From Halocatena pleomorpha (lineage in GTDB: Archaea > Halobacteriota > Halobacteria > Halobacteriales > Haloarculaceae): a stretch of 64,000 nucleotides of DNA. The DNA lies in NCBI RefSeq assembly GCF_003862495.1, contig NZ_RRCH01000003.1, positions 1 to 64,000 of the forward strand, written 5' to 3'. The stretch's first letter is position 1, and each line of letters opens with the position of its first letter. Both the position numbers and the translations under genes were made by a program. A model generated the notes under the pieces. That model was given only the letters and a program-made list of their open reading frames with translations, did not search any database and had not been told where the DNA came from. Shown here in pieces: positions 1-64,000 of this stretch.

Positions 1-265
1 CCGAGTACTGTCCCTTTCCCGGTTTGAGAGCAGTCACGTCGTTTGTGGTGAGCCGCTGTGTGAGTTCGGTCGCGTCCGGCCCATGAACTTCGATTTCGCC
101 CATGTGTGAGACATCGAACTTCCCGATCGACGCCCGAACAGCCTCGTGTTCTGTTCTGATCGAGTCGAATTCGACTGGCATCTCCCATCCGCCGAACGAT
201 GTCAGGGACGCCCCCCGGTCCGTATGAACATCGCCCAGCGGCGACTGTCGTAGCTCCTGTCCCAT
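1..265 (-). CDS. gcvT: Aminomethyltransferase GcvT, N-terminal part (runs off the left edge)
   Basis: This is the T protein of the glycine cleavage system, which transfers the methylene carbon of aminomethyl-lipoyl H protein to tetrahydrofolate. Only the first 88 codons lie in the window. The start ATG at 263-265 follows a GGAAGG ribosome-binding-like stretch and opens MGQELRQSPLGDVH. It continues with family hallmarks FGGWEMPVEF, FDVSHMGEIEV and TTNDVTAL, which form the folate-binding N-terminal domain. The frame is open to the window edge. The gene is divergent from nothing in view; its right neighbour on the same strand is an ABC exporter that is probably unrelated. The identification is secure from these motifs; the C-terminal domain cannot be checked. 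Confidence 0.93.
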   Translation of the reverse strand, partial: MGQELRQSPLGDVHTDRGASLTSFGGWEMPVEFDSIRTEHEAVRASIGKFDVSHMGEIEVHGPDATELTQRLTTNDVTALKPGKGQYS

Positions 266-332
266 ACGCCTTCCACGAACCGGACCGGGTAATCGTTTGC
301 CTCTCTGATTCGGACGACGCGACGGCCGGGCG

Positions 333-1181
333 CTACAGATCCACGCTCCGGAACCGAAGGGTGCCAAGCGCGGCCGGAAGGACGACCCACGCAATGAGAA
401 TGAGTAGTGCGAACCACGCCGAGAGGAAAAACGGATCGCCGGGCTGGGCGGTGAGTGCGTCATTGACGCTGGCGTCTGAAAGCGCCGCTCCCAGCACAGT
501 CCTGAACGCGCTGTTCGGATTCAACTGCGTGTACAACAGATACCAGTCCGGAACGCCCTGTCTGAAAAAGAGCGTCCCGCTGATGAACCAATCGACCCCC
601 ATTCCGATCGTTCCCCACAACCAGTTGAACAGGAGATAAACGCCGAAGATGCCGGCTCCGGCTTTCGTCGTGGATTTCGTCAGCGCGGAGAATCCGATCC
701 CAATACTCACGTAGGCAGCACCGAACAGGACGGCCAACAACACGAACAACGCGAACCGACCGGGTGACAGCTCGGGATACAAGGCCAACATGACGGCCGT
801 GGCAACGGCGAACCCGATGATGATCGACACCGCCAGTACGGTCACTCGCCCGACGAACTTGCCCGCTACGACGCTTGATCGACGGTGGGGCAGCGACAGG
901 AGGAGCTTCACGCTGCCGTTCTCGACCTCCCCTGAGATGGCCTTGTAGCCGAGCATCAACCCGATGACCGGAACGAGTATCGTGACTGGACCTTGCAAGA
1001 AATTCACGAACCCGAGCGAGGAGATTGCGCTGTTCGCACCCGCTTGCTGGAGCGCAGGGATCTGGGCGTACATGATTGCTGCTCCGGTCGCAAAGAGCAC
1101 GAACAACAACGACACAGCCCACAGCGTTTTCGACCGTCCGGCGTCACGGAAATCTTTCTGTGCGACGACCGTCCAACTCAT
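333..1181 (-). CDS. ABC-2 type transporter permease
   Basis: A 282-residue integral membrane protein of the ABC-2 permease type. A short N-terminal cytoplasmic stretch (MSWTVVAQKDFRDAGRSK) is followed by about six hydrophobic segments: near residues 20-40, 60-80 (GPVTILVPVIGLMLGYKAISG), 105-130, 140-165, 170-195 and 255-275. The motif GEVENGSVKLLLSLP after the second segment is typical of NosY/YhaP-like permeases that accompany a separate ATPase. Its start overlaps the stop of the upstream ATPase gene by 4 bp (ATGA), so the two are translationally coupled and form one exporter. The substrate cannot be told from sequence. Confidence 0.9.
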   Translation of the reverse strand: MSWTVVAQKDFRDAGRSKTLWAVSLLFVLFATGAAIMYAQIPALQQAGANSAISSLGFVNFLQGPVTILVPVIGLMLGYKAISGEVENGSVKLLLSLPHRRSSVVAGKFVGRVTVLAVSIIIGFAVATAVMLALYPELSPGRFALFVLLAVLFGAAYVSIGIGFSALTKSTTKAGAGIFGVYLLFNWLWGTIGMGVDWFISGTLFFRQGVPDWYLLYTQLNPNSAFRTVLGAALSDASVNDALTAQPGDPFFLSAWFALLILIAWVVLPAALGTLRFRSVDL

Positions 1182-2107
1182 GCAACCACCTGCCGTTCGT
1201 CGTTAGTGTACGCCATAAACAGGTCTTCGAGGCTCGCGTCCTCCGTTGCGAAGTCCTCAACAGTTGCACCACTCTCCTCGATCGTGCTCAACACCGCTGA
1301 TTTCGACCCGTCGTTGGCTTCGACCGTGATGGTCGTATCGTCGACCATAACTCCTGTTACGCCGTTGAGTGCTCTGAGCCGCTGTTTGATGTCGGCAGGC
1401 GTCTGGTCCACGTGAACAACCAGCGTCGATTGAGTACCGATCGCGTCCCGCAGTCCACTGATCGTGTCTTCTGCAACGAGTTCACCCTCTCGGAGAATGC
1501 CGACACGGTCACAAACAGAATCGACCTGCCCGAGAATGTGGCTCGAAAAGAAGACGGCTGCGCCGCGATCGCGCTCCTCACGGATGATCTCTCGCATCTC
1601 GCGAGCGCCCGCAGGATCCAAACCCGTCGATGGCTCATCAAGAATGAGCAGCTCCGGCTCGCCAACGAGTGCCATTCCGAGCACGAGCCGCTGGGCCATT
1701 CCTTTCGAGTAGCCACCTGCTTTCCGGTCGGCAGCCTCCGAGATTCCGACCCGCGCCAGCAACTCGTCGGGATCGTCGTCTGCGTCCTTCGAATCGATGG
1801 CGAACTGGAGGTGTTGCCGGCCAGTCAGCCGGTCGTACACGTGATAGCCGTCGGGCAACACCCCGACGCGCTGTCTGATCTGGGTACTCTCCGCGCGGGC
1901 GTCGTAACCAAGCACTCGCGCGTTTCCGGATGTCGGGCGCACGAAGTCCAACAGTACGTTGATCGTTGTTGATTTCCCCGCACCGTTTGGACCTAAAAAC
2001 CCGTATATCTCGCCGTCCTCTACCGTGAGATTGAGATCATTCAGAGCAATGACATCTCCAAACCGCTTTGTCACGCCTTGGAGCTCAATGGCAGCCATAC
2101 CGCTCAT
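1178..2107 (-). CDS. ABC transporter ATP-binding protein (ABC-2 exporter)
   Basis: A 309-residue ATPase that would power the permease encoded just downstream. Walker A is GPNGAGKST near residues 39-47, the signature is YSKGMAQRL near 140, Walker B is LLILDEPSTGLDP near 155-167, and the H-loop histidine is in FFSSHIL. The C-terminal ~85 residues form the extra domain usual in CcmA/NatA/DrrA-type exporter ATPases. Start 2107 gives MSGMAAIEL; an internal ATG at 2098 is an alternative. The upstream region 2110-2165 is very AT-rich and holds TATA-like runs. Related pairs export drugs, sodium or lipids; nothing here decides the substrate. Confidence 0.93.
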   Translation of the reverse strand: MSGMAAIELQGVTKRFGDVIALNDLNLTVEDGEIYGFLGPNGAGKSTTINVLLDFVRPTSGNARVLGYDARAESTQIRQRVGVLPDGYHVYDRLTGRQHLQFAIDSKDADDDPDELLARVGISEAADRKAGGYSKGMAQRLVLGMALVGEPELLILDEPSTGLDPAGAREMREIIREERDRGAAVFFSSHILGQVDSVCDRVGILREGELVAEDTISGLRDAIGTQSTLVVHVDQTPADIKQRLRALNGVTGVMVDDTTITVEANDGSKSAVLSTIEESGATVEDFATEDASLEDLFMAYTNDERQVVA

Positions 2108-2205
2108 TGTGCGTCATGGACTATAACAGTGATTATTTCGTAGTTTTATTATATTATAATTTTGTGCAGATACGTTCTACGTATGAATAACTTTTCACAT
2201 CAATG

Positions 2206-2799
2206 TCATTGTGTTTGGTGTTCCCGATACTCTGACTGTGCGATGCTGTACCGCACCACATCCACGACAGTGCCGTCCTGATAGGCGATGTGGTTGCGAA
2301 GGTGGCCCTCGCGGCGGCCGCCGTGTGCCTCGACGTATTTCCGAATCGCGCGCTCTGAACTGTCGTTATCCGGATGGTGGCTGACAGTCACAAGATCCAG
2401 ATCCAACCGCTCGAACGCCAGTTCCATGAGCGCATTCGCCCGCTCCCCGGAGTAGCCACGCCCCCACAGCGGCTTGCGCAACCAGAGTCCAAACGTTCCC
2501 ACTCGCCGCTTCCAGTCGATCCCGAGTCCCGTCGTTCCGCCGAATTCGCCCGCGTTCGCTTCGGTCTTCTGTGGATACACCACGTACGTCGCTTCCTCGC
2601 CCTCCGCCCAAGCGTTCTGTTGGCGTTCGATGAACGTTCGGGTCTCGTTCAGCGATCGGTGAGGTGACCAGTTGAGGTGTCGCGTGATCTCCTCGATGTG
2701 GGGGGCGTCGACCGACGCGTGCTCGTAACACTCAAACAGGTGTTCCGTCGTCAACCGGTCGAGTACCAGCCGATCGGTCTCGATCGTCTCCGGAAACAT
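2206..2799 (-). CDS. GNAT family N-acetyltransferase (RimJ/RimL type)
   Basis: A 197-residue acetyl-CoA-dependent N-acetyltransferase of the RimJ/RimL-like subfamily. The start ATG at 2799 opens MFPETIETDRLVLDRL, the usual N-terminus of the family; an ATG 15 bp upstream is possible. The central strand GTTGLGIDWKRRVGTFGLWL is followed by the acetyl-CoA pyrophosphate loop PLWGRGYSGERANALMELAF near residues 112-131, matching the Q/RxxGxG/A pattern as WGRGYSGE. The acceptor may be a protein N-terminus or a small amine and cannot be inferred. It is a single gene with its own transcription unit. Confidence 0.88.
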   Translation of the reverse strand: MFPETIETDRLVLDRLTTEHLFECYEHASVDAPHIEEITRHLNWSPHRSLNETRTFIERQQNAWAEGEEATYVVYPQKTEANAGEFGGTTGLGIDWKRRVGTFGLWLRKPLWGRGYSGERANALMELAFERLDLDLVTVSHHPDNDSSERAIRKYVEAHGGRREGHLRNHIAYQDGTVVDVVRYSIAQSEYREHQTQ

Positions 2800-2940
2800 A
2801 GCTGATACTATCACGAAACGACGATAAGCGTTCTGCAGCTGTGTGAATGTATGACGTAGGCGGTGTGCAGTGTTCTCGATCGAAGCGTGGGGCAGCGATA
2901 CCGGAACAGTCTGTGGGAAATATCGGCTTTTAGGGGTTGA

Positions 2941-2950
2941 TTTTATTTAT
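2941..2950 (+). promoter_or_regulatory. TATA-like box of the vapBC pair
   Basis: The AT run TTTTATTTAT lies 20-29 bp before the vapB ATG at 2970, the spacing expected for a leaderless archaeal transcript. This supports ATG 2970 over the upstream in-frame start at 2937, whose codons would overlap the box. Confidence 0.5.
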
Positions 2951-2969
2951 TTCCACCATTACATCAGGT

Positions 2970-3200
2970 ATGTCCGAGACAACGCTCGATAGTCGCGGTC
3001 GGCTCACGCTTCCCAAAGCGATACGAGAACGGCACGGGGAGCGTTACCACATCGTTGAGCTGCACGATAGCATTAAACTCGTTCCCATCGCGGACGATCC
3101 GCTCTCAGCACTCCGAGAGGAGTTCGCAGGCGTTGAGCAGTCGGTCGATGAACTCCGCGAACACGCGCGACGTGATGCGCTTGATGAGGCTGGCAGGTGA
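2970..3200 (+). CDS. vapB: AbrB/MazE/SpoVT-type antitoxin (VapB-like)
   Basis: A 76-residue protein opening MSETTLDSRGRLTLPKAIRE, the swapped-hairpin AbrB fold of many antitoxins that bind DNA as dimers and neutralise a cognate toxin. The C-terminal half is acidic and helical, the part that normally wraps the toxin. Its TGA stop (3198-3200) is immediately followed by the ATG of a PIN-domain gene. The pair therefore has the standard VapBC order and coupling. A TATA-like box lies about 25 bp upstream. Autoregulation by the antitoxin or complex is typical of the family but no clear operator is visible. Confidence 0.85.
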   Translation: MSETTLDSRGRLTLPKAIRERHGERYHIVELHDSIKLVPIADDPLSALREEFAGVEQSVDELREHARRDALDEAGR

Positions 3201-3536
3201 ATGTACGTCGAAACTGATTTTCTGCTCGCACTCATCAAGGACGACGATTGGCTCAGTGACGCCGCCGAGACGGTGTATCGCGAACACCGGGAATCACTCT
3301 GGACATCGCAGTTCACACTCATCGAGCTCCTTGCTAATGCGTCCAGTCTCATCGACGTTCGGAGTGATGTCGAGACGGTCGTTGTGGCGGCGAGCCACGT
3401 CGAAGAGCACGGATTCACCCCTTTCGACGCGCTCCATCTCGTCGAATCGGACGGCAACACTGTCGTGTCGAGTGATGGATCGTACGAAGGGTTCGCGCCC
3501 CGTCTCGATCTGAACACAGTCGATGAGCAAGCGTGA
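3201..3536 (+). CDS. vapC: PIN-domain ribonuclease toxin (VapC-like)
   Basis: A 111-residue PIN-domain protein, predicted to cleave RNA with metal-bound acidic residues. The expected carboxylates are present: D6 in MYVETDF, the glutamate in TLIELLANA near residue 42, the aspartate in FDALHLVE near 79, and the aspartate in VSSDGSYEG near 91. It directly follows the AbrB-type antitoxin gene with no gap. Its 3' end overlaps a 42-codon frame that in turn overlaps rfcL. The length is normal for VapC and the active site looks intact, so a functional toxin is likely. Confidence 0.88.
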   Translation: MYVETDFLLALIKDDDWLSDAAETVYREHRESLWTSQFTLIELLANASSLIDVRSDVETVVVAASHVEEHGFTPFDALHLVESDGNTVVSSDGSYEGFAPRLDLNTVDEQA

Positions 3537-3651
3537 GGGACTGACTTCGAACAACCTCAGCGTTAAGTTCGAACCCCTCCGAGAGCAGGTAACGAATGTG
3601 CTCGAACAGGCCGCATACGAACGCAACGGTGGTGTGTCGGGGCAACGATGA
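3523..3651 (+). CDS. Candidate 42-residue ORF bridging vapC and rfcL
   Basis: An open frame of 42 codons starts at ATG 3523 inside the last codons of vapC and ends at TGA 3649-3651. That stop overlaps the rfcL start in an ATGA. The product begins MSKREGLTSNNLSVKFEPL, is hydrophilic and has no recognisable domain. The overlaps at both ends would couple translation from vapC through to rfcL, which argues for a translated spacer or leader peptide. The short length means chance cannot be excluded. I see no family match. Confidence 0.35.
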   Translation: MSKREGLTSNNLSVKFEPLREQVTNVLEQAAYERNGGVSGQR

Positions 3652-5099
3652 CTGATTGGACCGAGAAGTACCGGCCGACCACACTGGACGAAGTTCGGGG
3701 GAACAACAAAGCCCGTGACGCGCTCCGCAAATGGGCCGAGTCGTGGGACGAACACAGAGAGAGTGCCATTCTCCACGGCAGTCCCGGCGTCGGGAAGACG
3801 TCGGCGGCCCACGCGCTCGCAAACGATATGAACTGGTCGACCATCGAGCTCAACGCCAGCGACCAACGCACTGCGGACGCGATCGAGCGGGTTGCCGGCG
3901 GCGCTGCGATGAATCAGTCGCTGTCTGGCACCGGACGACAGCTCGTGCTCTTGGATGAGGCGGACAACATACACGGTAACGCCGACCGGGGCGGTGCGCG
4001 TGCTGTCACCGAACTCGTCAAAGAGACTCAACAGCCGATGGTGCTCATCGCAAACGAGTATTACGAGATGTCGAACGCGCTCCGGAACGCCTGTCAGGAG
4101 ATCGAATTTCGAGACGTGTCGGCGCGGTCGATCGTCCCCGTGCTCAGGGACATCTGTCGGAAGGAAGACATCGAATACGAATCAGCAGCGCTCGATGCGA
4201 TCGCGGAGACCAACAGCGGGGATCTCCGGGGCGCGGTGAACGATCTTCAAGCGATCGCTGGCAACCGCGGACGGATCGAAGAGTCCGATGTCATCACCGA
4301 TGACCGCGATCAGACAGAGGGGATCTTTCAGTTGCTTGATGCCGTTTTTAAAGAAGAAGACGCCCGTGGTGCCCTTGAATTCTCGTACGATGTAGACGAA
4401 ACGCCTGACGATGTCATCAACTGGATCGAGGACAACGTTCCGAAGGACTACCACGGAGCGGAGCTTGCTGACGCCTATGAACGCCTCGCTGCTGCCGACC
4501 GATGGCTCGGGCGCGTCCGTGCGACACAGAACTACTCCTACTGGCGATACGTGAGCGACAACACAACCGCGGGCGTCGCTGCCGCGCGTCGAGAACCCAA
4601 AGGCGGCTGGACGCGCTACAGTCCGCCAAGCTACTGGTCGAAGCTCGGTCGATCGAAAAGCACCCGATCCAAACGGGACTACATCGCCCAGCAGATCGCT
4701 ACGTCGAGTGGAACGAGCATCGCAACCGCTCGCAGGGAGATACTCCCCTACCTCGCGACGATGACCCACCATTGTACCAACCGCGAGCTTACGGTCATTA
4801 TGGCCGCCCGCTACGATCTCGACGCCGAACACGTATCGTTCGTTACTGGTAGTGGTGAAAACACGAAAAAAGTCGAATCCATCGTTGCGGAGGCCCAACG
4901 ATTACGGTCGACGCCCGAATCGGGAGACGCAGACGGGACCACCGACGATTCGACACCCGAGGAAACCGCGTCTCCCGACAGTACGGAACCGGACGGCGGT
5001 GAGACGGACGACACCGACGAAACGGACGACCCTACCGAAACAGACGACGCTGACCGCGAAAACGACGATCAGCAGACCGGACTCGGGGATTTCGTGTGA
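3648..5099 (+). CDS. rfcL: Replication factor C large subunit (clamp loader)
   Basis: A 483-residue AAA+ ATPase that, with RFC small subunits, opens the PCNA ring and loads it on primed DNA. It begins TDWTEKYRPTTLDEVRGN, the RFC box. Walker A is GSPGVGKTS near residues 44-52, Walker B is LLDEADNI near 103, and sensor regions follow (NACQEIEFRD; SGDLRGAVNDLQAI near 195). The C-terminal collar domain follows. After about residue 420 comes a long Asp/Glu/Thr-rich tail ending QQTGLGDFV, which resembles a PCNA-interacting PIP box (QxxLxxF). Length and architecture match haloarchaeal RfcL. It lies downstream of vapBC, possibly read through from it. Confidence 0.96.
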   Translation: MTDWTEKYRPTTLDEVRGNNKARDALRKWAESWDEHRESAILHGSPGVGKTSAAHALANDMNWSTIELNASDQRTADAIERVAGGAAMNQSLSGTGRQLVLLDEADNIHGNADRGGARAVTELVKETQQPMVLIANEYYEMSNALRNACQEIEFRDVSARSIVPVLRDICRKEDIEYESAALDAIAETNSGDLRGAVNDLQAIAGNRGRIEESDVITDDRDQTEGIFQLLDAVFKEEDARGALEFSYDVDETPDDVINWIEDNVPKDYHGAELADAYERLAAADRWLGRVRATQNYSYWRYVSDNTTAGVAAARREPKGGWTRYSPPSYWSKLGRSKSTRSKRDYIAQQIATSSGTSIATARREILPYLATMTHHCTNRELTVIMAARYDLDAEHVSFVTGSGENTKKVESIVAEAQRLRSTPESGDADGTTDDSTPEETASPDSTEPDGGETDDTDETDDPTETDDADRENDDQQTGLGDFV

Positions 5100-5120
5100 G
5101 GAAACGAACGCAACCAGATT

Positions 5121-6011
5121 CTATTTGGAATCGTGAACCGTAGACTCCTGACCGGGTAATTGTCCAGTTCCTCGGAAAACGAACCACCCGGCAGCAAGGA
5201 GAATGAGACCTAACGCCACTGTGAGGCCGTCAGATACCACCGGTGAGACCGCTCCCCACAGCTGTCGGTCGACCAGCATTTGTGCGGTAAGCACGACTGC
5301 TCCGACCGTCGATAGCTGGCTCACGCGGGTGATCGCCCGCGCTGAATCTCTCGCTGCGAATCGCGCAGTCCAGACAGCCATGGAAACGAGCAAAGCGAAC
5401 AACAGCAAGGACAGCGCGTAGTAGACGATTTGCACCACCGGAGAGTACACGAACACGGTCCCGTAGTTGAACAGATACTGGATCGGCAACAAGACGAGTG
5501 CGGTCAGGACGCCCCAGCGGAGTCGGGACCGGAACTGTCTGCGATCGGCTTTATCTGTCGGCGGCGAGGAAACCGTGAGTGCTGTTGCGACCGTCAGCAA
5601 GGCGAGGATAGCGAGCGCAACAGTGTAATGTAAGAGCTGTACACTCGGTGCGTACCCCCACGGGAAGACACCACTCAGCGTTACGGTCACCGCTCCCAGC
5701 CCGATCTGGAGTGGTAACAGTCCCACTGCGAGCGTGATCGCCCACGCCACCCGACGATCGTCCTGTCGCGTCCAGCCGGCGTACGCTGCCCCAAGGATGA
5801 CAAAGCCGGTGATCATGGCGACGAGTCGGTGGAACCACTCGATGAAGCTCGGAATGTTCGCCGGGAACAGCCCCAGCCATCCATCACAGAACGGCCACCG
5901 CGCACCACACGTCAGTCCGGCACCGAACGCGGCGGTGTAGATGCCGAGCAACATGAGAACGTACGTCAGCCCCGTCGTGGCCACCATGAGCCGACGGAAT
6001 CGAACCCTCAT
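5121..6011 (-). CDS. ctaA: Heme A synthase / cytochrome oxidase assembly protein (CtaA/COX15 family)
   Basis: A 296-residue membrane protein that oxidises the C8 methyl of heme O to the formyl group of heme A. About eight hydrophobic segments are visible. The first loop contains GAGLTCGARWPFCDGWLGLFP, with the paired cysteines typical of this family. It is followed by WFHRLVAM, giving a heme-ligand histidine; a later conserved histidine is in VQLLHYTVALA. The start at 6011 (MRVRFRRL) is preferred over 6050 because the extra 13 residues are polar and unlike the family. Its 3' end converges on rfcL. Confidence 0.9.
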   Translation of the reverse strand: MRVRFRRLMVATTGLTYVLMLLGIYTAAFGAGLTCGARWPFCDGWLGLFPANIPSFIEWFHRLVAMITGFVILGAAYAGWTRQDDRRVAWAITLAVGLLPLQIGLGAVTVTLSGVFPWGYAPSVQLLHYTVALAILALLTVATALTVSSPPTDKADRRQFRSRLRWGVLTALVLLPIQYLFNYGTVFVYSPVVQIVYYALSLLLFALLVSMAVWTARFAARDSARAITRVSQLSTVGAVVLTAQMLVDRQLWGAVSPVVSDGLTVALGLILLAAGWFVFRGTGQLPGQESTVHDSK

Positions 6012-6128
6012 ACACGTTGCTCCGTTCTGAGACCATTTGAATCCCCTCACTCGGTGACGGTCCTCGTTTCGTTCTGTACGGAATCGGATCGAGTAGTCTG
6101 CCGTGGTAGAGCGAGTGTATCGAGGTAG

Positions 6129-6136
6129 TTATTTAG
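6129..6136 (+). promoter_or_regulatory. TATA-like box upstream of maeB
   Basis: TTATTTAG lies 23-30 bp before the ATG at 6159, the expected distance for a leaderless start. This supports the chosen start of the malic enzyme gene. Confidence 0.45.
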
Positions 6137-6158
6137 GGTTCCTCTGCAGAGGGCGAAT

Positions 6159-8411
6159 ATGGGACTAGATGAGGATTCGCTGGCGTATCATCGGCGGTCT
6201 CCGGCAGGAAAAATAGCGATGTCGACAACGAAACCGACGAGTACGCAGCGCGATCTGAGCTTAGCGTACTCGCCGGGTGTTGCCGCTCCGTGCCGTGCGA
6301 TCGACGAAGATCCGACAGCGGCCTACAAGTACACGACCAAGGGAAATTTGGTGAGCGTCGTTTCGAACGGCAGCGCGGTGTTAGGACTGGGCGATATCGG
6401 CGCTCAAGCCTCAAAGCCCGTGATGGAGGGCAAAGGTGTGCTGTTCAAGCGGTTCGCGGACATCGACGTGTTCGACATCGAACTGAACGAATCCGATGTG
6501 GACGCGTTCGTGGACGCAGTCGCGGCAATGGAACCGACGTTCGGTGGCATCAATCTCGAAGACATCGCGGCCCCGGCGTGTTTCGAGATCGAACAGCGGT
6601 TGCGCGAGCGCATGGACATTCCCGTGTTTCACGACGACCAACACGGCACCGCTATCATTTCCGGTGCTGCCTTGGTGAACGCCGCCGAGATCGCAGATAA
6701 ACAGCTCTCCGATCTCGACATCGTCTTTTCCGGCGCGGGCGCGAGCGCGATCGCCACAGCACGATTTTACGTCTCCCTCGGCGCTAAAAAGGAGAACATC
6801 ACCATGTGTGATTCCTCGGGAATCATTACCCAATCGCGCGTGGCAAGTGGCGAAATCAATAATTTCAAACAGGAGTTCGCGCGCGACATTCCGGGCGGCG
6901 ATCTGTCGGACGCGATGGCCGGCGCGGACGTGTTTGTGGGGTTGTCTGTCGGGGGGATCGTCAGCCAAGAGATGGTCCAGTCGATGGCACGAGATCCGAT
7001 CGTGTTCGCCATGGCGAACCCGGACCCGGAGATCGACTACGAGGAGGCCAAAGCTGCCCGTGAAGATACGGTGATCATGGCGACAGGCCGGTCGGACTAC
7101 CCCAACCAGGTCAACAACGTGCTGGGCTTTCCGTTCATCTTCCGGGGTGCCTTGGACGTTCGCGCGAGCGAAATCAACGAAGAGATGAAAGTGGCGGCGG
7201 CGCGCGCGCTCGCTGACCTGACTCGACAGGACGTTCCCGACGCGGTCGTCAAGGCGTACGGTGATCAGCCCCTCCAGTTCGGATCGGAGTACATCATTCC
7301 CAAGCCGCTGGATCCGCGGGTGTTGTTCGAGGTGTCGGGAGCAGTCGCCCAAGCGGCTATCGACAGCGGCGTCGCCCGCGAAACGATCGAGCAACCGAGC
7401 TACCGCGAACAGCTAGAGGCCCGACTCGGCAAATCCCGCGAGATGATGCGAGTGGTGCTCAACAAGGCCAAATCCGCTGACCAGCGCATCGTCTTAGCGG
7501 AAGGCACCAATGAAAAAGTCATCCGAGCAGCCCACCAGCTCATCGAGCAGAACATCGCACAGCCAATCCTCATCGGTGACAGGGACGTGATTCATGACAC
7601 TGCCGGCTCGCTCAGACTAGAGATGGATCCGGAGATCGTTGATCCGAGCGAGGATTCGCTGACAACGTACGCAGATCACTTGTACGAACTGCGAAAACGC
7701 AAAGGGATGACCCGTCGTGAAGCAGACGACCTGATCCACGATGGGAATTTCTTGGGTAGTGTGATGGTTGATGTTGGAGACGCGGACGGACTGCTGGCGG
7801 GATTAACACACCACTATCCGTCGGCGTTGCGCCCGCCCTTGCAAGTGATCGGTACCGCTCCCGAGGCTGACTACGCGGCCGGAGTCTATCTGTTGACGTT
7901 CAAAAACCGGGTGGTGTTCTGTGCGGACGCGACGGTGAATCAGGATCCGAACGCAGCGGTGTTAGCCGAAATCGCCCAGCACACGGCAGCACTGGCCCGG
8001 CGATTCAACGTCTCCCCACGGGTGGCGTTCCTTTCCTATTCGGATTTCGGCAGCGTGCGCACCGAAGGCACCGTCAAGCCACGGGAGGCGGCCAACCAGT
8101 TGCGCGTTGATCCCTCGGTCGACTTCCCGGTCGACGGTGAAATGCAGGCCGACACCGCAGTGGTCGAAGAGATGTTGACGGGAACGTACGATTTCGCTGA
8201 GCTTGATGAGCCCGCGAACGTTCTCGTATTCCCGAATCTCGAAGCGGGGAACATCGGCTACAAACTGCTCCAGCGGTTGGGCGGGGCCGACGCGATCGGT
8301 CCGATGCTGGTCGGAATGGCAAAACCCGTTCACATCCTCCAACGCGGCGACGAAGTCGCAGACATCGTCAATCTCGCCAGTATCGCTGCTGTCGACGCAC
8401 AAACGAATTAG
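6159..8411 (+). CDS. maeB: Malic enzyme fused to a phosphate acetyltransferase-like domain (MaeB type)
   Basis: A 750-residue two-domain enzyme that oxidatively decarboxylates malate to pyruvate, usually with NADP. Residues 1 to about 410 form the malic enzyme part. Visible there are the malate region ([12 protein letters not shown]), [21 protein letters not shown] with its catalytic lysine, the metal-binding acidic stretch [14 protein letters not shown] and HDDQHGTAI, and the dinucleotide loop [15 protein letters not shown]. Residues from about 430 to the end resemble phosphotransacetylase ([46 protein letters not shown]). In MaeB proteins this second domain is thought to be regulatory, sensing acetyl-CoA. 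Full length, single transcription unit. Confidence 0.95.
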
Positions 8412-8453
8412 TGTTATCCGCAACAGACGGGACCCTCCCGAGCGGTTTCGGGA

Positions 8454-9674
8454 TCAGTAGAACGTAGCGGTCGTTACTGTCGTGTCATCGTCCTCATTCA
8501 GTTTGTCGTAGGCTGCCTCGAAATCCTCGGACCGGACGGTCGTCCGTTCGTCCCGCACGGCAAACATGCCCGCTTCGGTGACCAAACTCGACAGCTGGGC
8601 ACCGCTGAACCCCTCGGTCATCGTCGCTAGTTCGTCATACTCGATGTCGTCGCTGAGGTCCATCTCCGTCGCGTGGATCTCGATGATCCGTTTGCGCCCT
8701 TCGTGATCCGGTTTCGGGACTTCGATGAGGCGGTCGAACCGTCCGGGACGGAGGATGGCGCGATCAAGCATGTCAAAGCGGTTGGTGGCGGCGATAATGC
8801 TGATTTCGCCACGGTCGTCGAAGCCGTCCATCTCCGAGAGCAACTGCATCATGGTGCGCTGGACTTCAGCGTCCCCGGAGGTTTTCGAATCGGTGCGCTT
8901 TGCGGCGATCGCGTCAATCTCGTCGATGAACAACACTGCCGGTTCGCGCTCCGCAGCCAACTCGAACAGATCACGCACCAGCCGCGAACCCTCTCCGATG
9001 AACTTCTGGACGAGCTCCGAGCCAGCCATCTTGATGAACGTCGCCTCAGTCTGGTTGGCGACTGCCTTGGCTAGCATCGTCTTGCCCGTTCCCGGTGGAC
9101 CGTGCAACAACACCCCCGACGGCGGCTCGATCCCTACCGCGTCGAACTGGTCGGGGTCAAGCAACGGCTCTTCGACCGTTTCCTGCACCTCGCGGATCTC
9201 CTCGTCCAATCCACCGATGTCCTCGTACGTGACACGTGGACGCTGCGTGACCTCCATCGCTTGTGCCCGTGAATCGGTTTCACTGCTGAGCACCGTCTGG
9301 ACGGTGAACGAGTCGCTGATCGAAACCCGATCACCGGCCTCAATCTGCTCCTGTAGCCGGGGGGAGAGATCGGTCAGAACCTCCTGATTGTTGCCGTGCT
9401 GTTTGATCACGACTTGGTCGTCGATGACCTCCTCAACGGTGGCGATGTACTGGGCAGAGGTTTTCAGCGTCTCGTTTTCCCGTTGTAGTTGTTCGACATC
9501 CTCTCGGAGTGCCCCCTGTTGTGATTGGGCGGACTCAAGTTGGTCGTCGAGCTGTTCATTCACTTCTAGAATACGACAGTAATGTTGTTGCAGTGCGTCG
9601 AGACGTTCGGCCGGCGGCATTTCCGGATCAAGTTCCAATTGCGGTCGATCCGGCAACGAAGGACTACGGGACAT
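8454..9674 (-). CDS. pan: Proteasome-activating nucleotidase PAN
   Basis: A 406-residue AAA+ ATPase that unfolds proteins and feeds them into the archaeal 20S proteasome. An N-terminal coiled coil spans about residues 25-75, then an OB domain (about 78-135), then the AAA module. Walker A is GPPGTGKTM at residues 192-200, Walker B is VLFIDEIDAIAAKR near 247, the sensor/arginine-finger region is ATNRFDMLDRAILRPGRFDR, and the C-domain follows. The protein ends TATFY: a hydrophobic-tyrosine end that lacks the final X of the canonical HbYX gate-opening motif. A TATA-like TTTTAGCTTA stretch lies just upstream on the minus strand. Strong call. Confidence 0.95.
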   Translation of the reverse strand: MSRSPSLPDRPQLELDPEMPPAERLDALQQHYCRILEVNEQLDDQLESAQSQQGALREDVEQLQRENETLKTSAQYIATVEEVIDDQVVIKQHGNNQEVLTDLSPRLQEQIEAGDRVSISDSFTVQTVLSSETDSRAQAMEVTQRPRVTYEDIGGLDEEIREVQETVEEPLLDPDQFDAVGIEPPSGVLLHGPPGTGKTMLAKAVANQTEATFIKMAGSELVQKFIGEGSRLVRDLFELAAEREPAVLFIDEIDAIAAKRTDSKTSGDAEVQRTMMQLLSEMDGFDDRGEISIIAATNRFDMLDRAILRPGRFDRLIEVPKPDHEGRKRIIEIHATEMDLSDDIEYDELATMTEGFSGAQLSSLVTEAGMFAVRDERTTVRSEDFEAAYDKLNEDDDTTVTTATFY

Positions 9675-9719
9675 AGAGTTACCCTACCTATGGCACTAAG
9701 CTAAAAGTGACTTTGGGTT

Positions 9720-10020
9720 GCGTCAGGCTTCCATCACCTGTAAGCGGCCACATCGGCTAGGAATCGAACGGTTCACGGGTTTGTGCCGTCATTCTCCGTA
9801 CCCCAGTCCAGGCGTTGGGAACGGTCGAATCACCCGTCCCCAATGGGCGGCGCACGCTGTCAACCAAGGGGCTGGGTGGTCCCCAGATAGGCCACTCCCG
9901 CCGACCAGCCAAATGGGTGTATGGCGGTGTGAACCCCGTTGGATGCTTCGAGTGAGCGCCACATATAGGATGTGGCTGTCGGCTGTGGTGTGACAGGACA
10001 ACCGACACAGAGTGATCGGC
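9720..10020. ncRNA. Candidate structured non-coding RNA (class and strand unresolved)
   Basis: The 550-bp stretch between pan and the DUF5816 gene has no convincing coding frame but is rich in complementary segments. TTGGGAACGG (about 9815) can pair with CCGTCCCCAA (about 9833) around an 8-nt loop. GGCTGG near 9870 pairs with CCAGCC near 9905. GCCACA/TGTGGC (9958-9976) and TGTCGG/CCGACA (about 9979-10010) form further stems. On the minus strand a TATATG element sits near 9965 and ACA trinucleotides follow some stems, which recalls H/ACA guide RNAs. I could not find the conserved RNase P or SRP RNA signatures. An RNA gene is inferred from structure and lack of ORFs only. Confidence 0.4.
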
Positions 10021-10225
10021 AGCCGGATCAAAATATACTCGGCTGGCAGTTGCCGGGTCGTTTTCTCTTCGTTCTCGACCGTTACCGACTAAGACTGTCT
10101 CAGCAGGGTTCAGGGGCGATCGTGGCGGCTGCCACTGTTGAATTTGCAGGTCGATACCGTAACTACCGCGCTTTCGACTGCTGTTATCCGACCAGTATAT
10201 GTTTCTCGGTCTCCCATGCTGGCGT

Positions 10226-10459
10226 ATGGAAGAGCGAACACATCCACAGGGGGAGACGCTGTACGTCGATTCTACGCGGGCTGAGCGAGGATCGAAAGCC
10301 CCCTTCTACGTCGTGTACAACACCGATCGAGAACGGTGGGGCTTCTTCTGCTCGAACTGCGAATCGTTTGATACTGCTGTCGACGCCATGGGACGCATCA
10401 AATGTAGCAGCTGTAGCAATCTTCACAAAGCCGAAGAATGGGACGCAGCACACGAGTAA
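10226..10459 (+). CDS. DUF5816-like haloarchaeal zinc-ribbon protein
   Basis: A 77-residue protein with a C-terminal zinc ribbon made of C42-SN-C45 and C60-SS-C63. The N-terminal half contains FYVVYNTDRERWGFFCSNC, typical of a small haloarchaeal family annotated as DUF5816. The start ATG 10226 (MEERTHPQGE) is chosen because upstream codons overlap promoter-like sequence. It is a monocistronic gene beside the putative ncRNA region. Function is unknown; the zinc ribbon suggests nucleic-acid or protein binding. Confidence 0.72.
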   Translation: MEERTHPQGETLYVDSTRAERGSKAPFYVVYNTDRERWGFFCSNCESFDTAVDAMGRIKCSSCSNLHKAEEWDAAHE

Positions 10460-10732
10460 TTCGTGTTCGTACGCATTGAACCGCTGATGTGACTCAACCA
10501 GATCAATTCTCGGAATCCGTGGCGGGTCGGGCAGCACCGCCACCGATAGGATAGCTGCCGGGGTGTCAGAGGCATCCGGCAATTCATTCATGTGCCTGCA
10601 TGTATATCACCTTACTCCCTGAATATCTGACTCGAAGTTGGGTAATAGTATATAAACCTTTCCTTCACTTATGAGGTAATCACGGCTCATTTACCGCATT
10701 ACTTTTAGTACTGGACAGTAACTATTTACGTG
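10460..10732. other. Intergenic region with a promoter and possible operator
   Basis: No gene is seen in these 273 bp. A TATA box (GTATATAAAC, 10648-10657) points to transcription of the regulator that starts at 10733. Downstream, GGTAA (10675-10679) and TTACC (10691-10695) form an interrupted inverted repeat near the expected transcription start, a plausible autoregulatory operator. The left 150 bp shows nothing definite. Confidence 0.4.
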
Positions 10733-11497
10733 ATGGAAGATACGGAGCCGTCACAACTCCTTTTGAATCGCATAACGCTTCTCCGGGAGTTGGATGGCGA
10801 GCCCCAGGACACTGACGAGCTTTGTGCTGTGCTCGCTGTGTCCGAGTCGACGATCAAAAGAGCCGTGTACGATCTTGAGGCGGTGGGATACATCGAACAG
10901 TGCGAGGAGGGGTATCTGACGACGCTCACTGGACGGCTGGCGCTGACAGTGTACGACCGCTTCGAACGACGAATGGCGTGCATCCAAGAGGCGATCGAGT
11001 TGCTCTCAGTGTTAGACGCAGACGCACCACTTGTCCCTGCGGTGGTCTCTGACGCCGAAATCGTTCATGCCACTGATGACCGGTCTCACTCCGCTCGGAT
11101 CAAACGCCTGCTCGATGGTGCACGCTGTGTTCGATCGGCTCCGTCGACGATGTCTGAGCAGTATCTCGACCTGCTCTACGAACGAACTATGGACGGCACA
11201 GAGTTGTCCCTCGTTCTCTCGTCGTCGCTCGTTGAACGACTCATCGCTGACCAGAATGATCGTCTTGCCGAGATTCTCTCTTCTGACCAGATTGCACTCG
11301 GGCAATCCGATACAGCCCCGCCGTTCGGCGTAACCATCGTTGAATCCGACGAGAAATCGGTTGTCGAACTACGGATATACGGTTCGGATGGCGTTCACGG
11401 GAGTATCATCAACGATACTCCGGAAGCGATTGCGTGGGCGATGGATTACTACGAAGAGATGTGGTACGAATCGCTCCCGATACATACTATCGACTGA
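10733..11497 (+). CDS. HTH transcriptional regulator with FilR1-like C-terminal domain
   Basis: A 254-residue DNA-binding regulator. Residues 8-75 form a winged helix (LNRITLLRELDGEPQDTDEL; SESTIKRAVYDLEAVGYIE). The rest (about 95-250) resembles the FilR1 middle/C-terminal domain found in many methanogen and haloarchaeal regulators, with TMSEQYLDLLYERTMDGTELSLVLSSSLVERL and FGVTIVESDEKSVVELRIY. The ligand is unknown. A TATA box about 80 bp upstream and a GGTAA/TTACC repeat suggest autoregulation. GTG at 10730 is an alternative start. No functional partner is obvious nearby. Confidence 0.82.
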   Translation: MEDTEPSQLLLNRITLLRELDGEPQDTDELCAVLAVSESTIKRAVYDLEAVGYIEQCEEGYLTTLTGRLALTVYDRFERRMACIQEAIELLSVLDADAPLVPAVVSDAEIVHATDDRSHSARIKRLLDGARCVRSAPSTMSEQYLDLLYERTMDGTELSLVLSSSLVERLIADQNDRLAEILSSDQIALGQSDTAPPFGVTIVESDEKSVVELRIYGSDGVHGSIINDTPEAIAWAMDYYEEMWYESLPIHTID

Positions 11498-11568
11498 TGT
11501 GTTGTTGTATTGGGGTATGACTTTTGAGATCTACAAACGGTTAAGACGCTCCGCTTCGACGCTCGCGT

Positions 11569-11865
11569 ATGGTGACCGAATCGGAACCACGGGAGATCAC
11601 AGCTCTCATTGACCACGATGTGTACTCGGCCAATGGAACGTTTATCGGTCGCGTCGACGATCTCAAACTCGATCTCGATACCGAAATAGTGACAGGTCTA
11701 GCGCTCGGGAAGATCAATAGAGAACTTTTTGAAGAGTACGTCACAGAGGGGCAGGGTGTCATCGTTCCGTATCGTTGGGTGCGGTCGGTCGGTGATGTCG
11801 TTATCGTCACCGACACCATCGATCGCCTCAAGCAAGCGAATGACCGAGCGGAAGCCACAGAGTGA
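11569..11865 (+). CDS. PRC-barrel domain protein
   Basis: A 98-residue single-domain protein: ITALIDHDVYSANGTFIGRVDDLKLDLDTEIVTGLAL is the PRC-barrel beta fold, followed by FEEYVTEGQGVIVPYRWVRSVGDVVIV. Such small archaeal PRC-barrel proteins are common near translation, division and RNA-processing genes (CdpB-type proteins in haloarchaea act in cell division). Nothing here fixes which role applies. Its stop is 12 bp from the convergent end of the RCK-DHH gene. Confidence 0.8.
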   Translation: MVTESEPREITALIDHDVYSANGTFIGRVDDLKLDLDTEIVTGLALGKINRELFEEYVTEGQGVIVPYRWVRSVGDVVIVTDTIDRLKQANDRAEATE

Positions 11866-11877
11866 GGTTGGCTATCA

Positions 11878-13299
11878 TCACGAACCGTTCCCGTCGCTCG
11901 CTTCGACCCCAAGTGCTTCGAAGAGTTTGGTTCTGACGGCTTTTTCCACGAGGGAGAGAAGCGTACCACGGTTTTCCTCGCTGGTTTCGATTCCTGTGAA
12001 TATCCCGAGTGGAATGGTGGCACTGGCGTCGGTCGAGTGTCCGGCGGTCTCTCCGATATCACCGAAGGTGTCTTCGAGCACAGAGCCGATGTTCATCCGG
12101 ATGTCTTTCGATCGGGCAGCGAGATAGATCGCGTCGTCAGTGATGGCGAAGACGGCGCTGGTGGTGATCCCTTCGAGGTTGAGGAGTCGCTGGGCGGCTT
12201 GGCCGAGTGCGTCTTGGTCTCGCACGAAGCCAGCGTTCGTGACGAGGTGGCTCCCTTTCACCTCCCGGTTGTGAATGGCTTCTGCGAGCACATCGAGCGT
12301 TTCGGGACTCATGCTCGGCGCTTCGACCTGTTCTAAGGTGTCGTGGTCTGCAAACGGGTAGAGATACGCGGCGGCTGTCAGATCAGCTGGTGTCGTATCG
12401 CGCTTGAAATCGAGCGTTTCGGCCCGAATCCCGTACAAAAGAGCGGTTGCGACTTCTTCGCTGACGGTGAGATCGAGCGTTTGGAGATATTTCGTGAGAA
12501 TTGTTGACGATGAAGACACGTTCGGACGGATGTCTGAAAACGCCGCTTCCATCTCGAACTGGGGCTCAGCGTGATCGATGTATATGTCGACGACACCGTC
12601 CACTGTCGGTTCGGTGGCGTGGGCGTGGTTGATGAGCGTGATCGTATCGTACGTATCAAGTGAGATGTCCGCTTTCGAAACAAGGTCGATTCCCAGCAAG
12701 TTGACGAATGCCCTGTTTTCTTGGAGTGACATCTCGCCGTCGTAAATCACGTCGGCGTCGACATCCCGATCGTCTGCGATCGCTTGCAGTGCGATCGCGC
12801 TGGCGATGGCGTCCGGATTCGGTCGATGGTGCGTGAGGATCGCCATCTTGGCTGTCGTGCTGTCGATGCTATCGACGAGTTCGCCCGTTTTATACTCCAG
12901 TTCGCCGGATTCGAGCGCTCGGAGCGCAGAGTCGGCAATGACTGTCGATGGATTGATTACGACATCGGCTCCTAGTTCCGTGAACTCGTCCGCCGAGACA
13001 GGATCGGACGCACGGACGACGATGTACCGTTCACCCGGCTGTTCTCGGAGATGTTTTACGGCCGTTTTGTTCGTCTCTACGTCCGTGGCCATAATGAGAA
13101 TCACATCTCGTTCAGCGATAGATTCAGCGACCGCCGCTTCGCGGATATCTGCTGTTCGGGCGTCGAGATCTTGATCTCTGAGGGCTTCGACGCGGTCTTC
13201 GTCCTTATCGAGAATGAGCACGTCTTTTTGTTCACGTTCGAGTTCCTCAGCAACGGCGTGACCGACACTTCCACACCCAAGAATCGCGTAGGTAGACAT
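11878..13299 (-). CDS. RCK (TrkA-N) and DHH-family phosphoesterase fusion, paralogue 1
   Basis: A 473-residue cytosolic protein. Residues 1-115 are a Rossmann RCK domain (STYAILGCGSVGHAVAEELE), a nucleotide-binding module. From about 145 it is a DHH/DHHA1 phosphoesterase: THHRPNPDAIASAIALQAIA is motif I, NHAHA lies near 240, and DHH motif III appears as IYIDHAEP, with alanine where the second histidine is usual. Members of this superfamily hydrolyse cyclic dinucleotides or small RNAs. Start 13299 (MSTYAIL) is preferred over upstream in-frame starts because the RCK strand begins there. A paralogue at 31546-33021 keeps the full DHH motif. Confidence 0.82.
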   Translation of the reverse strand: MSTYAILGCGSVGHAVAEELEREQKDVLILDKDEDRVEALRDQDLDARTADIREAAVAESIAERDVILIMATDVETNKTAVKHLREQPGERYIVVRASDPVSADEFTELGADVVINPSTVIADSALRALESGELEYKTGELVDSIDSTTAKMAILTHHRPNPDAIASAIALQAIADDRDVDADVIYDGEMSLQENRAFVNLLGIDLVSKADISLDTYDTITLINHAHATEPTVDGVVDIYIDHAEPQFEMEAAFSDIRPNVSSSSTILTKYLQTLDLTVSEEVATALLYGIRAETLDFKRDTTPADLTAAAYLYPFADHDTLEQVEAPSMSPETLDVLAEAIHNREVKGSHLVTNAGFVRDQDALGQAAQRLLNLEGITTSAVFAITDDAIYLAARSKDIRMNIGSVLEDTFGDIGETAGHSTDASATIPLGIFTGIETSEENRGTLLSLVEKAVRTKLFEALGVEASDGNGS

Positions 13300-13387
13300 C
13301 GACGCCATCGTAATGGCGGTACTCATGGTACCCAACTTGGGGGTCCGACACACTTGAAACTCTCTTCTTTGCGGTCAGCAAAGGAAA

Positions 13388-13396
13388 CGTATATCA
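13388..13396 (+). promoter_or_regulatory. TATA-like box of tRNA-Lys
   Basis: CGTATATCA lies about 26-34 bp before the tRNA 5' end at 13422, the expected position for archaeal tRNA transcription. Confidence 0.45.
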
Positions 13397-13421
13397 ATCA
13401 ACCCCCGTAATGCGATGATGA

Positions 13422-13495
13422 GGGCTGATAGCTCAGCCAGGCAGAGCATCTGGCTCTTAACCAGACGGCCGAGGGTTCAAATCCCTCTCAGCCCG
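13422..13495 (+). tRNA. tRNA-Lys (anticodon CTT)
   Basis: The cloverleaf closes cleanly. The acceptor arm is GGGCTGA with TCAGCCC, then discriminator G. The D arm starts GCTCAG. The anticodon stem TCTGG/CCAGA holds loop CTCTTAA, giving anticodon CTT. The T arm GAGGGTTCAAATCCCTC is canonical. No CCA is encoded and no intron is seen. It ends one base before the convergent stop of guaB. Confidence 0.97.
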
Positions 13496-13496
13496 G

Positions 13497-14987
13497 TCAG
13501 TTCTCGCGTGGTTTGTAATTCGGTGCTTCGTCGGTGATCATCACGTCGTGCGGATGGCCTTCGGTTTGGCCGGCGGGTGAGACGCGCACGAATTCGGCCT
13601 CTTCTTTCACGTCAGCGATGGATTCAGCACCCACGTATCCCATTCCGGACTGCATCCCACCGACGAGCTGGTGGAGTTCGCTTTCGAGACTGCCCTTGTA
13701 CGGTGTTGCGGCTTCGACGCCTTCGGGAACGTACTCCTCGTCTTCGTCGGCCTCTTTCAGGTACCGGTCACCGCCGCCAGACTGCATCGCGCCGACGCTT
13801 CCCATCCCCCTGTACTGTTTGTATTTCTTCCCGTTTCTGGTGATGATCCGTCCAGGGGCCTCGTCCGTTCCAGCGAAATAAGAGCCGAGCATGACCGCGT
13901 CCGCACCAGCGGCAACGGCTTTGATCGCGTCACCCGAATACCGTATTCCCCCATCGGCAATAACGGGCACGTCGTGCTGGCTCGCCACATCCGCGACGTT
14001 AGCGATGGCGGTCATCTGGGGCATCCCGGCACCGCTGACGACGCGGGTGGTACAGATGCTTCCCGGACCGATGCCGACTTTCAACCCATCAGCGAAGTCG
14101 ACGAGTGCCTGGGCGGCCTCTGCTGTCCCGATGTTTCCGACCACCACGTCGGCCTCAACACTCGACGTGATCTCTTGGGCGCTCTCGATAACCGACCGGT
14201 TGTGTGCGTGGGCACAGTCGATGAACAGCACGTCTGCCCCGGCGTCGTCGGCAGCGACAGCACGATCGTCCTCGAACGGTCCGACAGCAACTCCGACACG
14301 GAGACGACCGTCCGCGTCACGAGCGGCGTCGTCGTATTCGCGGCGTTGAAGGATCCCCTGCATCGTCACCAGTCCGGTGAGTATCCCTGAGTCGTCGACG
14401 ATCGGCACGCGTTCGATCTTATGCTCGTACATCAGTTCGAGCGCTTCTCGGGCGGTCACGTCGTCGGCTGCCGTGATGACCTCGTCGGTCATCGCCTCAC
14501 GCACCTCGTCCCGGTCACCGACCTCTAGGTACGGTCGGATATCTGTCCCGGAGATGATGCCTAACACCATGCCGTCCTCATCGACGACAGGAGCACCGCT
14601 GACGCCCCTCTCGTTCATCATTTGGTCGACTTCCTGTACTGTCTGCTCAGGGGCTGCAGTCACGACATCACGGATGATCAACTCGTCCGCGCGTTTAACG
14701 CGTTCGACCGACTGGACGGTCTCTTCGATCGGCATATTGCGGTGAAGCACACCGATCCCCCCCTGTCGGGCCATCTCGGTCGCCATCTCGCTTTCGGTCA
14801 CCGTATCCATCGCTGCCGACAACACCGGAACCGACAGTTCAACGTTTTTCGAGACGTTCGTCCGAGTGTTCGCCTCTTCCGGCTCGATGTGACTTTCGGT
14901 CGGACGCAACAGAACGTCGTCGAACGTCAACGCTTCCGGTACGTTCAACTTCTCCAGAAAGGTCTGCTCGTGCGGTTCCTTCGCCAT
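13497..14987 (-). CDS. guaB: IMP dehydrogenase
   Basis: A 496-residue enzyme that oxidises IMP to XMP with NAD, the committed step of GMP synthesis. The TIM barrel is interrupted by two CBS domains at about residues 95-225 (GVSGAPVVDEDGMVLGIISGTD; IERVPIVDDSGILTGLVTMQG). The catalytic loop GPGSICTTRVVSGAG, with the active-site cysteine, lies near residue 315. The mobile flap region YRGMGSVGAM follows near 395. Start 14987 (MAKEPHEQ) is chosen because a TATA box at 15008-15015 sits about 25 bp upstream, fitting a leaderless mRNA; ATG 14999 is the alternative. The stop abuts tRNA-Lys. Confidence 0.96.
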   Translation of the reverse strand: MAKEPHEQTFLEKLNVPEALTFDDVLLRPTESHIEPEEANTRTNVSKNVELSVPVLSAAMDTVTESEMATEMARQGGIGVLHRNMPIEETVQSVERVKRADELIIRDVVTAAPEQTVQEVDQMMNERGVSGAPVVDEDGMVLGIISGTDIRPYLEVGDRDEVREAMTDEVITAADDVTAREALELMYEHKIERVPIVDDSGILTGLVTMQGILQRREYDDAARDADGRLRVGVAVGPFEDDRAVAADDAGADVLFIDCAHAHNRSVIESAQEITSSVEADVVVGNIGTAEAAQALVDFADGLKVGIGPGSICTTRVVSGAGMPQMTAIANVADVASQHDVPVIADGGIRYSGDAIKAVAAGADAVMLGSYFAGTDEAPGRIITRNGKKYKQYRGMGSVGAMQSGGGDRYLKEADEDEEYVPEGVEAATPYKGSLESELHQLVGGMQSGMGYVGAESIADVKEEAEFVRVSPAGQTEGHPHDVMITDEAPNYKPREN

Positions 14988-15007
14988 GTTAACGGTCATA
15001 GATCCCC

Positions 15008-15015
15008 TAATAAAA
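15008..15015 (-). promoter_or_regulatory. TATA box of guaB
   Basis: On the minus strand this reads TTTTATTA. Its centre is about 25 bp from the ATG at 14987 and only 12 bp from the ATG at 14999, so it favours the inner start. Confidence 0.5.
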
Positions 15016-15149
15016 GGATTGTGTGATGGGGGATGTCGTCACAAAGGACTGTGGTTGTGAGACCCAGAAATCGGAGACGCCTCTCACTGATTGACTGTGT
15101 GACGGATGTCTGACGAAGGTTCTTGAATGCGCAATCCCAATTGAATGGT

Positions 15150-15497
15150 ATGGAATCGTTGAATGGCGCGACTCCTCGATCACCGGCCGTCGGGCAGTCG
15201 AAGGAATGGGTAGAGCGTACCAATACAGCTTTATTAGTTCTCGGCGGATTCCTCCTCACCAATGGAGTTTATTTCGCCCTATTCGAAACAGATATCTACA
15301 CAGCGTTGGTGTTCTATTCGTTCGTTCTGATGGTTCTCACCGGTGTTGGATACTGTTGTTACTTTACCACGAAAGACGTTGAATACATACTGAAATCAGG
15401 TCACTATACTACCTTATCGATACTCGATTCTTTCGATCCATTCGGTGGGCGATCGACGCCCAAACAGCGGTCTACGTCCGAACGACGCCGACTCTGA
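15150..15497 (+). CDS. Small membrane protein, two TM segments, unknown function
   Basis: A 115-residue protein with a polar N-terminus and two hydrophobic helices near residues 25-45 (TALLVLGGFLLTNGVYFAL) and 52-75 (ALVFYSFVLMVLTGVGYCC). The tail is basic and serine-rich. The start ATG 15150 (MESLNGATPR) is chosen over the upstream in-frame TTG. No family is recognised. The gene stands alone between guaB (divergent) and a lipoprotein gene (convergent). Confidence 0.55.
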   Translation: MESLNGATPRSPAVGQSKEWVERTNTALLVLGGFLLTNGVYFALFETDIYTALVFYSFVLMVLTGVGYCCYFTTKDVEYILKSGHYTTLSILDSFDPFGGRSTPKQRSTSERRRL

Positions 15498-15515
15498 TTC
15501 GTTCGGGGACAGCAG

Positions 15516-16289
15516 TTACAGGCTTCCGTACGGATCGGGAGATAAGCTCCGTATCGTCGGTTTGACTCGATTCTCGAAGATGACTTCGAAATACGTCTTA
15601 TCGTCGACCGTGGCGTTGTTGTACACCTCTTCGGAGGCATAGTACGTTTGGAGGAACGGAGCGCCGTCTGGTCCCTCTCCGTGATCGACCGTGATACGGT
15701 AGCTGGGGACATTCCCCGGCGTATCTGCTTCTGGGAATTTTTTTCGTACCACACCTTCCCGGATTATCAATGTTACAGCGCTTATCCTCTGGCTATCAAA
15801 CATAGCCAATGTGTACTCAATCCGATCGCCTGAGAGCAACTTTCCGAATATCTCCCGTGAAAGGAGATACCGAGGTGTACCACCGACTGCAGGCTGTCTC
15901 GGTTTTTCTCCCGAGTTGGTTTCGACGAGCGGTCCGTGGCCGTTCAGTCTACGAACTTGGGCGTAGTAGTGGACATCATCGTATTTGCGTTTGAGTCGAT
16001 TATGGAGTGACGGTGATACAGTGGTGTTTGCTGTCTCGTTGGATCGAGGGAATTCGGATTGGAGTACCTTGTCTTCGATCTCGATTTTGATCTCGTTGTT
16101 CCCGGCTTTGAGCACTGGGACCCGACGGTCATTGTGCTCACCGAAGATCCCCTTTTGTATGAGTACTCCTTGTGGCGGTGGAAGGGGATGGACACAACCA
16201 GCACTGCTTGCAAATAGCCCCGCACCGATTGCGGAGAGGACCGTTCTGCGAGAAACGCGATCATTCGCGGAGCGAAGATTCGACCACAC
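15516..16289 (-). CDS. Predicted exported lipoprotein, unknown function
   Basis: A 257-residue protein read from GTG 16289. Its N-terminus has twin arginines (VSRRTVLSAIGAG) and a lipobox ASSAGC, the pattern of haloarchaeal Tat-exported lipoproteins anchored at the cysteine. The mature part is beta-rich and polar and matches no family I recognise. No ATG is available near the signal; the frame stays open upstream to about 16568, but that extension lacks coding character. GTG is therefore the best start. It is convergent with the small membrane protein at 15150. Confidence 0.68.
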   Translation of the reverse strand: MWSNLRSANDRVSRRTVLSAIGAGLFASSAGCVHPLPPPQGVLIQKGIFGEHNDRRVPVLKAGNNEIKIEIEDKVLQSEFPRSNETANTTVSPSLHNRLKRKYDDVHYYAQVRRLNGHGPLVETNSGEKPRQPAVGGTPRYLLSREIFGKLLSGDRIEYTLAMFDSQRISAVTLIIREGVVRKKFPEADTPGNVPSYRITVDHGEGPDGAPFLQTYYASEEVYNNATVDDKTYFEVIFENRVKPTIRSLSPDPYGSL

Positions 16290-16449
16290 AGGTGTGTGTC
16301 GTTTCCGAACAGGACATAACTCTACTGAAAGGCGTCCGTCGAAACTGGCTGATCGGTTATAACCGCGCTCTGTTGGTGGGTGCTGTTCCCACACGACGGG
16401 AAGCGGATCGATAGAGCAGTTTAAACAAGTTGGGTTCTCAACACAGCCA

Positions 16450-17094
16450 ATGACAGCTCCCTCGTTCGTGATCGGAATCGCGGGTGGGACGGGTGCGGGA
16501 AAGACGGCTGTCGCGCGCGAGGTCGGTGAGACGGTCGGTGAAGCGGTGTCGATTCTCCCGCTCGACAACTACTATCAGGATCACTCCCATCTGCCCGCTG
16601 AGGAACGCGATCAGGTGAACTACGATCATCCCTCGGCGTTCGAATGGGAACTACTCGCGGAACAGATCAAGACGCTCCTCGACGGTCGTCCTATCGAGAT
16701 GCCACAGTACGATTTCACTGTTCACAACCGCACGGACGAACGAGTGCGGATCGAACCGACCGAGATACTGATCGTGGAGGGCATTCTCTCGCTGTTCGAA
16801 GAGCGCCTACGTGATTTGTATGATCTGTGTATCTACGTCCAAACCGACGCCGATGTCCGCATCCTTAGACGGATTCGCCGCGATGTCATCGAGCGCGATC
16901 GCACCCTCGAAAGTGTCATGAACCAGTATCTCACGACGGTCAAGCCGATGCACGAGCGATACGTCGAGCCGACTAGAGAGCACGCTGACGTTATCATTCC
17001 TGAAGGACTCAACTACAGCGCGGTCGATCTTATCACCAAAACGATCCACACCGAAATGCGAGAACAAGAGCCACCGATATCCGACGCGTCGTGA
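16450..17094 (+). CDS. udk: Uridine kinase
   Basis: A 214-residue P-loop kinase that phosphorylates uridine and cytidine in pyrimidine salvage. Walker A is GIAGGTGAGKTAVA near residues 9-22. LPLDNYYQDHSHLP and NYDHPSAFEWELL are the nucleoside-binding hallmarks. MPQYDFTVHNRTDE and EGILSLFEERL follow, then the lid RIRRDVIERDRTLESV. Length and motifs match the Udk family throughout. The gene begins just after AT-poor intergenic DNA and appears to be transcribed alone. Confidence 0.95.
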   Translation: MTAPSFVIGIAGGTGAGKTAVAREVGETVGEAVSILPLDNYYQDHSHLPAEERDQVNYDHPSAFEWELLAEQIKTLLDGRPIEMPQYDFTVHNRTDERVRIEPTEILIVEGILSLFEERLRDLYDLCIYVQTDADVRILRRIRRDVIERDRTLESVMNQYLTTVKPMHERYVEPTREHADVIIPEGLNYSAVDLITKTIHTEMREQEPPISDAS

Positions 17095-17119
17095 TCGTTT
17101 CTTCGTCTTCGGTAGTCAG

Positions 17120-17293
17120 CTACACTCCCCTGATCAGACCGGAAACGCCGATCGATTCGGCAACGACCCAGACGACAAAGAGGAGATAGCTAGCCAACAG
17201 TGCGTAGGATTCGGTGTTACTGAGCAGGAGGTCAGTCCGTAAAACAACGAACAGAAGAACGGTCGCGGTCGTCCGCGAGCGAACGAAGTCGGT
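17120..17293 (-). pseudogene. Start-less fragment encoding two hydrophobic segments
   Basis: Between udk and the GH16 gene, a 57-codon open frame on the minus strand encodes two clear hydrophobic helices (TATVLLFVVLRTDLLLS; YALLASYLLFVVWVVAES) ending in TAG. It is preceded by TAA at 17294-17296 and has no ATG or GTG before the first helix. It is probably the 3' remnant of a membrane-protein gene. The family is not recognisable. Confidence 0.35.
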
Positions 17294-17310
17294 TTAGCTG
17301 TGGCGTCGAG

Positions 17311-18210
17311 CTACACCCAGTCGTAGGCCCTGATGTAGTCGACTTCCATGCGCTGGGGGAACGGTGTGCTGTCGTCGGGGTAGCCGGGCCAATTGCCGCC
17401 GACAGCGACGTTTAAGATGAGGAAAAACGGTCCATCGTCGAACACCCAATCGTATCCTGAAGCCTCCACATCGTACAGGGTGACAGTAAAGTACTGTTGG
17501 CCGTCGACGAAGAACTTGATCGCGTCGGGATACCACGTGAGTTGGAAGACGTGATAGGAATCGGCAAACGAACCGCCAGTGTAACTGCCACCAATGCTGT
17601 TGCCGCCAGAGTAGCTGGGACCGTGAACAGTACCGTGGACAGTGTTGACATCGCTCCCAATGAGTTCCATGATGTCGATTTCGCCGCAGTTCGGCCACCC
17701 AACCGATCCGATATCGGCGCCGAGCATCCAGATCGCAGGCCAGACTCCCTGTCCGCGTGGGAGACGTGCACGCACGTCCACGCGCCCGTACTGCTTTTCA
17801 TACTTCCCAGCGGTGGTCATGCGTGCAGAGGTGTACTCATAGCTGTCGACCTGTTCTTCACGGGCCTCAATGACGAGCTGATTATTCTCGATCCACGCGT
17901 TCTCACGTTGGTAGTACTGGAGTTCGTTGTTCCCCCACCCGTCGTTGTTGCCGGTCTCGAAGTTCCAGATACCCTGGTCGATGGAGCCAGTATCGAATTC
18001 CTCGCGCCAACTGAGCGTCCATTCATTGCCGTCGAATGCCTGTGTGTGCATCCCGGACGAATCCACGATATCACCACTAGACGCAGCACTCGCCGTCGAA
18101 GCGGCCCATACGCCCCCGAGAGTAGCCCCTGCGGTCTGCAGGAAATGCCTTCGCCGGAGTCGGTTGCTGGTCGGTGCGTCTTTCGATCCGCGTGAGCTAT
18201 CGTCAGTCAT
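17311..18210 (-). CDS. Exported glycoside hydrolase family 16 (beta-glucanase / laminarinase-like)
   Basis: A 299-residue secreted enzyme predicted to cleave beta-1,3 or mixed beta-glucans. The N-terminus carries a Tat signal (RLRRRHFLQTAGATLGG, cleavage near ASTASA). The GH16 catalytic signature is GEIDIMELIG with E177, D179 and E182 as nucleophile, helper and acid/base. Other hallmarks are VWPAIWMLG, FQLTWYPDAIKFFVDGQ and LILNVAVGGNWPG. The catalytic domain is complete. Start 18210 (MTDDSSRG) is chosen so that the signal is N-terminal. It lies at the edge of an accessory region and may be a transferred gene. Confidence 0.93.
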   Translation of the reverse strand: MTDDSSRGSKDAPTSNRLRRRHFLQTAGATLGGVWAASTASAASSGDIVDSSGMHTQAFDGNEWTLSWREEFDTGSIDQGIWNFETGNNDGWGNNELQYYQRENAWIENNQLVIEAREEQVDSYEYTSARMTTAGKYEKQYGRVDVRARLPRGQGVWPAIWMLGADIGSVGWPNCGEIDIMELIGSDVNTVHGTVHGPSYSGGNSIGGSYTGGSFADSYHVFQLTWYPDAIKFFVDGQQYFTVTLYDVEASGYDWVFDDGPFFLILNVAVGGNWPGYPDDSTPFPQRMEVDYIRAYDWV

Positions 18211-18480
18211 TCTCGTTGCGCTCCGTCGGCGGATACGACCGTCCCACGAGGCGAGTAGAACGATCGAGTAGCCGACAGACAAGAATGAATTCGTTCCAAC
18301 TATTATAAATTATTTTATCTATATTAATATTGTTTGTGTCCCTGAATAATATTTTTAGTTATGTTTTGACTTCACCTGGCATCGGCGGTAGACTGCTGAG
18401 AAATCAGAGAGGGACGCTTCGCTGCCTTGGAGGTCACTCCTCGAAATTTCGGATCGTCTGCTTGACCGCAAGCCACGAAT
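18211..18480. other. AT-rich intergenic region upstream of the GH16 gene
   Basis: The stretch around 18298-18362 is very AT-rich (TATTATAAATTATTTTATC and similar), much lower in GC than its surroundings. It probably holds the GH16 promoter, but the exact TATA box cannot be singled out. From about 18420 the sequence reads as a degraded coding region leading into the repressor fragment. Confidence 0.4.
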
Positions 18481-18699
18481 AGATTGGAGTTTCTCTACGA
18501 GATGGATATCGTTGCATTCCCCTCAGTGGTCGCCGCGAATATCGATTACACGGGGGAGTATATTTCCCGGCGCTGTCGAACGCTCACAGACGCTGAACTT
18601 CTTCAACGAGTGGATGCTTCAAACTACCGCCTTACAACGCTCGGTGAATCATTCATTACAGGCAAAGCCACAGCAGACGAGATCGAATTCGACGGATAG
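18421..18699 (+). pseudogene. Fragment of a PhiH-like winged-helix repressor
   Basis: From 18484 a frame encodes EFLYEMDIVAFPSVVAANIDY and then SRRCRTLTDAELLQRVD and YRLTTLGESFITGK. This is the winged-helix core of the PhiH1-type repressor family common in haloarchaeal proviruses. The expected N-terminus (a stretch like DRKPRI before LEFL) is present in another frame at 18464-18481, separated by a 2-nt shift, and no start codon precedes it. A TTG at 18484 is the only start. The most likely reading is a decayed repressor gene; a short functional version from TTG is less likely. Confidence 0.5.
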
Positions 18700-18850
18700 T
18701 CTCGTTCAAAACTGATGTCAATGGCTGGGCGTAGATCACCAGAACACGGCTCTATATCACTGAATACATCCGCTGGGGACCATGGGATCAAGCAGGAACC
18801 GTCCCACAGCCACTTGGACGATTCTCCTCTGATCCGTCGTCGCATCGAAC

Positions 18851-19654
18851 CTACTCCGCTAAATAGACCGTCTCTCCGTCTCGGGAGACGCGATCGAACG
18901 CTTCCAGATACGTCACTCGATCCGTACATTCCTCTATATCGAGCGCAAGGGTAGTCGCCAATTCTTGTACCGTTGTCGATTCATCAAGCGCGTAGAGCAC
19001 TTCGAGCCCACGGTAGTACCGAGTCGTCAACGCCTGAATGCGGTCCTCGATCGGCGTAGTCACTCCGTACCGCTCGTCGAGGTCAAGGAGGGCTTCGTTC
19101 GCAAAGGTGACGAACTGGTCATCGCCGAGTCGGTCGATCTGTCTCTCGAGTTCGGACTGGACGACATCGAAGTCGAGCCCAGCTTGTACGAGCATGTTCA
19201 TATCTTCAATATCACCATCCCGTCCGGCGATCAGTTTGAACAGGAAGATGTCCTCAGTACTGACGAGGCGGACGGTCAACGCGCCTGTTGTCAAGAACGG
19301 CTCGCTGCGTTCGTCCATTTCGTTGGTAAGGATGAGTTTGTTCGCGACCTGCTGGTTGAAGATATCCAGCCGACAACCGTCGTCGTTCTCGACGCAACTC
19401 GTTGCTCCGAGGGCCTGGTAATCGGGGCCGAGTGCCTGCACCTCGGTGTAGCCCAACTCCATCAGGGCGGCCCAGAGCTGGCCGTACGCCTCACCATCGG
19501 TGATGACGAGATCGATATCCTTCGTCGCTCCTTTGAGATCACGAAACGACATTGCACCTCCACCGATCAGGGAAACCGTGAGCGGACCAGACAGGCCGTC
19601 GGCGATCCGCTGGAATTCATCTTCGATGTACTCGCGACCAAACGTCGGTCTCAT
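18851..19654 (-). CDS. Nucleotidyltransferase-fold protein (AbiEii/DUF6036-like), possible toxin
   Basis: A 267-residue protein with the nucleotidyltransferase core: SLIGGGAMSFRDLKGATKDIDLVI gives G31-G33 and the metal-binding D46 and D48. A following DIFNQQVANKLILT and VRLVSTEDIFLFKLIAGRDGDIEDM are typical of DUF6036/AbiEii-like enzymes. The last ~60 residues form a helical domain that may be a second winged helix. Its start overlaps the upstream HTH gene by 4 bp (ATGA), an AbiEi/AbiEii-like regulator-enzyme order. By analogy it may modify tRNA or protein as a toxin or defence effector. That role is inferred, not shown. Confidence 0.8.
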   Translation of the reverse strand: MRPTFGREYIEDEFQRIADGLSGPLTVSLIGGGAMSFRDLKGATKDIDLVITDGEAYGQLWAALMELGYTEVQALGPDYQALGATSCVENDDGCRLDIFNQQVANKLILTNEMDERSEPFLTTGALTVRLVSTEDIFLFKLIAGRDGDIEDMNMLVQAGLDFDVVQSELERQIDRLGDDQFVTFANEALLDLDERYGVTTPIEDRIQALTTRYYRGLEVLYALDESTTVQELATTLALDIEECTDRVTYLEAFDRVSRDGETVYLAE

Positions 19655-20577
19655 TGGGGCACGGCCACCCCGTAGTCAGCTGCTAACTCCTGAAACTCGG
19701 GCCATGCCGGGAGGCGCTGGCTCTGGACATCGCCGTGGCTGTCGAGATAGCACAGAAGTGAATCGATCGTTTCTTCAAGCCCGTATCTGGCCGCTCGCTC
19801 GCGGAGCGTGGGCTCCTCGATATCGATGCGGCGGAACAAAAGCAAGCAGTACGAGCGGTGACGGGTGTCGTCGTCGATCAGCAGCGTGTGACAGCAGAGG
19901 TCCGCTGGCGAGACCGAGTCCAGCGCTTCGGAATAGAAGTAGTAGCGGTGGCTCGTCAACAGAAACTGGAGGTCATAGTCCGCAAACCGGGCCAATCCGG
20001 TCTCGTGAAAGCCATCTGCATCGATCTCCGTCTCGGTTTGTGCGAGAAATTCGGCGTGACCGTTCCAGAGGATCGTCCCGCTCGGCGCAACCGATTCGAG
20101 CCGGTGGCGATGGAGATGGTGCGCGAGTTCGCGCGCGAAGTCGTGGAGTCGGTCGAACTCGTCGTTGAAATGGTATCGTCCGTCGTCCGTTCCCACCAGC
20201 CCGCGGTGTCGAAGCCGCTTCAGATTGCGGTTGACGGTGTTCCGGTAGTTGCCGCTCGCCGCCGCCAACTCCGTGACTGTACTCGGCCCATCGAAATGAT
20301 AGAGCACGTCGAGACATTTTCCGGTCAACAGTTCGGGAAAGTCGATGTGAGCGTGCTGGCGGACGAGGTCCTGAAAGATCTCGACGGCGCGGGTGTCTGA
20401 AGGGATGATCCGCTTGCGACGGCCATCGCGCTCCGTGTAAACGAGACCCTTCGCAGAGAGCGTCGTGATGGCACGGGAGATGTAACTCTCGCTGTGATCA
20501 AGGCTAGCCGCGACGTCAGAGATCGTGTCACCGCGTTCGGCAGTGGCGAGAACGTCGAGTTCGATGCTCCGGAGCAT
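19651..20577 (-). CDS. Double winged-helix regulator, possible antitoxin of the nucleotidyltransferase pair
   Basis: A 308-residue protein. Residues 1-65 form a MarR-type winged helix (LDHSESYISRAITTLSAKGLVYTERDGRRKRI). A second winged helix lies around 85-140 (LLTGKCLDVLYHFDGPSTVTEL; NYRNTVNRNLKRLRHRGLVG). The remaining half is unclassified and holds FLAQTETEIDADGF. It is the first gene of a two-gene unit with the nucleotidyltransferase. A 53-bp imperfect palindrome (20578-20630) encloses its TATA box and abuts its start codon, so it very probably represses its own operon. The start at 20577 fits a leaderless transcript. Confidence 0.8.
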   Translation of the reverse strand: MLRSIELDVLATAERGDTISDVAASLDHSESYISRAITTLSAKGLVYTERDGRRKRIIPSDTRAVEIFQDLVRQHAHIDFPELLTGKCLDVLYHFDGPSTVTELAAASGNYRNTVNRNLKRLRHRGLVGTDDGRYHFNDEFDRLHDFARELAHHLHRHRLESVAPSGTILWNGHAEFLAQTETEIDADGFHETGLARFADYDLQFLLTSHRYYFYSEALDSVSPADLCCHTLLIDDDTRHRSYCLLLFRRIDIEEPTLRERAARYGLEETIDSLLCYLDSHGDVQSQRLPAWPEFQELAADYGVAVPQ

Positions 20578-20630
20578 GCTGTAACATAGTACGAAACTGA
20601 TTATAAATGAGTTTCGAGTAGTGTTACAGC
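20578..20630 (-). promoter_or_regulatory. Palindromic operator enclosing a TATA box
   Basis: Left arm GCTGTAACATAGTACGAAACT and right arm AGTTTCGAGTAGTGTTACAGC are inverted repeats with 16 of 21 positions matching (GCTGTAACA and CGAAACT are perfect). The 11-bp spacer holds TTTATAAT on the minus strand, about 25 bp before the ATG at 20577. A protein bound to both arms would block TBP/TFB. Confidence 0.72.
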
Positions 20631-20951
20631 GAATGGATCTGAGCCCACGAGGAGAGCAGCATTTCTTGTGAGTCGGGCCCGCAATCGCGCGCGGTGGACA
20701 CTGCTATCGATCTTGTCTGGATGAAGAGAAGCAACGGCGAGCGCGGGGCCATATATTAATTGCAGAGCCAACGGACTCATTGGGCGATTGATGAAGTGGG
20801 TTGTCCTCAGAGTTGGATGTAGCGAACCGCACGACAGCACCGACCTCTGTCGGAATCGACCCGAAACCGAACGAACTTTCAGCTGCAAACGACGGTGGAT
20901 TTATATACACCACACTGCTGTCTGTTGGATTCGAATCGTTCGGAAAACGAA
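20631..20951. other. Gene-free stretch of the accessory region
   Basis: No coding frame is convincing in these ~320 bp. TATA-like elements occur at about 20751 (CATATATTAAT) and 20900 (ATTTATATAC), but neither leads to a clear gene. The right edge meets the partial tRNA-Arg copy. The stretch is probably leftover DNA from an integrated element. Confidence 0.35.
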
Positions 20952-20980
20952 CGGGCGCTGAGGGATTCGAACCTCAGTCG
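20952..20980 (-). repeat. Partial copy of the tRNA-Arg 3' end (attachment-site-like)
   Basis: Read on the minus strand this gives a T arm (GAGGTTCGAATCCCTC) and the 3' acceptor strand AGCGCCCG. The first 16 bp on the plus strand are identical to the start of the intact tRNA-Arg at 21031, followed by one mismatch and another GAACC match. No 5' half is present. Such 3' tRNA duplications mark the end of elements integrated at tRNA genes. Confidence 0.6.
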
Positions 20981-21030
20981 TTTTACGCGTTTCACTCCTT
21001 GCTTCAAATCCGCGCACGACAAAATACAGA

Positions 21031-21107
21031 CGGGCGCTGAGGGATTTGAACCCCCGACAGCTTGGTCCGAAGCCAAGCACTCTAAATCCAGGCTGAGCTA
21101 AGCGCCC
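21031..21107 (-). tRNA. tRNA-Arg (anticodon TCG)
   Basis: On the minus strand the acceptor stem is GGGCGCT/AGCGCCC with discriminator G. The D stem is GCTC/GAGT. The anticodon stem CTTGG/CCAAG encloses CTTCGGA, giving TCG for CGA codons. The T arm is GGGGG-TTCAAAT-CCCTC. A TTTAAAT box lies about 25 bp upstream (near 21132). No intron or encoded CCA. A partial copy of its 3' end lies 50 bp beyond it. Confidence 0.96.
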
Positions 21108-21261
21108 TATTCAGGTGGAATCATCGGAGTGATTTAAACTTTACCAAAAGAACCTCGCCAATCGCCAGTTTCGAAACGGATCCGAGACCTATCTGTGAAG
21201 GGGAACGGAAGGTGCCCATCGGTTTCGTGTTACTTATTCCGTAGCCCCAGAACCACCTCGC

Positions 21262-22095
21262 ATGGACAGGCTTCGTGGACTGGTCGAACTCACCCGTCCC
21301 GTGAACGCTCTCGCTGCGGGGATCCTCACGCTCATCGGCGCGTACGTCAGTGGGGGGATCGTTCAGCAGCCGGTTTCCGCGAGCGCGGCTGGCGTTGCGA
21401 CCGTTCTCGCAACCGGTGCGGGCAACGCCATCAACGACTACTTCGATCGGGAGATCGACCGTATCAACGCTCCTGATCGACCCATCCCGCGAGGGGACAT
21501 CTCGCCTCGTGGTGCGCTCGGTCTGAGCATCGGTCTGTTTGTCGCCGCGGTCTGTTTTTCCCTCGTGCTTCCACGGCTCGCGATCGCCATCGCAGTGGTC
21601 GATCTCGTCGCCCTCGTCGCTTACACCGAACTGTTCAAAGGACTACCGGGTGTCGGTAACGTGGTCGTCGCGTGTCTTGGGGGAAGCACGTTCCTGTTCG
21701 GCGGCGCAGCGGTGGAAAGTGGCTCTCTGCAGACGGCCGCGACCCTCGCATTCCTGGCAGCGCTTTCGACGATCACTCGTGAAATCGTAAAAGATGTTGA
21801 GGACATCGACGGAGACCGGCAAGAGGGACTTAACACGCTTCCGATCGCTATCGGAGCGCGGCCGGCCCTCCTCATTGCGCTCGTGGGGTGTCTCCTAGCG
21901 GTGTCTGTGAGTCCCGTTCCGTATCTCAACGACACGTTCGGCCGAGCGTATCTCGCGGTCGTAATTCCGGCCGATATAGTGTTACTCGGAGGAACGATAG
22001 AGGCGTTCCGCAATCCCTCCGCGGCTCAATCGCACATAAAATACGGCATGTTCTTGGCAGCAGTGGCGTTCGTCGCCGGACGAGCGATAGTTTGA
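21262..22095 (+). CDS. UbiA-type prenyltransferase, probable digeranylgeranylglyceryl phosphate synthase
   Basis: A 277-residue membrane enzyme with about eight TM helices. The two aspartate-rich prenyl-diphosphate motifs are NDYFDREIDRINAPDRPIP near residues 57-75 and KDVEDIDGDRQEG near 178-190. In archaea this subgroup attaches the second geranylgeranyl chain to geranylgeranylglyceryl phosphate, building the core diether membrane lipid. The short N-terminus (DRLRGLVELTRPVNALAAG) is typical. Other UbiA enzymes (menaquinone, heme O) differ in the motif context. The gene starts 20 bp after a weak AT element and is followed by a CoA-binding protein gene. Confidence 0.9.
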   Translation: MDRLRGLVELTRPVNALAAGILTLIGAYVSGGIVQQPVSASAAGVATVLATGAGNAINDYFDREIDRINAPDRPIPRGDISPRGALGLSIGLFVAAVCFSLVLPRLAIAIAVVDLVALVAYTELFKGLPGVGNVVVACLGGSTFLFGGAAVESGSLQTAATLAFLAALSTITREIVKDVEDIDGDRQEGLNTLPIAIGARPALLIALVGCLLAVSVSPVPYLNDTFGRAYLAVVIPADIVLLGGTIEAFRNPSAAQSHIKYGMFLAAVAFVAGRAIV

Positions 22096-22143
22096 TTTCT
22101 GTTCACTAGACAGCTTTTTATCTCCGATCGCGGTAGTGTCGGT

Positions 22144-22557
22144 ATGAACCGCTCGACGGACGACGACACACTCCAATCGATCCTCGACGCAGACACCGTT
22201 GCCGTGGTCGGCTGTTCGTCGACCCCCGGAAAAGATGCCCACGAAATCCCGAAATATCTGGCCGAACACGGGTATACGGTCATTCCCGTCAATCCCTACG
22301 CCGAGGAGATCCTCGGGCAGACCGCGTATGACTCTTTAAGCGAAGTCGACGCCGAAATCGATATCGTCGACGTATTTCGACCGAGCGAGGAAGTGAACGG
22401 CATCGTCATGGAAGTGCTTGACCGCACTGATGTCGAAACCGTCTGGCTCCAACTCGGTATTCGAGACGACAGAGCAAGACGACGAGTGGAGTCATCCGGA
22501 CGGCAGTTCGTTCAGGACAGCTGTATGAAAGTGGAACACCGACGGCTCGTACGATAA
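22144..22557 (+). CDS. CoA-binding protein (YccU-like)
   Basis: A 137-residue single Rossmann-like domain. The nucleotide loop is VAVVGCSSTPGKDAHEIPKYL and the following strand is YTVIPVNPYAEEILGQTAY. DIVDVFRPSEEV and VWLQLGIRDDRARR complete the YccU/CoA_binding_2 fold. These proteins bind CoA but their physiological role is poorly defined. It follows the DGGGP synthase gene on the same strand with a 48-bp gap. Confidence 0.88.
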   Translation: MNRSTDDDTLQSILDADTVAVVGCSSTPGKDAHEIPKYLAEHGYTVIPVNPYAEEILGQTAYDSLSEVDAEIDIVDVFRPSEEVNGIVMEVLDRTDVETVWLQLGIRDDRARRRVESSGRQFVQDSCMKVEHRRLVR

Positions 22558-22589
22558 CGGCACCCTCCCGTCACGCAGGGATTTCGTTT

Positions 22590-22961
22590 TCACTCGTTTC
22601 CCGGCGCTCTGTCGACTGACGACGATCCGGGAGCCGTTCCCCGACCACCACGTCCTCGCCCGTGATCGCGTTCATCGGGACCGTCCTGCGGTTGCGGTTG
22701 CTCTGGCTGTCGCTGCGCTCCGGGAGCGTTCGTGTTTGCCAGAACCGCATCAACGTCGATCCCTTCCTCTTCCGCTAGCCGTTCGACTAGTGCACGTGTC
22801 TCGGCGTGCTCTCGTCGGAGCTGTTCGACAGTCGCGTTCGTTTGATCGACCGTTTGGCTGAGACCGTTGAGCTGCTCACGAAGATCGTTCACTCGGGCGT
22901 ACATCTCTTCGGCCATATTGGCGATCCGCTGGAGCTTTTTCGCTGTTCCACCGAGGCCCAT
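22590..22961 (-). CDS. Coiled-coil protein of the haloarchaeal DUF5798 type
   Basis: A 123-residue protein. Residues 1-75 form a continuous amphipathic coiled coil (MGLGGTAKKLQRIANMAEEMY; REQLNGLSQTVDQTNATVEQL). The second half is proline-, glycine- and charged-residue rich and looks disordered. This layout, including the MGLGGTAKK start, matches the small haloarchaeal family DUF5798. Function is unknown. It lies convergent with the CoA-binding protein gene. Confidence 0.78.
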   Translation of the reverse strand: MGLGGTAKKLQRIANMAEEMYARVNDLREQLNGLSQTVDQTNATVEQLRREHAETRALVERLAEEEGIDVDAVLANTNAPGAQRQPEQPQPQDGPDERDHGRGRGGRGTAPGSSSVDRAPGNE

Positions 22962-23043
22962 ACTGGATTCGGGGGGCCGAACGGTTGTGTACTTTGCGGT
23001 GCCGTTTCACGAGAATTAAGCCAGTCGCGCTCCGGGTGACAGT

Positions 23044-23454
23044 ATGGACGACGTTCGTCTCGCTCCCGTGATCGGTATTGTCGGTTGTGTGTCAGTCGTG
23101 CTTGCTCTTGCGATCCCATACGCCATCCTCTCACCGACGGCAGCGAACACGTATTACACATCTGGGGCGTTCAACCCGTTGTTTGCTGGCCTGTTTGCAC
23201 TCGTCTGCGTCGTCGTGTTCGCGTCTGGTCGCTCTCAACGATCTGATCCCGCACTCTCTGCAGGAATATGTCTCGTCTTTGGCCTGTTCATCGCCGGTTT
23301 CGCCGCGGTTTGGGCCGTCACCGTCCCGGAGCAACTTGCGTTTTCCTACCCGACAGGCGCTGCGTTCGAACACCACCGCTACGTGGTGGTTCTCGCCGCG
23401 CTCATCGTCCCGCTTAGTGCGGTGTGGTACACACGCGCACTGAACCTACTTTAA
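23044..23454 (+). CDS. Small membrane protein with four TM segments
   Basis: A 136-residue protein with hydrophobic helices near residues 8-30, 43-62, 72-95 and 108-132. The ends read MDDVRLAPVIGIVGCVSVVL and VPLSAVWYTRALNLL. It is of a type widely found in haloarchaea as an uncharacterised membrane protein. There is no recognised motif. The gene is divergent from the DUF5798 gene, 82 bp apart. Confidence 0.68.
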   Translation: MDDVRLAPVIGIVGCVSVVLALAIPYAILSPTAANTYYTSGAFNPLFAGLFALVCVVVFASGRSQRSDPALSAGICLVFGLFIAGFAAVWAVTVPEQLAFSYPTGAAFEHHRYVVVLAALIVPLSAVWYTRALNLL

Positions 23455-23559
23455 CAGCAATTGGAATCGAACGGTGATCGGGGTAGACGCGGTCGGACTC
23501 AACACGATTCAGGAGTCCGGCTTCCGGTCGTATCCCGTGTCGTACAGTCCGAGAGCCTG

Positions 23560-23877
23560 TTACTGATACTGGTGCGCTTGCGATTCATTCCCCTCATACA
23601 GGGCGACTTCCGCTTCGATATTCTGGCGTTGTGGAACTTCGGTCGGACTCAAACAGATCCCTCCCGGTGTATTGAACAAGACGATCGGTCCCGGTTCGTC
23701 GTGCGGTGTCCGGAGTTGCACTGTGATTTCCGGTCGTCCGTCGATGACGTTGAGTTCGAATCCATCAACGATAAACACGTCTTCTCGCCCCGTTTCCAAC
23801 GAACGAACTTCTATACGGTCGTTGACTCGGAGATCAGTGATTCGACCAACAGTCTGTGGATTGGTTCGATTGTCCAT
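23560..23877 (-). CDS. Hypothetical protein, beta-rich
   Basis: A 105-residue soluble protein opening MDNRTNPQTVGRITDLRVND. Its alternating polar/hydrophobic pattern (RIEVRSLETGREDVFIVDGF; PEITVQLRTPHD) suggests a small beta barrel. No family is recognised. It lies downstream of a Tat-exported protein gene on the same strand, 200 bp away, so co-transcription is possible but not shown. Confidence 0.5.
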   Translation of the reverse strand: MDNRTNPQTVGRITDLRVNDRIEVRSLETGREDVFIVDGFELNVIDGRPEITVQLRTPHDEPGPIVLFNTPGGICLSPTEVPQRQNIEAEVALYEGNESQAHQYQ

Positions 23878-23964
23878 GCCTAGTACATACGATCAATGCG
23901 AACCATCCTACACAAATGTTTCTACAAAGAAAACGGACAAAGTATTTCGGAACTGTACAAACCC

Positions 23965-23988
23965 CGTTACAGTTTGTCTTGATACGAG
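23965..23988 (-). other. Small inverted repeat after the three-repeat Tat protein gene
   Basis: ACAAAC and GTTTGT form a perfect 6-bp stem around a 9-nt loop about 90-110 bp beyond the stop at 24078. It may act as an end-of-transcript structure; no typical T-run follows, so the role is uncertain. Confidence 0.25.
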
Positions 23989-24077
23989 ATCCCTTCGATT
24001 TTCCTTGATTCGTTCCTGTGTGGGATCTCCTCTGCTCAGGAGAGACCGAGTTCACTGCGTTGCGAATGGCAGTTCCG

Positions 24078-25028
24078 TCACACGTAGATGAGGTGTTCGT
24101 TCTCGAAGACAGCGTATCCAATCCGTTCAGGACTGTCAGCCGCATGGCTGTTGTGTTCGAGCCGGATCGCTGCATTCTTGCTATCGAGATTGGCGACACG
24201 AGTTCTGACGGCGTCGTGTTCGGTCTGTATGCCCGCAAGCAAGATGGGTTGGTCGTAAGCGTGTTCGAACACGAGTTGATGCCACGGATCGGTAACGGAT
24301 TTCGGAGCAGTACTGATCTCGAATCGGCCCAACAGCTGATCGAGCGCGCCCATGGGTGGATCGAGCACACCAGACCCTGGTTCGAATGCGAGATATCCGA
24401 TCGTTTCGGACTGGACCTGATGCTGGTGTTCCTGTGCTTGGAGACGAACGGAAAATCGATCCGGGTCAGTAACGTTGATCCGCGGGGTGACCGGCCCTCC
24501 CAATGCGGTTGTGGTCGCCTGAGAACTGTGGGTTTGTGAGTGGGCGAAGACGATCGGTCGTTCAGTAAACGAGTGATCGAACGAGACAGTCTGGCGGGAC
24601 GTATCAGCAGCCACAAAACCAGCCTCCGCGTTTATCAGAGAGCCACTCAGATCGTGGACGCCCCGAGCGACAGCGAGATAGCTGACCCGTGCTGGCTCAC
24701 GCTCTCCATGGCGGTTTTGTCGTGTGAATGTGAACTCGAACCCGCGTCGGGTTACTTTTCGAATGGAGACGGGCACTGGTCCACGCGCTCCGACCGGTTG
24801 CACAATCACTACCGGTGTGAGCGCAAACGGCGTCTCGAAACTGACGCGTTGCCATCGTCCGGGCGCACGGCGACTAGCGACGATCGTTCCTGTCTGACCG
24901 ATCACTGACGGTCCATCGATCGCTGGAACTGCTCGGCTTTTCCGAGAGGCGACGCTGCTGATTCCGACTGACGTTGCACCTGCTGCTGCCAACTGCAAAA
25001 ACCGACGGCGTGACTGCTCTCGAACCAT
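24078..25028 (-). CDS. Tat-exported protein with three internal repeats (H-type-lectin-like pattern)
   Basis: A 316-residue protein. The N-terminus has a Tat signal (REQSRRRFLQLAAAGATSVG). The mature part contains three units of about 75 residues near 57-130, 145-222 and 240-316. Each unit has a W/R-x-x-VSF start, a proline-flanked strand (LTPVVIVQPV; ERPIVFAHSQ; DQPILLAGIQ) and an ending strand (VSYLAVARG; IGYLAFEPG; IGYAVFENE). The pattern recalls the H-type lectin fold, in which such units bind sugars as trimers. The match is by eye and not proven. It is likely a cell-surface or secreted binding protein. Confidence 0.7.
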   Translation of the reverse strand: MVREQSRRRFLQLAAAGATSVGISSVASRKSRAVPAIDGPSVIGQTGTIVASRRAPGRWQRVSFETPFALTPVVIVQPVGARGPVPVSIRKVTRRGFEFTFTRQNRHGEREPARVSYLAVARGVHDLSGSLINAEAGFVAADTSRQTVSFDHSFTERPIVFAHSQTHSSQATTTALGGPVTPRINVTDPDRFSVRLQAQEHQHQVQSETIGYLAFEPGSGVLDPPMGALDQLLGRFEISTAPKSVTDPWHQLVFEHAYDQPILLAGIQTEHDAVRTRVANLDSKNAAIRLEHNSHAADSPERIGYAVFENEHLIYV

Positions 25029-25348
25029 GGCAGTATGCCGTATGTCGAAATATTATTTAAGAGTATTCTTTCTATAAAATGTTAGATATACATTAATTTG
25101 ATATCTCTACAACTATCGTTGCCGACACCAGTCTCACTGGTCTATTCGGACAAAAATGAAATTGAGAGTGAATATTGCTGTAGAGAATAAATGCTCCGAG
25201 GTGATTCCCATCTAGAACGCCCGTATGGAATGCATTGTTGTGTGTCATGACTTTGATACAAGAGTAAAGATTGTCTGTCAAGATGGTGGCTGGCTGTTCT
25301 CCATGCGTTCTCGAAATCTTCAAAGGGAAGCCAACATGAGGGACACTA
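25029..25348. other. Intergenic region before the nuo block
   Basis: These 320 bp separate the divergent Tat protein and nuoJ1 genes. The left 65 bp is AT-rich (TATTATTTAAGAG and nearby) and probably carries the promoter of the Tat protein gene. No nuoI or other complex I gene precedes nuoJ1. A minus-strand frame across 25093-25401 overlaps the nuoJ1 start and has no protein-like character. Confidence 0.5.
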
Positions 25349-25621
25349 ATGGCAGTAGCACCGTATGAGACATTGGCATTCGCGCTGTTTGCCGTTATCA
25401 CGGTGGGGAGCAGTTTGGGCGTCGTGCTCGTGCGCGACGTGTGGCACTCTGCCCTCTTACTCGGGATAGCGCTTCTTTCGGTTGCAGCGCATTATGTCAT
25501 GCGTCAAGCGGCGTTCGTCGCCACGATGCAGATACTCGTGTACGTCGGGGGAGTGTTGATCCTGGTCACGTTCGCAGTCATGCTCACTCGTGATGATCCG
25601 ATCGAGGAGGCGGTATCATGA
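25349..25621 (+). CDS. nuoJ1: Complex I subunit J, N-terminal part (NuoJ1)
   Basis: A 90-residue membrane subunit of the proton-pumping NADH dehydrogenase-like complex. It carries the first part of NuoJ: AFALFAVITVGSSLGVVLVRDVWHSALLLG and then MQILVYVGGVLILVTFAVMLTRDD, three TM helices including the pi-bulge TM3 region. In haloarchaea NuoJ is commonly split into two genes, and this one overlaps the next by 4 bp (ATGA). It is the first gene of the block here; the usual upstream nuoA-B-CD-H-I genes are absent. Confidence 0.92.
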   Translation: MAVAPYETLAFALFAVITVGSSLGVVLVRDVWHSALLLGIALLSVAAHYVMRQAAFVATMQILVYVGGVLILVTFAVMLTRDDPIEEAVS

Positions 25622-25971
25622 CGACCCGACCACGATTACAACTCGGGCGGCATCTCTTATCGGGACTGGCCGCCGTTGCGCTGTTTGCCGTCATGGCGGC
25701 AGCGTTTCTACCGGCGCAGTTCCCGCCAGTACGAGGGTTCGAATCAGGATCGATCACCGCAAGCATCGGGTACGCGCTGTTCGATCTGAGTGGTCCGATC
25801 GCGTCGGAGTATTTCCTCGTCGCGTTCGAGATCACCGGCGTTCTTCTCGTGGCTGCGCTCACGGGGGCCGTGATGCTCGCGCGCCGAGAGAATGATTCCA
25901 ACGCCACTGGTGTCGCTTCGAGAGACGTTCGTACTGACGGCGGACCCCAACCGGGGGAGGATCGTCGATGA
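25618..25971 (+). CDS. nuoJ2: Complex I subunit J, C-terminal part (NuoJ2)
   Basis: A 117-residue membrane protein supplying the remaining NuoJ helices: GLAAVALFAVMAAAFLP near residues 15-31, then a loop (SIGYALFDLSGPIASEYFLVAFE) and the final helix ITGVLLVAALTGAVMLARRE. The tail is polar. Its start overlaps nuoJ1 and its stop overlaps nuoK (ATGA in both cases), so translation is coupled along the operon. Confidence 0.9.
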   Translation: MTTRPRLQLGRHLLSGLAAVALFAVMAAAFLPAQFPPVRGFESGSITASIGYALFDLSGPIASEYFLVAFEITGVLLVAALTGAVMLARRENDSNATGVASRDVRTDGGPQPGEDRR

Positions 25972-26270
25972 TTCCGTCCCAGTACTATCTCGTGCTCTCG
26001 GCGGCAGTGTTCTGTATCGGGCTGTTCGGCATCCTGACTCGTCGGAACGCGCTGATCTTTCTGATGAGTGTTGAGTTGATGCTGAACGCTGCGAACATCA
26101 ACTTCGTCGCTTTTTCCATACAGAACGGTAACCTGACGGGACAGGTGTTCAGCCTGTTCACTATAGCGCTTGCCGCCGCAGAGGTGGCTGTCGGGATCGG
26201 AATCATCCTCGTTCTCTATCGGAACTTCAATGACGTGGACGTGACGACGGCAACTACGATGAGGTGGTAA
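25968..26270 (+). CDS. nuoK: Complex I subunit K
   Basis: A 100-residue subunit with three TM helices. Hallmarks are YYLVLSAAVFCIGLFGILTRRN, then LIFLMSVELMLNAANINFVAF with the conserved membrane glutamate, and ALAAAEVAVGIGIILVLYR with the second glutamate. These glutamates belong to the proton-translocation path. Length is standard for NuoK. It overlaps nuoJ2 by 4 bp and precedes nuoL by 4 bp. Confidence 0.95.
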   Translation: MIPSQYYLVLSAAVFCIGLFGILTRRNALIFLMSVELMLNAANINFVAFSIQNGNLTGQVFSLFTIALAAAEVAVGIGIILVLYRNFNDVDVTTATTMRW

Positions 26271-26274
26271 TCCT

Positions 26275-28299
26275 ATGGCAGGAGCCTTCCAATTTGCACC
26301 GGCAATCGCTGCACTACCGTTCGTATCGTTCCTGATCGCGCTCTTTGGCGGTCGGTTCATGCCCAAAAGGGGCGCGTTCGCAGGCATCACGGCGACAGGA
26401 GGATCGTTGCTGCTCTCCGCGTGGATGTATTTCGCGGTGCTGAGCTCCGGTGAACCCCACTTGGAGATCGTTCACACGTTCATTGCCGTCACGGATCCGT
26501 TCACCCTTGAACTCGGCATTCTCATCGACCAACTGTCGGCGTTGATGTTGCTCATCGTTTCGCTCATCTCCTTTTTGGTGTTCGTGTTTTCGTTAGGCTA
26601 CATGAACGACGAGGGAGAGACCGGTCTTCCCCGGTACTACGCCGGTTTGAGCCTGTTCAGCTTCAGCATGTTGGCGTTCGTCATGGCGTCGAACCTGTTC
26701 ATGGCGTTCATGTTCTTCGAGCTGGTCGGGCTGTGCTCGTACCTACTCATCGGCTTCTGGTTTCGGGCAGACGCCCCGCCGTCGGCGGCGAAAAAGGCGT
26801 TTCTCGTCACCCGGTTCGGTGATTACTTCTTCCTCGTCGGCGTGGTCGGCGTGCTCGGGACGTTTGGCACGTCGGCGTTCGCTGGAGATGGAAGCTTCCC
26901 GGTGCTGGCAGAGCAAGTCCTCGCCGGTGAAACGGTTGGGATCAACACGTTCGGATTCGATCCTCAGACGTGGTTCACTATTCTCGGGCTGCTCGTATTG
27001 GGTGGCGTAATGGGGAAGTCGGCGCAGTTCCCGCTACACACGTGGCTTCCCGACGCGATGGAAGGTCCGACGCCCGTCTCGGCGCTTATTCACGCCGCGA
27101 CGATGGTCGCTGCTGGTGTGTATCTCGTCGCGCGCATGTACGGGTTCTACGCGCTTTCACCGACTGCACTCGCCATCATCGCCTTCGTCGGTGGCTTCAC
27201 CGCGCTGTTCGCGGCGACGATGGGCGTCGTCAAACGGGAGATCAAGCAGGTACTCGCGTACTCGACCATCTCCCAGTATGGGTATATGATGCTCGCGCTC
27301 GGCGTCGGCGGCTACGTCGCTGGCGTGTTCCACTTGACCACCCACGCGGTGTTCAAGGCGCTGCTGTTCCTCGGCGCGGGAGCGGTGATCGTTGCGATGC
27401 ACCACGATGAAGACATGTGGAAGATGGGCGGGCTGAAAGACCGCCTGCCGGTCACGTACTACACGTTCCTCGCCGGATCGCTCGCGCTCGCTGGGATCAT
27501 CCCGTTCTCGGGCTTCTGGTCGAAGGACGAAGTGCTGTTCGAGGCGTTGCTCCGCGGGATGGACAACCCGATCTTCTTCGCCGCCTACGCGATGGCGCTG
27601 CTCGGCGTGTTCTTCACCGGGTTTTACACGTTCCGGATGGTCTTCCTCACCTTCCACGGTGAGCCGCGCACCACTGTCGCAGAGGACCCCCATCAGTTTG
27701 GGTGGAACATGAAGTTCCCGCTGGTGGTGCTCGGCGTGTTGGCCACGGTCATCGGATTCATTAACATGACACCGATCGCGGAGTTGACCGGGGCACACAT
27801 CGAGTTCCTCCATGTCTGGTTCGAACACGGTGGCGAGGCGCTCACCGTCGAACACTACGGTGCGTTGCTCGAACAGTGGGCTAACTACGGAGAGGTGCAC
27901 GCAGGATCGGCGCTCGTGGTCGCCTCGGGGGCCGTCTCCTTGCTGTTCGCGCTCGCTGGCGCAGGGGCTGCACACGTCCTTTACAACGTTCCCAACCCGG
28001 ACGAACACACGGACAAGCTCGGATCGATCAAGACGGTGCTGTTCAACAACTACTATCAGGACGAATATCAGGTATGGCTCGCAGAAGGTCTGACAGCGAA
28101 CGTGGCCCGCGGCGCAGACACGTTCGATCAGGGGATCATCGACGGCGCTGTCAACAGTATTTCTGGCGTCTCGTTGTCGCTGGGCGACCGCACTCGCCGC
28201 ATTCAAACTGGTGACGTCACCAACTACGCGACGCTGCTCACAGCCGGACTGGTCGTGTTGTTGGTTGCTGTCGGCGTCCTTGGGGGGTGGTTCGTATGA
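26275..28299 (+). CDS. nuoL: Complex I antiporter-like subunit L
   Basis: A 674-residue subunit with about 16 TM helices, one of three Mrp-antiporter-like proton channels. The core contains FFELVGLCSYLLIGFW (conserved glutamate), LLVLGGVMGKSAQFPLHTWLPDAMEGPTPVSALIHAATMV (conserved lysine and histidine), and KREIKQVLAYSTISQYGYMM. The C-terminal lateral helix region follows after about residue 540. The start ATG 26275 is 4 bp after nuoK; the stop overlaps nuoM (ATGATG). Confidence 0.96.
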   Translation: MAGAFQFAPAIAALPFVSFLIALFGGRFMPKRGAFAGITATGGSLLLSAWMYFAVLSSGEPHLEIVHTFIAVTDPFTLELGILIDQLSALMLLIVSLISFLVFVFSLGYMNDEGETGLPRYYAGLSLFSFSMLAFVMASNLFMAFMFFELVGLCSYLLIGFWFRADAPPSAAKKAFLVTRFGDYFFLVGVVGVLGTFGTSAFAGDGSFPVLAEQVLAGETVGINTFGFDPQTWFTILGLLVLGGVMGKSAQFPLHTWLPDAMEGPTPVSALIHAATMVAAGVYLVARMYGFYALSPTALAIIAFVGGFTALFAATMGVVKREIKQVLAYSTISQYGYMMLALGVGGYVAGVFHLTTHAVFKALLFLGAGAVIVAMHHDEDMWKMGGLKDRLPVTYYTFLAGSLALAGIIPFSGFWSKDEVLFEALLRGMDNPIFFAAYAMALLGVFFTGFYTFRMVFLTFHGEPRTTVAEDPHQFGWNMKFPLVVLGVLATVIGFINMTPIAELTGAHIEFLHVWFEHGGEALTVEHYGALLEQWANYGEVHAGSALVVASGAVSLLFALAGAGAAHVLYNVPNPDEHTDKLGSIKTVLFNNYYQDEYQVWLAEGLTANVARGADTFDQGIIDGAVNSISGVSLSLGDRTRRIQTGDVTNYATLLTAGLVVLLVAVGVLGGWFV

Positions 28300-29891
28300 T
28301 GATCGAGTTGCTCCTCGGCGTCTGTCTTGTCGGAGCAGTGGCCATCTTCTTGCTCCCAGACCGATACTCAGCGCGGCTGTCATTCGGGATCAGCCTGCTG
28401 CCGATCATCGGAAGCCTGTACATGTACGCCACCTTCGATGGCGTTGGTAACGCGCTGCTCGAAGGCAGCACACTCGCCTTCGAGACGAAGGTCAATTGGT
28501 TGAGTATCGGCCCGTACGAACTGTTCTATCACGTCGGATTGGACGGCGTGAGCATGCCGTTAATCGTGCTCACGACGATACTGACGACGCTCGCCATTCT
28601 GAGCGCGTGGACGCCTATCGATGAGCGTCAATCTCAGTTCTATGGATTGATGCTGCTGATGGAGGCGAGCCTCATCGGTGTGTTCGCAGCACTGGACTTT
28701 TTCGTCTGGTTCGTCTTCTGGGAGGCCGTACTCATCCCAATGTACTTCCTCATCGGCGTGTGGGGCGGTCCGCGCCGGAAGTACGCCGCGATCAAGTTCT
28801 TCGTCTACACGAACGTCGCGTCGTTAGTGATGTTCGTCGGCTTTTTCCTGTTGGTGTTTGGACTCGGTGATTCGATTCAGACGCTGGGGTTGCCAGCGAT
28901 CGCGCAGGCGCTCTCAGCACCCGGTGCTGTGGAATCGATTGCGGGAATGCCTCCCAACACGGTGAAGGCGGTCGCCTTCTTCCTCATGTTCGCCGGCTTC
29001 GCGGTGAAGGTGCCGGTCGTTCCGGTGCACACGTGGCTGCCTGACGCCCACGTCGAAGCACCGACACCGGTGTCGGTGATTCTGGCAGGTGTGCTCTTGA
29101 AAATGGGGACGTACGCGTTGCTTCGGTTCAACTTCACGTTCCTTCCGGAGATCGCACAGCAGTACGCGCTGATACTCGTCGCCTTCGCGGTTGTGTCGGT
29201 AATCTACGGCGCGTTGCTCGCGCTGGCCCAACAGGACCTCAAACGCATCGTTGCCTACTCCTCCGTGTCGTCGATGGGATACGTGATCCTCGGACTGGTC
29301 GCGTTCACGCTGTACGGACTCGGTGGCGCGACGTTCCAGATGATCAGTCACGGACTGATCTCGGGGCTGTTGTTCCTTGGTGTCGGCGTCATCTACAACA
29401 CGACCCACACCCGAATGGTCGGTGACATGAGCGGACTGGCCGACCGGATGCCGGTCACTGCCGGCGCGATCGTGGCCGGGTCGTTCGCGTATATGGGACT
29501 TCCGTTGATGTCCGGGTTCGTAGCCGAATTCCTCGTGTTCAGTGGGTCGTTCTCTGCAGACTTCGCGTACGCGCCGCTGCTCACAGCGATCGCCATGTTC
29601 GGTATCGTCATCGTCGCGGGCTACTACCTGTTTGCGATGCAGCGGACGCTGTTCGGACAGTTCAGCGTGAGTACCGACTACGAAATCACCCGTGCGTCCG
29701 CTCACGACGTGGTACCACTCGTGGTCCTCATCGTGTTGATCATCGCGCTCGGGTCCGTTCCTGAGATCGTCTTCGACATGATCGAAGGCGCAATCAGACC
29801 GATGACCGAACTCACGGCCACTCAGCAGGCCGATACCGGCTCCGAGATGCTCGGACTCGGTGTTTCGTTCCTCGGAGGTGTTTTGCTATGA
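28296..29891 (+). CDS. nuoM: Complex I antiporter-like subunit M
   Basis: A 531-residue membrane subunit with about 14 TM helices. Hallmarks are DFFVWFVFWEAVLIPMYFLIGVWGG with the channel glutamate, FAVKVPVVPVHTWLPDAHVEAPTPVSVILAGVLLKMG, and QQDLKRIVAYSSVSSMGYVILG. The start ATG 28296 overlaps the nuoL stop; an ATG one codon downstream is equally possible. The stop overlaps nuoN by 4 bp. Confidence 0.95.
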   Translation: MMIELLLGVCLVGAVAIFLLPDRYSARLSFGISLLPIIGSLYMYATFDGVGNALLEGSTLAFETKVNWLSIGPYELFYHVGLDGVSMPLIVLTTILTTLAILSAWTPIDERQSQFYGLMLLMEASLIGVFAALDFFVWFVFWEAVLIPMYFLIGVWGGPRRKYAAIKFFVYTNVASLVMFVGFFLLVFGLGDSIQTLGLPAIAQALSAPGAVESIAGMPPNTVKAVAFFLMFAGFAVKVPVVPVHTWLPDAHVEAPTPVSVILAGVLLKMGTYALLRFNFTFLPEIAQQYALILVAFAVVSVIYGALLALAQQDLKRIVAYSSVSSMGYVILGLVAFTLYGLGGATFQMISHGLISGLLFLGVGVIYNTTHTRMVGDMSGLADRMPVTAGAIVAGSFAYMGLPLMSGFVAEFLVFSGSFSADFAYAPLLTAIAMFGIVIVAGYYLFAMQRTLFGQFSVSTDYEITRASAHDVVPLVVLIVLIIALGSVPEIVFDMIEGAIRPMTELTATQQADTGSEMLGLGVSFLGGVLL

Positions 29892-31438
29892 GTGTTGCAA
29901 CCACGATCATGACGCCGACCACCCTGACGGCGTCGGTGTCAGCATCGAATCAGCCGTTACAGCTCGGACTCGGTAGCTATGAGGGAATCGCGCCGATGAT
30001 CGTCCTCGGTCTCACGGCGCTCGCGCTGTTCACGGTCGACAGCGTGTATCCCGACTCAACGAACAACACGCTGTTGTCGGGTCTGACCGTTGTCGGCTCA
30101 CTCATCGCGTTGGTTATCACGGGGACGCAGCTGGTGACCGGCGTCGAGTCGACGGAGTTGTTCAGCGGCCAGCTGGTCGTTGACGAGATGAGCTTGTTTT
30201 TCACGTTCATCTTCACCAGCGTCACTGCCCTCATCGCGCTCGCCAGTCACGAATACATCGGTGACCGGGAGTATCAGGGCGAATATTACGCGCTGGTAGT
30301 GCTCGCAGCCATCGGCATGACGCTTCTTGCGAATTCGAACAGTTTCGCCACGGCGTTCATCAGCCTCGAACTCGCGTCACTGCCGTCGTACGCGCTCGTC
30401 GCATATCTCAAAGACAATCGCGGCAGCGTCGAAGCCGGAATGAAATACTTCCTCATCGGCGCGCTTTCGTCAGCGGTGTTCGCCTACGGGATCAGCCTCG
30501 TTTACGGCGTGACGGGGAGCCTCCTGTTCACCGACGTTGCAGCAACGCTCACCGAGGGCATTGACGGGAGCCTCACTGGCGTGCTGGGAATCGGTGTGGT
30601 GATGATTCTCGGCGGTGTGGCGTTCAAAACCGCGAGCGTTCCGTTCCACTTCTGGGCACCGGAGGCCTACGAGGGTGCACCAGCCCCCATCTCTGCGTTT
30701 CTTTCGTCAGCATCCAAGGCCGCCGGGTTCGTGTTGGCGTTCCGGATCTTCATCACCGCGTTCCCGGCCGACGCGATCGCCGGTATCGACTGGGTGCTGG
30801 CGTTCCAGATCCTCGCGCTGGTGACAATGACGCTCGGCAACTTCGCCGCGGCCACCCAAGAGACGGTCAAGCGGATGCTCGCGTACTCCTCAATCGGTCA
30901 CGCAGGCTACGTGCTCATCGCACTCGGCGCGTTGACGGGCGCGGCAGATCAATCGTTCGTGCTCAGTGCGGGCATGATCCATTTGCTCGTGTATGGGTTC
31001 ATGAACACCGGTGCGTTCCTGTTCGTCGCGTTGGCTGAACACTGGGGCATCGGGCGCACGTTCGAGGATTACAACGGACTCGCGAAGAAAGCGCCGGTGG
31101 CCTGTGCGGCCATGTCCATCTTCCTGTTCAGTCTCGCTGGACTGCCGACCGGCGGCGGGATGCTCTCGAAATACTTCCTCTTGCTAGGTGCCGTCAATGC
31201 TGAGGCGTACGTGCTTGCAGTCGGACTGATCGTCAACAGCGCCCTGTCGCTGTACTTCTACTCTCGGGTGGTCAAGGCGATGTGGATCGAAGAGCCGGCA
31301 AGCGACCTCACCATCGATGGGTATCCGACCGGACTGTACGCTGCGATCGTCGTGGCAGCGGTCGTAACGTTCTTGCTCCTCCCGGCACTCGCCATCTTCT
31401 CCGATCCGGCACTCACCGCCGGTAGCGGACTGTTCTGA
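29888..31438 (+). CDS. nuoN: Complex I antiporter-like subunit N
   Basis: A 516-residue membrane subunit, the last of the block. It has about 14 TM helices with ISLELASLPSYALVAYLK (channel glutamate), MILGGVAFKTASVPFHFWAPEAYEGAPAPISAFLSSASKAA (conserved lysine and histidine), and ATQETVKRMLAYSSIGHAGYVLI. It is preceded without gap by nuoM. After its stop a T-rich run (CGTTTTTATTTCGTC, about 31446) may end transcription. Confidence 0.95.
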   Translation: MSVATTIMTPTTLTASVSASNQPLQLGLGSYEGIAPMIVLGLTALALFTVDSVYPDSTNNTLLSGLTVVGSLIALVITGTQLVTGVESTELFSGQLVVDEMSLFFTFIFTSVTALIALASHEYIGDREYQGEYYALVVLAAIGMTLLANSNSFATAFISLELASLPSYALVAYLKDNRGSVEAGMKYFLIGALSSAVFAYGISLVYGVTGSLLFTDVAATLTEGIDGSLTGVLGIGVVMILGGVAFKTASVPFHFWAPEAYEGAPAPISAFLSSASKAAGFVLAFRIFITAFPADAIAGIDWVLAFQILALVTMTLGNFAAATQETVKRMLAYSSIGHAGYVLIALGALTGAADQSFVLSAGMIHLLVYGFMNTGAFLFVALAEHWGIGRTFEDYNGLAKKAPVACAAMSIFLFSLAGLPTGGGMLSKYFLLLGAVNAEAYVLAVGLIVNSALSLYFYSRVVKAMWIEEPASDLTIDGYPTGLYAAIVVAAVVTFLLLPALAIFSDPALTAGSGLF

Positions 31439-31545
31439 ACGCGACTTCGTTTTTATTTCGTCTCTTCGTAGCCTCAATTCACGAATGAGCACAGGGTGGG
31501 GACTGAAAGAAGAAGTATTTACCGGCCGACTCCACTATGGAGTGT

Positions 31546-33021
31546 ATGGTAACCCGGCTGGTGCTTGGGTGTGGGTCACTCGGGCAACTGCTGGCCGATA
31601 CACTTGATGAGCGCCCTGATGAGTTACAGGTCATTGTCGGTGATACGGCTCGGGCCGAAACGTTACGTGGTGACGGCATTCCGGCTATCCAGACCGACGA
31701 GTTCTCACCGGAGGTACTCCGATCTGTGCGTACTCCGCCTGTGGATTCGATTCTCGTTGCGAGCGACGACGCACACCAGAACCACCAGGCAGCACACACT
31801 GCGCGAGCCGTGTATCCACAAGCGATGCTCCTTGTGTATCTGGGAACCAACGCCAACGACCAGATCCGCTCGGAACTATCATCGATCGCTGACCGCGTAA
31901 TCGATCCAGGGGCAGCGATCGCAGAACAGGTACTCGCCTCCGCCGGTCGGCAAGGCCACCGCGTTCGACAGCTCCACCGCACGCTCCGAGCCATCGACGG
32001 CCGGCTTGCCGTTGTGATGCACGACAACCCCGATCCGGACGCGATCGCAAGCGCGCTCGCGTTGGTGGATCTCGCGGAACGGGTGAACTGCCCGGCCGAC
32101 GCGTGCTACTCTGGCGACATCACCCATCAGGAGAACCGCGCGCTCGTGAACGTCCTTGATTACGATCTGCTTCGCTGCGATGACGACGCGATCGATCTCT
32201 CTGAATACGGTGGTATTGCGCTCGTCGATCACGCGCGTCCGGGGGTTAACGATCCCCTGGCAGCGGGGACCGATGTCGACATCGTCATCGACCATCACCC
32301 GCCACGAAAGCCCGTCGAAGCGCGATTCGTCGATCTTCGGAGCGATGTCGGCGCGACGAGCACGCTTCTGGTCGATTATTTCCAACGGCTCGACATCGTA
32401 CCCAAGGCATCGATCACGACCGGACTGCTGTTCGGAATTTGGGTCGACACGAAGCAGTTCAGCCGCGAGATCGCCGTCGACGATTTCGAAGCTGCGGCGT
32501 ATCTCACGCCGTTTGCGGATATGAGCGTTCTCGCGCAGATTGAAGAGCCCCAGATGACCATCGAAACGTTCGAAACGATCGGGCGCGCGATTCGAAATCG
32601 CACGGTCAAGGGGTCGGTACTCACGAGTTGTGTGAAATTCTTTCGTGATCGGGACGCGATTGCGCAAGCATCCGATCGGTTGCTAGACATCGACGGCGTC
32701 ACGACCACGCTCGTTTACGGCATTCGGGACGACACGGTGTACGCGTCGGCTCGGACCAGGAGCACCCCACTCGACGTGGGTGAGACCCTCCGCGACGCGT
32801 TCGACCAGATCGGCGACGCCGGTGGACACGCGGATATGGCGGGCGCACAGATCCCGCTCGGATTCTTGGGCGTTATTGAGGACGAGGAAGTCACTGATGA
32901 CAAACGTGAACACCTGATCGAAACCGTTCGAACGGTCATCGACGAACGGTTTTTCGAAACGATTCGGGAACGGCCGTCGTGGCAGCGAACCACTGCTGGC
33001 GCCGGTTCCGTCTATTGGTGA
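31546..33021 (+). CDS. RCK-like and DHH-family phosphoesterase fusion, paralogue 2
   Basis: A 491-residue protein of the same architecture as the gene at 11878-13299. Residues 1-115 form a degenerate Rossmann/RCK domain (MVTRLVLGCGSLGQLLADTL). A DHH phosphoesterase follows: MHDNPDPDAIASALALVDLA (motif I), NVLDYDLL, LVDHARPG and VDIVIDHHPP (intact DHH motif near residue 255), then the DHHA1 part. The start 31546 is chosen because the strand VTRLVLGCG begins there; ATG 31537 is the alternative. Unlike paralogue 1 it keeps the full metal-binding DHH, so it is the better candidate for an active phosphodiesterase. Confidence 0.85.
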   Translation: MVTRLVLGCGSLGQLLADTLDERPDELQVIVGDTARAETLRGDGIPAIQTDEFSPEVLRSVRTPPVDSILVASDDAHQNHQAAHTARAVYPQAMLLVYLGTNANDQIRSELSSIADRVIDPGAAIAEQVLASAGRQGHRVRQLHRTLRAIDGRLAVVMHDNPDPDAIASALALVDLAERVNCPADACYSGDITHQENRALVNVLDYDLLRCDDDAIDLSEYGGIALVDHARPGVNDPLAAGTDVDIVIDHHPPRKPVEARFVDLRSDVGATSTLLVDYFQRLDIVPKASITTGLLFGIWVDTKQFSREIAVDDFEAAAYLTPFADMSVLAQIEEPQMTIETFETIGRAIRNRTVKGSVLTSCVKFFRDRDAIAQASDRLLDIDGVTTTLVYGIRDDTVYASARTRSTPLDVGETLRDAFDQIGDAGGHADMAGAQIPLGFLGVIEDEEVTDDKREHLIETVRTVIDERFFETIRERPSWQRTTAGAGSVYW

Positions 33022-33096
33022 TCACCGACCTGAACGAGTGACTTACCGTCGTCCCGACCGGGAAACATTTAACCAATACATACGTACACGAATATA

Positions 33097-33906
33097 ATGG
33101 AAGACAGCGAGGGGGGCAAACCCCGCGTGAAAGATTACATGACCCGAGAAGTCGTGACCGTCAGCCCGGACGAGACGGTCGCTGACGTCGCTCGACGTAT
33201 CGCTGAGAATGAGGGCCATAGTGGATTCCCTGTGTGCAACGGTCGATATGTGCAGGGAATTATCACCGCGCGTGACCTCCTCCTCGCTGACGACGAGGAT
33301 CCGATCTTCACAGTGATGAGCGAAGAACTCATCGTTGCTCATCCGGAGATGGACATCACCGACGCCGCACGGGTTATTCTTCGTTCAGGAATTCAAAAGC
33401 TGCCGGTTGTTGACGACGCGGGGCACCTCGTTGGGATTATCTCAAACGCCGATGTTGTCCGGAGTCAGATCGAGCGGGCGACTCCCGGCAAGGTCGACAA
33501 GCTCGTGCAGACGCTCAAGAACATCCACGGCGTCGATATGCGCAAACTCCGTCGGACTGTTTCGTTGTCGGAACTCATTCCGACTCAGGGAAAGGTGTAC
33601 ACCGACGAACTGGAGGGCCGGGTGTACGAACTCGAAAACGGTCTGGCTGAGCCACTGGTCGTGATCGACAACGGTGGCCGGCGACTGCTGCTCGCTGACG
33701 GCCACCACCGCGTGAAAGCCGCTGCCCGCCTCGGGATCGAGGAAATGGACGCGTACGTCATCGTGCTCAAAGAGCCGGTCGAGTTGGGGATGGCCGAAAC
33801 GGCTCGAAAAGGCGAACTAGAGAACATTGACGACATCACTGTCGTCGACTACGCCCATCACCCACTCATCGAGACGACAACCCGCCTTCAATCCGACTCT
33901 CGGTGA
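33097..33906 (+). CDS. Tandem CBS domain protein with ParB-like domain
   Basis: A 269-residue protein. Two CBS domains fill residues 8-125 (VKDYMTREVVTVSPDETVAD; KLPVVDDAGHLVGIISNADVV), a module that binds adenosyl ligands. Residues 150-235 form a ParB/sulfiredoxin-like domain with VSLSELIPTQGKVYTDELEGR and the catalytic-looking LADGHHRVKAAARLG (the GHHR motif near residue 207). This fusion is seen in archaea and is not characterised. ParB/Srx folds bind or hydrolyse nucleotides, so an adenylate-sensing nucleotide enzyme is one possibility. It partly overlaps the upstream region of the next gene. Confidence 0.83.
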   Translation: MEDSEGGKPRVKDYMTREVVTVSPDETVADVARRIAENEGHSGFPVCNGRYVQGIITARDLLLADDEDPIFTVMSEELIVAHPEMDITDAARVILRSGIQKLPVVDDAGHLVGIISNADVVRSQIERATPGKVDKLVQTLKNIHGVDMRKLRRTVSLSELIPTQGKVYTDELEGRVYELENGLAEPLVVIDNGGRRLLLADGHHRVKAAARLGIEEMDAYVIVLKEPVELGMAETARKGELENIDDITVVDYAHHPLIETTTRLQSDSR

Positions 33907-33962
33907 CCGCGCTCGGTTCCGAGTTCTCAACGGCTATACCCGTTCGGATCACTTCTCCGTGT

Positions 33963-34937
33963 ATGGAGTTTGGCGTGATAAGCACGGCAGGGATCGCACA
34001 GAAATCAGTCATCCCCGCGATACGGAAGTCAGCTCATCACCTTCGAGGGATCGCGTCTCGGAGCGAGAACGCGGCACAAGTGACTGCCGACGCGTTCGAC
34101 ATCCCGCAGTGGTATCCGAGCTACGAGGCGCTGGTAGACGACGACCGATTGGACGCGGTGTACATTCCACTTCCGAACGCGCTCCACGCAACGTGGGTGA
34201 AGCGAGCGGCTGACGCCGGATTGCACGTGCTCTGTGAGAAGCCGCTCGCGGTCGATGCGGACGCGTGCCGGGAGCTACGACAGTACTGCGCTGACCGTGA
34301 CGTGAGCCTCATGGAGGGTTTCATGTATCGGTTCCATCCCCGAACCCAGCGGGCGTTCGAGCTCGTTGACAGCTCGCTCGGCCGGCTCACGTCGTTCCGG
34401 TCGAGTTTCAAATTCCCGCTCCGTGGGCGACCGGACGACATTCGGCTCGATCCACAGCTTGCTGGGGGGAGTCTCATGGACGTGGGCTGTTATCCCGTTA
34501 ACGCGGCGCGGCTCTTTCTCGGTGAACCGGCCGCCGTTACCGGCGTGTTACACGACGCCCGTGACGCTGGCGTCGACACGTCCATGACAGCTCTCTTAGA
34601 GTACGAGTCGGGTCTGTGCGCAACGGTCGAATCGAGTTTCGACACACAGATGGATCAGTATTACCGGATCGAAGCCGAAAACGGCTGGGTTGAGACACAC
34701 ACGGCGTTCGACATCGACAGCACCGAAGCGGCAACGCTCGAATACGTAATTGACGGTCGACGCGGCACGGAGCGCTTCGATCCCGTTGATCAGTACGAAC
34801 GGGAGATCAACCACTTCGCGCGCTGTGTCGCTGATGGCCGCACGCCCGAAACGGACGCCCGCGACGCCGCAAGAAACATGGCCGTTCTCGACGCGATCGT
34901 TCGAAGCTCCGAATCGAACGAACGGATCGAACTGTAA
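33963..34937 (+). CDS. Gfo/Idh/MocA family NAD(P)-dependent oxidoreductase
   Basis: A 324-residue dehydrogenase. The N-terminal Rossmann domain reads MEFGVISTAGIAQKSVIPAI; the dinucleotide-linked motif VLCEKPLAVDADACRE with the conserved EKP lies near residue 91; the C-terminal domain has GGSLMDVGCYPVNAARLFLGE, where the DVGCYPVN helix supplies the catalytic lysine-replacement/histidine region. Family members oxidise sugars and related alcohols; haloarchaeal xylose dehydrogenase belongs here, but the substrate is not determined by sequence alone. Start 33963 is preferred over 33903 because the Rossmann strand begins at once. Confidence 0.9.
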   Translation: MEFGVISTAGIAQKSVIPAIRKSAHHLRGIASRSENAAQVTADAFDIPQWYPSYEALVDDDRLDAVYIPLPNALHATWVKRAADAGLHVLCEKPLAVDADACRELRQYCADRDVSLMEGFMYRFHPRTQRAFELVDSSLGRLTSFRSSFKFPLRGRPDDIRLDPQLAGGSLMDVGCYPVNAARLFLGEPAAVTGVLHDARDAGVDTSMTALLEYESGLCATVESSFDTQMDQYYRIEAENGWVETHTAFDIDSTEAATLEYVIDGRRGTERFDPVDQYEREINHFARCVADGRTPETDARDAARNMAVLDAIVRSSESNERIEL

Positions 34938-34940
34938 CCG

Positions 34941-36110
34941 TTACTCCTCCAGTTGTTCTCGGGCTGCGTCGACCCCGGCCGAGACTGAGCAGTCGACGCC
35001 GACCTCGTTTAGCGCTTCACCGACCGTCTGTACGCCACGCAGCACCTGCTCGGTTGTGAGGTTCCCCATGTTGCTCACCCGGAAAATCTCGCCACCCAGG
35101 TGGGCTTGGCCGCCGCTGATGGAGACGTTTCGTTCACCAACCGCGTCGAAGAACTCCTCGGGCGATTCTTTCACCAGTTCGGGCAGGTCGATCGCCGTGA
35201 GTGTGTTCGAAAGCTGGGTCGGACCCTCGACCGTCGGGAACGAATCCAGCCCGAACGCCTCGAACCCAGCACGGAACGCCCGTGATTGTCGCCGGTGACG
35301 GCGGATGCGACTCTCCATTCCCTCATCACGAATGTTCTCGACAGCGACCGCGAGCGCTCGGAACAACGGAACGGCGCTGGTAAACGGCGTTTGGTCGTCC
35401 TCCGATTTCCGGAGGTGCCAGTCGAGATCCGCATAGAACGGTGCCGACGCACCGTCGGCAGCCGCAGCCGCCCGATCAGTGACGTAAATCGCGCTGATGC
35501 CCGGCGGAGCAGCGAGTGCTTTTTGAGCGTCGGTGAGCGCGACATCGACGTGCCAGTCGTCGATGTGGAACGCATCGCCGCCGATGCTCGTAACTCCATC
35601 AACGACAAACAGCGCGTCGTGTTCGGCCGCGAGTTCACCGACTTCTGCGACCGGATTGAGAAGCCCCGTGCTCGTCTCGTTGTGGACCATCGTGACGAGG
35701 TCAGTGTCGTCAGTGATCGCTCGGTCGACCGCGTCGAGGTCGAACGACTCGCCCCACTCGACTTCGACGGGGGTGACGTGGGCGTGGCGCTCCGCGATCC
35801 GCTTGAACCGCCGGCCGAACTTCCCGTTGACGAGAGTGACAACCTCACTGTCGGTGTCGGTGAGATTCGCAACGGCCATCTCCATTCCCATTGTCGCTGT
35901 TCCGTTGAGGATGAGACTCGTTCCGTCTCCAGTTGTCCGTCCGTCGAGTGTCGACTGGCTGAACACGTAGTCGAGGCCGCGCTGTGCGCGTTCGTAGGTC
36001 GCTTCGAACGCCGTCGACCGGTGTGACACCAGCGGTTCGTCCATTGCCCCGCGCACGTCGTCTGTAAGCGGTACTGGTCCCGGGTTCAACAGAAGGAACT
36101 CCTCCGACAT
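34941..36110 (-). CDS. Class V aminotransferase (alanine/serine-glyoxylate type)
   Basis: A 389-residue PLP enzyme. It begins MSEEFLLLNPGPVPLTDDVR, the typical N-terminus of alanine-glyoxylate/serine-pyruvate aminotransferases. LNGTATMGMEMAVANL is the phosphate-binding region, VVDGVTSIGGDAFHIDDWHVDVALTDAQKALAAPPG holds the PLP aspartate and the Schiff-base lysine near residue 195, and RVSNMGNLTTEQV the C-terminal arginine region. The start 36110 is used; the frame is open far upstream but that sequence is not family-like. It may serve glycine/serine metabolism. It is convergent with the oxidoreductase gene, 3 bp apart. Confidence 0.9.
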   Translation of the reverse strand: MSEEFLLLNPGPVPLTDDVRGAMDEPLVSHRSTAFEATYERAQRGLDYVFSQSTLDGRTTGDGTSLILNGTATMGMEMAVANLTDTDSEVVTLVNGKFGRRFKRIAERHAHVTPVEVEWGESFDLDAVDRAITDDTDLVTMVHNETSTGLLNPVAEVGELAAEHDALFVVDGVTSIGGDAFHIDDWHVDVALTDAQKALAAPPGISAIYVTDRAAAAADGASAPFYADLDWHLRKSEDDQTPFTSAVPLFRALAVAVENIRDEGMESRIRRHRRQSRAFRAGFEAFGLDSFPTVEGPTQLSNTLTAIDLPELVKESPEEFFDAVGERNVSISGGQAHLGGEIFRVSNMGNLTTEQVLRGVQTVGEALNEVGVDCSVSAGVDAAREQLEE

Positions 36111-36175
36111 ACTCACACCTACCCCCTCGAAGGGATAAGCACCGCCTTTTCTCACAATCCTCGCCGTTTCTGGAG

Positions 36176-36592
36176 CTATCCCCACGGACGGAGTTCCCGC
36201 CAGTCGTCGGTCCAGACGGCGACACAGCCGATCGCAAGCGCCGCGATCCAGCTCAAAAGGGCTGTCACGATGTAGTACAGCGACCCGCTCGTTGGTGCAT
36301 CTAACGATCCATTCACCATCGCCAGCACGGCAAACACGAGAGCGGTCGTCCACCCAAACCGCAAGACCGGCTCCGTTTTGCTGTTCGAAAAATAAATAAT
36401 AAAGGTCGCACACGCTGTCAGGAGACCGCTCGCGTACAGCGGCAACCTAAACGGCTCGTTGATCAGTGTGACAGAAAGTACAGTGGTGAGACCGAAGGTT
36501 ATAGCACCCATGAGAGCGATCCAGAGGGTCACGAGCTGGTCGATTTTCGCAAACCCGTTCCGGATGTTCTGGAGTGCGCTTTCGTCGCTCAT
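36176..36592 (-). CDS. Membrane protein, four TM segments, unknown
   Basis: A 138-residue protein with helices near residues 20-42, 50-68, 80-98 and 106-128 and a polar N-terminus (MSDESALQNIRNGFAKIDQL). Its start overlaps the stop of the PQQ-propeller gene by 4 bp, so the two are co-translated and may work together at the membrane. No family is recognised. Confidence 0.62.
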   Translation of the reverse strand: MSDESALQNIRNGFAKIDQLVTLWIALMGAITFGLTTVLSVTLINEPFRLPLYASGLLTACATFIIYFSNSKTEPVLRFGWTTALVFAVLAMVNGSLDAPTSGSLYYIVTALLSWIAALAIGCVAVWTDDWRELRPWG

Positions 36593-37824
36593 GACTGGTC
36601 GGTGAAAGCGTACAGCGTCTGGTCGAGCACGACGTACAGCGTAGAGCCTGCAAGAACTGACGCGTCGATCGATGTGGACACGTGGTCCTCCCCGACTTGC
36701 ACGCGAAACCGTTCCGCTCCGGTTTCTGTGTCGAGGGCGGCGACGCCGTGTTCAAGGCTAATATACAGTGTCTTGTTAGCGAGTGTTGCTGTCCTTCCGC
36801 CAAGAAGTCCGTGAATCTGCCTGCGCCACTGTACGTCTCCAGTCTGCCCATCAAGCGCGAGAACCTGATCGCGCCCGCTGAGTGTGAGATACACTGTCGA
36901 TCCATCAGAGACAGGTCTGAGGTCGAAGTCAGGCTCCGCCACTGTCCGTCTCCATCGAATCGATCCATTGTCTACATTCAGAGCACACAGCGTTCCGACC
37001 CCGCAGTAGACGGTGTCGTTCGTGATGCACGGCCCGCGGCTCAGGTCACTGTTGTCGATATCTCGGGTCCATTCAACGGAACCGGACGACGCTTCGACAG
37101 CACCGAACTGTCCGTCTTGACCGAGCACTGGGCCGACGACGTATCCTTGTGCGTACGCTTGGGGGTGGACACCCGTGCCCGCCTCCGTCTTCCAGCGCTC
37201 AAGTCCCGCTGTGGCATCCACAGCCACGAGTGGCTCGCCTAACGACGAGAAGTACACCGTGGTGTCAGTAACAAGCGTCTCGTCAGGACTGAAGTTCGTT
37301 TCGTACCCCCACAGTGGACTGCCGTCAGCTGGATCGATAGCATATAGGACGGTTCTAGTCGTTCCCGAGACGATGAACAGTCGGTCGTTGCTGAGTGCCG
37401 GTGGCGCTCGGATCGACAGCGTGCCATCGTTCCACGGATGCAGGCCATCGGTCCATGGAAGCGTACCAAGTCTGTTCGTCTGCCACTGTCGTTCTCCAGT
37501 TTCTGCATCAACCGCGAGCAGCTTGTCGTACGTCGAGAGATATATCTGCTCTTCCGAACAAACGGGTCCTCGAAACGACGAATCCGTGTCTTCGAACGTG
37601 GTTTGCCACGCGACGGCCGGCTTTTCTGTGGGACCATCAGCCTGCGTGTCTCCGGTTCGTGCCGGATCGTGTCGTTCCATCGGCCACGCGGGACGTTCGA
37701 CCGACTCCGTAGATTCGACAGACTCCATAAACCACTGCCGAGGGAGCGCAACGCTTCCGATGGCCGCGCTGAGACCGGCCGCGAGGGCCTTGCGCCGGGT
37801 GATCGGAGACCGTTCTCTGGGCAT
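36589..37824 (-). CDS. Exported PQQ-type beta-propeller protein
   Basis: A 411-residue protein. The N-terminus is a Tat-like signal (SPITRRKALAAGLSAAIGSV). The mature part is built of repeats with the tryptophan-docking pattern, e.g. LLAVDAETGERQWQTN, LYAIDPADGSPLWGYE, LVAVDATAGLERWKTE, LCALNVDNGSIRWRR, VLALDGQTGDVQWRRQ and VAALDTETGAERFRV: about seven blades, as in BamB-like and quinoprotein propellers. No dehydrogenase residues for bound PQQ are obvious, so it is probably a structural or binding propeller. It is coupled to a small membrane protein gene downstream. Confidence 0.86.
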   Translation of the reverse strand: MPRERSPITRRKALAAGLSAAIGSVALPRQWFMESVESTESVERPAWPMERHDPARTGDTQADGPTEKPAVAWQTTFEDTDSSFRGPVCSEEQIYLSTYDKLLAVDAETGERQWQTNRLGTLPWTDGLHPWNDGTLSIRAPPALSNDRLFIVSGTTRTVLYAIDPADGSPLWGYETNFSPDETLVTDTTVYFSSLGEPLVAVDATAGLERWKTEAGTGVHPQAYAQGYVVGPVLGQDGQFGAVEASSGSVEWTRDIDNSDLSRGPCITNDTVYCGVGTLCALNVDNGSIRWRRTVAEPDFDLRPVSDGSTVYLTLSGRDQVLALDGQTGDVQWRRQIHGLLGGRTATLANKTLYISLEHGVAALDTETGAERFRVQVGEDHVSTSIDASVLAGSTLYVVLDQTLYAFTDQS

Positions 37825-38043
37825 GTATTGATCTCTTGTTCTATTGTATTATCTGTTTATCTTCTATTATAGGTAGACAGACAAGAACGCCGAAAGAAAC
37901 GCTGCAATCATGAAACGGCTCGTCGGGCCGCTTTCTCTGGATAGGGCTGCTCAGTTTGAGCGTGAGATGGCGATCGACGGAAGCTCCGGAGACAAACCGT
38001 GACCGCTGTCAGTTTGCTGCGATCTTAGAATGGACTCAACCGA

Positions 38044-39069
38044 TCACTCAGGATAGGCCGTTTCGAGCAGCTCGGGATCGTCTCGCAGCGCGTCACCGAC
38101 AGGAGCGATGATCTCGGCAATCTCGCCTGCAGCAGCGTTTTTCAGATCCTGTGGGTGGAGTTCCTCACTGAGGAAATCCGCTTCGAGTTCGTCGTAGCTC
38201 TCATACACGAGGTCGCCGCCGAACTTCTCAGGGCGCTCGATGTGGAAGGATTCGCCGCGCTCTTCGAGCACCGGGAAGAGGAGGTACCGGACGTATTCAA
38301 GCACGCCGTTGTCCTCCGTCTCACCTTGTGGACAGTACGCTTGGTTCAACTTCTCTTGGACCGCTTCGGGATCGTCCGTCAGGCCCACTTTCGAGGATTC
38401 GTCCGAGGCGCTCATCTTCCCGCCCGAGAGTCCCGACAGCAGCGGCGCGAACGCACACACCGGCTTCTCATAGCCCCACTCAGGGAGCAACTCCCGAGAC
38501 AGCATGTAGATCCCTCGCTGATCGATGCCACCGTAAGCCACGTCGGCCTCAAGCGCCGCGACATCGAGCGACTGCATCAGCGAGTAGAGCACGCCGCCGA
38601 GCTTCGGATTCTCGCTCTGGCGGACGACTTCGCTGCCAGCGCGTTGGGCGCGCTTGATCGTCGTGTCGGCCGCCATCTGGAGGAGTTCGAGGGTGTACTC
38701 CGAATCGAGTTCGAACTCGCTCCCGCGCACGAACGTGAGCTGGTCGGCCGACGCGCCAGCGGTCTCGATCATCGCCTTGATCGCCGTCCGGTAGTACCGT
38801 GACCTAGCGTCGAGTAGCTCGAAGGGACTCTTTTCATCGTCTAAGTGAGCGTGGAGATCCGCAATCAACACCGTCACGTCGAATCCTGCCCGAATGAAAT
38901 CCGCGAGCTTCCGGATCGTGGTAAAATGGCCGATGTGCATCTCGCCAGTCGGCGCGTAGCCGATGTACACGGTCGGCTGCTCACGGGCCAACAACTCATC
39001 GAGTTCCTCCTCAGTAACGATCTCCTCCGTGTAGCGGGTCATGAGCGCCCGCCGCTCGGCGGTGTCCAT
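38044..39069 (-). CDS. tyrS: Tyrosyl-tRNA synthetase
   Basis: A 341-residue class I aminoacyl-tRNA synthetase. The HIGH motif is HIGHF at residues 45-49 within YIGYAPTGEMHIGHFTTIRK. The KMSKS equivalent is GGKMSASDESSK near residue 220. YGGIDQRGIYMLSRELLP and the tyrosine pocket (QSENPKLGGVLYSLMQSLD) are typical of archaeal/eukaryal TyrRS, which lacks the bacterial S4 domain. TrpRS is excluded by length and pocket. It is transcribed singly. Confidence 0.94.
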   Translation of the reverse strand: MDTAERRALMTRYTEEIVTEEELDELLAREQPTVYIGYAPTGEMHIGHFTTIRKLADFIRAGFDVTVLIADLHAHLDDEKSPFELLDARSRYYRTAIKAMIETAGASADQLTFVRGSEFELDSEYTLELLQMAADTTIKRAQRAGSEVVRQSENPKLGGVLYSLMQSLDVAALEADVAYGGIDQRGIYMLSRELLPEWGYEKPVCAFAPLLSGLSGGKMSASDESSKVGLTDDPEAVQEKLNQAYCPQGETEDNGVLEYVRYLLFPVLEERGESFHIERPEKFGGDLVYESYDELEADFLSEELHPQDLKNAAAGEIAEIIAPVGDALRDDPELLETAYPE

Positions 39070-39187
39070 GCCCTCGCTTTCTTCGTGGGTCGAATAAATG
39101 GTTCGCTACGAACGCATGGGAGTGATCCTGCCACACCACCGCGTCAAGCTGCCCGGCGGGAGACAGATCCCACGGTTTCGTCCGCTC

Positions 39188-40264
39188 TCAGTCGTCGGCA
39201 CTCGCTATGGGTGCACTCACGTCGATCGTTCCGGCGTCCAGTTCCTGCTCGATCTCGCGGGCCGCTGCGACCATGTTCTCCATTTTGCCGTAGGCGATCT
39301 CCCGCGGGAGCAGTTTCAACCCACAGTCTGGACTGATGGTGAGCTGCTCAGGCGGCACGACTTCTAATCCCTTCTTGATGTTCGCTTTGATTTCCGAGAC
39401 GGATTCGACCGAGCCAGTGTGAACGTCAACGACGCCCAACGCGAGGTCTTTCGTGAACTCCGTCTCTTTGAACACCGACAGTTGATCGTAGTCGCCGTTA
39501 GCAAGTTCGAGATCGTACTCGTGGACAGGATACTCAAGGATTTCGGGGTAAATGCGCGAGTAATCCCCATAACAGACGTGCAGCCCCAGCCGAACGTTCT
39601 CAGGGATCCCCCCAGCAATGGTTTCTAAACACTCCCCGACGATGGCGTGGTCGTTCGGCGTGGTCGCAAGCGCGGGTTCGTCGATCTGGATATACCGCGC
39701 GCCGGCATCGACGAGTCGCCCAATCTCTTCGTTGACCAACTCGGCCACGTCGTACGCCAGTTGCTCCTCAGTTTTTTCCGTCTCGTTGAAACTCCAGTTG
39801 GCGAGCGTGTACGGTCCCGTGATCGGCACTTTGACGGGCCGGTCAGCGACGCCGTCAGTGAACGTGAATTCGTCGACCAGCCACGGTTCGTCGTACTCGA
39901 CATCGCGCGTGATCGAGGGTTTGTCGAAGTAGTTGTGTCCCCAGACCTTCACCGGACCGTTGAACTCGTATCCTTCGATCCGTTCAGCGAAGTACTCGAC
40001 CATCTCGGTACGGCGCATTTCGCCGTCGACGACGACATCGAGTCCGGCGCGTTCGTGTTCGTCGGTGATGATTCGCGCAGCGTCGTCTGTGGCTCCCTGC
40101 CACTGCTGTCGGTCGAATTCTGCGTCACAGTCCAGTTCATCCTCGTAGAGTTCCCGAACACGGTTGAGCCATTTCGGTTTCGGGTAGCTTCCGACGACAG
40201 TCGTCAGCAGGAAGTGATCGTTCGGGTGGCCCTCCGGTCTGAACTGTTCGCGTGTGTCAGTCAT
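39188..40264 (-). CDS. metE: Cobalamin-independent methionine synthase, catalytic C-terminal type
   Basis: A 358-residue protein matching the C-terminal half of MetE, which methylates homocysteine from a folate-like donor. TTVVGSYPKPKWL opens the barrel. Predicted zinc ligands are the histidine and cysteine of LGLHVCYGDYSR near residue 226 and the cysteine of ISPDCGLKLL near 320, with a glutamate between them. DGEMRRTEMVEYF and IQIDEPALAT contribute to the folate/homocysteine site. The upstream gene on the same strand encodes the companion N-terminal-like protein and ends one base before this start. Confidence 0.9.
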   Translation of the reverse strand: MTDTREQFRPEGHPNDHFLLTTVVGSYPKPKWLNRVRELYEDELDCDAEFDRQQWQGATDDAARIITDEHERAGLDVVVDGEMRRTEMVEYFAERIEGYEFNGPVKVWGHNYFDKPSITRDVEYDEPWLVDEFTFTDGVADRPVKVPITGPYTLANWSFNETEKTEEQLAYDVAELVNEEIGRLVDAGARYIQIDEPALATTPNDHAIVGECLETIAGGIPENVRLGLHVCYGDYSRIYPEILEYPVHEYDLELANGDYDQLSVFKETEFTKDLALGVVDVHTGSVESVSEIKANIKKGLEVVPPEQLTISPDCGLKLLPREIAYGKMENMVAAAREIEQELDAGTIDVSAPIASADD

Positions 40265-41257
40265 CTATGCGTGCACCTCCTCAGTGGTCGCTGCCTCGCC
40301 AAGCGCGTCCAGTTTCTCCTCAAAACGGTTCACGGGCAGATAAAACAGCCCAGTGTTGGGCGTCGCGTACACCGTCTCGAAGTCGGCTCCTGGGGTGCTC
40401 TCTTGGACCCACTCGATCCGCTCGCGGATCGTTCCAACTGTCTCCACGCGGGTGTTCTGCCCGTCGACGACGCCGAGTGCGATGTCGTCTTTCGTTCCGT
40501 ATTCGTTGATGTTGTACAACGATTCTTCGTGGTCGGTCACGAAGTCGTACCCCACAGCGTCGATGTCGGCGTCGAGTAGGTGGGCGTGGACCTTCTCGGG
40601 CAGCGCGCCGAAATACGTTTGCACGACAACGTCTGTGTCGATCGCGTCCGCTACCGTGTCGATCGCTTCGCTTGCTGCGGCGTCCTGTCCGTCCCCTGGT
40701 GGCGTTTCGACCAGCGATGGTTCAAGAACGAACAGCGTTTCGACCGACGGGAACGATTCGATCTCTCCAGCAAGGAACTCCGCCAGCGCGCCAAGAAACT
40801 CTGCTTCATCTCGATAATACTCGTCGCTCGAAAGCTTAGAAAGCGAGTACGGTCCCGGAACGACCGCCTGCAACCCATCGACATCTCCGACACTGGCGAG
40901 GTCAGCCGCCATATCTCCGCTTTCGGTCAACTCGCCGGTAACGACCGGCTCCCGATAGAAATTGTTGTTGTCGTAGTACCGAACGATTCCCCCTGTCTCG
41001 ACGTTGTCGTGGACAGTCAACGGGTGGGCGAGCATGTCGTCCCAGCGCGCCTGCCCCTCAACAATCCGATCGAGACCCGCCGCCTGCTGGCGCTCGACCA
41101 GTTCGGTCCGGACGCGGTCGTACACCGCAGAAACGTCTGTACCCTCCTCACCGTCGACTAGATCACTCTTCTGATGACCTTTCAGATCCGACAGCTCCGT
41201 TTTTGCCGGATCCGGGAGCGGGAACAACCCCGGCGTGGATGCGACTACGTTCACCAT
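40265..41257 (-). CDS. MetE-like protein, companion of the methionine synthase
   Basis: A 330-residue UROD/MetE-like barrel protein beginning MVNVVASTPGLFPLPDPAKT. It has a MetE-like IVEGQARWDDMLAHPL, VPGPYSLSKLSSDEYY and TPNTGLFYLPVNRFEEK. It lacks the HxC...C zinc set of its neighbour: the position equivalent to the last cysteine reads TPNTGL. It may be the folate-binding or structural half of a split MetE, or act with the next gene as a two-protein methyltransferase. Expressed as an operon with metE, no gap. Confidence 0.85.
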   Translation of the reverse strand: MVNVVASTPGLFPLPDPAKTELSDLKGHQKSDLVDGEEGTDVSAVYDRVRTELVERQQAAGLDRIVEGQARWDDMLAHPLTVHDNVETGGIVRYYDNNNFYREPVVTGELTESGDMAADLASVGDVDGLQAVVPGPYSLSKLSSDEYYRDEAEFLGALAEFLAGEIESFPSVETLFVLEPSLVETPPGDGQDAAASEAIDTVADAIDTDVVVQTYFGALPEKVHAHLLDADIDAVGYDFVTDHEESLYNINEYGTKDDIALGVVDGQNTRVETVGTIRERIEWVQESTPGADFETVYATPNTGLFYLPVNRFEEKLDALGEAATTEEVHA

Positions 41258-41302
41258 TGGAACCGGCTACGCAATCCCTACAAATAATATTTTCTACTGC
41301 GT

Positions 41303-41884
41303 CTAATGTTTCAGGGTAATTTCGAAGACGACGAGCGTTTCGAACGGGACTGACTCCTCCTCAATAATCGTGGTCTCACAGTTGTTTTCGTTTGCGCGTT
41401 CGGTGACGGCGTCGAGATCAGACAGCGTGCTGACGAGGAGGTACGCCCGTCCGGACGGACTGAGCACTGATCGAAGCGCGTCGAGAACGTCGTTGATGAC
41501 GGCCCGACCTGTGGGACCACCCGAAAGGGCGTACTCCATCCAGTCGTCCCACTCCTCGTCCGGATCAGTCGGCAGATAGGGGGGATTACAGAGGACCACG
41601 TCGAATGAGCCACAGATCCCAGAGACGAGATCCGTGCGAACGACATCAACGCCGTGGTCGCGGGCCTGTCGGCACGCGTGTGGATTGACGTCCGTTCCCA
41701 CCACGGTCGCTCCCGTCCGTTCCTGAACGGTCGCAGCGACGTAGCCCGATCCCGTTCCGACATCGAGCACTCGATCGTCAGCACAGATGTGCTCACACGC
41801 AGTAGTGGCGAGCAGGTGCGAGTCCTCGGCGGGTTGATACACCTGTTCGATGTCGCGTTGTTCGCGCAGGTCAGTCACGTCCAT
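41303..41884 (-). CDS. HemK/PrmC-type class I methyltransferase (HemK2-like)
   Basis: A 193-residue SAM-dependent methyltransferase. The SAM loop is VLDVGTGSGYVAATV near residue 38, and the N5-glutamine signature is NPPYLPTDPDEEWDD near residue 98. Archaeal/eukaryal proteins of this size methylate the GGQ glutamine of release factor aRF1 together with Trm112. The start 41884 gives MDVTDLREQRD and overlaps the end of ksgA by 14 bp, so the two are coupled. The usual N-terminal domain of bacterial PrmC is absent, in line with the archaeal form. Confidence 0.9.
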   Translation of the reverse strand: MDVTDLREQRDIEQVYQPAEDSHLLATTACEHICADDRVLDVGTGSGYVAATVQERTGATVVGTDVNPHACRQARDHGVDVVRTDLVSGICGSFDVVLCNPPYLPTDPDEEWDDWMEYALSGGPTGRAVINDVLDALRSVLSPSGRAYLLVSTLSDLDAVTERANENNCETTIIEEESVPFETLVVFEITLKH

Positions 41885-42740
41885 CCACCGTCGGCTCGCC
41901 GTGTTCGAACGCCGACCGAGCCAGCGCCGCGAACTGTGTTGGTGAGAGATCTCCGGGACGTTTGCGCAGTGTTTCGTCGTCAACGGCAGCCACGACGTTC
42001 TCGGGTTCCGTGAGGTTCGAGATGTGTGCCGTGTTGCGGATCGCGTTGCGAACCGTCTTTCTGCGCTGCGTGAACACCGCCGTCACGAAGTCCAAGAAAA
42101 ATGCATCGTCGGGGACCGTGTACGCCGGGGAACGGGGCACCACTTGAACCACGGCGCTTTCGACGGGTGGTGCGGGCGAAAACGCTTCTTGAGGAACTGG
42201 CTCGACGATCTCACTCTCCCCGTAGTGGCCGGCTGTGACCGACAGCCGGCCGTACTCGTCGGTCCCCGGATCGGCGGCCATGCGCGCGGCGAACTCCCGC
42301 TGGACCATCACCACCAGCGGAATGGAACGCGGGAGCAACCGGAACAGAATGTCACTGCTCGCACTGTACGGAAGGTTCGACACTGACGCGGTCGCGTCGG
42401 GCAACTCTACGTCGAGCGCATCCCCTTCGATGACCGTCAACCGATCGGCAGCAATGGCGTCCTCAAACTCCGTTCGGAGAAATTCTACAAGCGTCGGATC
42501 GCGTTCGACGGCCGTCACGCGTTCGCCGTGGGCGAGCAATCGATCGGTGAGTGCTCCCGTTCCCGCTCCGATTTCGAGTAGATGGCTCGTGTCGGTATCG
42601 GTCGGGAGATAGCCTGTCAGCCGATCGAGCACACGGTCGTCAACAAGAAAGTGTTGGTCGTAGTCCGGTTCACCGGCCACACCCGCCCGAGCGATGAGCG
42701 CATCGGGATCACGAAACGACCGAGAAGACGAATCTTTCAT
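41871..42740 (-). CDS. ksgA: 16S rRNA (adenine-N6,N6)-dimethyltransferase KsgA
   Basis: A 289-residue methyltransferase that dimethylates the two adjacent adenines near the 3' end of 16S rRNA. Motifs are YDQHFLVDDRVLDRL, the SAM loop HLLEIGAGTGALTDRLL near residue 55, and the catalytic NLPYSASSDILFRLL near residue 122. The C-terminal domain has FFLDFVTAVFTQRRKTVRNA. It sits in a translation-related run: L21e, RpoF, DUF655, KsgA, HemK-type methyltransferase. Confidence 0.95.
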   Translation of the reverse strand: MKDSSSRSFRDPDALIARAGVAGEPDYDQHFLVDDRVLDRLTGYLPTDTDTSHLLEIGAGTGALTDRLLAHGERVTAVERDPTLVEFLRTEFEDAIAADRLTVIEGDALDVELPDATASVSNLPYSASSDILFRLLPRSIPLVVMVQREFAARMAADPGTDEYGRLSVTAGHYGESEIVEPVPQEAFSPAPPVESAVVQVVPRSPAYTVPDDAFFLDFVTAVFTQRRKTVRNAIRNTAHISNLTEPENVVAAVDDETLRKRPGDLSPTQFAALARSAFEHGEPTVDGRD

Positions 42741-42792
42741 CGTTCCGTCGTACGCTGTGGCGTCGCAAAACGGATTCGCTATCGGGTGGTGA

Positions 42793-43347
42793 TCAGCCGA
42801 CGAACGACCGATATTTCAGGTCCTCCTCCCGAAGTTCCTCGTGGATCCGTTCTCCGAGGATTTCGCGGGGGCTGTGCAAGCCAGAGACGCGGTTTTCGAG
42901 GTCATCGAAACTCTCGAACGGCTCGCGTTTTCGCTCCTCTAATATGTTGTTCCGGAGCTTCTTCCCGATACCGGGCAGTAGATTCAACTGGTGAAGGCGG
43001 AGTGTGATCGGCTGGGCGTCGTTGTAATACTCCACGAAACGCTGTTCATCTTCGTCGATGATCGCTTCGATAGCGTATTCGATCTCCGAGCGCGCGCTGG
43101 TCGTGAGCTCGTCGTAGGAAACGGGTCGGGTTCGATCGACGTTGTCACCGTCGAGTGCCACCGTATCACCGATCGACACAGACGCGTCGTCGCTTAGTAC
43201 ACATTCAAGCAGTTCGAACTCTTCGACGCCGATAGTGTATGCAAGCGACGGCTTCTTATACTGGGGACGATCGTCGTCAGGACGCCCATGGGGCAGGTAG
43301 TCCAATACGACTGCGGAACTCGACTCCCCGCTTTCGGCATCACTCAT
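42793..43347 (-). CDS. DUF655 family protein with helix-hairpin-helix
   Basis: A 184-residue archaeal protein. The N-terminal half is an OB-like domain (AVVLDYLPHGRPDDDRPQYKKPSLAYTIG). The C-terminal half is a helix-hairpin-helix (LLPGIGKKLRNNILEERKREPFESFDDLENRV). DUF655 genes are conserved beside rpoF, L21e and ksgA in archaea, suggesting a role in RNA binding during translation or rRNA maturation. That role is inferred from context. Start 43347 (MSDAESGE) is chosen. Confidence 0.88.
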   Translation of the reverse strand: MSDAESGESSSAVVLDYLPHGRPDDDRPQYKKPSLAYTIGVEEFELLECVLSDDASVSIGDTVALDGDNVDRTRPVSYDELTTSARSEIEYAIEAIIDEDEQRFVEYYNDAQPITLRLHQLNLLPGIGKKLRNNILEERKREPFESFDDLENRVSGLHSPREILGERIHEELREEDLKYRSFVG

Positions 43348-43442
43348 GTTCCGTACAAAGGCGACCATCTACTTAAGTGAACTACCCGGAACATTGGTAT
43401 GGAACCGCCACAGGAGACCCGTCGGAGACCGATCGCCTGAGA

Positions 43443-43799
43443 TCACACGTATTGCGCGATGCTGTTTAAGATCTCGTCGAGTTCCTCGCCCGACAACGAG
43501 TACCGCTCTTGGGCGTAGACGGCACGGAGTTCGTCCCGGGTTTGCGGGAGCAGGTTAACGATTTTGAACGCGGTCTCTGTCTCTACTTTCTCGTGTTCCT
43601 GTAGTTCCTCGACGAGTGCGCGCGAATCGTCGGCACTCAGCTCGGAAAAGCGATTGACATGCTCGATGGCGCGCGCGAGTTCATAGCGCATTTCCCGCTC
43701 TTCGTCGGCTGCGCGCTCAGCTTCGATCTCGGCGAGCAACTCTTTGACCTCCGGGATCGTGAGGTGCTCCTCCTCGATCTTCTCTTTGAATATTGTCAT
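43443..43799 (-). CDS. rpoF: RNA polymerase subunit F (Rpb4 homologue)
   Basis: A 118-residue subunit that forms the RNA polymerase stalk with RpoE (Rpb7 homologue). It begins [22 protein letters not shown] and has the HRDC-like C-terminal fold ([39 protein letters not shown]). Its ATG overlaps the L21e stop by 4 bp. The L21e-rpoF-DUF655-ksgA order is conserved in archaea. Confidence 0.94.
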
Positions 43800-44086
43800 C
43801 TCTGCCGGCGAAGGTGAGCTGGACGGGAAATGAGCGTCTTCTGTGTACCGCCGTCGGTGACCTGCACCTTGAACGCTCGACCCTGTTTTCCGACAACTTC
43901 TCCGGTGGTTCCGTCAAAACGAGGATGGAACCGCCCTTCGTGAACGCTCGGATCGATCTTGAGGTGAACTGTTTCGCCCATCTCGAACTCTTCGACCTGC
44001 TGTTGGGGCGGTGTGGTTCCCCTGTCCCGTGGGTCGTTCGAGAGCTTATTGCGGGTGCTGTTAAAGGGTCCGTTGGAACTCGGCAT
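43796..44086 (-). CDS. rpl21e: Ribosomal protein L21e (eL21)
   Basis: A 96-residue large-subunit protein. The sequence [21 protein letters not shown] is the L21e signature, followed by [23 protein letters not shown] and [17 protein letters not shown]. Length is standard. It starts the cluster and is translationally coupled to rpoF. Confidence 0.96.
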
Positions 44087-44163
44087 TTCCAGTACGTACC
44101 CCGGTGAGAGATATAAAAGGTGCGTTCTGCGATCGCGCGCTCCCTCCTGACGGACTGTCGCTC

Positions 44164-45408
44164 TTACGCCAGCGGGACGAACCGGAACAGGAGATACGCT
44201 CCGACGGTTGCGATGCCGGGAACGAGGTTCTGGAGCGCGATAACCCTCGCAGTGGTGCCGGGCTCGAAAAGATCCTCGGCGCTGGGTAGATCCGCGGGAT
44301 CCTCTTCACCGATGGCTGGAACGTTCTCGGCGTTGCCGTTTTCGCTATCGTTCACGCCGGCCACAACGGGGTTTGGACGACCAACGGTCGGTACGCCGGT
44401 GTCCTCTCCCTCTGCGGCCAGTGCCCCGACTGAGACGCTACCGTCGGTTCCTTTTCGGACGGCGTCGGTCGCCGTGACCGTGCGGGTGGCTCGGCCCCAA
44501 CCGAGTCCGAGGATCGACATCGTTGCGATCACGACGAAACTCGCGGGGATGCCAAGCCACGAGAGAAAGCTAACGAGCACTGCCGTAACGAATTCCACGA
44601 CGACCGCTGCCAGTAACGGTAGTTCAGTGAGATCGTTTCCGACGGTGTCGAGCGTGCGGCGTCCAATGGTCAGCCCACCGAGCCCGATCGCAAGCCCGCC
44701 AAGCACGACGCCCTGTTCCATTCCGATCGCTTCGTATCCGACGAGCGGTGCGACGGCGTTGGCAACGTTGCTCGCTCCCGCAGAAAACGCCATTGCACAG
44801 CCGATAACGACGACGACGGCCGTTCCCAACACCTCCCGCTGGGTGGTGCCAGGACCGAACGCGATTCGGGGGATCGCCCCAGAGCGATTTAGGTGGAACA
44901 GCGGCCCCTGGGTCTGGGCGATTTCGAACTTCGCTACCAGTTTGGGATAGAAGTAGCGGCCGACGACGCCGCTGACCCAAAACGCCAGAATGGGGGCGAC
45001 CAACCACCAGACCACGATCCAACCCATCACCGCCCAGTTGAGTTGCCCGGTCGCCAAGCCGAGTCCTGCGATAGCGCCGACCGCTGTCATCGATGTGGAG
45101 GCCGGCACACCGAACCAGTTCGAAATGAGGAGTGCGAATCCGATGAAAAAGAGGATCGCAATGCTGGCCTCGATCGAAAACAGCCGGGCGGGAACAACAT
45201 CTCCGCCGAGCGTCTCGACGACGTTCGGGCCGAGAATCCACCCACCGAGCAACGCGAACAGCGCCATCAATCCGCCAGCAGCCAGCTTCGAAAGTACGTT
45301 GCTTCCAACTGCCGGACCGAACGCGGCCCCAGTGTTAGATCCGCCGATGTTGATTCCGACGAAAACCGCCATTACGAGTCCGATCCCGAGGAGTATGACA
45401 TTCACCAT
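44164..45408 (-). CDS. Inorganic phosphate transporter (Pit family)
   Basis: A 414-residue permease with about ten TM helices arranged as two inverted halves. The signature GANDVANA-type repeats appear as [19 protein letters not shown] near residue 25 and [19 protein letters not shown] near 225. A long acidic cytoplasmic loop lies around residues 310-385. Pit proteins import phosphate with protons or sodium. No phoU-like gene is beside it. Start 45408 ([10 protein letters not shown]) is preferred. Confidence 0.92.
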
Positions 45409-45505
45409 CGTGTAGAACCTACACACGAACCATTATGATTCGTTCGTGGCGCGACCAAAACGACCCTCTTATCACTGCCACGGGCCGGGAAAAAGTGAAA
45501 ACGTC

Positions 45506-45772
45506 TCAGATGCGACCGACGTTTTCGACAGAAACGCTTTCAACGCCGTCGACACCGTCAAACGCGTCTTCTACCGTTTCGGTTCCGCCTGAATCGTCGG
45601 GAACGATGACGGTCGGCACGAGCGCGACGAGACCGAACGCGACATCATCGCGTTCGAACCCGTTGATCTTGGCTCCTTCCGGAAGCGAGTTCTCGAGTCG
45701 CTCTTGAAGCTCGTCGAGATCGATATCCGGACTTTCCGGCATGACCTTGATGTTGGCTGCGACTTTTCCCAT
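45506..45772 (-). CDS. ef1b: Translation elongation factor aEF-1beta
   Basis: An 88-residue guanine-nucleotide exchange factor for aEF-1alpha. It begins [22 protein letters not shown] and has the family core [25 protein letters not shown], ending [12 protein letters not shown]. The start ATG 45772 is fixed by homology and lies 10 bp after the stop of the zinc micro-protein gene, so the two form one operon. Confidence 0.95.
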
Positions 45773-45782
45773 GGTTCTCTCG

Positions 45783-45959
45783 TTATGGTCCCGTGAATCC
45801 GCAGTCTGGACACTCATAGAGGTTGCTCTGCTTCCGGCAGCGTTCACACCGGTGGAGCTGGTGGCCACACTCCGGGCAGTCGAACGACGCCGCGCTCAAC
45901 CCGGCAATGTTAATGCCACACGAGGTGCATTTGCGCTGTGCTCGCTGTTCTGCGCTCAT
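45783..45959 (-). CDS. 58-residue zinc micro-protein (HVO_2753-like)
   Basis: A 58-residue protein with four CxxC pairs: C11/C14, C28/C31, C38/C41 and C50/C53, the last three as CPECG, CERC and CPDCG. It would bind two zinc ions. It starts at ATG 45959 ([10 protein letters not shown]) and ends at TAA 45783-45785. The sequence and the position directly upstream of aEF-1beta match the haloarchaeal zinc-finger micro-protein family (HVO_2753 type), which in Haloferax is linked to swarming and biofilm formation. The spacing to aEF-1beta (10 bp) implies co-transcription. Confidence 0.88.
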
Positions 45960-46023
45960 ATCCGTCGTGAGTGGACGACGAGGTATAATTGTTGTTAAAC
46001 CGCCCGTCGGATTGTGGACCGCG

Positions 46024-47439
46024 TCACCGATGAGCAGTGTGCGGCGTGAACTTCACCCCGTATCGCGGGACGCCCTCTTGGGTGTAGATGTGTCTGATGA
46101 CCGGAACGACGGTCTCCCCAACAGCCGCCTCCGCAGTGAGTTGGCCAGGAAGGCTAACGGTGTTCCCCCCGTGCTCGAATCGGACGATCGCCACGCCGAA
46201 CGCGCCAGCACGCGCTTGCTGTTCAGCGAATTCGGGCGGCGCACCGCCGCGTCCGATGCTCGTTACGGTTTCGACAGTGCCGGTCGTCCACAGTTCGATC
46301 GGCTCGTACGCCACGAGTTCGCCACAGCCCGAACAGGCGCCTTCCGGTGGGAATGTGAGGTCGTTACAGTCGGGACACTGCCCCGCGACCAACCGGTGGC
46401 GCTGGGGAAGCGACCGTTCCCACGACGGAACGGAAACATACGCCGCGCCCGTATCGGTCCCTGACGTGGTGATCGCCCCCCGTCGTCGGAGATACGCGGG
46501 ATAGGTGAGCGTTCGCTCACCGGTAACGGCGCAGTCGCTCATCACTCCATCACCATCACTAACTTCAACGCGAAGCACGTCCGCGCCAGCGCCGCTACCG
46601 AACGACGCCGCGAGTACCGTCTCGTGATCGCCACTAGCGAGGGCGCGCGCCAATGAAAGCGGTACGCTCGCTGCGCCGGTGTCTCCGAGTGCGTGGACGG
46701 TCGCACACGCACGGATGGCGTCAGACGCCACATCGAGCGCAGCCGTAGCCCGATACGGTCGTTTCCCGTCGGGTGCTTGGACTGCTGCCGCCGTCACCCC
46801 CGCAGTTGGCACCGACGCGGCAGCCGCAGAAATCGTTTCGGTGAACGCTCGGCGCTCGTAACTGCCGATATCGATCTCTTCGACGTGTTCGCTTCCTCGA
46901 CGTCGGAATCGAGTACCGGGAGACGGTGTGGCGTACTCACCGTGATCGGTGAGTATGGCCGCTCCGTCCGGATCGAGCACGAACGCCGCTGCACCCGCAC
47001 CAGCGGCGTGCTCTCGGGTCTCATCGGGCGCGCCCTGCGGACAGTCGGCTGCGATGACGAGCGCCGTTTCGAACGAGGACCCGGCGAGCAACGCTTGTGT
47101 GCCAGCGCGCGTGCTTCCAGTGAACGTCTGTGTCCGTGCCCGTTCGGGGACGCCGAGCATCGACGCGAGCCGCGAGGTGAGTGCCCCCTCGGCCAGTGGC
47201 GGTGTCGTGGTCGCAAAACCGAGCCAGTCGATCGCTTCTCTGTCGATTCCTGCTGCCGTCAGCGCCCGCCGCCCCGCTGCGGCCGCCATCGTCAGCGCGT
47301 CCTCGTCGGCGTCGGGAACGGCCTTGGATTCGATTCCCGGCGGATCGAACTGCCCCCACGCGTCAGCGAATGATTCGGACTCGATCCGGAACGCGGGCGT
47401 GTAGACACCGACCGACCGGATCCGCGCGAGTTCACTCAT
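46024..47439 (-). CDS. HMG-CoA synthase/KAS-III-like protein fused to a DUF35 OB-fold domain
   Basis: A 471-residue two-domain protein. Residues 1-340 have the thiolase fold of HMG-CoA synthase/KAS III (ARIRSVGVYTPAFRI; EAIDWLGFATTTPPLAEG). Residues 350-471 form a DUF35 domain with a zinc ribbon CPDC...CSGC and an OB fold. At the catalytic cysteine of HMG-CoA synthase (pattern ACKAGT) this protein reads STRAGT, so the cysteine is replaced by threonine. It overlaps the thiolase gene by 4 bp. A role in holding or channelling acyl-CoA for the thiolase is more likely than HMG-CoA synthesis. Confidence 0.85.
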   Translation of the reverse strand: MSELARIRSVGVYTPAFRIESESFADAWGQFDPPGIESKAVPDADEDALTMAAAAGRRALTAAGIDREAIDWLGFATTTPPLAEGALTSRLASMLGVPERARTQTFTGSTRAGTQALLAGSSFETALVIAADCPQGAPDETREHAAGAGAAAFVLDPDGAAILTDHGEYATPSPGTRFRRRGSEHVEEIDIGSYERRAFTETISAAAASVPTAGVTAAAVQAPDGKRPYRATAALDVASDAIRACATVHALGDTGAASVPLSLARALASGDHETVLAASFGSGAGADVLRVEVSDGDGVMSDCAVTGERTLTYPAYLRRRGAITTSGTDTGAAYVSVPSWERSLPQRHRLVAGQCPDCNDLTFPPEGACSGCGELVAYEPIELWTTGTVETVTSIGRGGAPPEFAEQQARAGAFGVAIVRFEHGGNTVSLPGQLTAEAAVGETVVPVIRHIYTQEGVPRYGVKFTPHTAHR

Positions 47440-48641
47440 CGATCCACCTCCGTCGTGTCCGACGCACGCTCACGCTCGTGCTCGCGCTCGAAAACGTGAA
47501 CCACCGCCGCGCCACCGCTGCCTCCAACATTGTGCGTGAGTCCGTATCGAGGCGTTTCGACCTGGCGGTCGCCCGCCTGGCCGGACAGTTGTTTAAACGC
47601 CTCAACGACCTGCCCGGTACCGGTCGCACCGATCGGATGGCCTTTCGACTTCAACCCACCCGATGTGTTGACTGGGAGTTCACCATCGAGTGCCGTCGCG
47701 CCGCTCTCGACGAACGGGCCGGCGTGTCCGCGGTCACAGAACCCAAGGTCTTCATACGCCAGTAGCTCCGCGATCGCAAAGCAGTCGTGCACCTCCGCGA
47801 AATCAACGTCTTGAGGGTCGATTCCGGCCGTCTCGTAGGCCCGCGTGGCTGCCTGTCTGGACGCAGGAATCCCTGTGTACGTCTCGCGTTGGAACAGTCC
47901 GACTGCGTCGCTCGCCGCTCCGACGCCAGCGACCCGGATCCGGTCGTCGGTGTACTCTTCGACAACGTCCTCGCTCACGATGAGCGCACACGCAGCGCCG
48001 TCGGTCGTCGGACAACAGTGGTACAACGTGAGCGGATCTGCAACGGTCGGTGCTGACTGGGCGTCGTCTAGCGAACAGGAGAACTGCAGGTGTGCGTGGG
48101 GATTTTTCGCGCCGTTCTCGTGGTTTTTCACCGCCACACGCGAGAGCTGTTCGGCTGTCGTGTCGTACGCCTCCATGTGCGCGCGGGCCATCTGGGCGTA
48201 CACCCCGGCAAACGTCGTTCCCGACAGCCGTTCCCATTCGGTTTCACCGCTAACACCGAGCCAGTACCGTACTGACTCACCAGACACGTCCGTCATCACC
48301 TCGAAGCCCCCAGCGAGGACGACATCCGCCATCCCGGATTGAACGGCCATCACGGCCTGCCGAACAGCGTAGCCTCCAGCAGCACACGCGTTCTCGACGC
48401 GGGTACAGGGGACACCATCCAAGCCGACGTGTTCGGTGACCGCTGGCCCGGACAGTCCGAGCTGACGACCACCGACACCTAACGTACCCACGTACGCCTC
48501 ATCGATATCTTCCGACGGAAGTTCATCTGAGACACTGTCAAGCGCGTTCTCATAGGCCGCCGTGAACAACGACCGGTAGCTCTCGCCGGGAAACGAGCCG
48601 AAATCCGACTGTCCCGCCCCGACGACATACGCGTTGGGCAT
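47436..48641 (-). CDS. Thiolase (acetyl-CoA C-acyltransferase, SCP-x type)
   Basis: A 401-residue thiolase. The acylated cysteine is in RVENACAAGGYAVRQAV near residue 87, the catalytic histidine-asparagine region is EVHDCFAIAELLAYED, and the glycine-rich GGLKSKGHPIGATGTGQVVE lies near residue 335. The C-terminal motif reads THNVGGSGGAA, as in SCP-x-like thiolases, rather than CIGGGQG. Start 48641 (MPNAYVVGAG) is chosen. It is the first gene of a pair with the DUF35-fused protein; archaeal thiolases are often encoded with DUF35 proteins. Confidence 0.9.
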   Translation of the reverse strand: MPNAYVVGAGQSDFGSFPGESYRSLFTAAYENALDSVSDELPSEDIDEAYVGTLGVGGRQLGLSGPAVTEHVGLDGVPCTRVENACAAGGYAVRQAVMAVQSGMADVVLAGGFEVMTDVSGESVRYWLGVSGETEWERLSGTTFAGVYAQMARAHMEAYDTTAEQLSRVAVKNHENGAKNPHAHLQFSCSLDDAQSAPTVADPLTLYHCCPTTDGAACALIVSEDVVEEYTDDRIRVAGVGAASDAVGLFQRETYTGIPASRQAATRAYETAGIDPQDVDFAEVHDCFAIAELLAYEDLGFCDRGHAGPFVESGATALDGELPVNTSGGLKSKGHPIGATGTGQVVEAFKQLSGQAGDRQVETPRYGLTHNVGGSGGAAVVHVFEREHERERASDTTEVDR

Positions 48642-48722
48642 GCTTGATCTCGGGTAGCACACCACTACTGTGCTACGATCGAGAAGGTGTGTTTTCACCG
48701 AATACAGTTGTGAGCCCCGCGA

Positions 48723-48733
48723 TAATTATTTAT
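48723..48733 (+). promoter_or_regulatory. TATA-like box upstream of the metal exporter gene
   Basis: TAATTATTTAT lies just upstream of the palindrome at 48747-48775. This would put the transcription start inside the palindrome. Confidence 0.45.
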
Positions 48734-48746
48734 GACAACAGCCTAA

Positions 48747-48775
48747 AGATAGATTTAGACATGGCTAATCTATCT
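48747..48775 (+). promoter_or_regulatory. Palindromic operator, possible DtxR/MntR-type metal-sensor site
   Basis: AGATAGATTTAG and CTAATCTATCT are inverted repeats differing only by one extra T, around the spacer ACATGG. The core TTTAG...CTAA recalls DtxR/MntR/SirR-type boxes. It lies between the TATA box and the GTG start, where a bound repressor would block initiation. The link to a metal sensor is inferred from the transporter downstream. Confidence 0.6.
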
Positions 48776-48782
48776 GGTCAGG

Positions 48783-50033
48783 GTGATCTCTGTGTTCGGT
48801 GAATTGTGGGAGATCTTCGTTCTCTCCGTTCGGGATGGGTTTGTGCAAGTAAGCGCGTTCGTAGCGATCACGGTGTTTCTGTTCAGCTACGTTCAGTACA
48901 AGACTGATGGACGGCTGATTGGGTGGCTTGAATCGAATCATCGCGCACAGCCGATCGTTGGCGCGTTGCTGGGACTGACGCCGGGGTGTGGTGGTGCTAT
49001 CGTCGTGATGCCGTTGTACATCCGTGGCAGCGTGACGTTCGGAACGGTGGTGGCGACACTCATCGCTACGGCAGGCGATTCGGCGTTCGTCATCCTCGCA
49101 CTCGCTCCTGAGGCGGGGCTGTACGCCTACGGTGTCGGGTTTGGCACGGCGATTCTCTCAGGGTATGCCGTCGATAGATTCGGCTTCGGTGTTGACCGCG
49201 TTGATCAGGCTGTGAGTCGTCTCAATCCCACTGCAACGGATGGGGGGACGGTGGCCAACGGCGGCGTTGTGCAGTGTACGAAGACGAACGCTCCCGCAGG
49301 TGTCGGGAGTCAGGTGCACCATTATCCTGATGAGAGCTGTGACCACGAGTCGACGGCGCGCGAATCACCGTTCATGACGCGGGTGAATCTGGGTGTACTC
49401 GCGCTCTGGTGGGTGATCGCAATCGGTGCGCTGGCCGCAGGCGTGACGTATCTCGCCCGCGGTGCGCCAGAGGTTGCGCTGGTGGCGAACACCGGCTTTG
49501 CGGGTCTGTTCACCATGTTCGGTCTCACCGGCACCACTCTCTCGTTCTATCTCTACTTCGTCGGGCGGCGGTACATCGGCCACGGCCGGATGGAGCAAGC
49601 GAGTGACGCATTCGACAGCACGCGGGAGGCGTTGACGCATGCGGCGATGGAAACCTCCTTCGTCACTGTCTGGGTGTTGGCGGCGTACCTCGTCTATGAG
49701 TACAGCGTCGTGCTGTTCTCGCTTGACATCGCCGGCATCGCCGCTGCGGCCGGATTGGTCACGCCGGTCGCCGGGGCTGCTCTGGGGTTGATCCCCGGCT
49801 GTGGCCCACAGATCGTGCTCGCAACCGCCTATTCGGAGGGGAGCATTCCCTTCTCGGCACTGACTGCCAACGCTATCAGTCAAGACGGCGACGCGCTGTT
49901 CCCACTCATTGCGATGGACAAGAAAGCCGCGCTCATTGCCTCGGTTTACACCACTGTTCCCGCGCTCCTCGTCGGCGTCGGACTGCATCTACTTGTCGGT
50001 CCCATGTTCGGGTTCGGCGTGCTTGGGGGGTGA
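48783..50033 (+). CDS. Putative 10-TM heavy-metal (manganese-type) exporter
   Basis: A 416-residue membrane protein read from GTG 48783. Two homologous halves share the signature LGLTPGCGGAIVVMPLYIRG near residue 63 and LGLIPGCGPQIVLATAYSEG near 337, each followed by a [GD]D-containing helix (TAGDSAFVILAL; SQDGDALFPLIAM). This is the pattern of the ArsP_2/putative manganese transporter family. The central loop (about 160-200) carries cysteines and paired histidines (QVHHYPDESCDHE) that could bind metal. About ten TM helices are visible. A palindromic operator precedes it, suggesting metal-responsive control. Confidence 0.8.
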   Translation: MISVFGELWEIFVLSVRDGFVQVSAFVAITVFLFSYVQYKTDGRLIGWLESNHRAQPIVGALLGLTPGCGGAIVVMPLYIRGSVTFGTVVATLIATAGDSAFVILALAPEAGLYAYGVGFGTAILSGYAVDRFGFGVDRVDQAVSRLNPTATDGGTVANGGVVQCTKTNAPAGVGSQVHHYPDESCDHESTARESPFMTRVNLGVLALWWVIAIGALAAGVTYLARGAPEVALVANTGFAGLFTMFGLTGTTLSFYLYFVGRRYIGHGRMEQASDAFDSTREALTHAAMETSFVTVWVLAAYLVYEYSVVLFSLDIAGIAAAAGLVTPVAGAALGLIPGCGPQIVLATAYSEGSIPFSALTANAISQDGDALFPLIAMDKKAALIASVYTTVPALLVGVGLHLLVGPMFGFGVLGG

Positions 50034-50085
50034 GCGTCGATCACTGCGGTTCAGACGCGATCTATCGAGCGTGTCCATCCTTCCT

Positions 50086-50098
50086 GTGATATATGTAT
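50086..50098 (+). promoter_or_regulatory. TATA box of the HsdR-N protein gene
   Basis: GATATATGTATAC lies 23-35 bp before the ATG at 50121, matching a leaderless promoter. Confidence 0.5.
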
Positions 50099-50120
50099 AC
50101 TCACCGTTCAATATCGACCG

Positions 50121-51299
50121 ATGGATCGGGATGCGGTTATCGAATACGTAGGTCGGTGTCAACAGCTCATCGAGTCATCACTTCGAATGGACGAAGAGAA
50201 CTCAAAGGTCAAACTCGTCCATCCGTTCCTCAGACTCCTCGGCTGGGATCTCTACTCAACCGAAGTCGTGCTAGAATACACCGTTCCGATGGCTTCCGGT
50301 AGCACCCACGTTGATTATGCCCTCCTCGTCGGGGAAACTCCTGTCATGTTCGTAGAGGTAAAGCCTGTTCGTACTGCTTTGACCGACGAGAACGTTCAAC
50401 AGTTGCGTAGCTACATGCGACAGGAACTCGATGTCGACTGGGGACTCCTCACCAACGGAAAGTCGTTCGAAGTGCTCACTAAAGTTCCCTCGAAGAGCAG
50501 CGGGGAGGAGGTGTCAGTCGTCCAGTTCGGCCTTGGTGACCTTCCGGAGAATCCCGGTGTACTGGAACTGCTTTCAAAGGAATCGATCCGTTCAGGACAG
50601 TCCGATGAAATAGCAGAACAAGTCGCGCAGACGAACCGAGCGATTCGACACTTTCAAGAAAATGAAGGTGATGTTACCGAGTCTATCGTCGAGACGGTGG
50701 AAATGGAGGTGGGAACACTGACGATCGATCTTGAAGAACAAACCCGTGAGTTCGTACAACGTCTCATCTCAGTTCTTCAGGAGCAACGACAGTTTGTTAA
50801 TCAGGAACCAGCTATCAGTTCCAGTGGGGAATCAAGAGTACCAAATATCACTAATCAGTCAGAACCGATCGAAGACCACGTCAATGGTACGATAGCTCGA
50901 ACCGGGATTGATGGAGATCCGAGCAGCAATGTCGCGGTTTTTCCTGCTAAAGAATCCGGGCTTCCCCTTCTCAAGGAAAACGAAGCGTGGGGGTTCGCTC
51001 GAATTGGAAGAGAATTCGATTACGTGGCGATGTATATTACAGGCGACGTTCGGGCTGTGAAATACTTCGCAACAGTGGACGCTGTGATGACACCTGAAGC
51101 GGCTCCGCTGATGCGAGAACCGTCCGATTACGTAGACCAAGACGAGATAGCAGACGACAAGATGGTCGTAGTCTTCGAAAAAGGATCGCTCTACGAACTC
51201 GAAACTCCAATTCCGTATGAGAACAAGTATCCACAGAGCCTTCGATACACGACACTCGGTGACGTTCAAGACGCAGAAACAACCGATGACTTGTTCTAA
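50121..51299 (+). CDS. Orphan nuclease-fold protein with HsdR N-terminal domain
   Basis: A 392-residue protein. Residues 8-150 are the type I restriction HSDR_N domain with a PD-(D/E)xK site: D65 in STHVDYALLV, then E79 and K81 in MFVEVKPV, and a trailing QLRSYMRQE helix. Residues 190-250 look helical, and about 285-385 form a separate beta-rich domain of unknown type. No hsdM, hsdS or helicase gene is adjacent, so it is not a classical restriction subunit. Related stand-alone proteins are common in haloarchaea and unstudied; defence or DNA repair are both possible. Confidence 0.8.
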   Translation: MDRDAVIEYVGRCQQLIESSLRMDEENSKVKLVHPFLRLLGWDLYSTEVVLEYTVPMASGSTHVDYALLVGETPVMFVEVKPVRTALTDENVQQLRSYMRQELDVDWGLLTNGKSFEVLTKVPSKSSGEEVSVVQFGLGDLPENPGVLELLSKESIRSGQSDEIAEQVAQTNRAIRHFQENEGDVTESIVETVEMEVGTLTIDLEEQTREFVQRLISVLQEQRQFVNQEPAISSSGESRVPNITNQSEPIEDHVNGTIARTGIDGDPSSNVAVFPAKESGLPLLKENEAWGFARIGREFDYVAMYITGDVRAVKYFATVDAVMTPEAAPLMREPSDYVDQDEIADDKMVVVFEKGSLYELETPIPYENKYPQSLRYTTLGDVQDAETTDDLF

Positions 51300-51376
51300 T
51301 TATTCTTCAATATATGAAAGATATATAATCGTATAATTCGCATTCTATTCATAGATCTGCTCGAAAACTCAATCAC

Positions 51377-51460
51377 TGCGTGGGACCGGATTTGAACCGG
51401 CGGACCCCTACGGGACAGCGTCCTAAGCGCTGCGCCGTTTCCTAGCTTGGCTACCCACGC
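51377..51460 (-). tRNA. tRNA-Leu (anticodon TAG)
   Basis: On the minus strand the acceptor stem GCGTGGG/CCCACGC closes with discriminator A. The anticodon stem CAGCG/CGCTG encloses CTTAGGA, giving anticodon TAG. A long variable arm (about 12 nt, CCCGTAGGGG region) marks it as class II. The T arm is CCGGTTCAAATCCGG. No intron or encoded CCA. Confidence 0.95.
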
Positions 51461-51575
51461 GCACCCGAACGTACAACGATGGGTGAAAAAAGCCTGTCGT
51501 TACTACGGCAATCCGTGCTACCACACCTCACAAAGGTTTACTCCGATCCTGACCGATAGATCGGTAGAGCGAATC

Positions 51576-51884
51576 ATGTACCGCGCTCGGGAGCAGGTGG
51601 AAAACGAGCGATGGCTCGCGGAGATCGAACGGGCGACCAAGCAGTTAGATCTCGACGCGACGGTCGGATCACGCGCGACGGATCTGTTTCTCTCGACAGT
51701 GCCTGACGCCGAGCGATCGAAACGCGCTACGGTGGCAGCCAGTCTGTACGCTGGCGCGCTCATCGAAGGCGATCGTCGGTCACAACAGGCCGTTGCAGAC
51801 GTAGTCGGCGTGTCACGGCTGACGATCCAACAACGCTGGAAACAACTCATCGAAGAAGCCGGACTACGACCGCCGAAATGGTGA
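51576..51884 (+). CDS. Mini TFB-like cyclin-fold protein
   Basis: A 102-residue protein resembling one cyclin repeat of transcription factor B. It begins MYRAREQVENERWLAEIERATKQLDL; SKRATVAASLYAGALIEGDRRSQQAVADVVGVSRLTIQQRWKQL is the repeat core with the C-terminal helix-turn-helix. The N-terminal zinc ribbon, B-finger and first cyclin repeat of a complete TFB are missing. The start ATG 51576 is chosen; upstream frame lies in the tRNA-Leu gene. It may modulate transcription or be a specialised DNA-binding protein. Convergent with coaD, 2 bp apart. Confidence 0.72.
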   Translation: MYRAREQVENERWLAEIERATKQLDLDATVGSRATDLFLSTVPDAERSKRATVAASLYAGALIEGDRRSQQAVADVVGVSRLTIQQRWKQLIEEAGLRPPKW

Positions 51885-51886
51885 GA

Positions 51887-52378
51887 TCATCGCTCGGAGG
51901 TTGGACGTCCTTGACGCTCAGGAGTGAGTGTCCCGTGTTCGTCGATCTCGCCCTTCACGATTCGGGTGCTTGAGATACGGTCGCCGTCCTCAGCTGCGAG
52001 GTGGTCAATGACAACGATTTCAAGCGGGTCAAGCCCCCGGTCTGTTCGAATCCGGTTGATCGTCTTCCCCGTCGGTCTAGTCTCTGGGGAGACGATGAGA
52101 TACTCAAAGCCCGGGTCAGTCGCAATACCGGTCGGTTCGTTGAGTCGTCGGATCTCGAACTGACCGCCACGCCGATCAGCAATTCGTTCGAGTTCGCGTT
52201 TCAGATCACGTTTCCGCTCCTCGAACGGACGGATGTGGCGTTGTTCGTTGCGGGTTTGGGGCGCTAATTCGTCGCTCGTGAGACCGACGGTAACATCACC
52301 GAGTTGGAACGCCCGATCAAACAACTCCCTATGGCCGTCGTGAACCGGATCGAACGTCCCCCCTAACGCGACTTGCAT
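51887..52378 (-). CDS. coaD: Phosphopantetheine adenylyltransferase (archaeal type)
   Basis: A 163-residue enzyme making dephospho-CoA from 4'-phosphopantetheine and ATP. It begins MQVALGGTFDPVHDGHRELF, with the nucleotidyltransferase T/HxGH motif as DPVHDGH. PTGIATDPGFEYLIVSPETRPTG and the ISSTRIVKGEI motif (the ISSTxI signature) follow. Start 52378 gives the family N-terminus; ATG 52390 is 4 codons upstream. It is transcribed in the same direction as a regulator gene, 84 bp upstream. Confidence 0.93.
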   Translation of the reverse strand: MQVALGGTFDPVHDGHRELFDRAFQLGDVTVGLTSDELAPQTRNEQRHIRPFEERKRDLKRELERIADRRGGQFEIRRLNEPTGIATDPGFEYLIVSPETRPTGKTINRIRTDRGLDPLEIVVIDHLAAEDGDRISSTRIVKGEIDEHGTLTPERQGRPTSER

Positions 52379-52462
52379 ACGTTCGGTCATGCGTCGCCCA
52401 TGGCTTAGTGGCTTCGGCTCGTACGCTTCTGTCCCGCTCGCTCGAACAATCGCGACCGTGAC

Positions 52463-53041
52463 TCACTCCCCGTCGGATCCGGACTTAGTTTCCGTGACGG
52501 AGACCGAGATGGGAGCCTGCTGTCTGGCGTGCGCTTGATCTGGATCTTCTTCGTGGTGCTGTGTATCCCCTGCCCCACGGGGCGAGACGTGAGACCCAGA
52601 CTGACGATCGGAGCTGTTCTTGACGCCGAGTAGTTCGTCGAGTACGAACACTGTGTTCAGTTTTTCCTGTATCGGTTCGAGAATGTCAAGCACTAACTCC
52701 GTTGGCGGAATGCTTTCATAGACGTACCGGTAATCATCGGCGTTCAGGGTGCACTCGGAGCGTTCGACAGTTCCCTCCTCGTGTAACACCGCAAGCGATT
52801 CCCGAACTGTGCTCGGATACAACCCCGTTCCTGTTGCGATCTCCTCGCTCGTCGCTCCCGGCTGCTGGCGGAGATACAGGTAAATACGAGCGTGCGTATC
52901 GGTACCGAGGATCCACGTCAACAACTCGACGAGCGATTCATCCACCTCCCCCGTGGCGGCGCTCCGCCTGAGTTGCGGATTGCCGGAGTCGCACTGTTCA
53001 ACATCTATCCGACGTTCATCTCGTGTGTCGTTCGGGGACAT
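52463..53041 (-). CDS. Winged-helix transcriptional regulator (ArsR/TrmB-like)
   Basis: A 192-residue protein. The DNA-binding domain occupies residues 38-110 (LVELLTWILGTDTHARIYLYL; ATSEEIATGTGLYPSTVRESLAVLHEEGTVER). A short helical region follows (PPTELVLDILEPIQEKLNTVF), then a disordered tail rich in His, Asp, Gln and Ser. This gene is a regular neighbour of coaD in haloarchaea. No ligand site is recognised. Confidence 0.8.
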   Translation of the reverse strand: MSPNDTRDERRIDVEQCDSGNPQLRRSAATGEVDESLVELLTWILGTDTHARIYLYLRQQPGATSEEIATGTGLYPSTVRESLAVLHEEGTVERSECTLNADDYRYVYESIPPTELVLDILEPIQEKLNTVFVLDELLGVKNSSDRQSGSHVSPRGAGDTQHHEEDPDQAHARQQAPISVSVTETKSGSDGE

Positions 53042-53294
53042 GGCTCAGTCACTGTGCATGTTGACGAAACTCTCGGATAAAAACCCTTGCTTGTATGGAT
53101 CAGTGAGACGGAATTGTTCGAGAATAATCACCTATAGGGTATACTCACAATAATTTACAGAGTTAATGAGGACGTGTTTCTGAAGGAATCTCTGATCGGG
53201 GCTACTGCTTTCCATACCAGATCACACTGGTGCTGTCCATCGTTCATACGTCAACCTATCATTTTTCGATCGTTGCTTCCTGATACAGCTACGA

Positions 53295-53855
53295 ATGGAG
53301 ACCGCGCGACCACAGTCAACGCGAAAAACTCGAAACGGGCTAATGAGCGCAATCGCTCTCCTCGGAGGGAGTCTGTTACTCGCGGGATGTGTCGGGATGT
53401 ATCGCCTGTTTTCGTACGTCGCGGCGTTGTTTATCGTCGCGGTACTCGGAACAGCCTCGCTCGAACGAAATGGCAGTGAACTTGATCTTGCACCGTACTC
53501 TCGGTTAGTGCTCGGTCTGGGTACGATCTTCTTCAGCGGGTTGACAGGGATCTGGTTCGGCTGGCACCTTAGAACGACGGACTACACGTATCTGCTCGGG
53601 TTGCCTACTTCAACGATGACGTACGTCGTCTTTCTCTGGTTGCTTCCGATCTTCGGTGCGGTGTACTACGCGCTCGTGTTCCCATCGACCGGAAGAAGAC
53701 AAATAGTTGATAGTATCCTGCGTGACTGTGGACGAGCACAGCGAGCAACACGGTACCCCCTCGTCCCCCCTCACGAGCACAAGCGACTCGTTTCTCAATA
53801 TCGGCGCGGCGGCCATCTCCCGGGACCTCCCACGCGCACAGGGACGACCGATTGA
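53295..53855 (+). CDS. Small membrane protein of a sodium:solute symporter pair (C-terminus altered)
   Basis: A 186-residue protein with four TM segments near residues 18-36, 40-55, 68-90 and 105-130. LGLPTSTMTYVVFLWLLPIFGAVYYALVF is typical of the small companion subunits encoded before haloarchaeal SSF transporters. The last ~55 residues (from about RRQIVDSILRDCG) are unlike a membrane subunit and read the downstream symporter DNA in another frame. This tail is probably an artefact of the deletion in the next gene. Confidence 0.6.
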   Translation: METARPQSTRKTRNGLMSAIALLGGSLLLAGCVGMYRLFSYVAALFIVAVLGTASLERNGSELDLAPYSRLVLGLGTIFFSGLTGIWFGWHLRTTDYTYLLGLPTSTMTYVVFLWLLPIFGAVYYALVFPSTGRRQIVDSILRDCGRAQRATRYPLVPPHEHKRLVSQYRRGGHLPGPPTRTGTTD

Positions 53856-54243
53856 AGACGACACGACGGAGCTTCGAGTGACCCAGACTGCTCTCGCGGG
53901 TATTATCCTCATTTCGACGCTCATCGTCTACTTCTCGGAGACACTAGTTGGCATACTCGGCACTATCGGGTGGGGATTTTTCGCAGCGACGTTTTTTGCT
54001 GTCGTGGCGCTCGGATTGAACTGGACTGGTGCGATCAAGGAAGGGGCGACCACCGCGCTTGTCAGTGGTTTGGTGATTAACTTGTTTTACAGTGCTGTGC
54101 CCCGAATCTCCGAGGCGGCTGGATTTGACGGTATCGCTACGGCGATCATGGGGCTGTACCCGTTTCCGGAGTCATTCCCGGTCGGAACGGTCGCGTTGCT
54201 TGTCACTATTGTTCTTTTCGTCGCTGTGTCGATTGTAACCTAA
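53707..54243 (+). pseudogene. Sodium:solute symporter (SSF) with a large internal deletion
   Basis: From about 53773 the frame encodes TSTSDSFLNIGAAAISRDLPRAQGRP, the conserved core near TM8 of SSF symporters, then four more TM helices (TALAGIILISTLIVYFSE; GWGFFAATFFAVVALGLNWTG; ALVSGLVINLFY; FPVGTVALLVTIVLFVAVS). The first ~370 residues expected for a complete SSF transporter, including the substrate and sodium site helices, are missing. A short N-terminus (VDEHSEQHGTPSSP) is joined to the core. An ATG at 53707 lets it be read, but a 178-residue fragment is unlikely to transport. Confidence 0.75.
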
Positions 54244-54287
54244 AAGGGTCGGACAGTGCCTGAAGATATCGCCATCCTTATCGAACG

Positions 54288-54680
54288 ATGACGACGAACG
54301 AGCAGCGTCTTTCGCAGTTCACAGGCTGGTTCCAGCGGCGGCCGACACCGCTCGCGTTCTGGGAACTGCTCGTGACCGACCGCCGTATCGTCTGGTGTTT
54401 CGTCGGTGAGTCGTTCAAATCACTTCTCCTGCGAGCAGACACGGGCGAACGCGGCCGTCGAGAACTCGAGCGTATGACTCCCGAAGGCGCATTGGCGCTT
54501 AACCGACGGAATTTCGCGGTGTCGCTCGCAGCGCTTCGCTCCGTTCGTCTTCGAGAACGGTCGTGGCTCCGACGCACCACGCTGACTGTGACGTGGGATG
54601 ACGACGACGCCACGACCACAGTTAGACTGTACGGCACGCACTCGCGGGCGTCACCCGCCGACGTCGTTTGGACACTCTAG
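54288..54680 (+). CDS. Hypothetical protein, PH-like appearance
   Basis: A 130-residue soluble protein. It starts MTTNEQRLSQFTGWFQRRPT; WELLVTDRRIVWCFVGESFKSLLLRAD suggests the first strands of a PH-like (bPH) fold and TTLTVTWDDDDATTTVRLYG the last. The middle is basic and helical. The family is not recognised. It follows the broken symporter gene on the same strand with a 44-bp gap. Confidence 0.55.
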   Translation: MTTNEQRLSQFTGWFQRRPTPLAFWELLVTDRRIVWCFVGESFKSLLLRADTGERGRRELERMTPEGALALNRRNFAVSLAALRSVRLRERSWLRRTTLTVTWDDDDATTTVRLYGTHSRASPADVVWTL

Positions 54681-54769
54681 AAGCGACCTGAACTTACCCA
54701 CGTCGATATCACGATCGAAACGCCACGACTCGTATGATCGTCGTTTCTGATCCCGGTTCTTTCTATACG

Positions 54770-55549
54770 CTACTCTCGACGCTCGTCTGTGTCGACCGAC
54801 GAAAACAGACTAACTGCCCGACTGAGGACCTTCCGCTCGGCGCGCCGCAAGTTCTTCGAAACCCCTGTCTTCGAAATGTCGAACACATCAGTCAACGTTT
54901 CGAGCGTTGCATCGCGGGGCGTTCGAAAGTATCCCCTTTCGACTGCCACCTCGAGTGTCTGGCGTTCGGTGTCAGAAAGCTCCCGACACACGTCAAGGAA
55001 CCCTTTCGCCGCGTCGATGTGTTGGATAACGTCAAGGTACTCTTCGAACGACGTATCATTTCGCGTTTCGATCTTGAAATCGTTTTTCGTCGAAAGGTCA
55101 GATAAGGCGGCATCGGCAGCTACATCTGTGTCGAAGCCGACGCTCCAGCGCTCGCTTCCCCCACGAATTTGGAACGGCCCTGTGATGTAGCCGTCATGTT
55201 TCCGGATCGTTCCCATCGCGTTCGTCTGACCGATCGATGATTTGATCACCGCCGTCTCGCCGCGCCGTGAGAGCAACTCGAACCCCATCATCCCGTTGTG
55301 ACGTTGTAACGCCTCGAACCCATTTGTCAGCGCACCGCGATCCGCACCTGTGATGAGGATCCGTGTTTCGAGTTCCTCCTGAGCAGTGTTGAAATCCCAG
55401 TGCATCGTGTGAAACGACACATCGATGTCATCAGTCACGTCGATGTACGGACAATCGTACTGTATCATGTCCATTGTTACCGAGATCATATCGTTTCCCA
55501 TTCTTAACCATGAATAATAAGGGTTGTCATCGATCATATTGTCGTTCAT
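54770..55549 (-). CDS. Bat-type HTH-10 transcriptional regulator
   Basis: A 259-residue regulator. The N-terminal ~190 residues form the bacterio-opsin-activator-like effector domain (VTMDMIQYDCPYIDVTDDID; GFELLSRRGETAVIKSSIG; SERWSVGFDTDVA). The C-terminal HTH-10 reads LSDTERQTLEVAVERGYFRTPRDATLETLTDVF and ISKTGVSKNLRRAERKVL. Start 55549 (MNDNMIDDN) gives a normal HTH-10 protein. It is divergent from the SDR gene, with 46 bp between starts, so it probably controls that gene. Confidence 0.88.
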   Translation of the reverse strand: MNDNMIDDNPYYSWLRMGNDMISVTMDMIQYDCPYIDVTDDIDVSFHTMHWDFNTAQEELETRILITGADRGALTNGFEALQRHNGMMGFELLSRRGETAVIKSSIGQTNAMGTIRKHDGYITGPFQIRGGSERWSVGFDTDVAADAALSDLSTKNDFKIETRNDTSFEEYLDVIQHIDAAKGFLDVCRELSDTERQTLEVAVERGYFRTPRDATLETLTDVFDISKTGVSKNLRRAERKVLSRAVSLFSSVDTDERRE

Positions 55550-55595
55550 ATGTGAACCCCGTGTTTTTCGCCTAATTCTCTCGAACAATGCGGCG

Positions 55596-56465
55596 ATGTC
55601 TGAATCAGCTAACGAGCAGCGGGTTGCCTCACCGACAGCATCGGCCGATGAGATTCTCAAAATCGACGACTACCGGTTTACTGAAGAAAGCGTCTGTATC
55701 GTGACTGGGGCCGGTTCTGGGATCGGGCGGGCGACAGCCATCGCGCTGGCGGGCAACGGGATGACCGTCGTTGGGACCGACATCGACGAATCGAGCCTTG
55801 CGGAAACCGCCGATCGGGTGGTGGCGCTCGATCTCGATGGGACGTTCGAACAAGTTGGTGCCGATCTCACCAGCGACGCCGATCTCAAGCGCATCGTCAC
55901 GACAGCGGCCGACCATGGATCGATCCGATATCTCGCCAACGTCGCCGGAATTCAGCACATCGACCCGATTGAGGCGTTCCCGATGGACACCTATGACGCG
56001 ATGCACCAGATCATGCTCCGGGCACCGCTCTACCTCTCGAAACTCTGTCTGCCCCATATCCGATCAACCGACGATGGTGTCGGCTGTGTCGGCAACATGT
56101 GTTCTGCACACGGTCACTACGTCACTGCGGATAAGGTCGCGTACAACATCACGAAGTTCGGGCTTCGCGGACTGACCCAATCGATCGCAGCTGAAGGGAA
56201 CGGAACGGTTCGCTCGTTTTCAGTCAGCACGGGCTACGTGAAGACGCCGCTCGTCACCGATCAGCTCTCAGATACGGCCGACCAGCGCGGCCTTTCCGTT
56301 GATGCGGTGATCGAGGATGTGATGCTCGGACAGGCACGAGCGACGGAGATGATGACGCCGATCGACGTTGCAAACCTGTTCGTGTTCGGGTTTTCGAAAC
56401 ACGCTGCCCACCTCAACGGTGGCGATCTGCTGTTCGACGACGGCATGACGCTCACCTACGAGTAG
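55596..56465 (+). CDS. Short-chain dehydrogenase/reductase (3-hydroxybutyrate dehydrogenase-like)
   Basis: A 289-residue SDR. The cofactor loop is VTGAGSGIGRATAIALAG near residue 40. NVAGIQ follows near 117. The catalytic set is serine in MCSAHGHYV, tyrosine in VAYNITKFGL (YxxxK) near residue 180. GDLLFDDGMTLTYE ends the protein. The first ~28 residues are extra and polar. Length and motifs suit an alcohol or hydroxy-acid dehydrogenase; D-3-hydroxybutyrate is one possible substrate. Start 55596 (MSESANEQ). Divergent from the Bat-type regulator. Confidence 0.88.
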   Translation: MSESANEQRVASPTASADEILKIDDYRFTEESVCIVTGAGSGIGRATAIALAGNGMTVVGTDIDESSLAETADRVVALDLDGTFEQVGADLTSDADLKRIVTTAADHGSIRYLANVAGIQHIDPIEAFPMDTYDAMHQIMLRAPLYLSKLCLPHIRSTDDGVGCVGNMCSAHGHYVTADKVAYNITKFGLRGLTQSIAAEGNGTVRSFSVSTGYVKTPLVTDQLSDTADQRGLSVDAVIEDVMLGQARATEMMTPIDVANLFVFGFSKHAAHLNGGDLLFDDGMTLTYE

Positions 56466-56466
56466 T

Positions 56467-57636
56467 CTACAGCGTGAGCGTCCGACAGAGGGCATCGAGA
56501 CCGTCCTCGCGGTGAATGCGCCGCTGCCGGTGGGCACCGCTTTCCCCGTCGTACAGCCGTCGAAGCCCAGTAATATCGAGTCGTTCACACTCGCGTTCGA
56601 CGATCTCCCCGAGATCGACGACGCCCGCACAGTCGCGGTCGATAAACGCCGCGTCGTGACCGTGGCGGATCGCCCGCCACTTGTTCTCATCGAGCGTTTC
56701 CCGTCGGTGGCGTCTCGCGGTCTCCTGGGCGCGTTCGCCATCCTCATAGCGCGCGGCGTAGTCCATGACGAGCGCGTGGGTGTACTCGACGAACGCGAGC
56801 ACACGCTCCGGGTCGGCCTGTGCGTCGGGCGTCCGGATCTCGACAGTCCCGTGGACGGAGTGCGGCCGCACCTCATACCACAGCTCACCCCGGTCCCGGA
56901 TCGAACCGGAGTCGAGCATCAGTCGTTCGAGATCGAGGAAATCCTCGAAGGAATCGAACGCCGTCGGCATCCCGGTGTTGGGTAGCCCTTCGAAGATCTT
57001 CGCCCGTGCAGACGCGAGTCCGGTGTCGTAGCCGTTCCAAAACGGGGAGTTGGCCGACAGTGCGAGCATAATTGGAAGATGCCACCGGAGACGGTTTGCG
57101 ATCCATGTCGCCTTGTCCGCGTTGTCGACACCGACGTGGACGTGTAGCCCTGTCGTCGTGTTGCGGTGTTGGGGATACTGAATCCGGTCGAGTTGTGATC
57201 GGTATCGGGGCTTCTGTGCGTGTTCGAGTTCACGCCACTTCGCGGCTGGGTGGAGTCCGGCGGCCGCAATATTGTAGCCGTGCGCCTCGGCGTGGTCGAC
57301 CAATGCAGTTCGAACTGTTCGGAGTGTGTCCTCGGCGCTGTCGAGCCGTTCGATCACCGGTGTCTGTGTCTCGATAACGCATTTGAACAGCTCGTGATCC
57401 AGCCGTTCCGCAAGAATCGCCGGTGGCGTGCTCTCATAGATGAGTGCATCAGTTCCGGCTGTCGGCCGACCATGCTCATCGACGACGTAGAACTCCTCTT
57501 CGATGCCGATCGTTCCCAACTGGTCGAACGCCTCTGGGGAGCCGATCTCCGTCACGTCGTCGGATCCCGACGGTCGTTCCGCGGTCGTCTCGGCAGTCGT
57601 CCCCGTCGGTCGTTCACCGTCCCGCTGCGATGTCAT
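56467..57636 (-). CDS. gshA: Gamma-glutamylcysteine ligase (GCS2 family)
   Basis: A 389-residue enzyme joining glutamate to cysteine; haloarchaea accumulate the product gamma-glutamylcysteine as their main thiol. [18 protein letters not shown] is the GCS2 opening. [18 protein letters not shown] and [20 protein letters not shown] lie centrally, and [19 protein letters not shown] near residue 280. An N-terminal ~35-residue polar extension precedes the core. Start 57636 (MTSQRDGE) is chosen; the frame is open upstream but not protein-like. Confidence 0.92.
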
Positions 57637-57667
57637 ATCCGAACTCCCGCCTCCGGTGGATAAACAC

Positions 57668-58525
57668 TTACTTTCCGCGGTCGTCCACAGACGCGAGGAA
57701 CGGACGGACCACATCGACTACCGCGTCGGGACGCTCCCGAGGTGCCCAGTGACCACACTCAGACAACACACGAAGCTCGACAGACGGAACGAGCATGGCT
57801 GCTCTCTGTGCCCAGTCGACAGGGACGAATGCGTCGTGTTCGCCGTGGACGAACAGGGTAGGGACTGAGAGTGTGTGGAGCACGTCGACGTAGTTGGTTC
57901 GGACGCCCCAGCGATCGAGTTCGGCCCGCTGGAACGCCTGCCACGCGTCTGTTGCGTCCGGTCGTTCGAGTTGTACGAGCACGTCGTTGAGCAAGTCAGC
58001 AGTGATGTTGGATGGATGAACGGTGAGACACACGCTCAGTAGCGCCAACAACCGACTCCGGCGGACGAGCCACCACAGCGGTGTGGAGAGCGAGACTCCG
58101 AGGATCAACGTGATTGGGTGGCCCGGAACAGTGCTGCCCAAGCCGTGGCTGTCGATGGCGACCAGTCGATGGACCCGTGCAGGGTGGGCGAGCGCGTAGC
58201 CGAGCGCAATGCCGCCACCGAGAGAGACACCGACCAGCGCCGGCTGCTCGACACCGACGGCATCAAGAAACCCATCGAGCACCTCGATATAGTACTCGGT
58301 CGTCGGCGTCCGTTCTGGCGGATCGCTCTCCCCGTATCCGGGCCAGTCCAGTGCGTACACGCGAAACGATTCCGACAGCGCAGGCCGAACGTCCCGCCAC
58401 GAAACAGTTGTCGCGTCGAATCCTCCACCGTGTAACAGGACGACCGGCGGCGCGTTCTCCGGTCCGGAGACGATGTACGAAACAGCCACGCGACCGATAC
58501 GGACCGTTCGTCTCGAACCCACCAT
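57668..58525 (-). CDS. Alpha/beta hydrolase
   Basis: A 285-residue hydrolase. The oxyanion HG motif is [16 protein letters not shown] near residue 28, the nucleophile elbow is [11 protein letters not shown] with serine near residue 101, the acid is in [11 protein letters not shown] near 232, and the histidine in [12 protein letters not shown] near 260. The cap domain lies around residues 130-205. Family members include esterases, epoxide hydrolases and carbon-carbon hydrolases. The substrate cannot be inferred. Confidence 0.9.
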
Positions 58526-58565
58526 ACGCCACCTACGGGGTCAGCGTACAAACCGTTCGCCTGTG

Positions 58566-59033
58566 CTACGGCCGGTCTTCCGATTCGGTAACGCGGACCA
58601 CGAGCGTGTCGTCCCTGTCACGGTGATCGTATGCCAGCTCTGTTCCGTCAGTAACGGTCGTGTACGTCGGATCAACAAGGCGCGGTGTGCCGCTTTCATC
58701 GCTCTCGACGCCGTACACCACACGGTGGGGCGCGTGCTCCTCGGGCGAGATCACTCCATCGCGGATTGCGGTCGCAAACTCCTGCGAGAGCCACTCCGTC
58801 TCACTGACAGAGGGTTCAAGAATGAGTGCGTCCTCGGCAAAGCGAGCGAGATACCAGCTCAGATCGTTACAGAACGAGACTGCAACCCCAAGACTGATCG
58901 TCTCGATCGCCACGGTGTTGGCGTACGGCCGTTCAAGCTCGTACGTCGCGAGCGCCTCGCGGGCGGTCTGTCGGGAGAGCAACTCCGTTCGGAGATCATG
59001 GTCTCCGTTCCCAACGAGACAGACCCGGGTCAT
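58566..59033 (-). CDS. DUF5804 family haloarchaeal protein
   Basis: A 155-residue soluble protein opening MTRVCLVGNGDHDLRTELLS. LSWYLARFAEDALILEPSV and FATAIRDGVISPEEHAP fit a small haloarchaeal family annotated as DUF5804. Start 59033 is used. It follows the S-adenosylmethionine synthetase gene on the same strand, 41 bp after its stop. Function unknown. Confidence 0.75.
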   Translation of the reverse strand: MTRVCLVGNGDHDLRTELLSRQTAREALATYELERPYANTVAIETISLGVAVSFCNDLSWYLARFAEDALILEPSVSETEWLSQEFATAIRDGVISPEEHAPHRVVYGVESDESGTPRLVDPTYTTVTDGTELAYDHRDRDDTLVVRVTESEDRP

Positions 59034-59074
59034 GGAGTGGATTTCACGGCGGGACGCTAAAGCGGTTTCCGTTC

Positions 59075-60280
59075 TCAAAATGTCGTTAGCTCGCCAGCAA
59101 TGACCCGTTCGGTCAGTTCCGTGACGTTCGCCAACTCTTCATCGATGATCGCGGTGATGTCCGCTTCGATTTCATCCAACGACACGTCCGATTCGGTGAT
59201 GACTGCTCCACCAGCAACGTGAGGGTGATCGATCGGCTGGCCGATCTGTGAGAGCAACCGGATACGGATCTCACGGATCCCCTCGACTTCCGTCACGACT
59301 CGGTTGGCGATCTCCGTCGAAAGGAGATTATAGATCTTCCCAATGTGGTTGACGGGGTTTTTGCCACTAGTCGCTTCCATGCTCATCGATCGGTTCGGCG
59401 TGATCAATCCGTTGGCGCGGTTCCCTCGACCGACTGATCCGTCGTCGCCCTGTTCTGCGCTCGTACCGGTCGTTGTGAGATAAATCGCGCCCGCGTCGTA
59501 GTCATCAGCGGTGTTGACGTGAACCGTCACCGACCGATCGGTGAGCTCCCGCGCCAACTCGTGGACGTACTCGCGCATCTCTCGGACCGATGCCCGGTAG
59601 GCCGCCATGTCTTCAACGTGGGCGTCAACCATCGCTGCTGCCACTGTGACATCGATCTGCTCCCCTTCGCGTTTTCCCATCACCTTAATGTCGGTGCCGA
59701 CTTCGGGATGATCGCTCGCGTACTCAGTGTTCAGGCGGCGTTCAGTCGACTTGACGATGCGCTCGGTCTCGGTGAGTGGCGCGTGCCCGACGCCGAAACT
59801 CGTGTCGTTCGCCATCGGGATCTGCCGACCCGACTCTCCGAACACTTCTCGGAGGTCACCGCTGCCCTCTCCGAGTTCCACGTCGACAACGATGTCGCTT
59901 CCAAGATCCAATTCCGGAATCTGGTTTCCGAGATATTCCCGTGCGGCTGTCAACGCGATCGTTTCCGTCGGAATCGTCGTTCCCTCATACTCCCGCGTCG
60001 CCCGGCCTACGATGAGAAGACGAATCGGAGTGGTCACTTCACCACCACCGAACGCCGGTGCCGTAGAGCCGGCTATGAGTTGGGTTTCGTCGGTGTTGTA
60101 ATGCAACACTGTCCCGACGCGATCGAGATACTCCCGCGCGAGCGCTTCGGAAACGTGCTCTGCAACCCCATCGCAAATCGAATCTGGATGTCCAACCCCT
60201 TTCCGCTCGACGATTTCGACGGCTTGGTCCTCGACAGCCAGCCGTCGCATCGGCTCGACCTGAATGTTCCGGCTGCTCAT
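59075..60280 (-). CDS. mat: S-adenosylmethionine synthetase, archaeal type
   Basis: A 401-residue methionine adenosyltransferase making SAM from methionine and ATP. It begins [18 protein letters not shown], and [20 protein letters not shown] is the archaeal motif carrying the catalytic histidine. [34 protein letters not shown] and [20 protein letters not shown] are further conserved parts. Archaeal enzymes have only distant similarity to the bacterial MetK. Length is standard. Confidence 0.95.
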
Positions 60281-60343
60281 TTTTGTGCTGTTGGCTCGGA
60301 TTCGTTCTATAACTTACGGAAACCTTCGAAGCTGATTTGATTA

Positions 60344-60904
60344 CTATTGGTTATTCAGAAGCAAACCGAGGTAAGACGTTCTGATTCCCTTCTCCGGGTC
60401 AAACCCAAACTCGCGAAGAAGCGAGAACGCTCTGTCGCGCGCGGCTTCGATCGCCTCGGTAGTCGCGTCGGGTTCGAGTTCGGTTTCGACCTCAACGAAC
60501 GTTCCGAGATCGGTGACGACATCGAGCGTAACGGTGTAGGCGTCGATGGCGTACCGATCGCGCGTCTTTTCGACGGTTGCAACGGGGGCAAATCCAAGGT
60601 TTTCGAGGATGTCTGCGAGTTGTTCGTGACTCGCCACCCCTGTTTCGATCTCCGCGCGCGTTTTTGATTCGTCGTCGATACGGGGTCCTTTGTAGGTGAG
60701 ACGCGTCGTGGTTCCGGTTTCTCTGTCGAGCGTACGCTCGGTTCTGATACGAAGCGCCTCGTCAGTCGCCGCAAACTCCCGATGAGGAGCGTCGTAGTAG
60801 GTGTCGGTCTGTTTGACTGTCCCCGTGTGCGTGGCGTCGGAGTTTGCTAATCGGGACTGTGCTCGGTCGTGAGACGCTTTTACCTTCACTTCGACTTCGT
60901 ACAT
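60344..60904 (-). CDS. cyaB: CYTH-domain protein (class IV adenylate cyclase / triphosphatase-like)
   Basis: A 186-residue CYTH tunnel-fold protein. It opens YEVEVKVKASHDRA, with the ExExK signature. KQTDTYYDAP, ALRIRTERTLDRETGT and TRLTYKGPRIDDESKTRAEIE supply the basic and acidic tunnel residues. TFVEVETELEPDATT and LREFGFDPEKGIRTSYLGLLL end it. Archaeal members are called CyaB by homology; some act on triphosphates rather than making cAMP. The frame is open far upstream, but start 60904 gives the family N-terminus. It is divergent from the FKBP gene. Confidence 0.9.
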   Translation of the reverse strand: MYEVEVKVKASHDRAQSRLANSDATHTGTVKQTDTYYDAPHREFAATDEALRIRTERTLDRETGTTTRLTYKGPRIDDESKTRAEIETGVASHEQLADILENLGFAPVATVEKTRDRYAIDAYTVTLDVVTDLGTFVEVETELEPDATTEAIEAARDRAFSLLREFGFDPEKGIRTSYLGLLLNNQ

Positions 60905-61012
60905 GGTACTGTCAATTGCGTGCGGAAACGCTTTCGCTGTGGGCGTGGCAGTTGCGCACACGCTGTCAATGGAAACGTGACGGTTAAGGGCGTATCGGAA
61001 GACGTATTCGAT

Positions 61013-61987
61013 ATGACTGGCGAACCAGAAGAGACGAACGCTGGATCTGATGCCGAGAACGAAGCAGAGGCGCCGGAAACGACCGAACAGAACGAGTCGG
61101 GACTCCAAGAGGACGATTTCGTCCGTCTCGCGTACACCGCTCGCACGGTTGAGGACGGAACGTTGGTCGATACGACCGATGAAGAGGTTGCACAAGAGGA
61201 AGGGGTCGGAGAGGAGGAGACCTTTGAGCCGCGCGTCATCGTGCTCGGCTCCGAACACATCTTCCCGGGCGTCGAAGAGGACATCATCGGCAAAGAAGTC
61301 GGTGACGGCGGTTCGGTTGCCATTCCCGCTGAGGAAGCATTCGGGGAGTACGACCAAGAGGAAGTGCGCACTGTGAGCACGGAGAAAATTCCCGAAGACG
61401 ACCGTTATCCTGGCGCGCAGGTACAGATCGACCAACAACAGGGTTACCTCGAAACCATCATCGGCGGCCGCGCCCGCGTCGATTTCAATCATCCGCTCGC
61501 TGGCGAGGACATCGAGTACGAGTATGAGATCGTCGAACTAGTCGAAGACGATCTCGAACGCGCCGAGGGTCTCATGGGCATGTTCTTCGATATCGATCTC
61601 GACATGGAGATCCAAACCGACGAAGTCGAAGAACAACAGCCGGTCGAAAGCGAAGACGAAGACGAAGAGGCCGAACCCGAGATGGAAACGGTAACCGTTG
61701 AGAAGGAGTCGCTGTACATCGAATCCACCCCACAACTGGCGATGAACCAGCAGTGGATGTTCCAGAAACAGCAGATCGCCCAGCAGCTCATCGGTCAGAC
61801 CGGGATCGACCGCGTCGTTGTTCAGGAGATCATCGACGACAGCCCGATGGGCGGAATGGGCATGCCCGGCATGATGGGCGGTGCTGGCGGCGGCGACATT
61901 GAGGAAGCACTCGATGATGTCGATGTTGACGCCGACGAAATCGTTGAGGAGATCGAGGGCGAAGAGCTGGACGAATCTGCCGAGTAA
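61013..61987 (+). CDS. FKBP-type peptidyl-prolyl isomerase (SlyD-like)
   Basis: A 324-residue folding helper. The N-terminal 35 residues are acidic and disordered. The FKBP domain with inserted chaperone flap spans about 35-190 (DDFVRLAYTARTVEDGTLVDT; GSEHIFPGVEEDIIGKEVGD; IPAEEAFGEYD; GQ-like QQGYLETIIGG; VDFNHPLAGEDI). A further acidic C-terminal region carries a methionine/glycine-rich stretch (PMGGMGMPGMMGG) and ends in Glu/Asp. Start ATG 61013 is chosen because upstream codons read promoter DNA. Such long SlyD proteins are typical of haloarchaea. Confidence 0.92.
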   Translation: MTGEPEETNAGSDAENEAEAPETTEQNESGLQEDDFVRLAYTARTVEDGTLVDTTDEEVAQEEGVGEEETFEPRVIVLGSEHIFPGVEEDIIGKEVGDGGSVAIPAEEAFGEYDQEEVRTVSTEKIPEDDRYPGAQVQIDQQQGYLETIIGGRARVDFNHPLAGEDIEYEYEIVELVEDDLERAEGLMGMFFDIDLDMEIQTDEVEEQQPVESEDEDEEAEPEMETVTVEKESLYIESTPQLAMNQQWMFQKQQIAQQLIGQTGIDRVVVQEIIDDSPMGGMGMPGMMGGAGGGDIEEALDDVDVDADEIVEEIEGEELDESAE

Positions 61988-62085
61988 TCCGAGCGATTCC
62001 CGGGACGAATTGCGTATTGCTCGATGACGTATCCGCTCATGGATCGGAACATAACACGTTTGCCCTCGGAGGCTATAACCCAGCC

Positions 62086-62592
62086 ATGAAGCGGATCATC
62101 GCCCTGCTGTTGCTCATCCCGCTTGCGGACATCGTCCTTCTCGTGGGAGTGGCAGAATTCATCGGGCCGGCTGCGACGGTTTTACTAGTTGTACTGACAG
62201 CACTCATCGGGATGTTGCTCGTTCGGGCAGAGGGACGCCACGCCATCCGGCGGATCAACACCAAACTGTCCAGCGGTGAGATACCCGATTCCGAACTCGT
62301 CGATGGTGCGTTACTCATCGCTGCAGGGGCCTTCTTCCTCACGCCCGGCCTAGTTACTGATTTGTGTGGGTTGCTTCTCGTCATTCCCCCGACGCGGTAT
62401 CCGGTCAGACTATTGTTAAAGAAGTACGTCATTACGCCGTATCTCGACGGCAAAAGCGACGAGTTCATCACCGGAACGGTGTACACCGGCGGCTTTCCGA
62501 ACGCCGACACTAACACTAACGAGCAAACCACCACGACGTACAACCTCGGTGAGGACGAGTACAGCATCGACGGCGATAGCAAGAAAGACTGA
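62086..62592 (+). CDS. fxsA: FxsA family membrane protein
   Basis: A 168-residue protein with three or four TM helices at residues 1-25 (MKRIIALLLLIPLADIVLLV), 28-48 and 75-100 (GALLIAAGAFFLTPGLVTDL). The sequences AEGRHAIRRINTKLSSGEIPDSELVDG and FLTPGLVTDLCGLLLVIPPTR are FxsA hallmarks. In E. coli FxsA interferes with phage T7 exclusion by F plasmid PifA; its native role is unknown. Start 62086 is fixed by the family N-terminus. Confidence 0.9.
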   Translation: MKRIIALLLLIPLADIVLLVGVAEFIGPAATVLLVVLTALIGMLLVRAEGRHAIRRINTKLSSGEIPDSELVDGALLIAAGAFFLTPGLVTDLCGLLLVIPPTRYPVRLLLKKYVITPYLDGKSDEFITGTVYTGGFPNADTNTNEQTTTTYNLGEDEYSIDGDSKKD

Positions 62593-62715
62593 ACGGACGT
62601 AGCGGTCGTCCCGTTACCGTTACCTGGGTCGTTTCCGATGAGCAAGCGACCCTCCCCGGAATTTGTTTTGATAAGGTTTAAACCGCACAGGGCAGTACGG
62701 TTGAATGCGTTCACG

Positions 62716-62789
62716 GGGCCGATAGCTCAGTTAGGTTGAGCGCTCGGCTGATAACCGGGAGGTCCACGGTTCAAATCCGTGTCGGCCCA
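62716..62789 (+). tRNA. tRNA-Ile (anticodon GAT)
   Basis: The acceptor stem GGGCCGA/TCGGCCC is closed with discriminator A at 62789. The D arm starts GCTCAG. The anticodon stem CTCGG/CCGGG encloses CTGATAA, giving GAT. The T arm is CACGGTTCAAATCCGTG. No intron or encoded CCA. The 3' end, with 7 bp beyond it, is copied exactly at 62912-62940, and a degraded 3' half lies at 63841. Confidence 0.96.
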
Positions 62790-62796
62790 TGTTTTT
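62768..62796 (+). repeat. 29-bp direct repeat, copy 1 (3' end of tRNA-Ile)
   Basis: This segment begins in the T arm (GGTTCAAATCCGTG) and runs through the acceptor 3' strand into CATGTTTTT. It is identical over 29 bp to 62912-62940. Such tRNA 3' repeats are the usual attB-derived scars of tRNA-targeting integrases. Confidence 0.85.
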
Positions 62797-62911
62797 ACGA
62801 CTCATCAGCGTTTGCTTCGCTCCGCTCGTTTTTATGCGCTCATTGTTGGAGCACGCGGATTTGAATGACGGCAGTCGCAGCGCGAACGAATGTGAGTGAC
62901 CGTCTGCAGGT

Positions 62912-62940
62912 GGTTCAAATCCGTGTCGGCCCATGTTTTT
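62912..62940 (+). repeat. 29-bp direct repeat, copy 2 (tRNA-Ile 3' end)
   Basis: An exact copy of 62768-62796, 144 bp downstream and in the same orientation. It lacks the rest of the tRNA, so it is a likely att scar that starts the accessory region to its right. Confidence 0.85.
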
Positions 62941-63037
62941 GCTAGACAGTTTTCATTTGACGCAGGCCACTACAGCGTACCCAACCATGCAAGCGATGGT
63001 GAGTATGGCTGCTATGGTCCGCTTGACCTGCGTTGAC

Positions 63038-63084
63038 GAGATGCTTCACATCTCATTCACACACCAGAAATCTCTGATTTCTGG
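63038..63084. repeat. Two adjacent perfect hairpins
   Basis: GAGATG-CTTCA-CATCTC (63038-63054) and CCAGAAATC-TCT-GATTTCTGG (63064-63084) are separated by 9 bp. The second stem is 9 bp with a 3-nt loop. They may be a decayed transposon end or a terminator-like structure behind the minus-strand small membrane gene, whose stop is 63 bp away. Confidence 0.5.
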
Positions 63085-63147
63085 GGACGCCTGAACTCGC
63101 AGGTATACGCTCGTAACCTGTATCACCACGAGCACGAACGGTCGCAT

Positions 63148-63366
63148 TTAATCCCCATCAGCTGTTTGACCCGAAAGGATAGCGTCCTTCGCCGCGCAGT
63201 GATATCTGAATGATATGACTCCCAGTATGATATAGAAGCCAATGATAGAAGCAAAAGAGAGGGCAAAATACGTCTTCTGTTGTAAATCAACCCACACAAT
63301 GGTAAGGAACAAACCCACAAGGAGTGTAAGCATCATTGGGTGTCCGGGGTCAAATTCATCAAACAT
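63148..63366 (-). CDS. Small membrane protein, paralogue A of a divergent pair
   Basis: A 72-residue protein with two TM helices: LTLLVGLFLTIVWVDL near residues 13-28 and FASIIGFYIILGVISF near 38-53, then a basic-acidic tail. It opens MFDEFDPGHPMML. It aligns end to end with the divergent neighbour (MFEEVNPRLPLMI...), sharing the MF[DE]E-x-[DN]P start, a GLF-[LI]-x-I helix, a [SA]xIGF helix and an R/H-Y tail. TTTATATT on the minus strand lies about 25 bp upstream, fitting a leaderless mRNA. Function unknown; it lies in a tRNA-bounded mini-island. Confidence 0.6.
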   Translation of the reverse strand: MFDEFDPGHPMMLTLLVGLFLTIVWVDLQQKTYFALSFASIIGFYIILGVISFRYHCAAKDAILSGQTADGD

Positions 63367-63383
63367 AATCTGTTTTTGGGTAT

Positions 63384-63401
63384 GGAATATAAAAGTATTC
63401 C
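63384..63401. promoter_or_regulatory. Palindromic TATA region between the divergent small membrane genes
   Basis: GGAATA-TAAAAG-TATTCC is a perfect 6-bp inverted repeat around an AT core. On the minus strand it contains the TATA box of the gene starting at 63366. It could be a repressor site. Confidence 0.5.
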
Positions 63402-63415
63402 GTAACTATCCACAA

Positions 63416-63425
63416 CTATTTATAC
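63416..63425 (+). promoter_or_regulatory. TATA-like box for the plus-strand small membrane gene
   Basis: CTATTTATAC lies 22-31 bp before the ATG at 63447, supporting that start over the ATG at 63435. Confidence 0.45.
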
Positions 63426-63446
63426 ATCCTATTCATGTTCCTAATC

Positions 63447-63644
63447 ATGTTCGAAGAAGTAAACCCAAGGCTCCCGCTAATGATTACTATCCTCACTGGA
63501 CTATTCATATCCATCACAATTGGAGAACTGGGCGTCAAGAATTTAGGGACGACCAAATGGATTTCGGCGATCGGCTTCCTTGTTGTTTTGACAGTTTTGG
63601 CACATCGGTATTCTCTTCAAGCACGGGAAGAATTGAGAAAATAA
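63447..63644 (+). CDS. Small membrane protein, paralogue B of a divergent pair
   Basis: A 65-residue protein with two TM helices near residues 11-26 (MITILTGLFISITIGE) and 40-55 (ISAIGFLVVLTVLAHR), and a charged tail ending REELRK. Start 63447 (MFEEVNPRLP) aligns with paralogue A and fits the TATA box. The two genes are divergent, 80 bp apart. No family is recognised. The size and pairing recall small membrane toxins, holins or stress peptides, but this is speculation. Confidence 0.6.
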   Translation: MFEEVNPRLPLMITILTGLFISITIGELGVKNLGTTKWISAIGFLVVLTVLAHRYSLQAREELRK

Positions 63645-64000
63645 ATCACTGAACGATTCAACCATAGCATTCCGCTGCCCGTCCTCCAATTGGGTGGCTT
63701 TGACTGTTTTTCAAAATGTATTACTACGTTTACCGGCTTGCGAGATACGCGCTGTTACATGTCTCTCGCCAGCTGCGGTGAGAGGTTTGAGTCCTTCTGC
63801 TGTAGCTCTCCAAAGCGTCCGGATTCGAGGAATAGAGGTTCTAATAACTGGGACGTCCACGATTCAAATCTGGACACGCATGAGCGAACGAAGTGAGCGA
63901 AGAGTGGAACCGGAGCAACCCATACGAACACCAAGCATAGCGGTGTAAACGGCGGGCAGGCTGCCATTTTTGCTTCACGTTCACTCCTCATCGACGATGT
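63645..64000. other. Right-end region without a clear gene
   Basis: No convincing coding frame is present in the last ~355 bp. The region contains the degraded tRNA-Ile half at 63839-63884. To its right, the direct-repeat-like GAGCGAACGAAGTGAGCGAA (63882-63901) resembles short sequences near other haloarchaeal tRNA ends. Confidence 0.45.
63839..63884 (+). repeat. Degenerate copy of the tRNA-Ile 3' half
   Basis: CTAATAACTGGGACGTCCAC and ATTCAAATCTGG align with CTGATAACCGGGAGGTCCAC and GTTCAAATCCGT of tRNA-Ile (62748-62780), matching about 27 of 33 positions, from the anticodon loop to the T arm. The T stem is broken and the 5' half absent. It is a decayed att-like copy, probably from an older integration. 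Confidence 0.6.

Follow-up and report, generated by a model that had tools for sequence, protein, structure and literature searches.

In the 64,000-nucleotide stretch of Halocatena pleomorpha DNA analysed here (the window), two overlapping genes on the minus strand form an operon. The first gene (19651–20577, minus strand) encodes a 308-amino-acid regulator, in which Pfam placed two winged-helix domains, at residues ~7–56 and ~89–136, followed by a C-terminal PF24271 (HVO_2833_C) domain (148.5 bits; cut-off 34). The AlphaFold model of this protein, in which the two winged helices were also found, was confident (pLDDT 94.8). A Foldseek search with the model gave no matches at E ≤ 0.001, the best ones being mostly winged-helix proteins, and yielded no identification of the C-terminal domain. 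The second gene (18851–19654, minus strand), whose start overlaps the regulator stop via ATGA, encodes a 267-amino-acid protein that matched PF19502 (DUF6036) with 33.2 bits (cut-off 23.6). The top Foldseek matches of its AF2 model (pLDDT 92) were structures of MenT1 (8an5 and 8an4, E 8e-6), a toxin of M. tuberculosis, and a profile search also matched this toxin with an E value of 0.002. Residues G31, G32, D46, D48, D97, K140, R145, D148, and D151 were invariant in 51 of 51 aligned members. The predicted structure is that of a nucleotidyltransferase fold with GG...DxD and a MenT-type topology. This putative toxin also ends in a C-terminal winged helix (residues ~203–265), through which it could bind DNA or the operator complex.

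Two further features were observed near the operon. A small winged-helix-like open reading frame of 71 amino acids, with a weak HVO_A0261_N match, is convergent to it (18484–18699, plus strand). In addition, the 3' end of tRNA-Arg(TCG) is partly duplicated ~60 bp away from the intact gene (20953–20973 and 21031–21107, minus strand), like the attachment-site scar that an integrated element would leave.

Immediately upstream of the regulator gene, whose ATG at 20577 abuts it, lies a palindrome of 53 bp (20578–20630, minus strand) that encloses the core promoter and is the predicted operator. Read on the minus strand, its parts follow in the order GCTGTAACA-CTACT-CGAAACT-CATTTATAATC-AGTTTCG-TACTA-TGTTACAGC, after which the ATG follows directly. 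The upstream arm consists of an outer half-site, GCTGTAACA (20622–20630), and an inner half-site, CGAAACT (20610–20616), which overlaps the factor B recognition element (BRE) with its haloarchaeal consensus CGAAA (PMC4983044). The downstream arm holds the inner half-site AGTTTCG (20592–20598) and the outer half-site TGTTACAGC (20578–20586), the latter adjoining the start codon and presumed transcription start. The TATA box TTTATAAT occupies positions 20600–20607 in the spacer; all these elements are on the minus strand. Re-examination of the sequence bore out what the preliminary description had reported about this site: arms of 21 bp with 16 matches around an 11-bp spacer, perfect symmetry in the outer 9 and inner 7 bp of the arms, a TATA box in the spacer, and contact with the start codon. 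The 5 bp that separate the outer and inner zones are all mismatched between the arms. Distances between the zone centres (outer, inner, inner, outer) are ~11, 21, and 11 bp, or about one, two, and one helical turns. Such spacing would place the four half-sites on one face of the DNA, an arrangement that suits a dimer with two winged helices in each subunit.

The 16/21 match of the arms is, by itself, not rare on a genome-wide scale, since arms with at least 16/21 matches and any spacer of 3–20 bp occurred ~3 times per Markov shuffle of the 64-kb window. The combination of a perfect outer 9 and inner 7 bp was found once in the window and in none of 20 shuffled windows, and the probability of any 16/21 palindrome within 260 bp of local composition was ~0.0025. 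In the whole 3.65-Mb genome, TGTAACA-N30-40-TGTTACA had a single occurrence. Near-matches elsewhere in the genome were not in excess (70, versus 84 in a reversed control), and further genomic targets, of which none were seen beyond chance, were rejected.

Relatives of the regulator were present in 225 of 392 sampled genomes of the order. A set of 182 distinct homologous regulators from Halobacteria was collected with upstream DNA. Most belong to one of four main clades (A–D), and the others form a few small lineages; the regulator in the window belongs to clade A, and the tree did not settle in which order clades A, B, and C and the L019 group branched. The best common palindrome centre, found without fitting individual sequences, lay at −27.5 from the start codon in clades A, B, and C and at −29.5 in clade D, and the TATA motif began at −31 in most sequences of each clade. 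At least 6/7 outer pairs were symmetric at the common register in 78/81 loci of clade A, 20/31 of clade B, 20/22 of clade C, and 12/39 of clade D, as compared with 0.05% at shifted centres. Information content at −55 to −1 was ~1–1.7 bits per base in clades A–C, versus ~0.25 bits further upstream. The preliminary description had proposed a search for the same palindrome upstream of homologues, and it was indeed present, in register and with its right outer arm in contact with the start codon, in nearly all close relatives. Clade D had a less strict outer palindrome and a right inner zone that was not conserved (0.38 bits), which indicated that the form with four half-sites is not universal. 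Because CGAAA in the left inner zone is the BRE consensus, promoter constraint also acts on this zone, so that its conservation has two causes.

Left and right arms changed jointly between clades, with TGTAACA as the outer word in clade A, TGTTGCA in B, TGTCTCA or TGTCCCA in C, and TGTMAAC in D. Among representatives of clades A–C, the outer pairs −48/−7 and −49/−6 were symmetric in 81 and 90% of loci, respectively, versus 32% when right arms were swapped between loci. The same comparison gave 83 versus 51% for the inner pair −39/−16 and 58 versus 36% for the inner pair −38/−17. In the tract between the zones, no covariation was seen (34 versus 33% after swapping). Over whole arms, 12.9 matches were obtained, versus a permuted mean of 10.5 and a maximum of 11.4 in 20,000 permutations that ignored relatedness. 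A locus's own arms also outmatched the arms of same-clade partners in clades A, C, and D. These results agreed with two proposals of the preliminary description, namely that there are two contact zones, as both zones covaried between arms and the tract separating them did not, and that these fit a regulator with two winged helices, the number that Pfam and the model gave for this protein. Differences between operator words were also seen within single genomes: G050 and G026 each contain copies from clades A, B, and D, G011 contains copies from B, C, and D, and every copy in these genomes has the operator word typical of the clade to which its own regulator belongs.

Among the 180 regulators with enough downstream sequence, an intact nucleotidyltransferase gene followed in 119, a remnant in 25, and neither in 36; in 111 of the 119 intact pairs, the genes overlapped by 4 nt (ATGA or GTGA). 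The operator of clade A was equally well kept with an intact, remnant, or absent nucleotidyltransferase, and 19/21 clade-A loci that had lost this gene retained at least 6/7 outer pairs. Since the operator is kept whatever the state of the nucleotidyltransferase, self-control seems not to need that protein.

In the plasmid collection, 135 records contained the regulator and 91 the nucleotidyltransferase, and when viral contigs were searched with an alignment of the regulator, 90 pattern matches were obtained, none of which encoded a relative. Five plasmid copies (L242, L243, L244, L245, and L246) have a conserved neighbourhood with an orc1/cdc6 (or orc4) replication gene or AAA ATPase and often a DNA polymerase B. 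This neighbourhood continues with a divergent 107-amino-acid protein, whose start lies 138 bp upstream of the regulator, then the regulator itself and, in some copies, the nucleotidyltransferase. A transposase gene was observed at the junction of the two genes in L246 (6940–8169), L038 (TnpB-like), and L087, placing the nucleotidyltransferase (intact in L246) ~1.38 kb from the regulator and the promoter. In L245, a putative module, a PIN and AbrB pair (6962–7648), replaces the nucleotidyltransferase. Judged by eye, the regulator is followed by a fusion of a helix-turn-helix and a nucleotidyltransferase in L114 and by a Fic-like protein in L097. Several annotated plasmid copies have PIN/AbrB, AbiEi-family, or TnpB-type genes around the pair. 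The plasmid neighbourhood suggests that the pair, with its putative toxin, is a plasmid maintenance or defence module.

Taken at the level of sequence, these observations make it highly probable that the palindrome serves as the operator through which a toxin-antitoxin-like operon is negatively autoregulated. In the proposed mechanism, a dimer of the 308-amino-acid regulator, with four winged helices in total, would occupy the four half-sites. The bound dimer would cover the BRE, the TATA box, and the transcription start, thereby excluding TBP/TFB and RNA polymerase from the promoter and lowering synthesis of both the regulator and the overlapping nucleotidyltransferase. Autoregulation is documented for bacterial toxin-antitoxin pairs with a nucleotidyltransferase (PMC3985639, PMC7319586). 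The preliminary description had regarded the window as strong evidence for self-repression. One window alone does not carry that grade, and the proposal is instead backed by comparative evidence, namely conservation in register, covariation of the arms, and operator sequences that follow the linked regulator rather than the host. We infer binding by the 308-amino-acid protein, its dimerisation, and the toxin and antitoxin roles; that the effect would be repression and not activation is deduced solely from the overlap of the site with TATA box, BRE, and start.

An unlikely variant of this mechanism is that binding of the regulator to its own operator leads to activation, or that the regulator acts via the nucleotidyltransferase, by co-repression or conditional cooperativity, instead of through simple repression. 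Consistent with such a role, a winged helix is present at the C-terminus of the nucleotidyltransferase, so that this protein might join the complex. However, sites over BRE, TATA box, and start have the placement expected of a repressor, and loci devoid of the nucleotidyltransferase retain the operator. Binding of the site by some other regulator of the host, rather than by the protein encoded in the operon, is also very improbable. Regulators of many families bind palindromes that overlap archaeal promoters, which on general grounds would allow for a host regulator. The genome, however, holds no second perfect site and no excess of near-matches, and operator words differ among copies within one genome, following the clade of the linked regulator. 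Differing words in one genome, each matching the linked regulator, make a host-wide regulator unlikely and the linked regulator the natural ligand; a host regulator was rejected on this basis.

Part of the symmetry might instead reflect a symmetric bidirectional core promoter, in which the inner zones would be BREs flanking a near-symmetric TATA box, and transcription would run both leftward, through the operon, and rightward, as a divergent transcript. In favour of this reading, the BRE of haloarchaea is CGAAA (PMC4983044), the mirror strand has the sequence CGAAACTGATTATAAAT, and a divergent gene for the 107-amino-acid protein is located 138 bp upstream in 63/80 clade-A loci. As a full account of the palindrome this explanation is nevertheless improbable: it leaves unexplained the outer arms, where covariation is strongest and which are not elements of a promoter; neither the window nor clades B, C, and D contain the divergent gene; and clade D has lost the right inner zone yet keeps its outer arms. 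The site could additionally act as a bidirectional promoter. The probability of a chance palindrome or of an RNA hairpin or attenuator is negligible. Although 16/21 arms by themselves turn up a few times per shuffled window, both explanations are opposed by conservation and symmetric covariation, on which grounds a chance palindrome was rejected as far as sequence can do so. Transcripts are leaderless as a rule in Haloferax and largely so in haloarchaea (PMC4983044). With TATA at −31, the transcript should begin at about the start codon, and the palindrome, lying upstream of this presumed start, is presumably not transcribed. An Rfam search gave no match besides the tRNA, and an RNA element was likewise rejected.

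Beyond autorepression, a tentative possibility is that these archaeal operator/regulator pairs make up a family whose members are insulated from one another and use a two-part code, in which the first winged helix would read the inner word and the second the outer word. In this scheme, the nucleotidyltransferase may join the complex via its own winged helix, with the toxin:regulator ratio tuning repression. The inner word and the first recognition helix changed together (partial r of distance correlation 0.28 for all loci and 0.37 for clades A–C), which gives support to a reading of the inner zone by the first winged helix. For the outer word and the second helix, the corresponding partial correlations were −0.03, which lends no support, and 0.18, which lends weak support. 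A table of second-helix motifs and outer words (NTVNR with TGTAACA, STVHR with TGTTGCA, ATVYR with TGTCTCA, and QxV with TGTMAAC) favours a link between the two, yet largely follows the clades and is only suggestive. If a two-part code applies, a cell could harbour several copies that do not cross-talk. The covarying operators amount to a set of orthogonal repressor/operator pairs already available for testing in haloarchaea, and the regulator/nucleotidyltransferase pair itself points to a probable module for plasmid maintenance or defence.

Both window proteins match known families, PF24271 (HVO_2833_C) and DUF6036 (PF19502), above the Pfam cut-offs. In the literature searched, neither family was named or given a function, and no account of the pair was found. 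The nucleotidyltransferase shares with MenT1 of the MenAT system (PDB 8an4/8an5), which adds cytidines to tRNA 3' ends (PMC10435456), its predicted fold and the G-G...D-x-D and K/R/D active-site residues that are invariant here. It differs from MenT1 in its extra C-terminal winged helix and shows 17–20% identity in the Foldseek alignments; its partner is a regulator, whereas that of MenT1 is the 68-amino-acid MenA1. With the type IV AbiE system (AbiEi and AbiEii), the operon shares its gene order, regulator first and nucleotidyltransferase second, and the 4-nt overlap. AbiE likewise has a winged-helix protein, AbiEi, and inverted repeats over the promoter, at which in that system AbiEi mediates autorepression of the regulator-nucleotidyltransferase pair (PMC3985639, PMC7319586). 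Differences concern the regulator, which here has two winged helices instead of one and a C-terminal PF24271 domain, the archaeal promoter, and the operator, which in AbiE comprises two 23-bp inverted repeats 3 bp apart and here a single TATA-centred palindrome with two zones. The AbiEi domains PF13338 and PF09407 were not among the 25 Pfam matches listed for the window regulator, and the same kind of scan did detect an AbiEi domain in a neighbouring plasmid protein. The nucleotidyltransferase matched DUF6036 and gave no AbiEii/DUF1814 match in Pfam; PADLOC reported a weak similarity to AbiEii (E 8e-4). Membership in AbiE was rejected on these domain results. By analogy, the proposed mode of control of this operon resembles AbiE autoregulation, while its domains place it outside the AbiE family.
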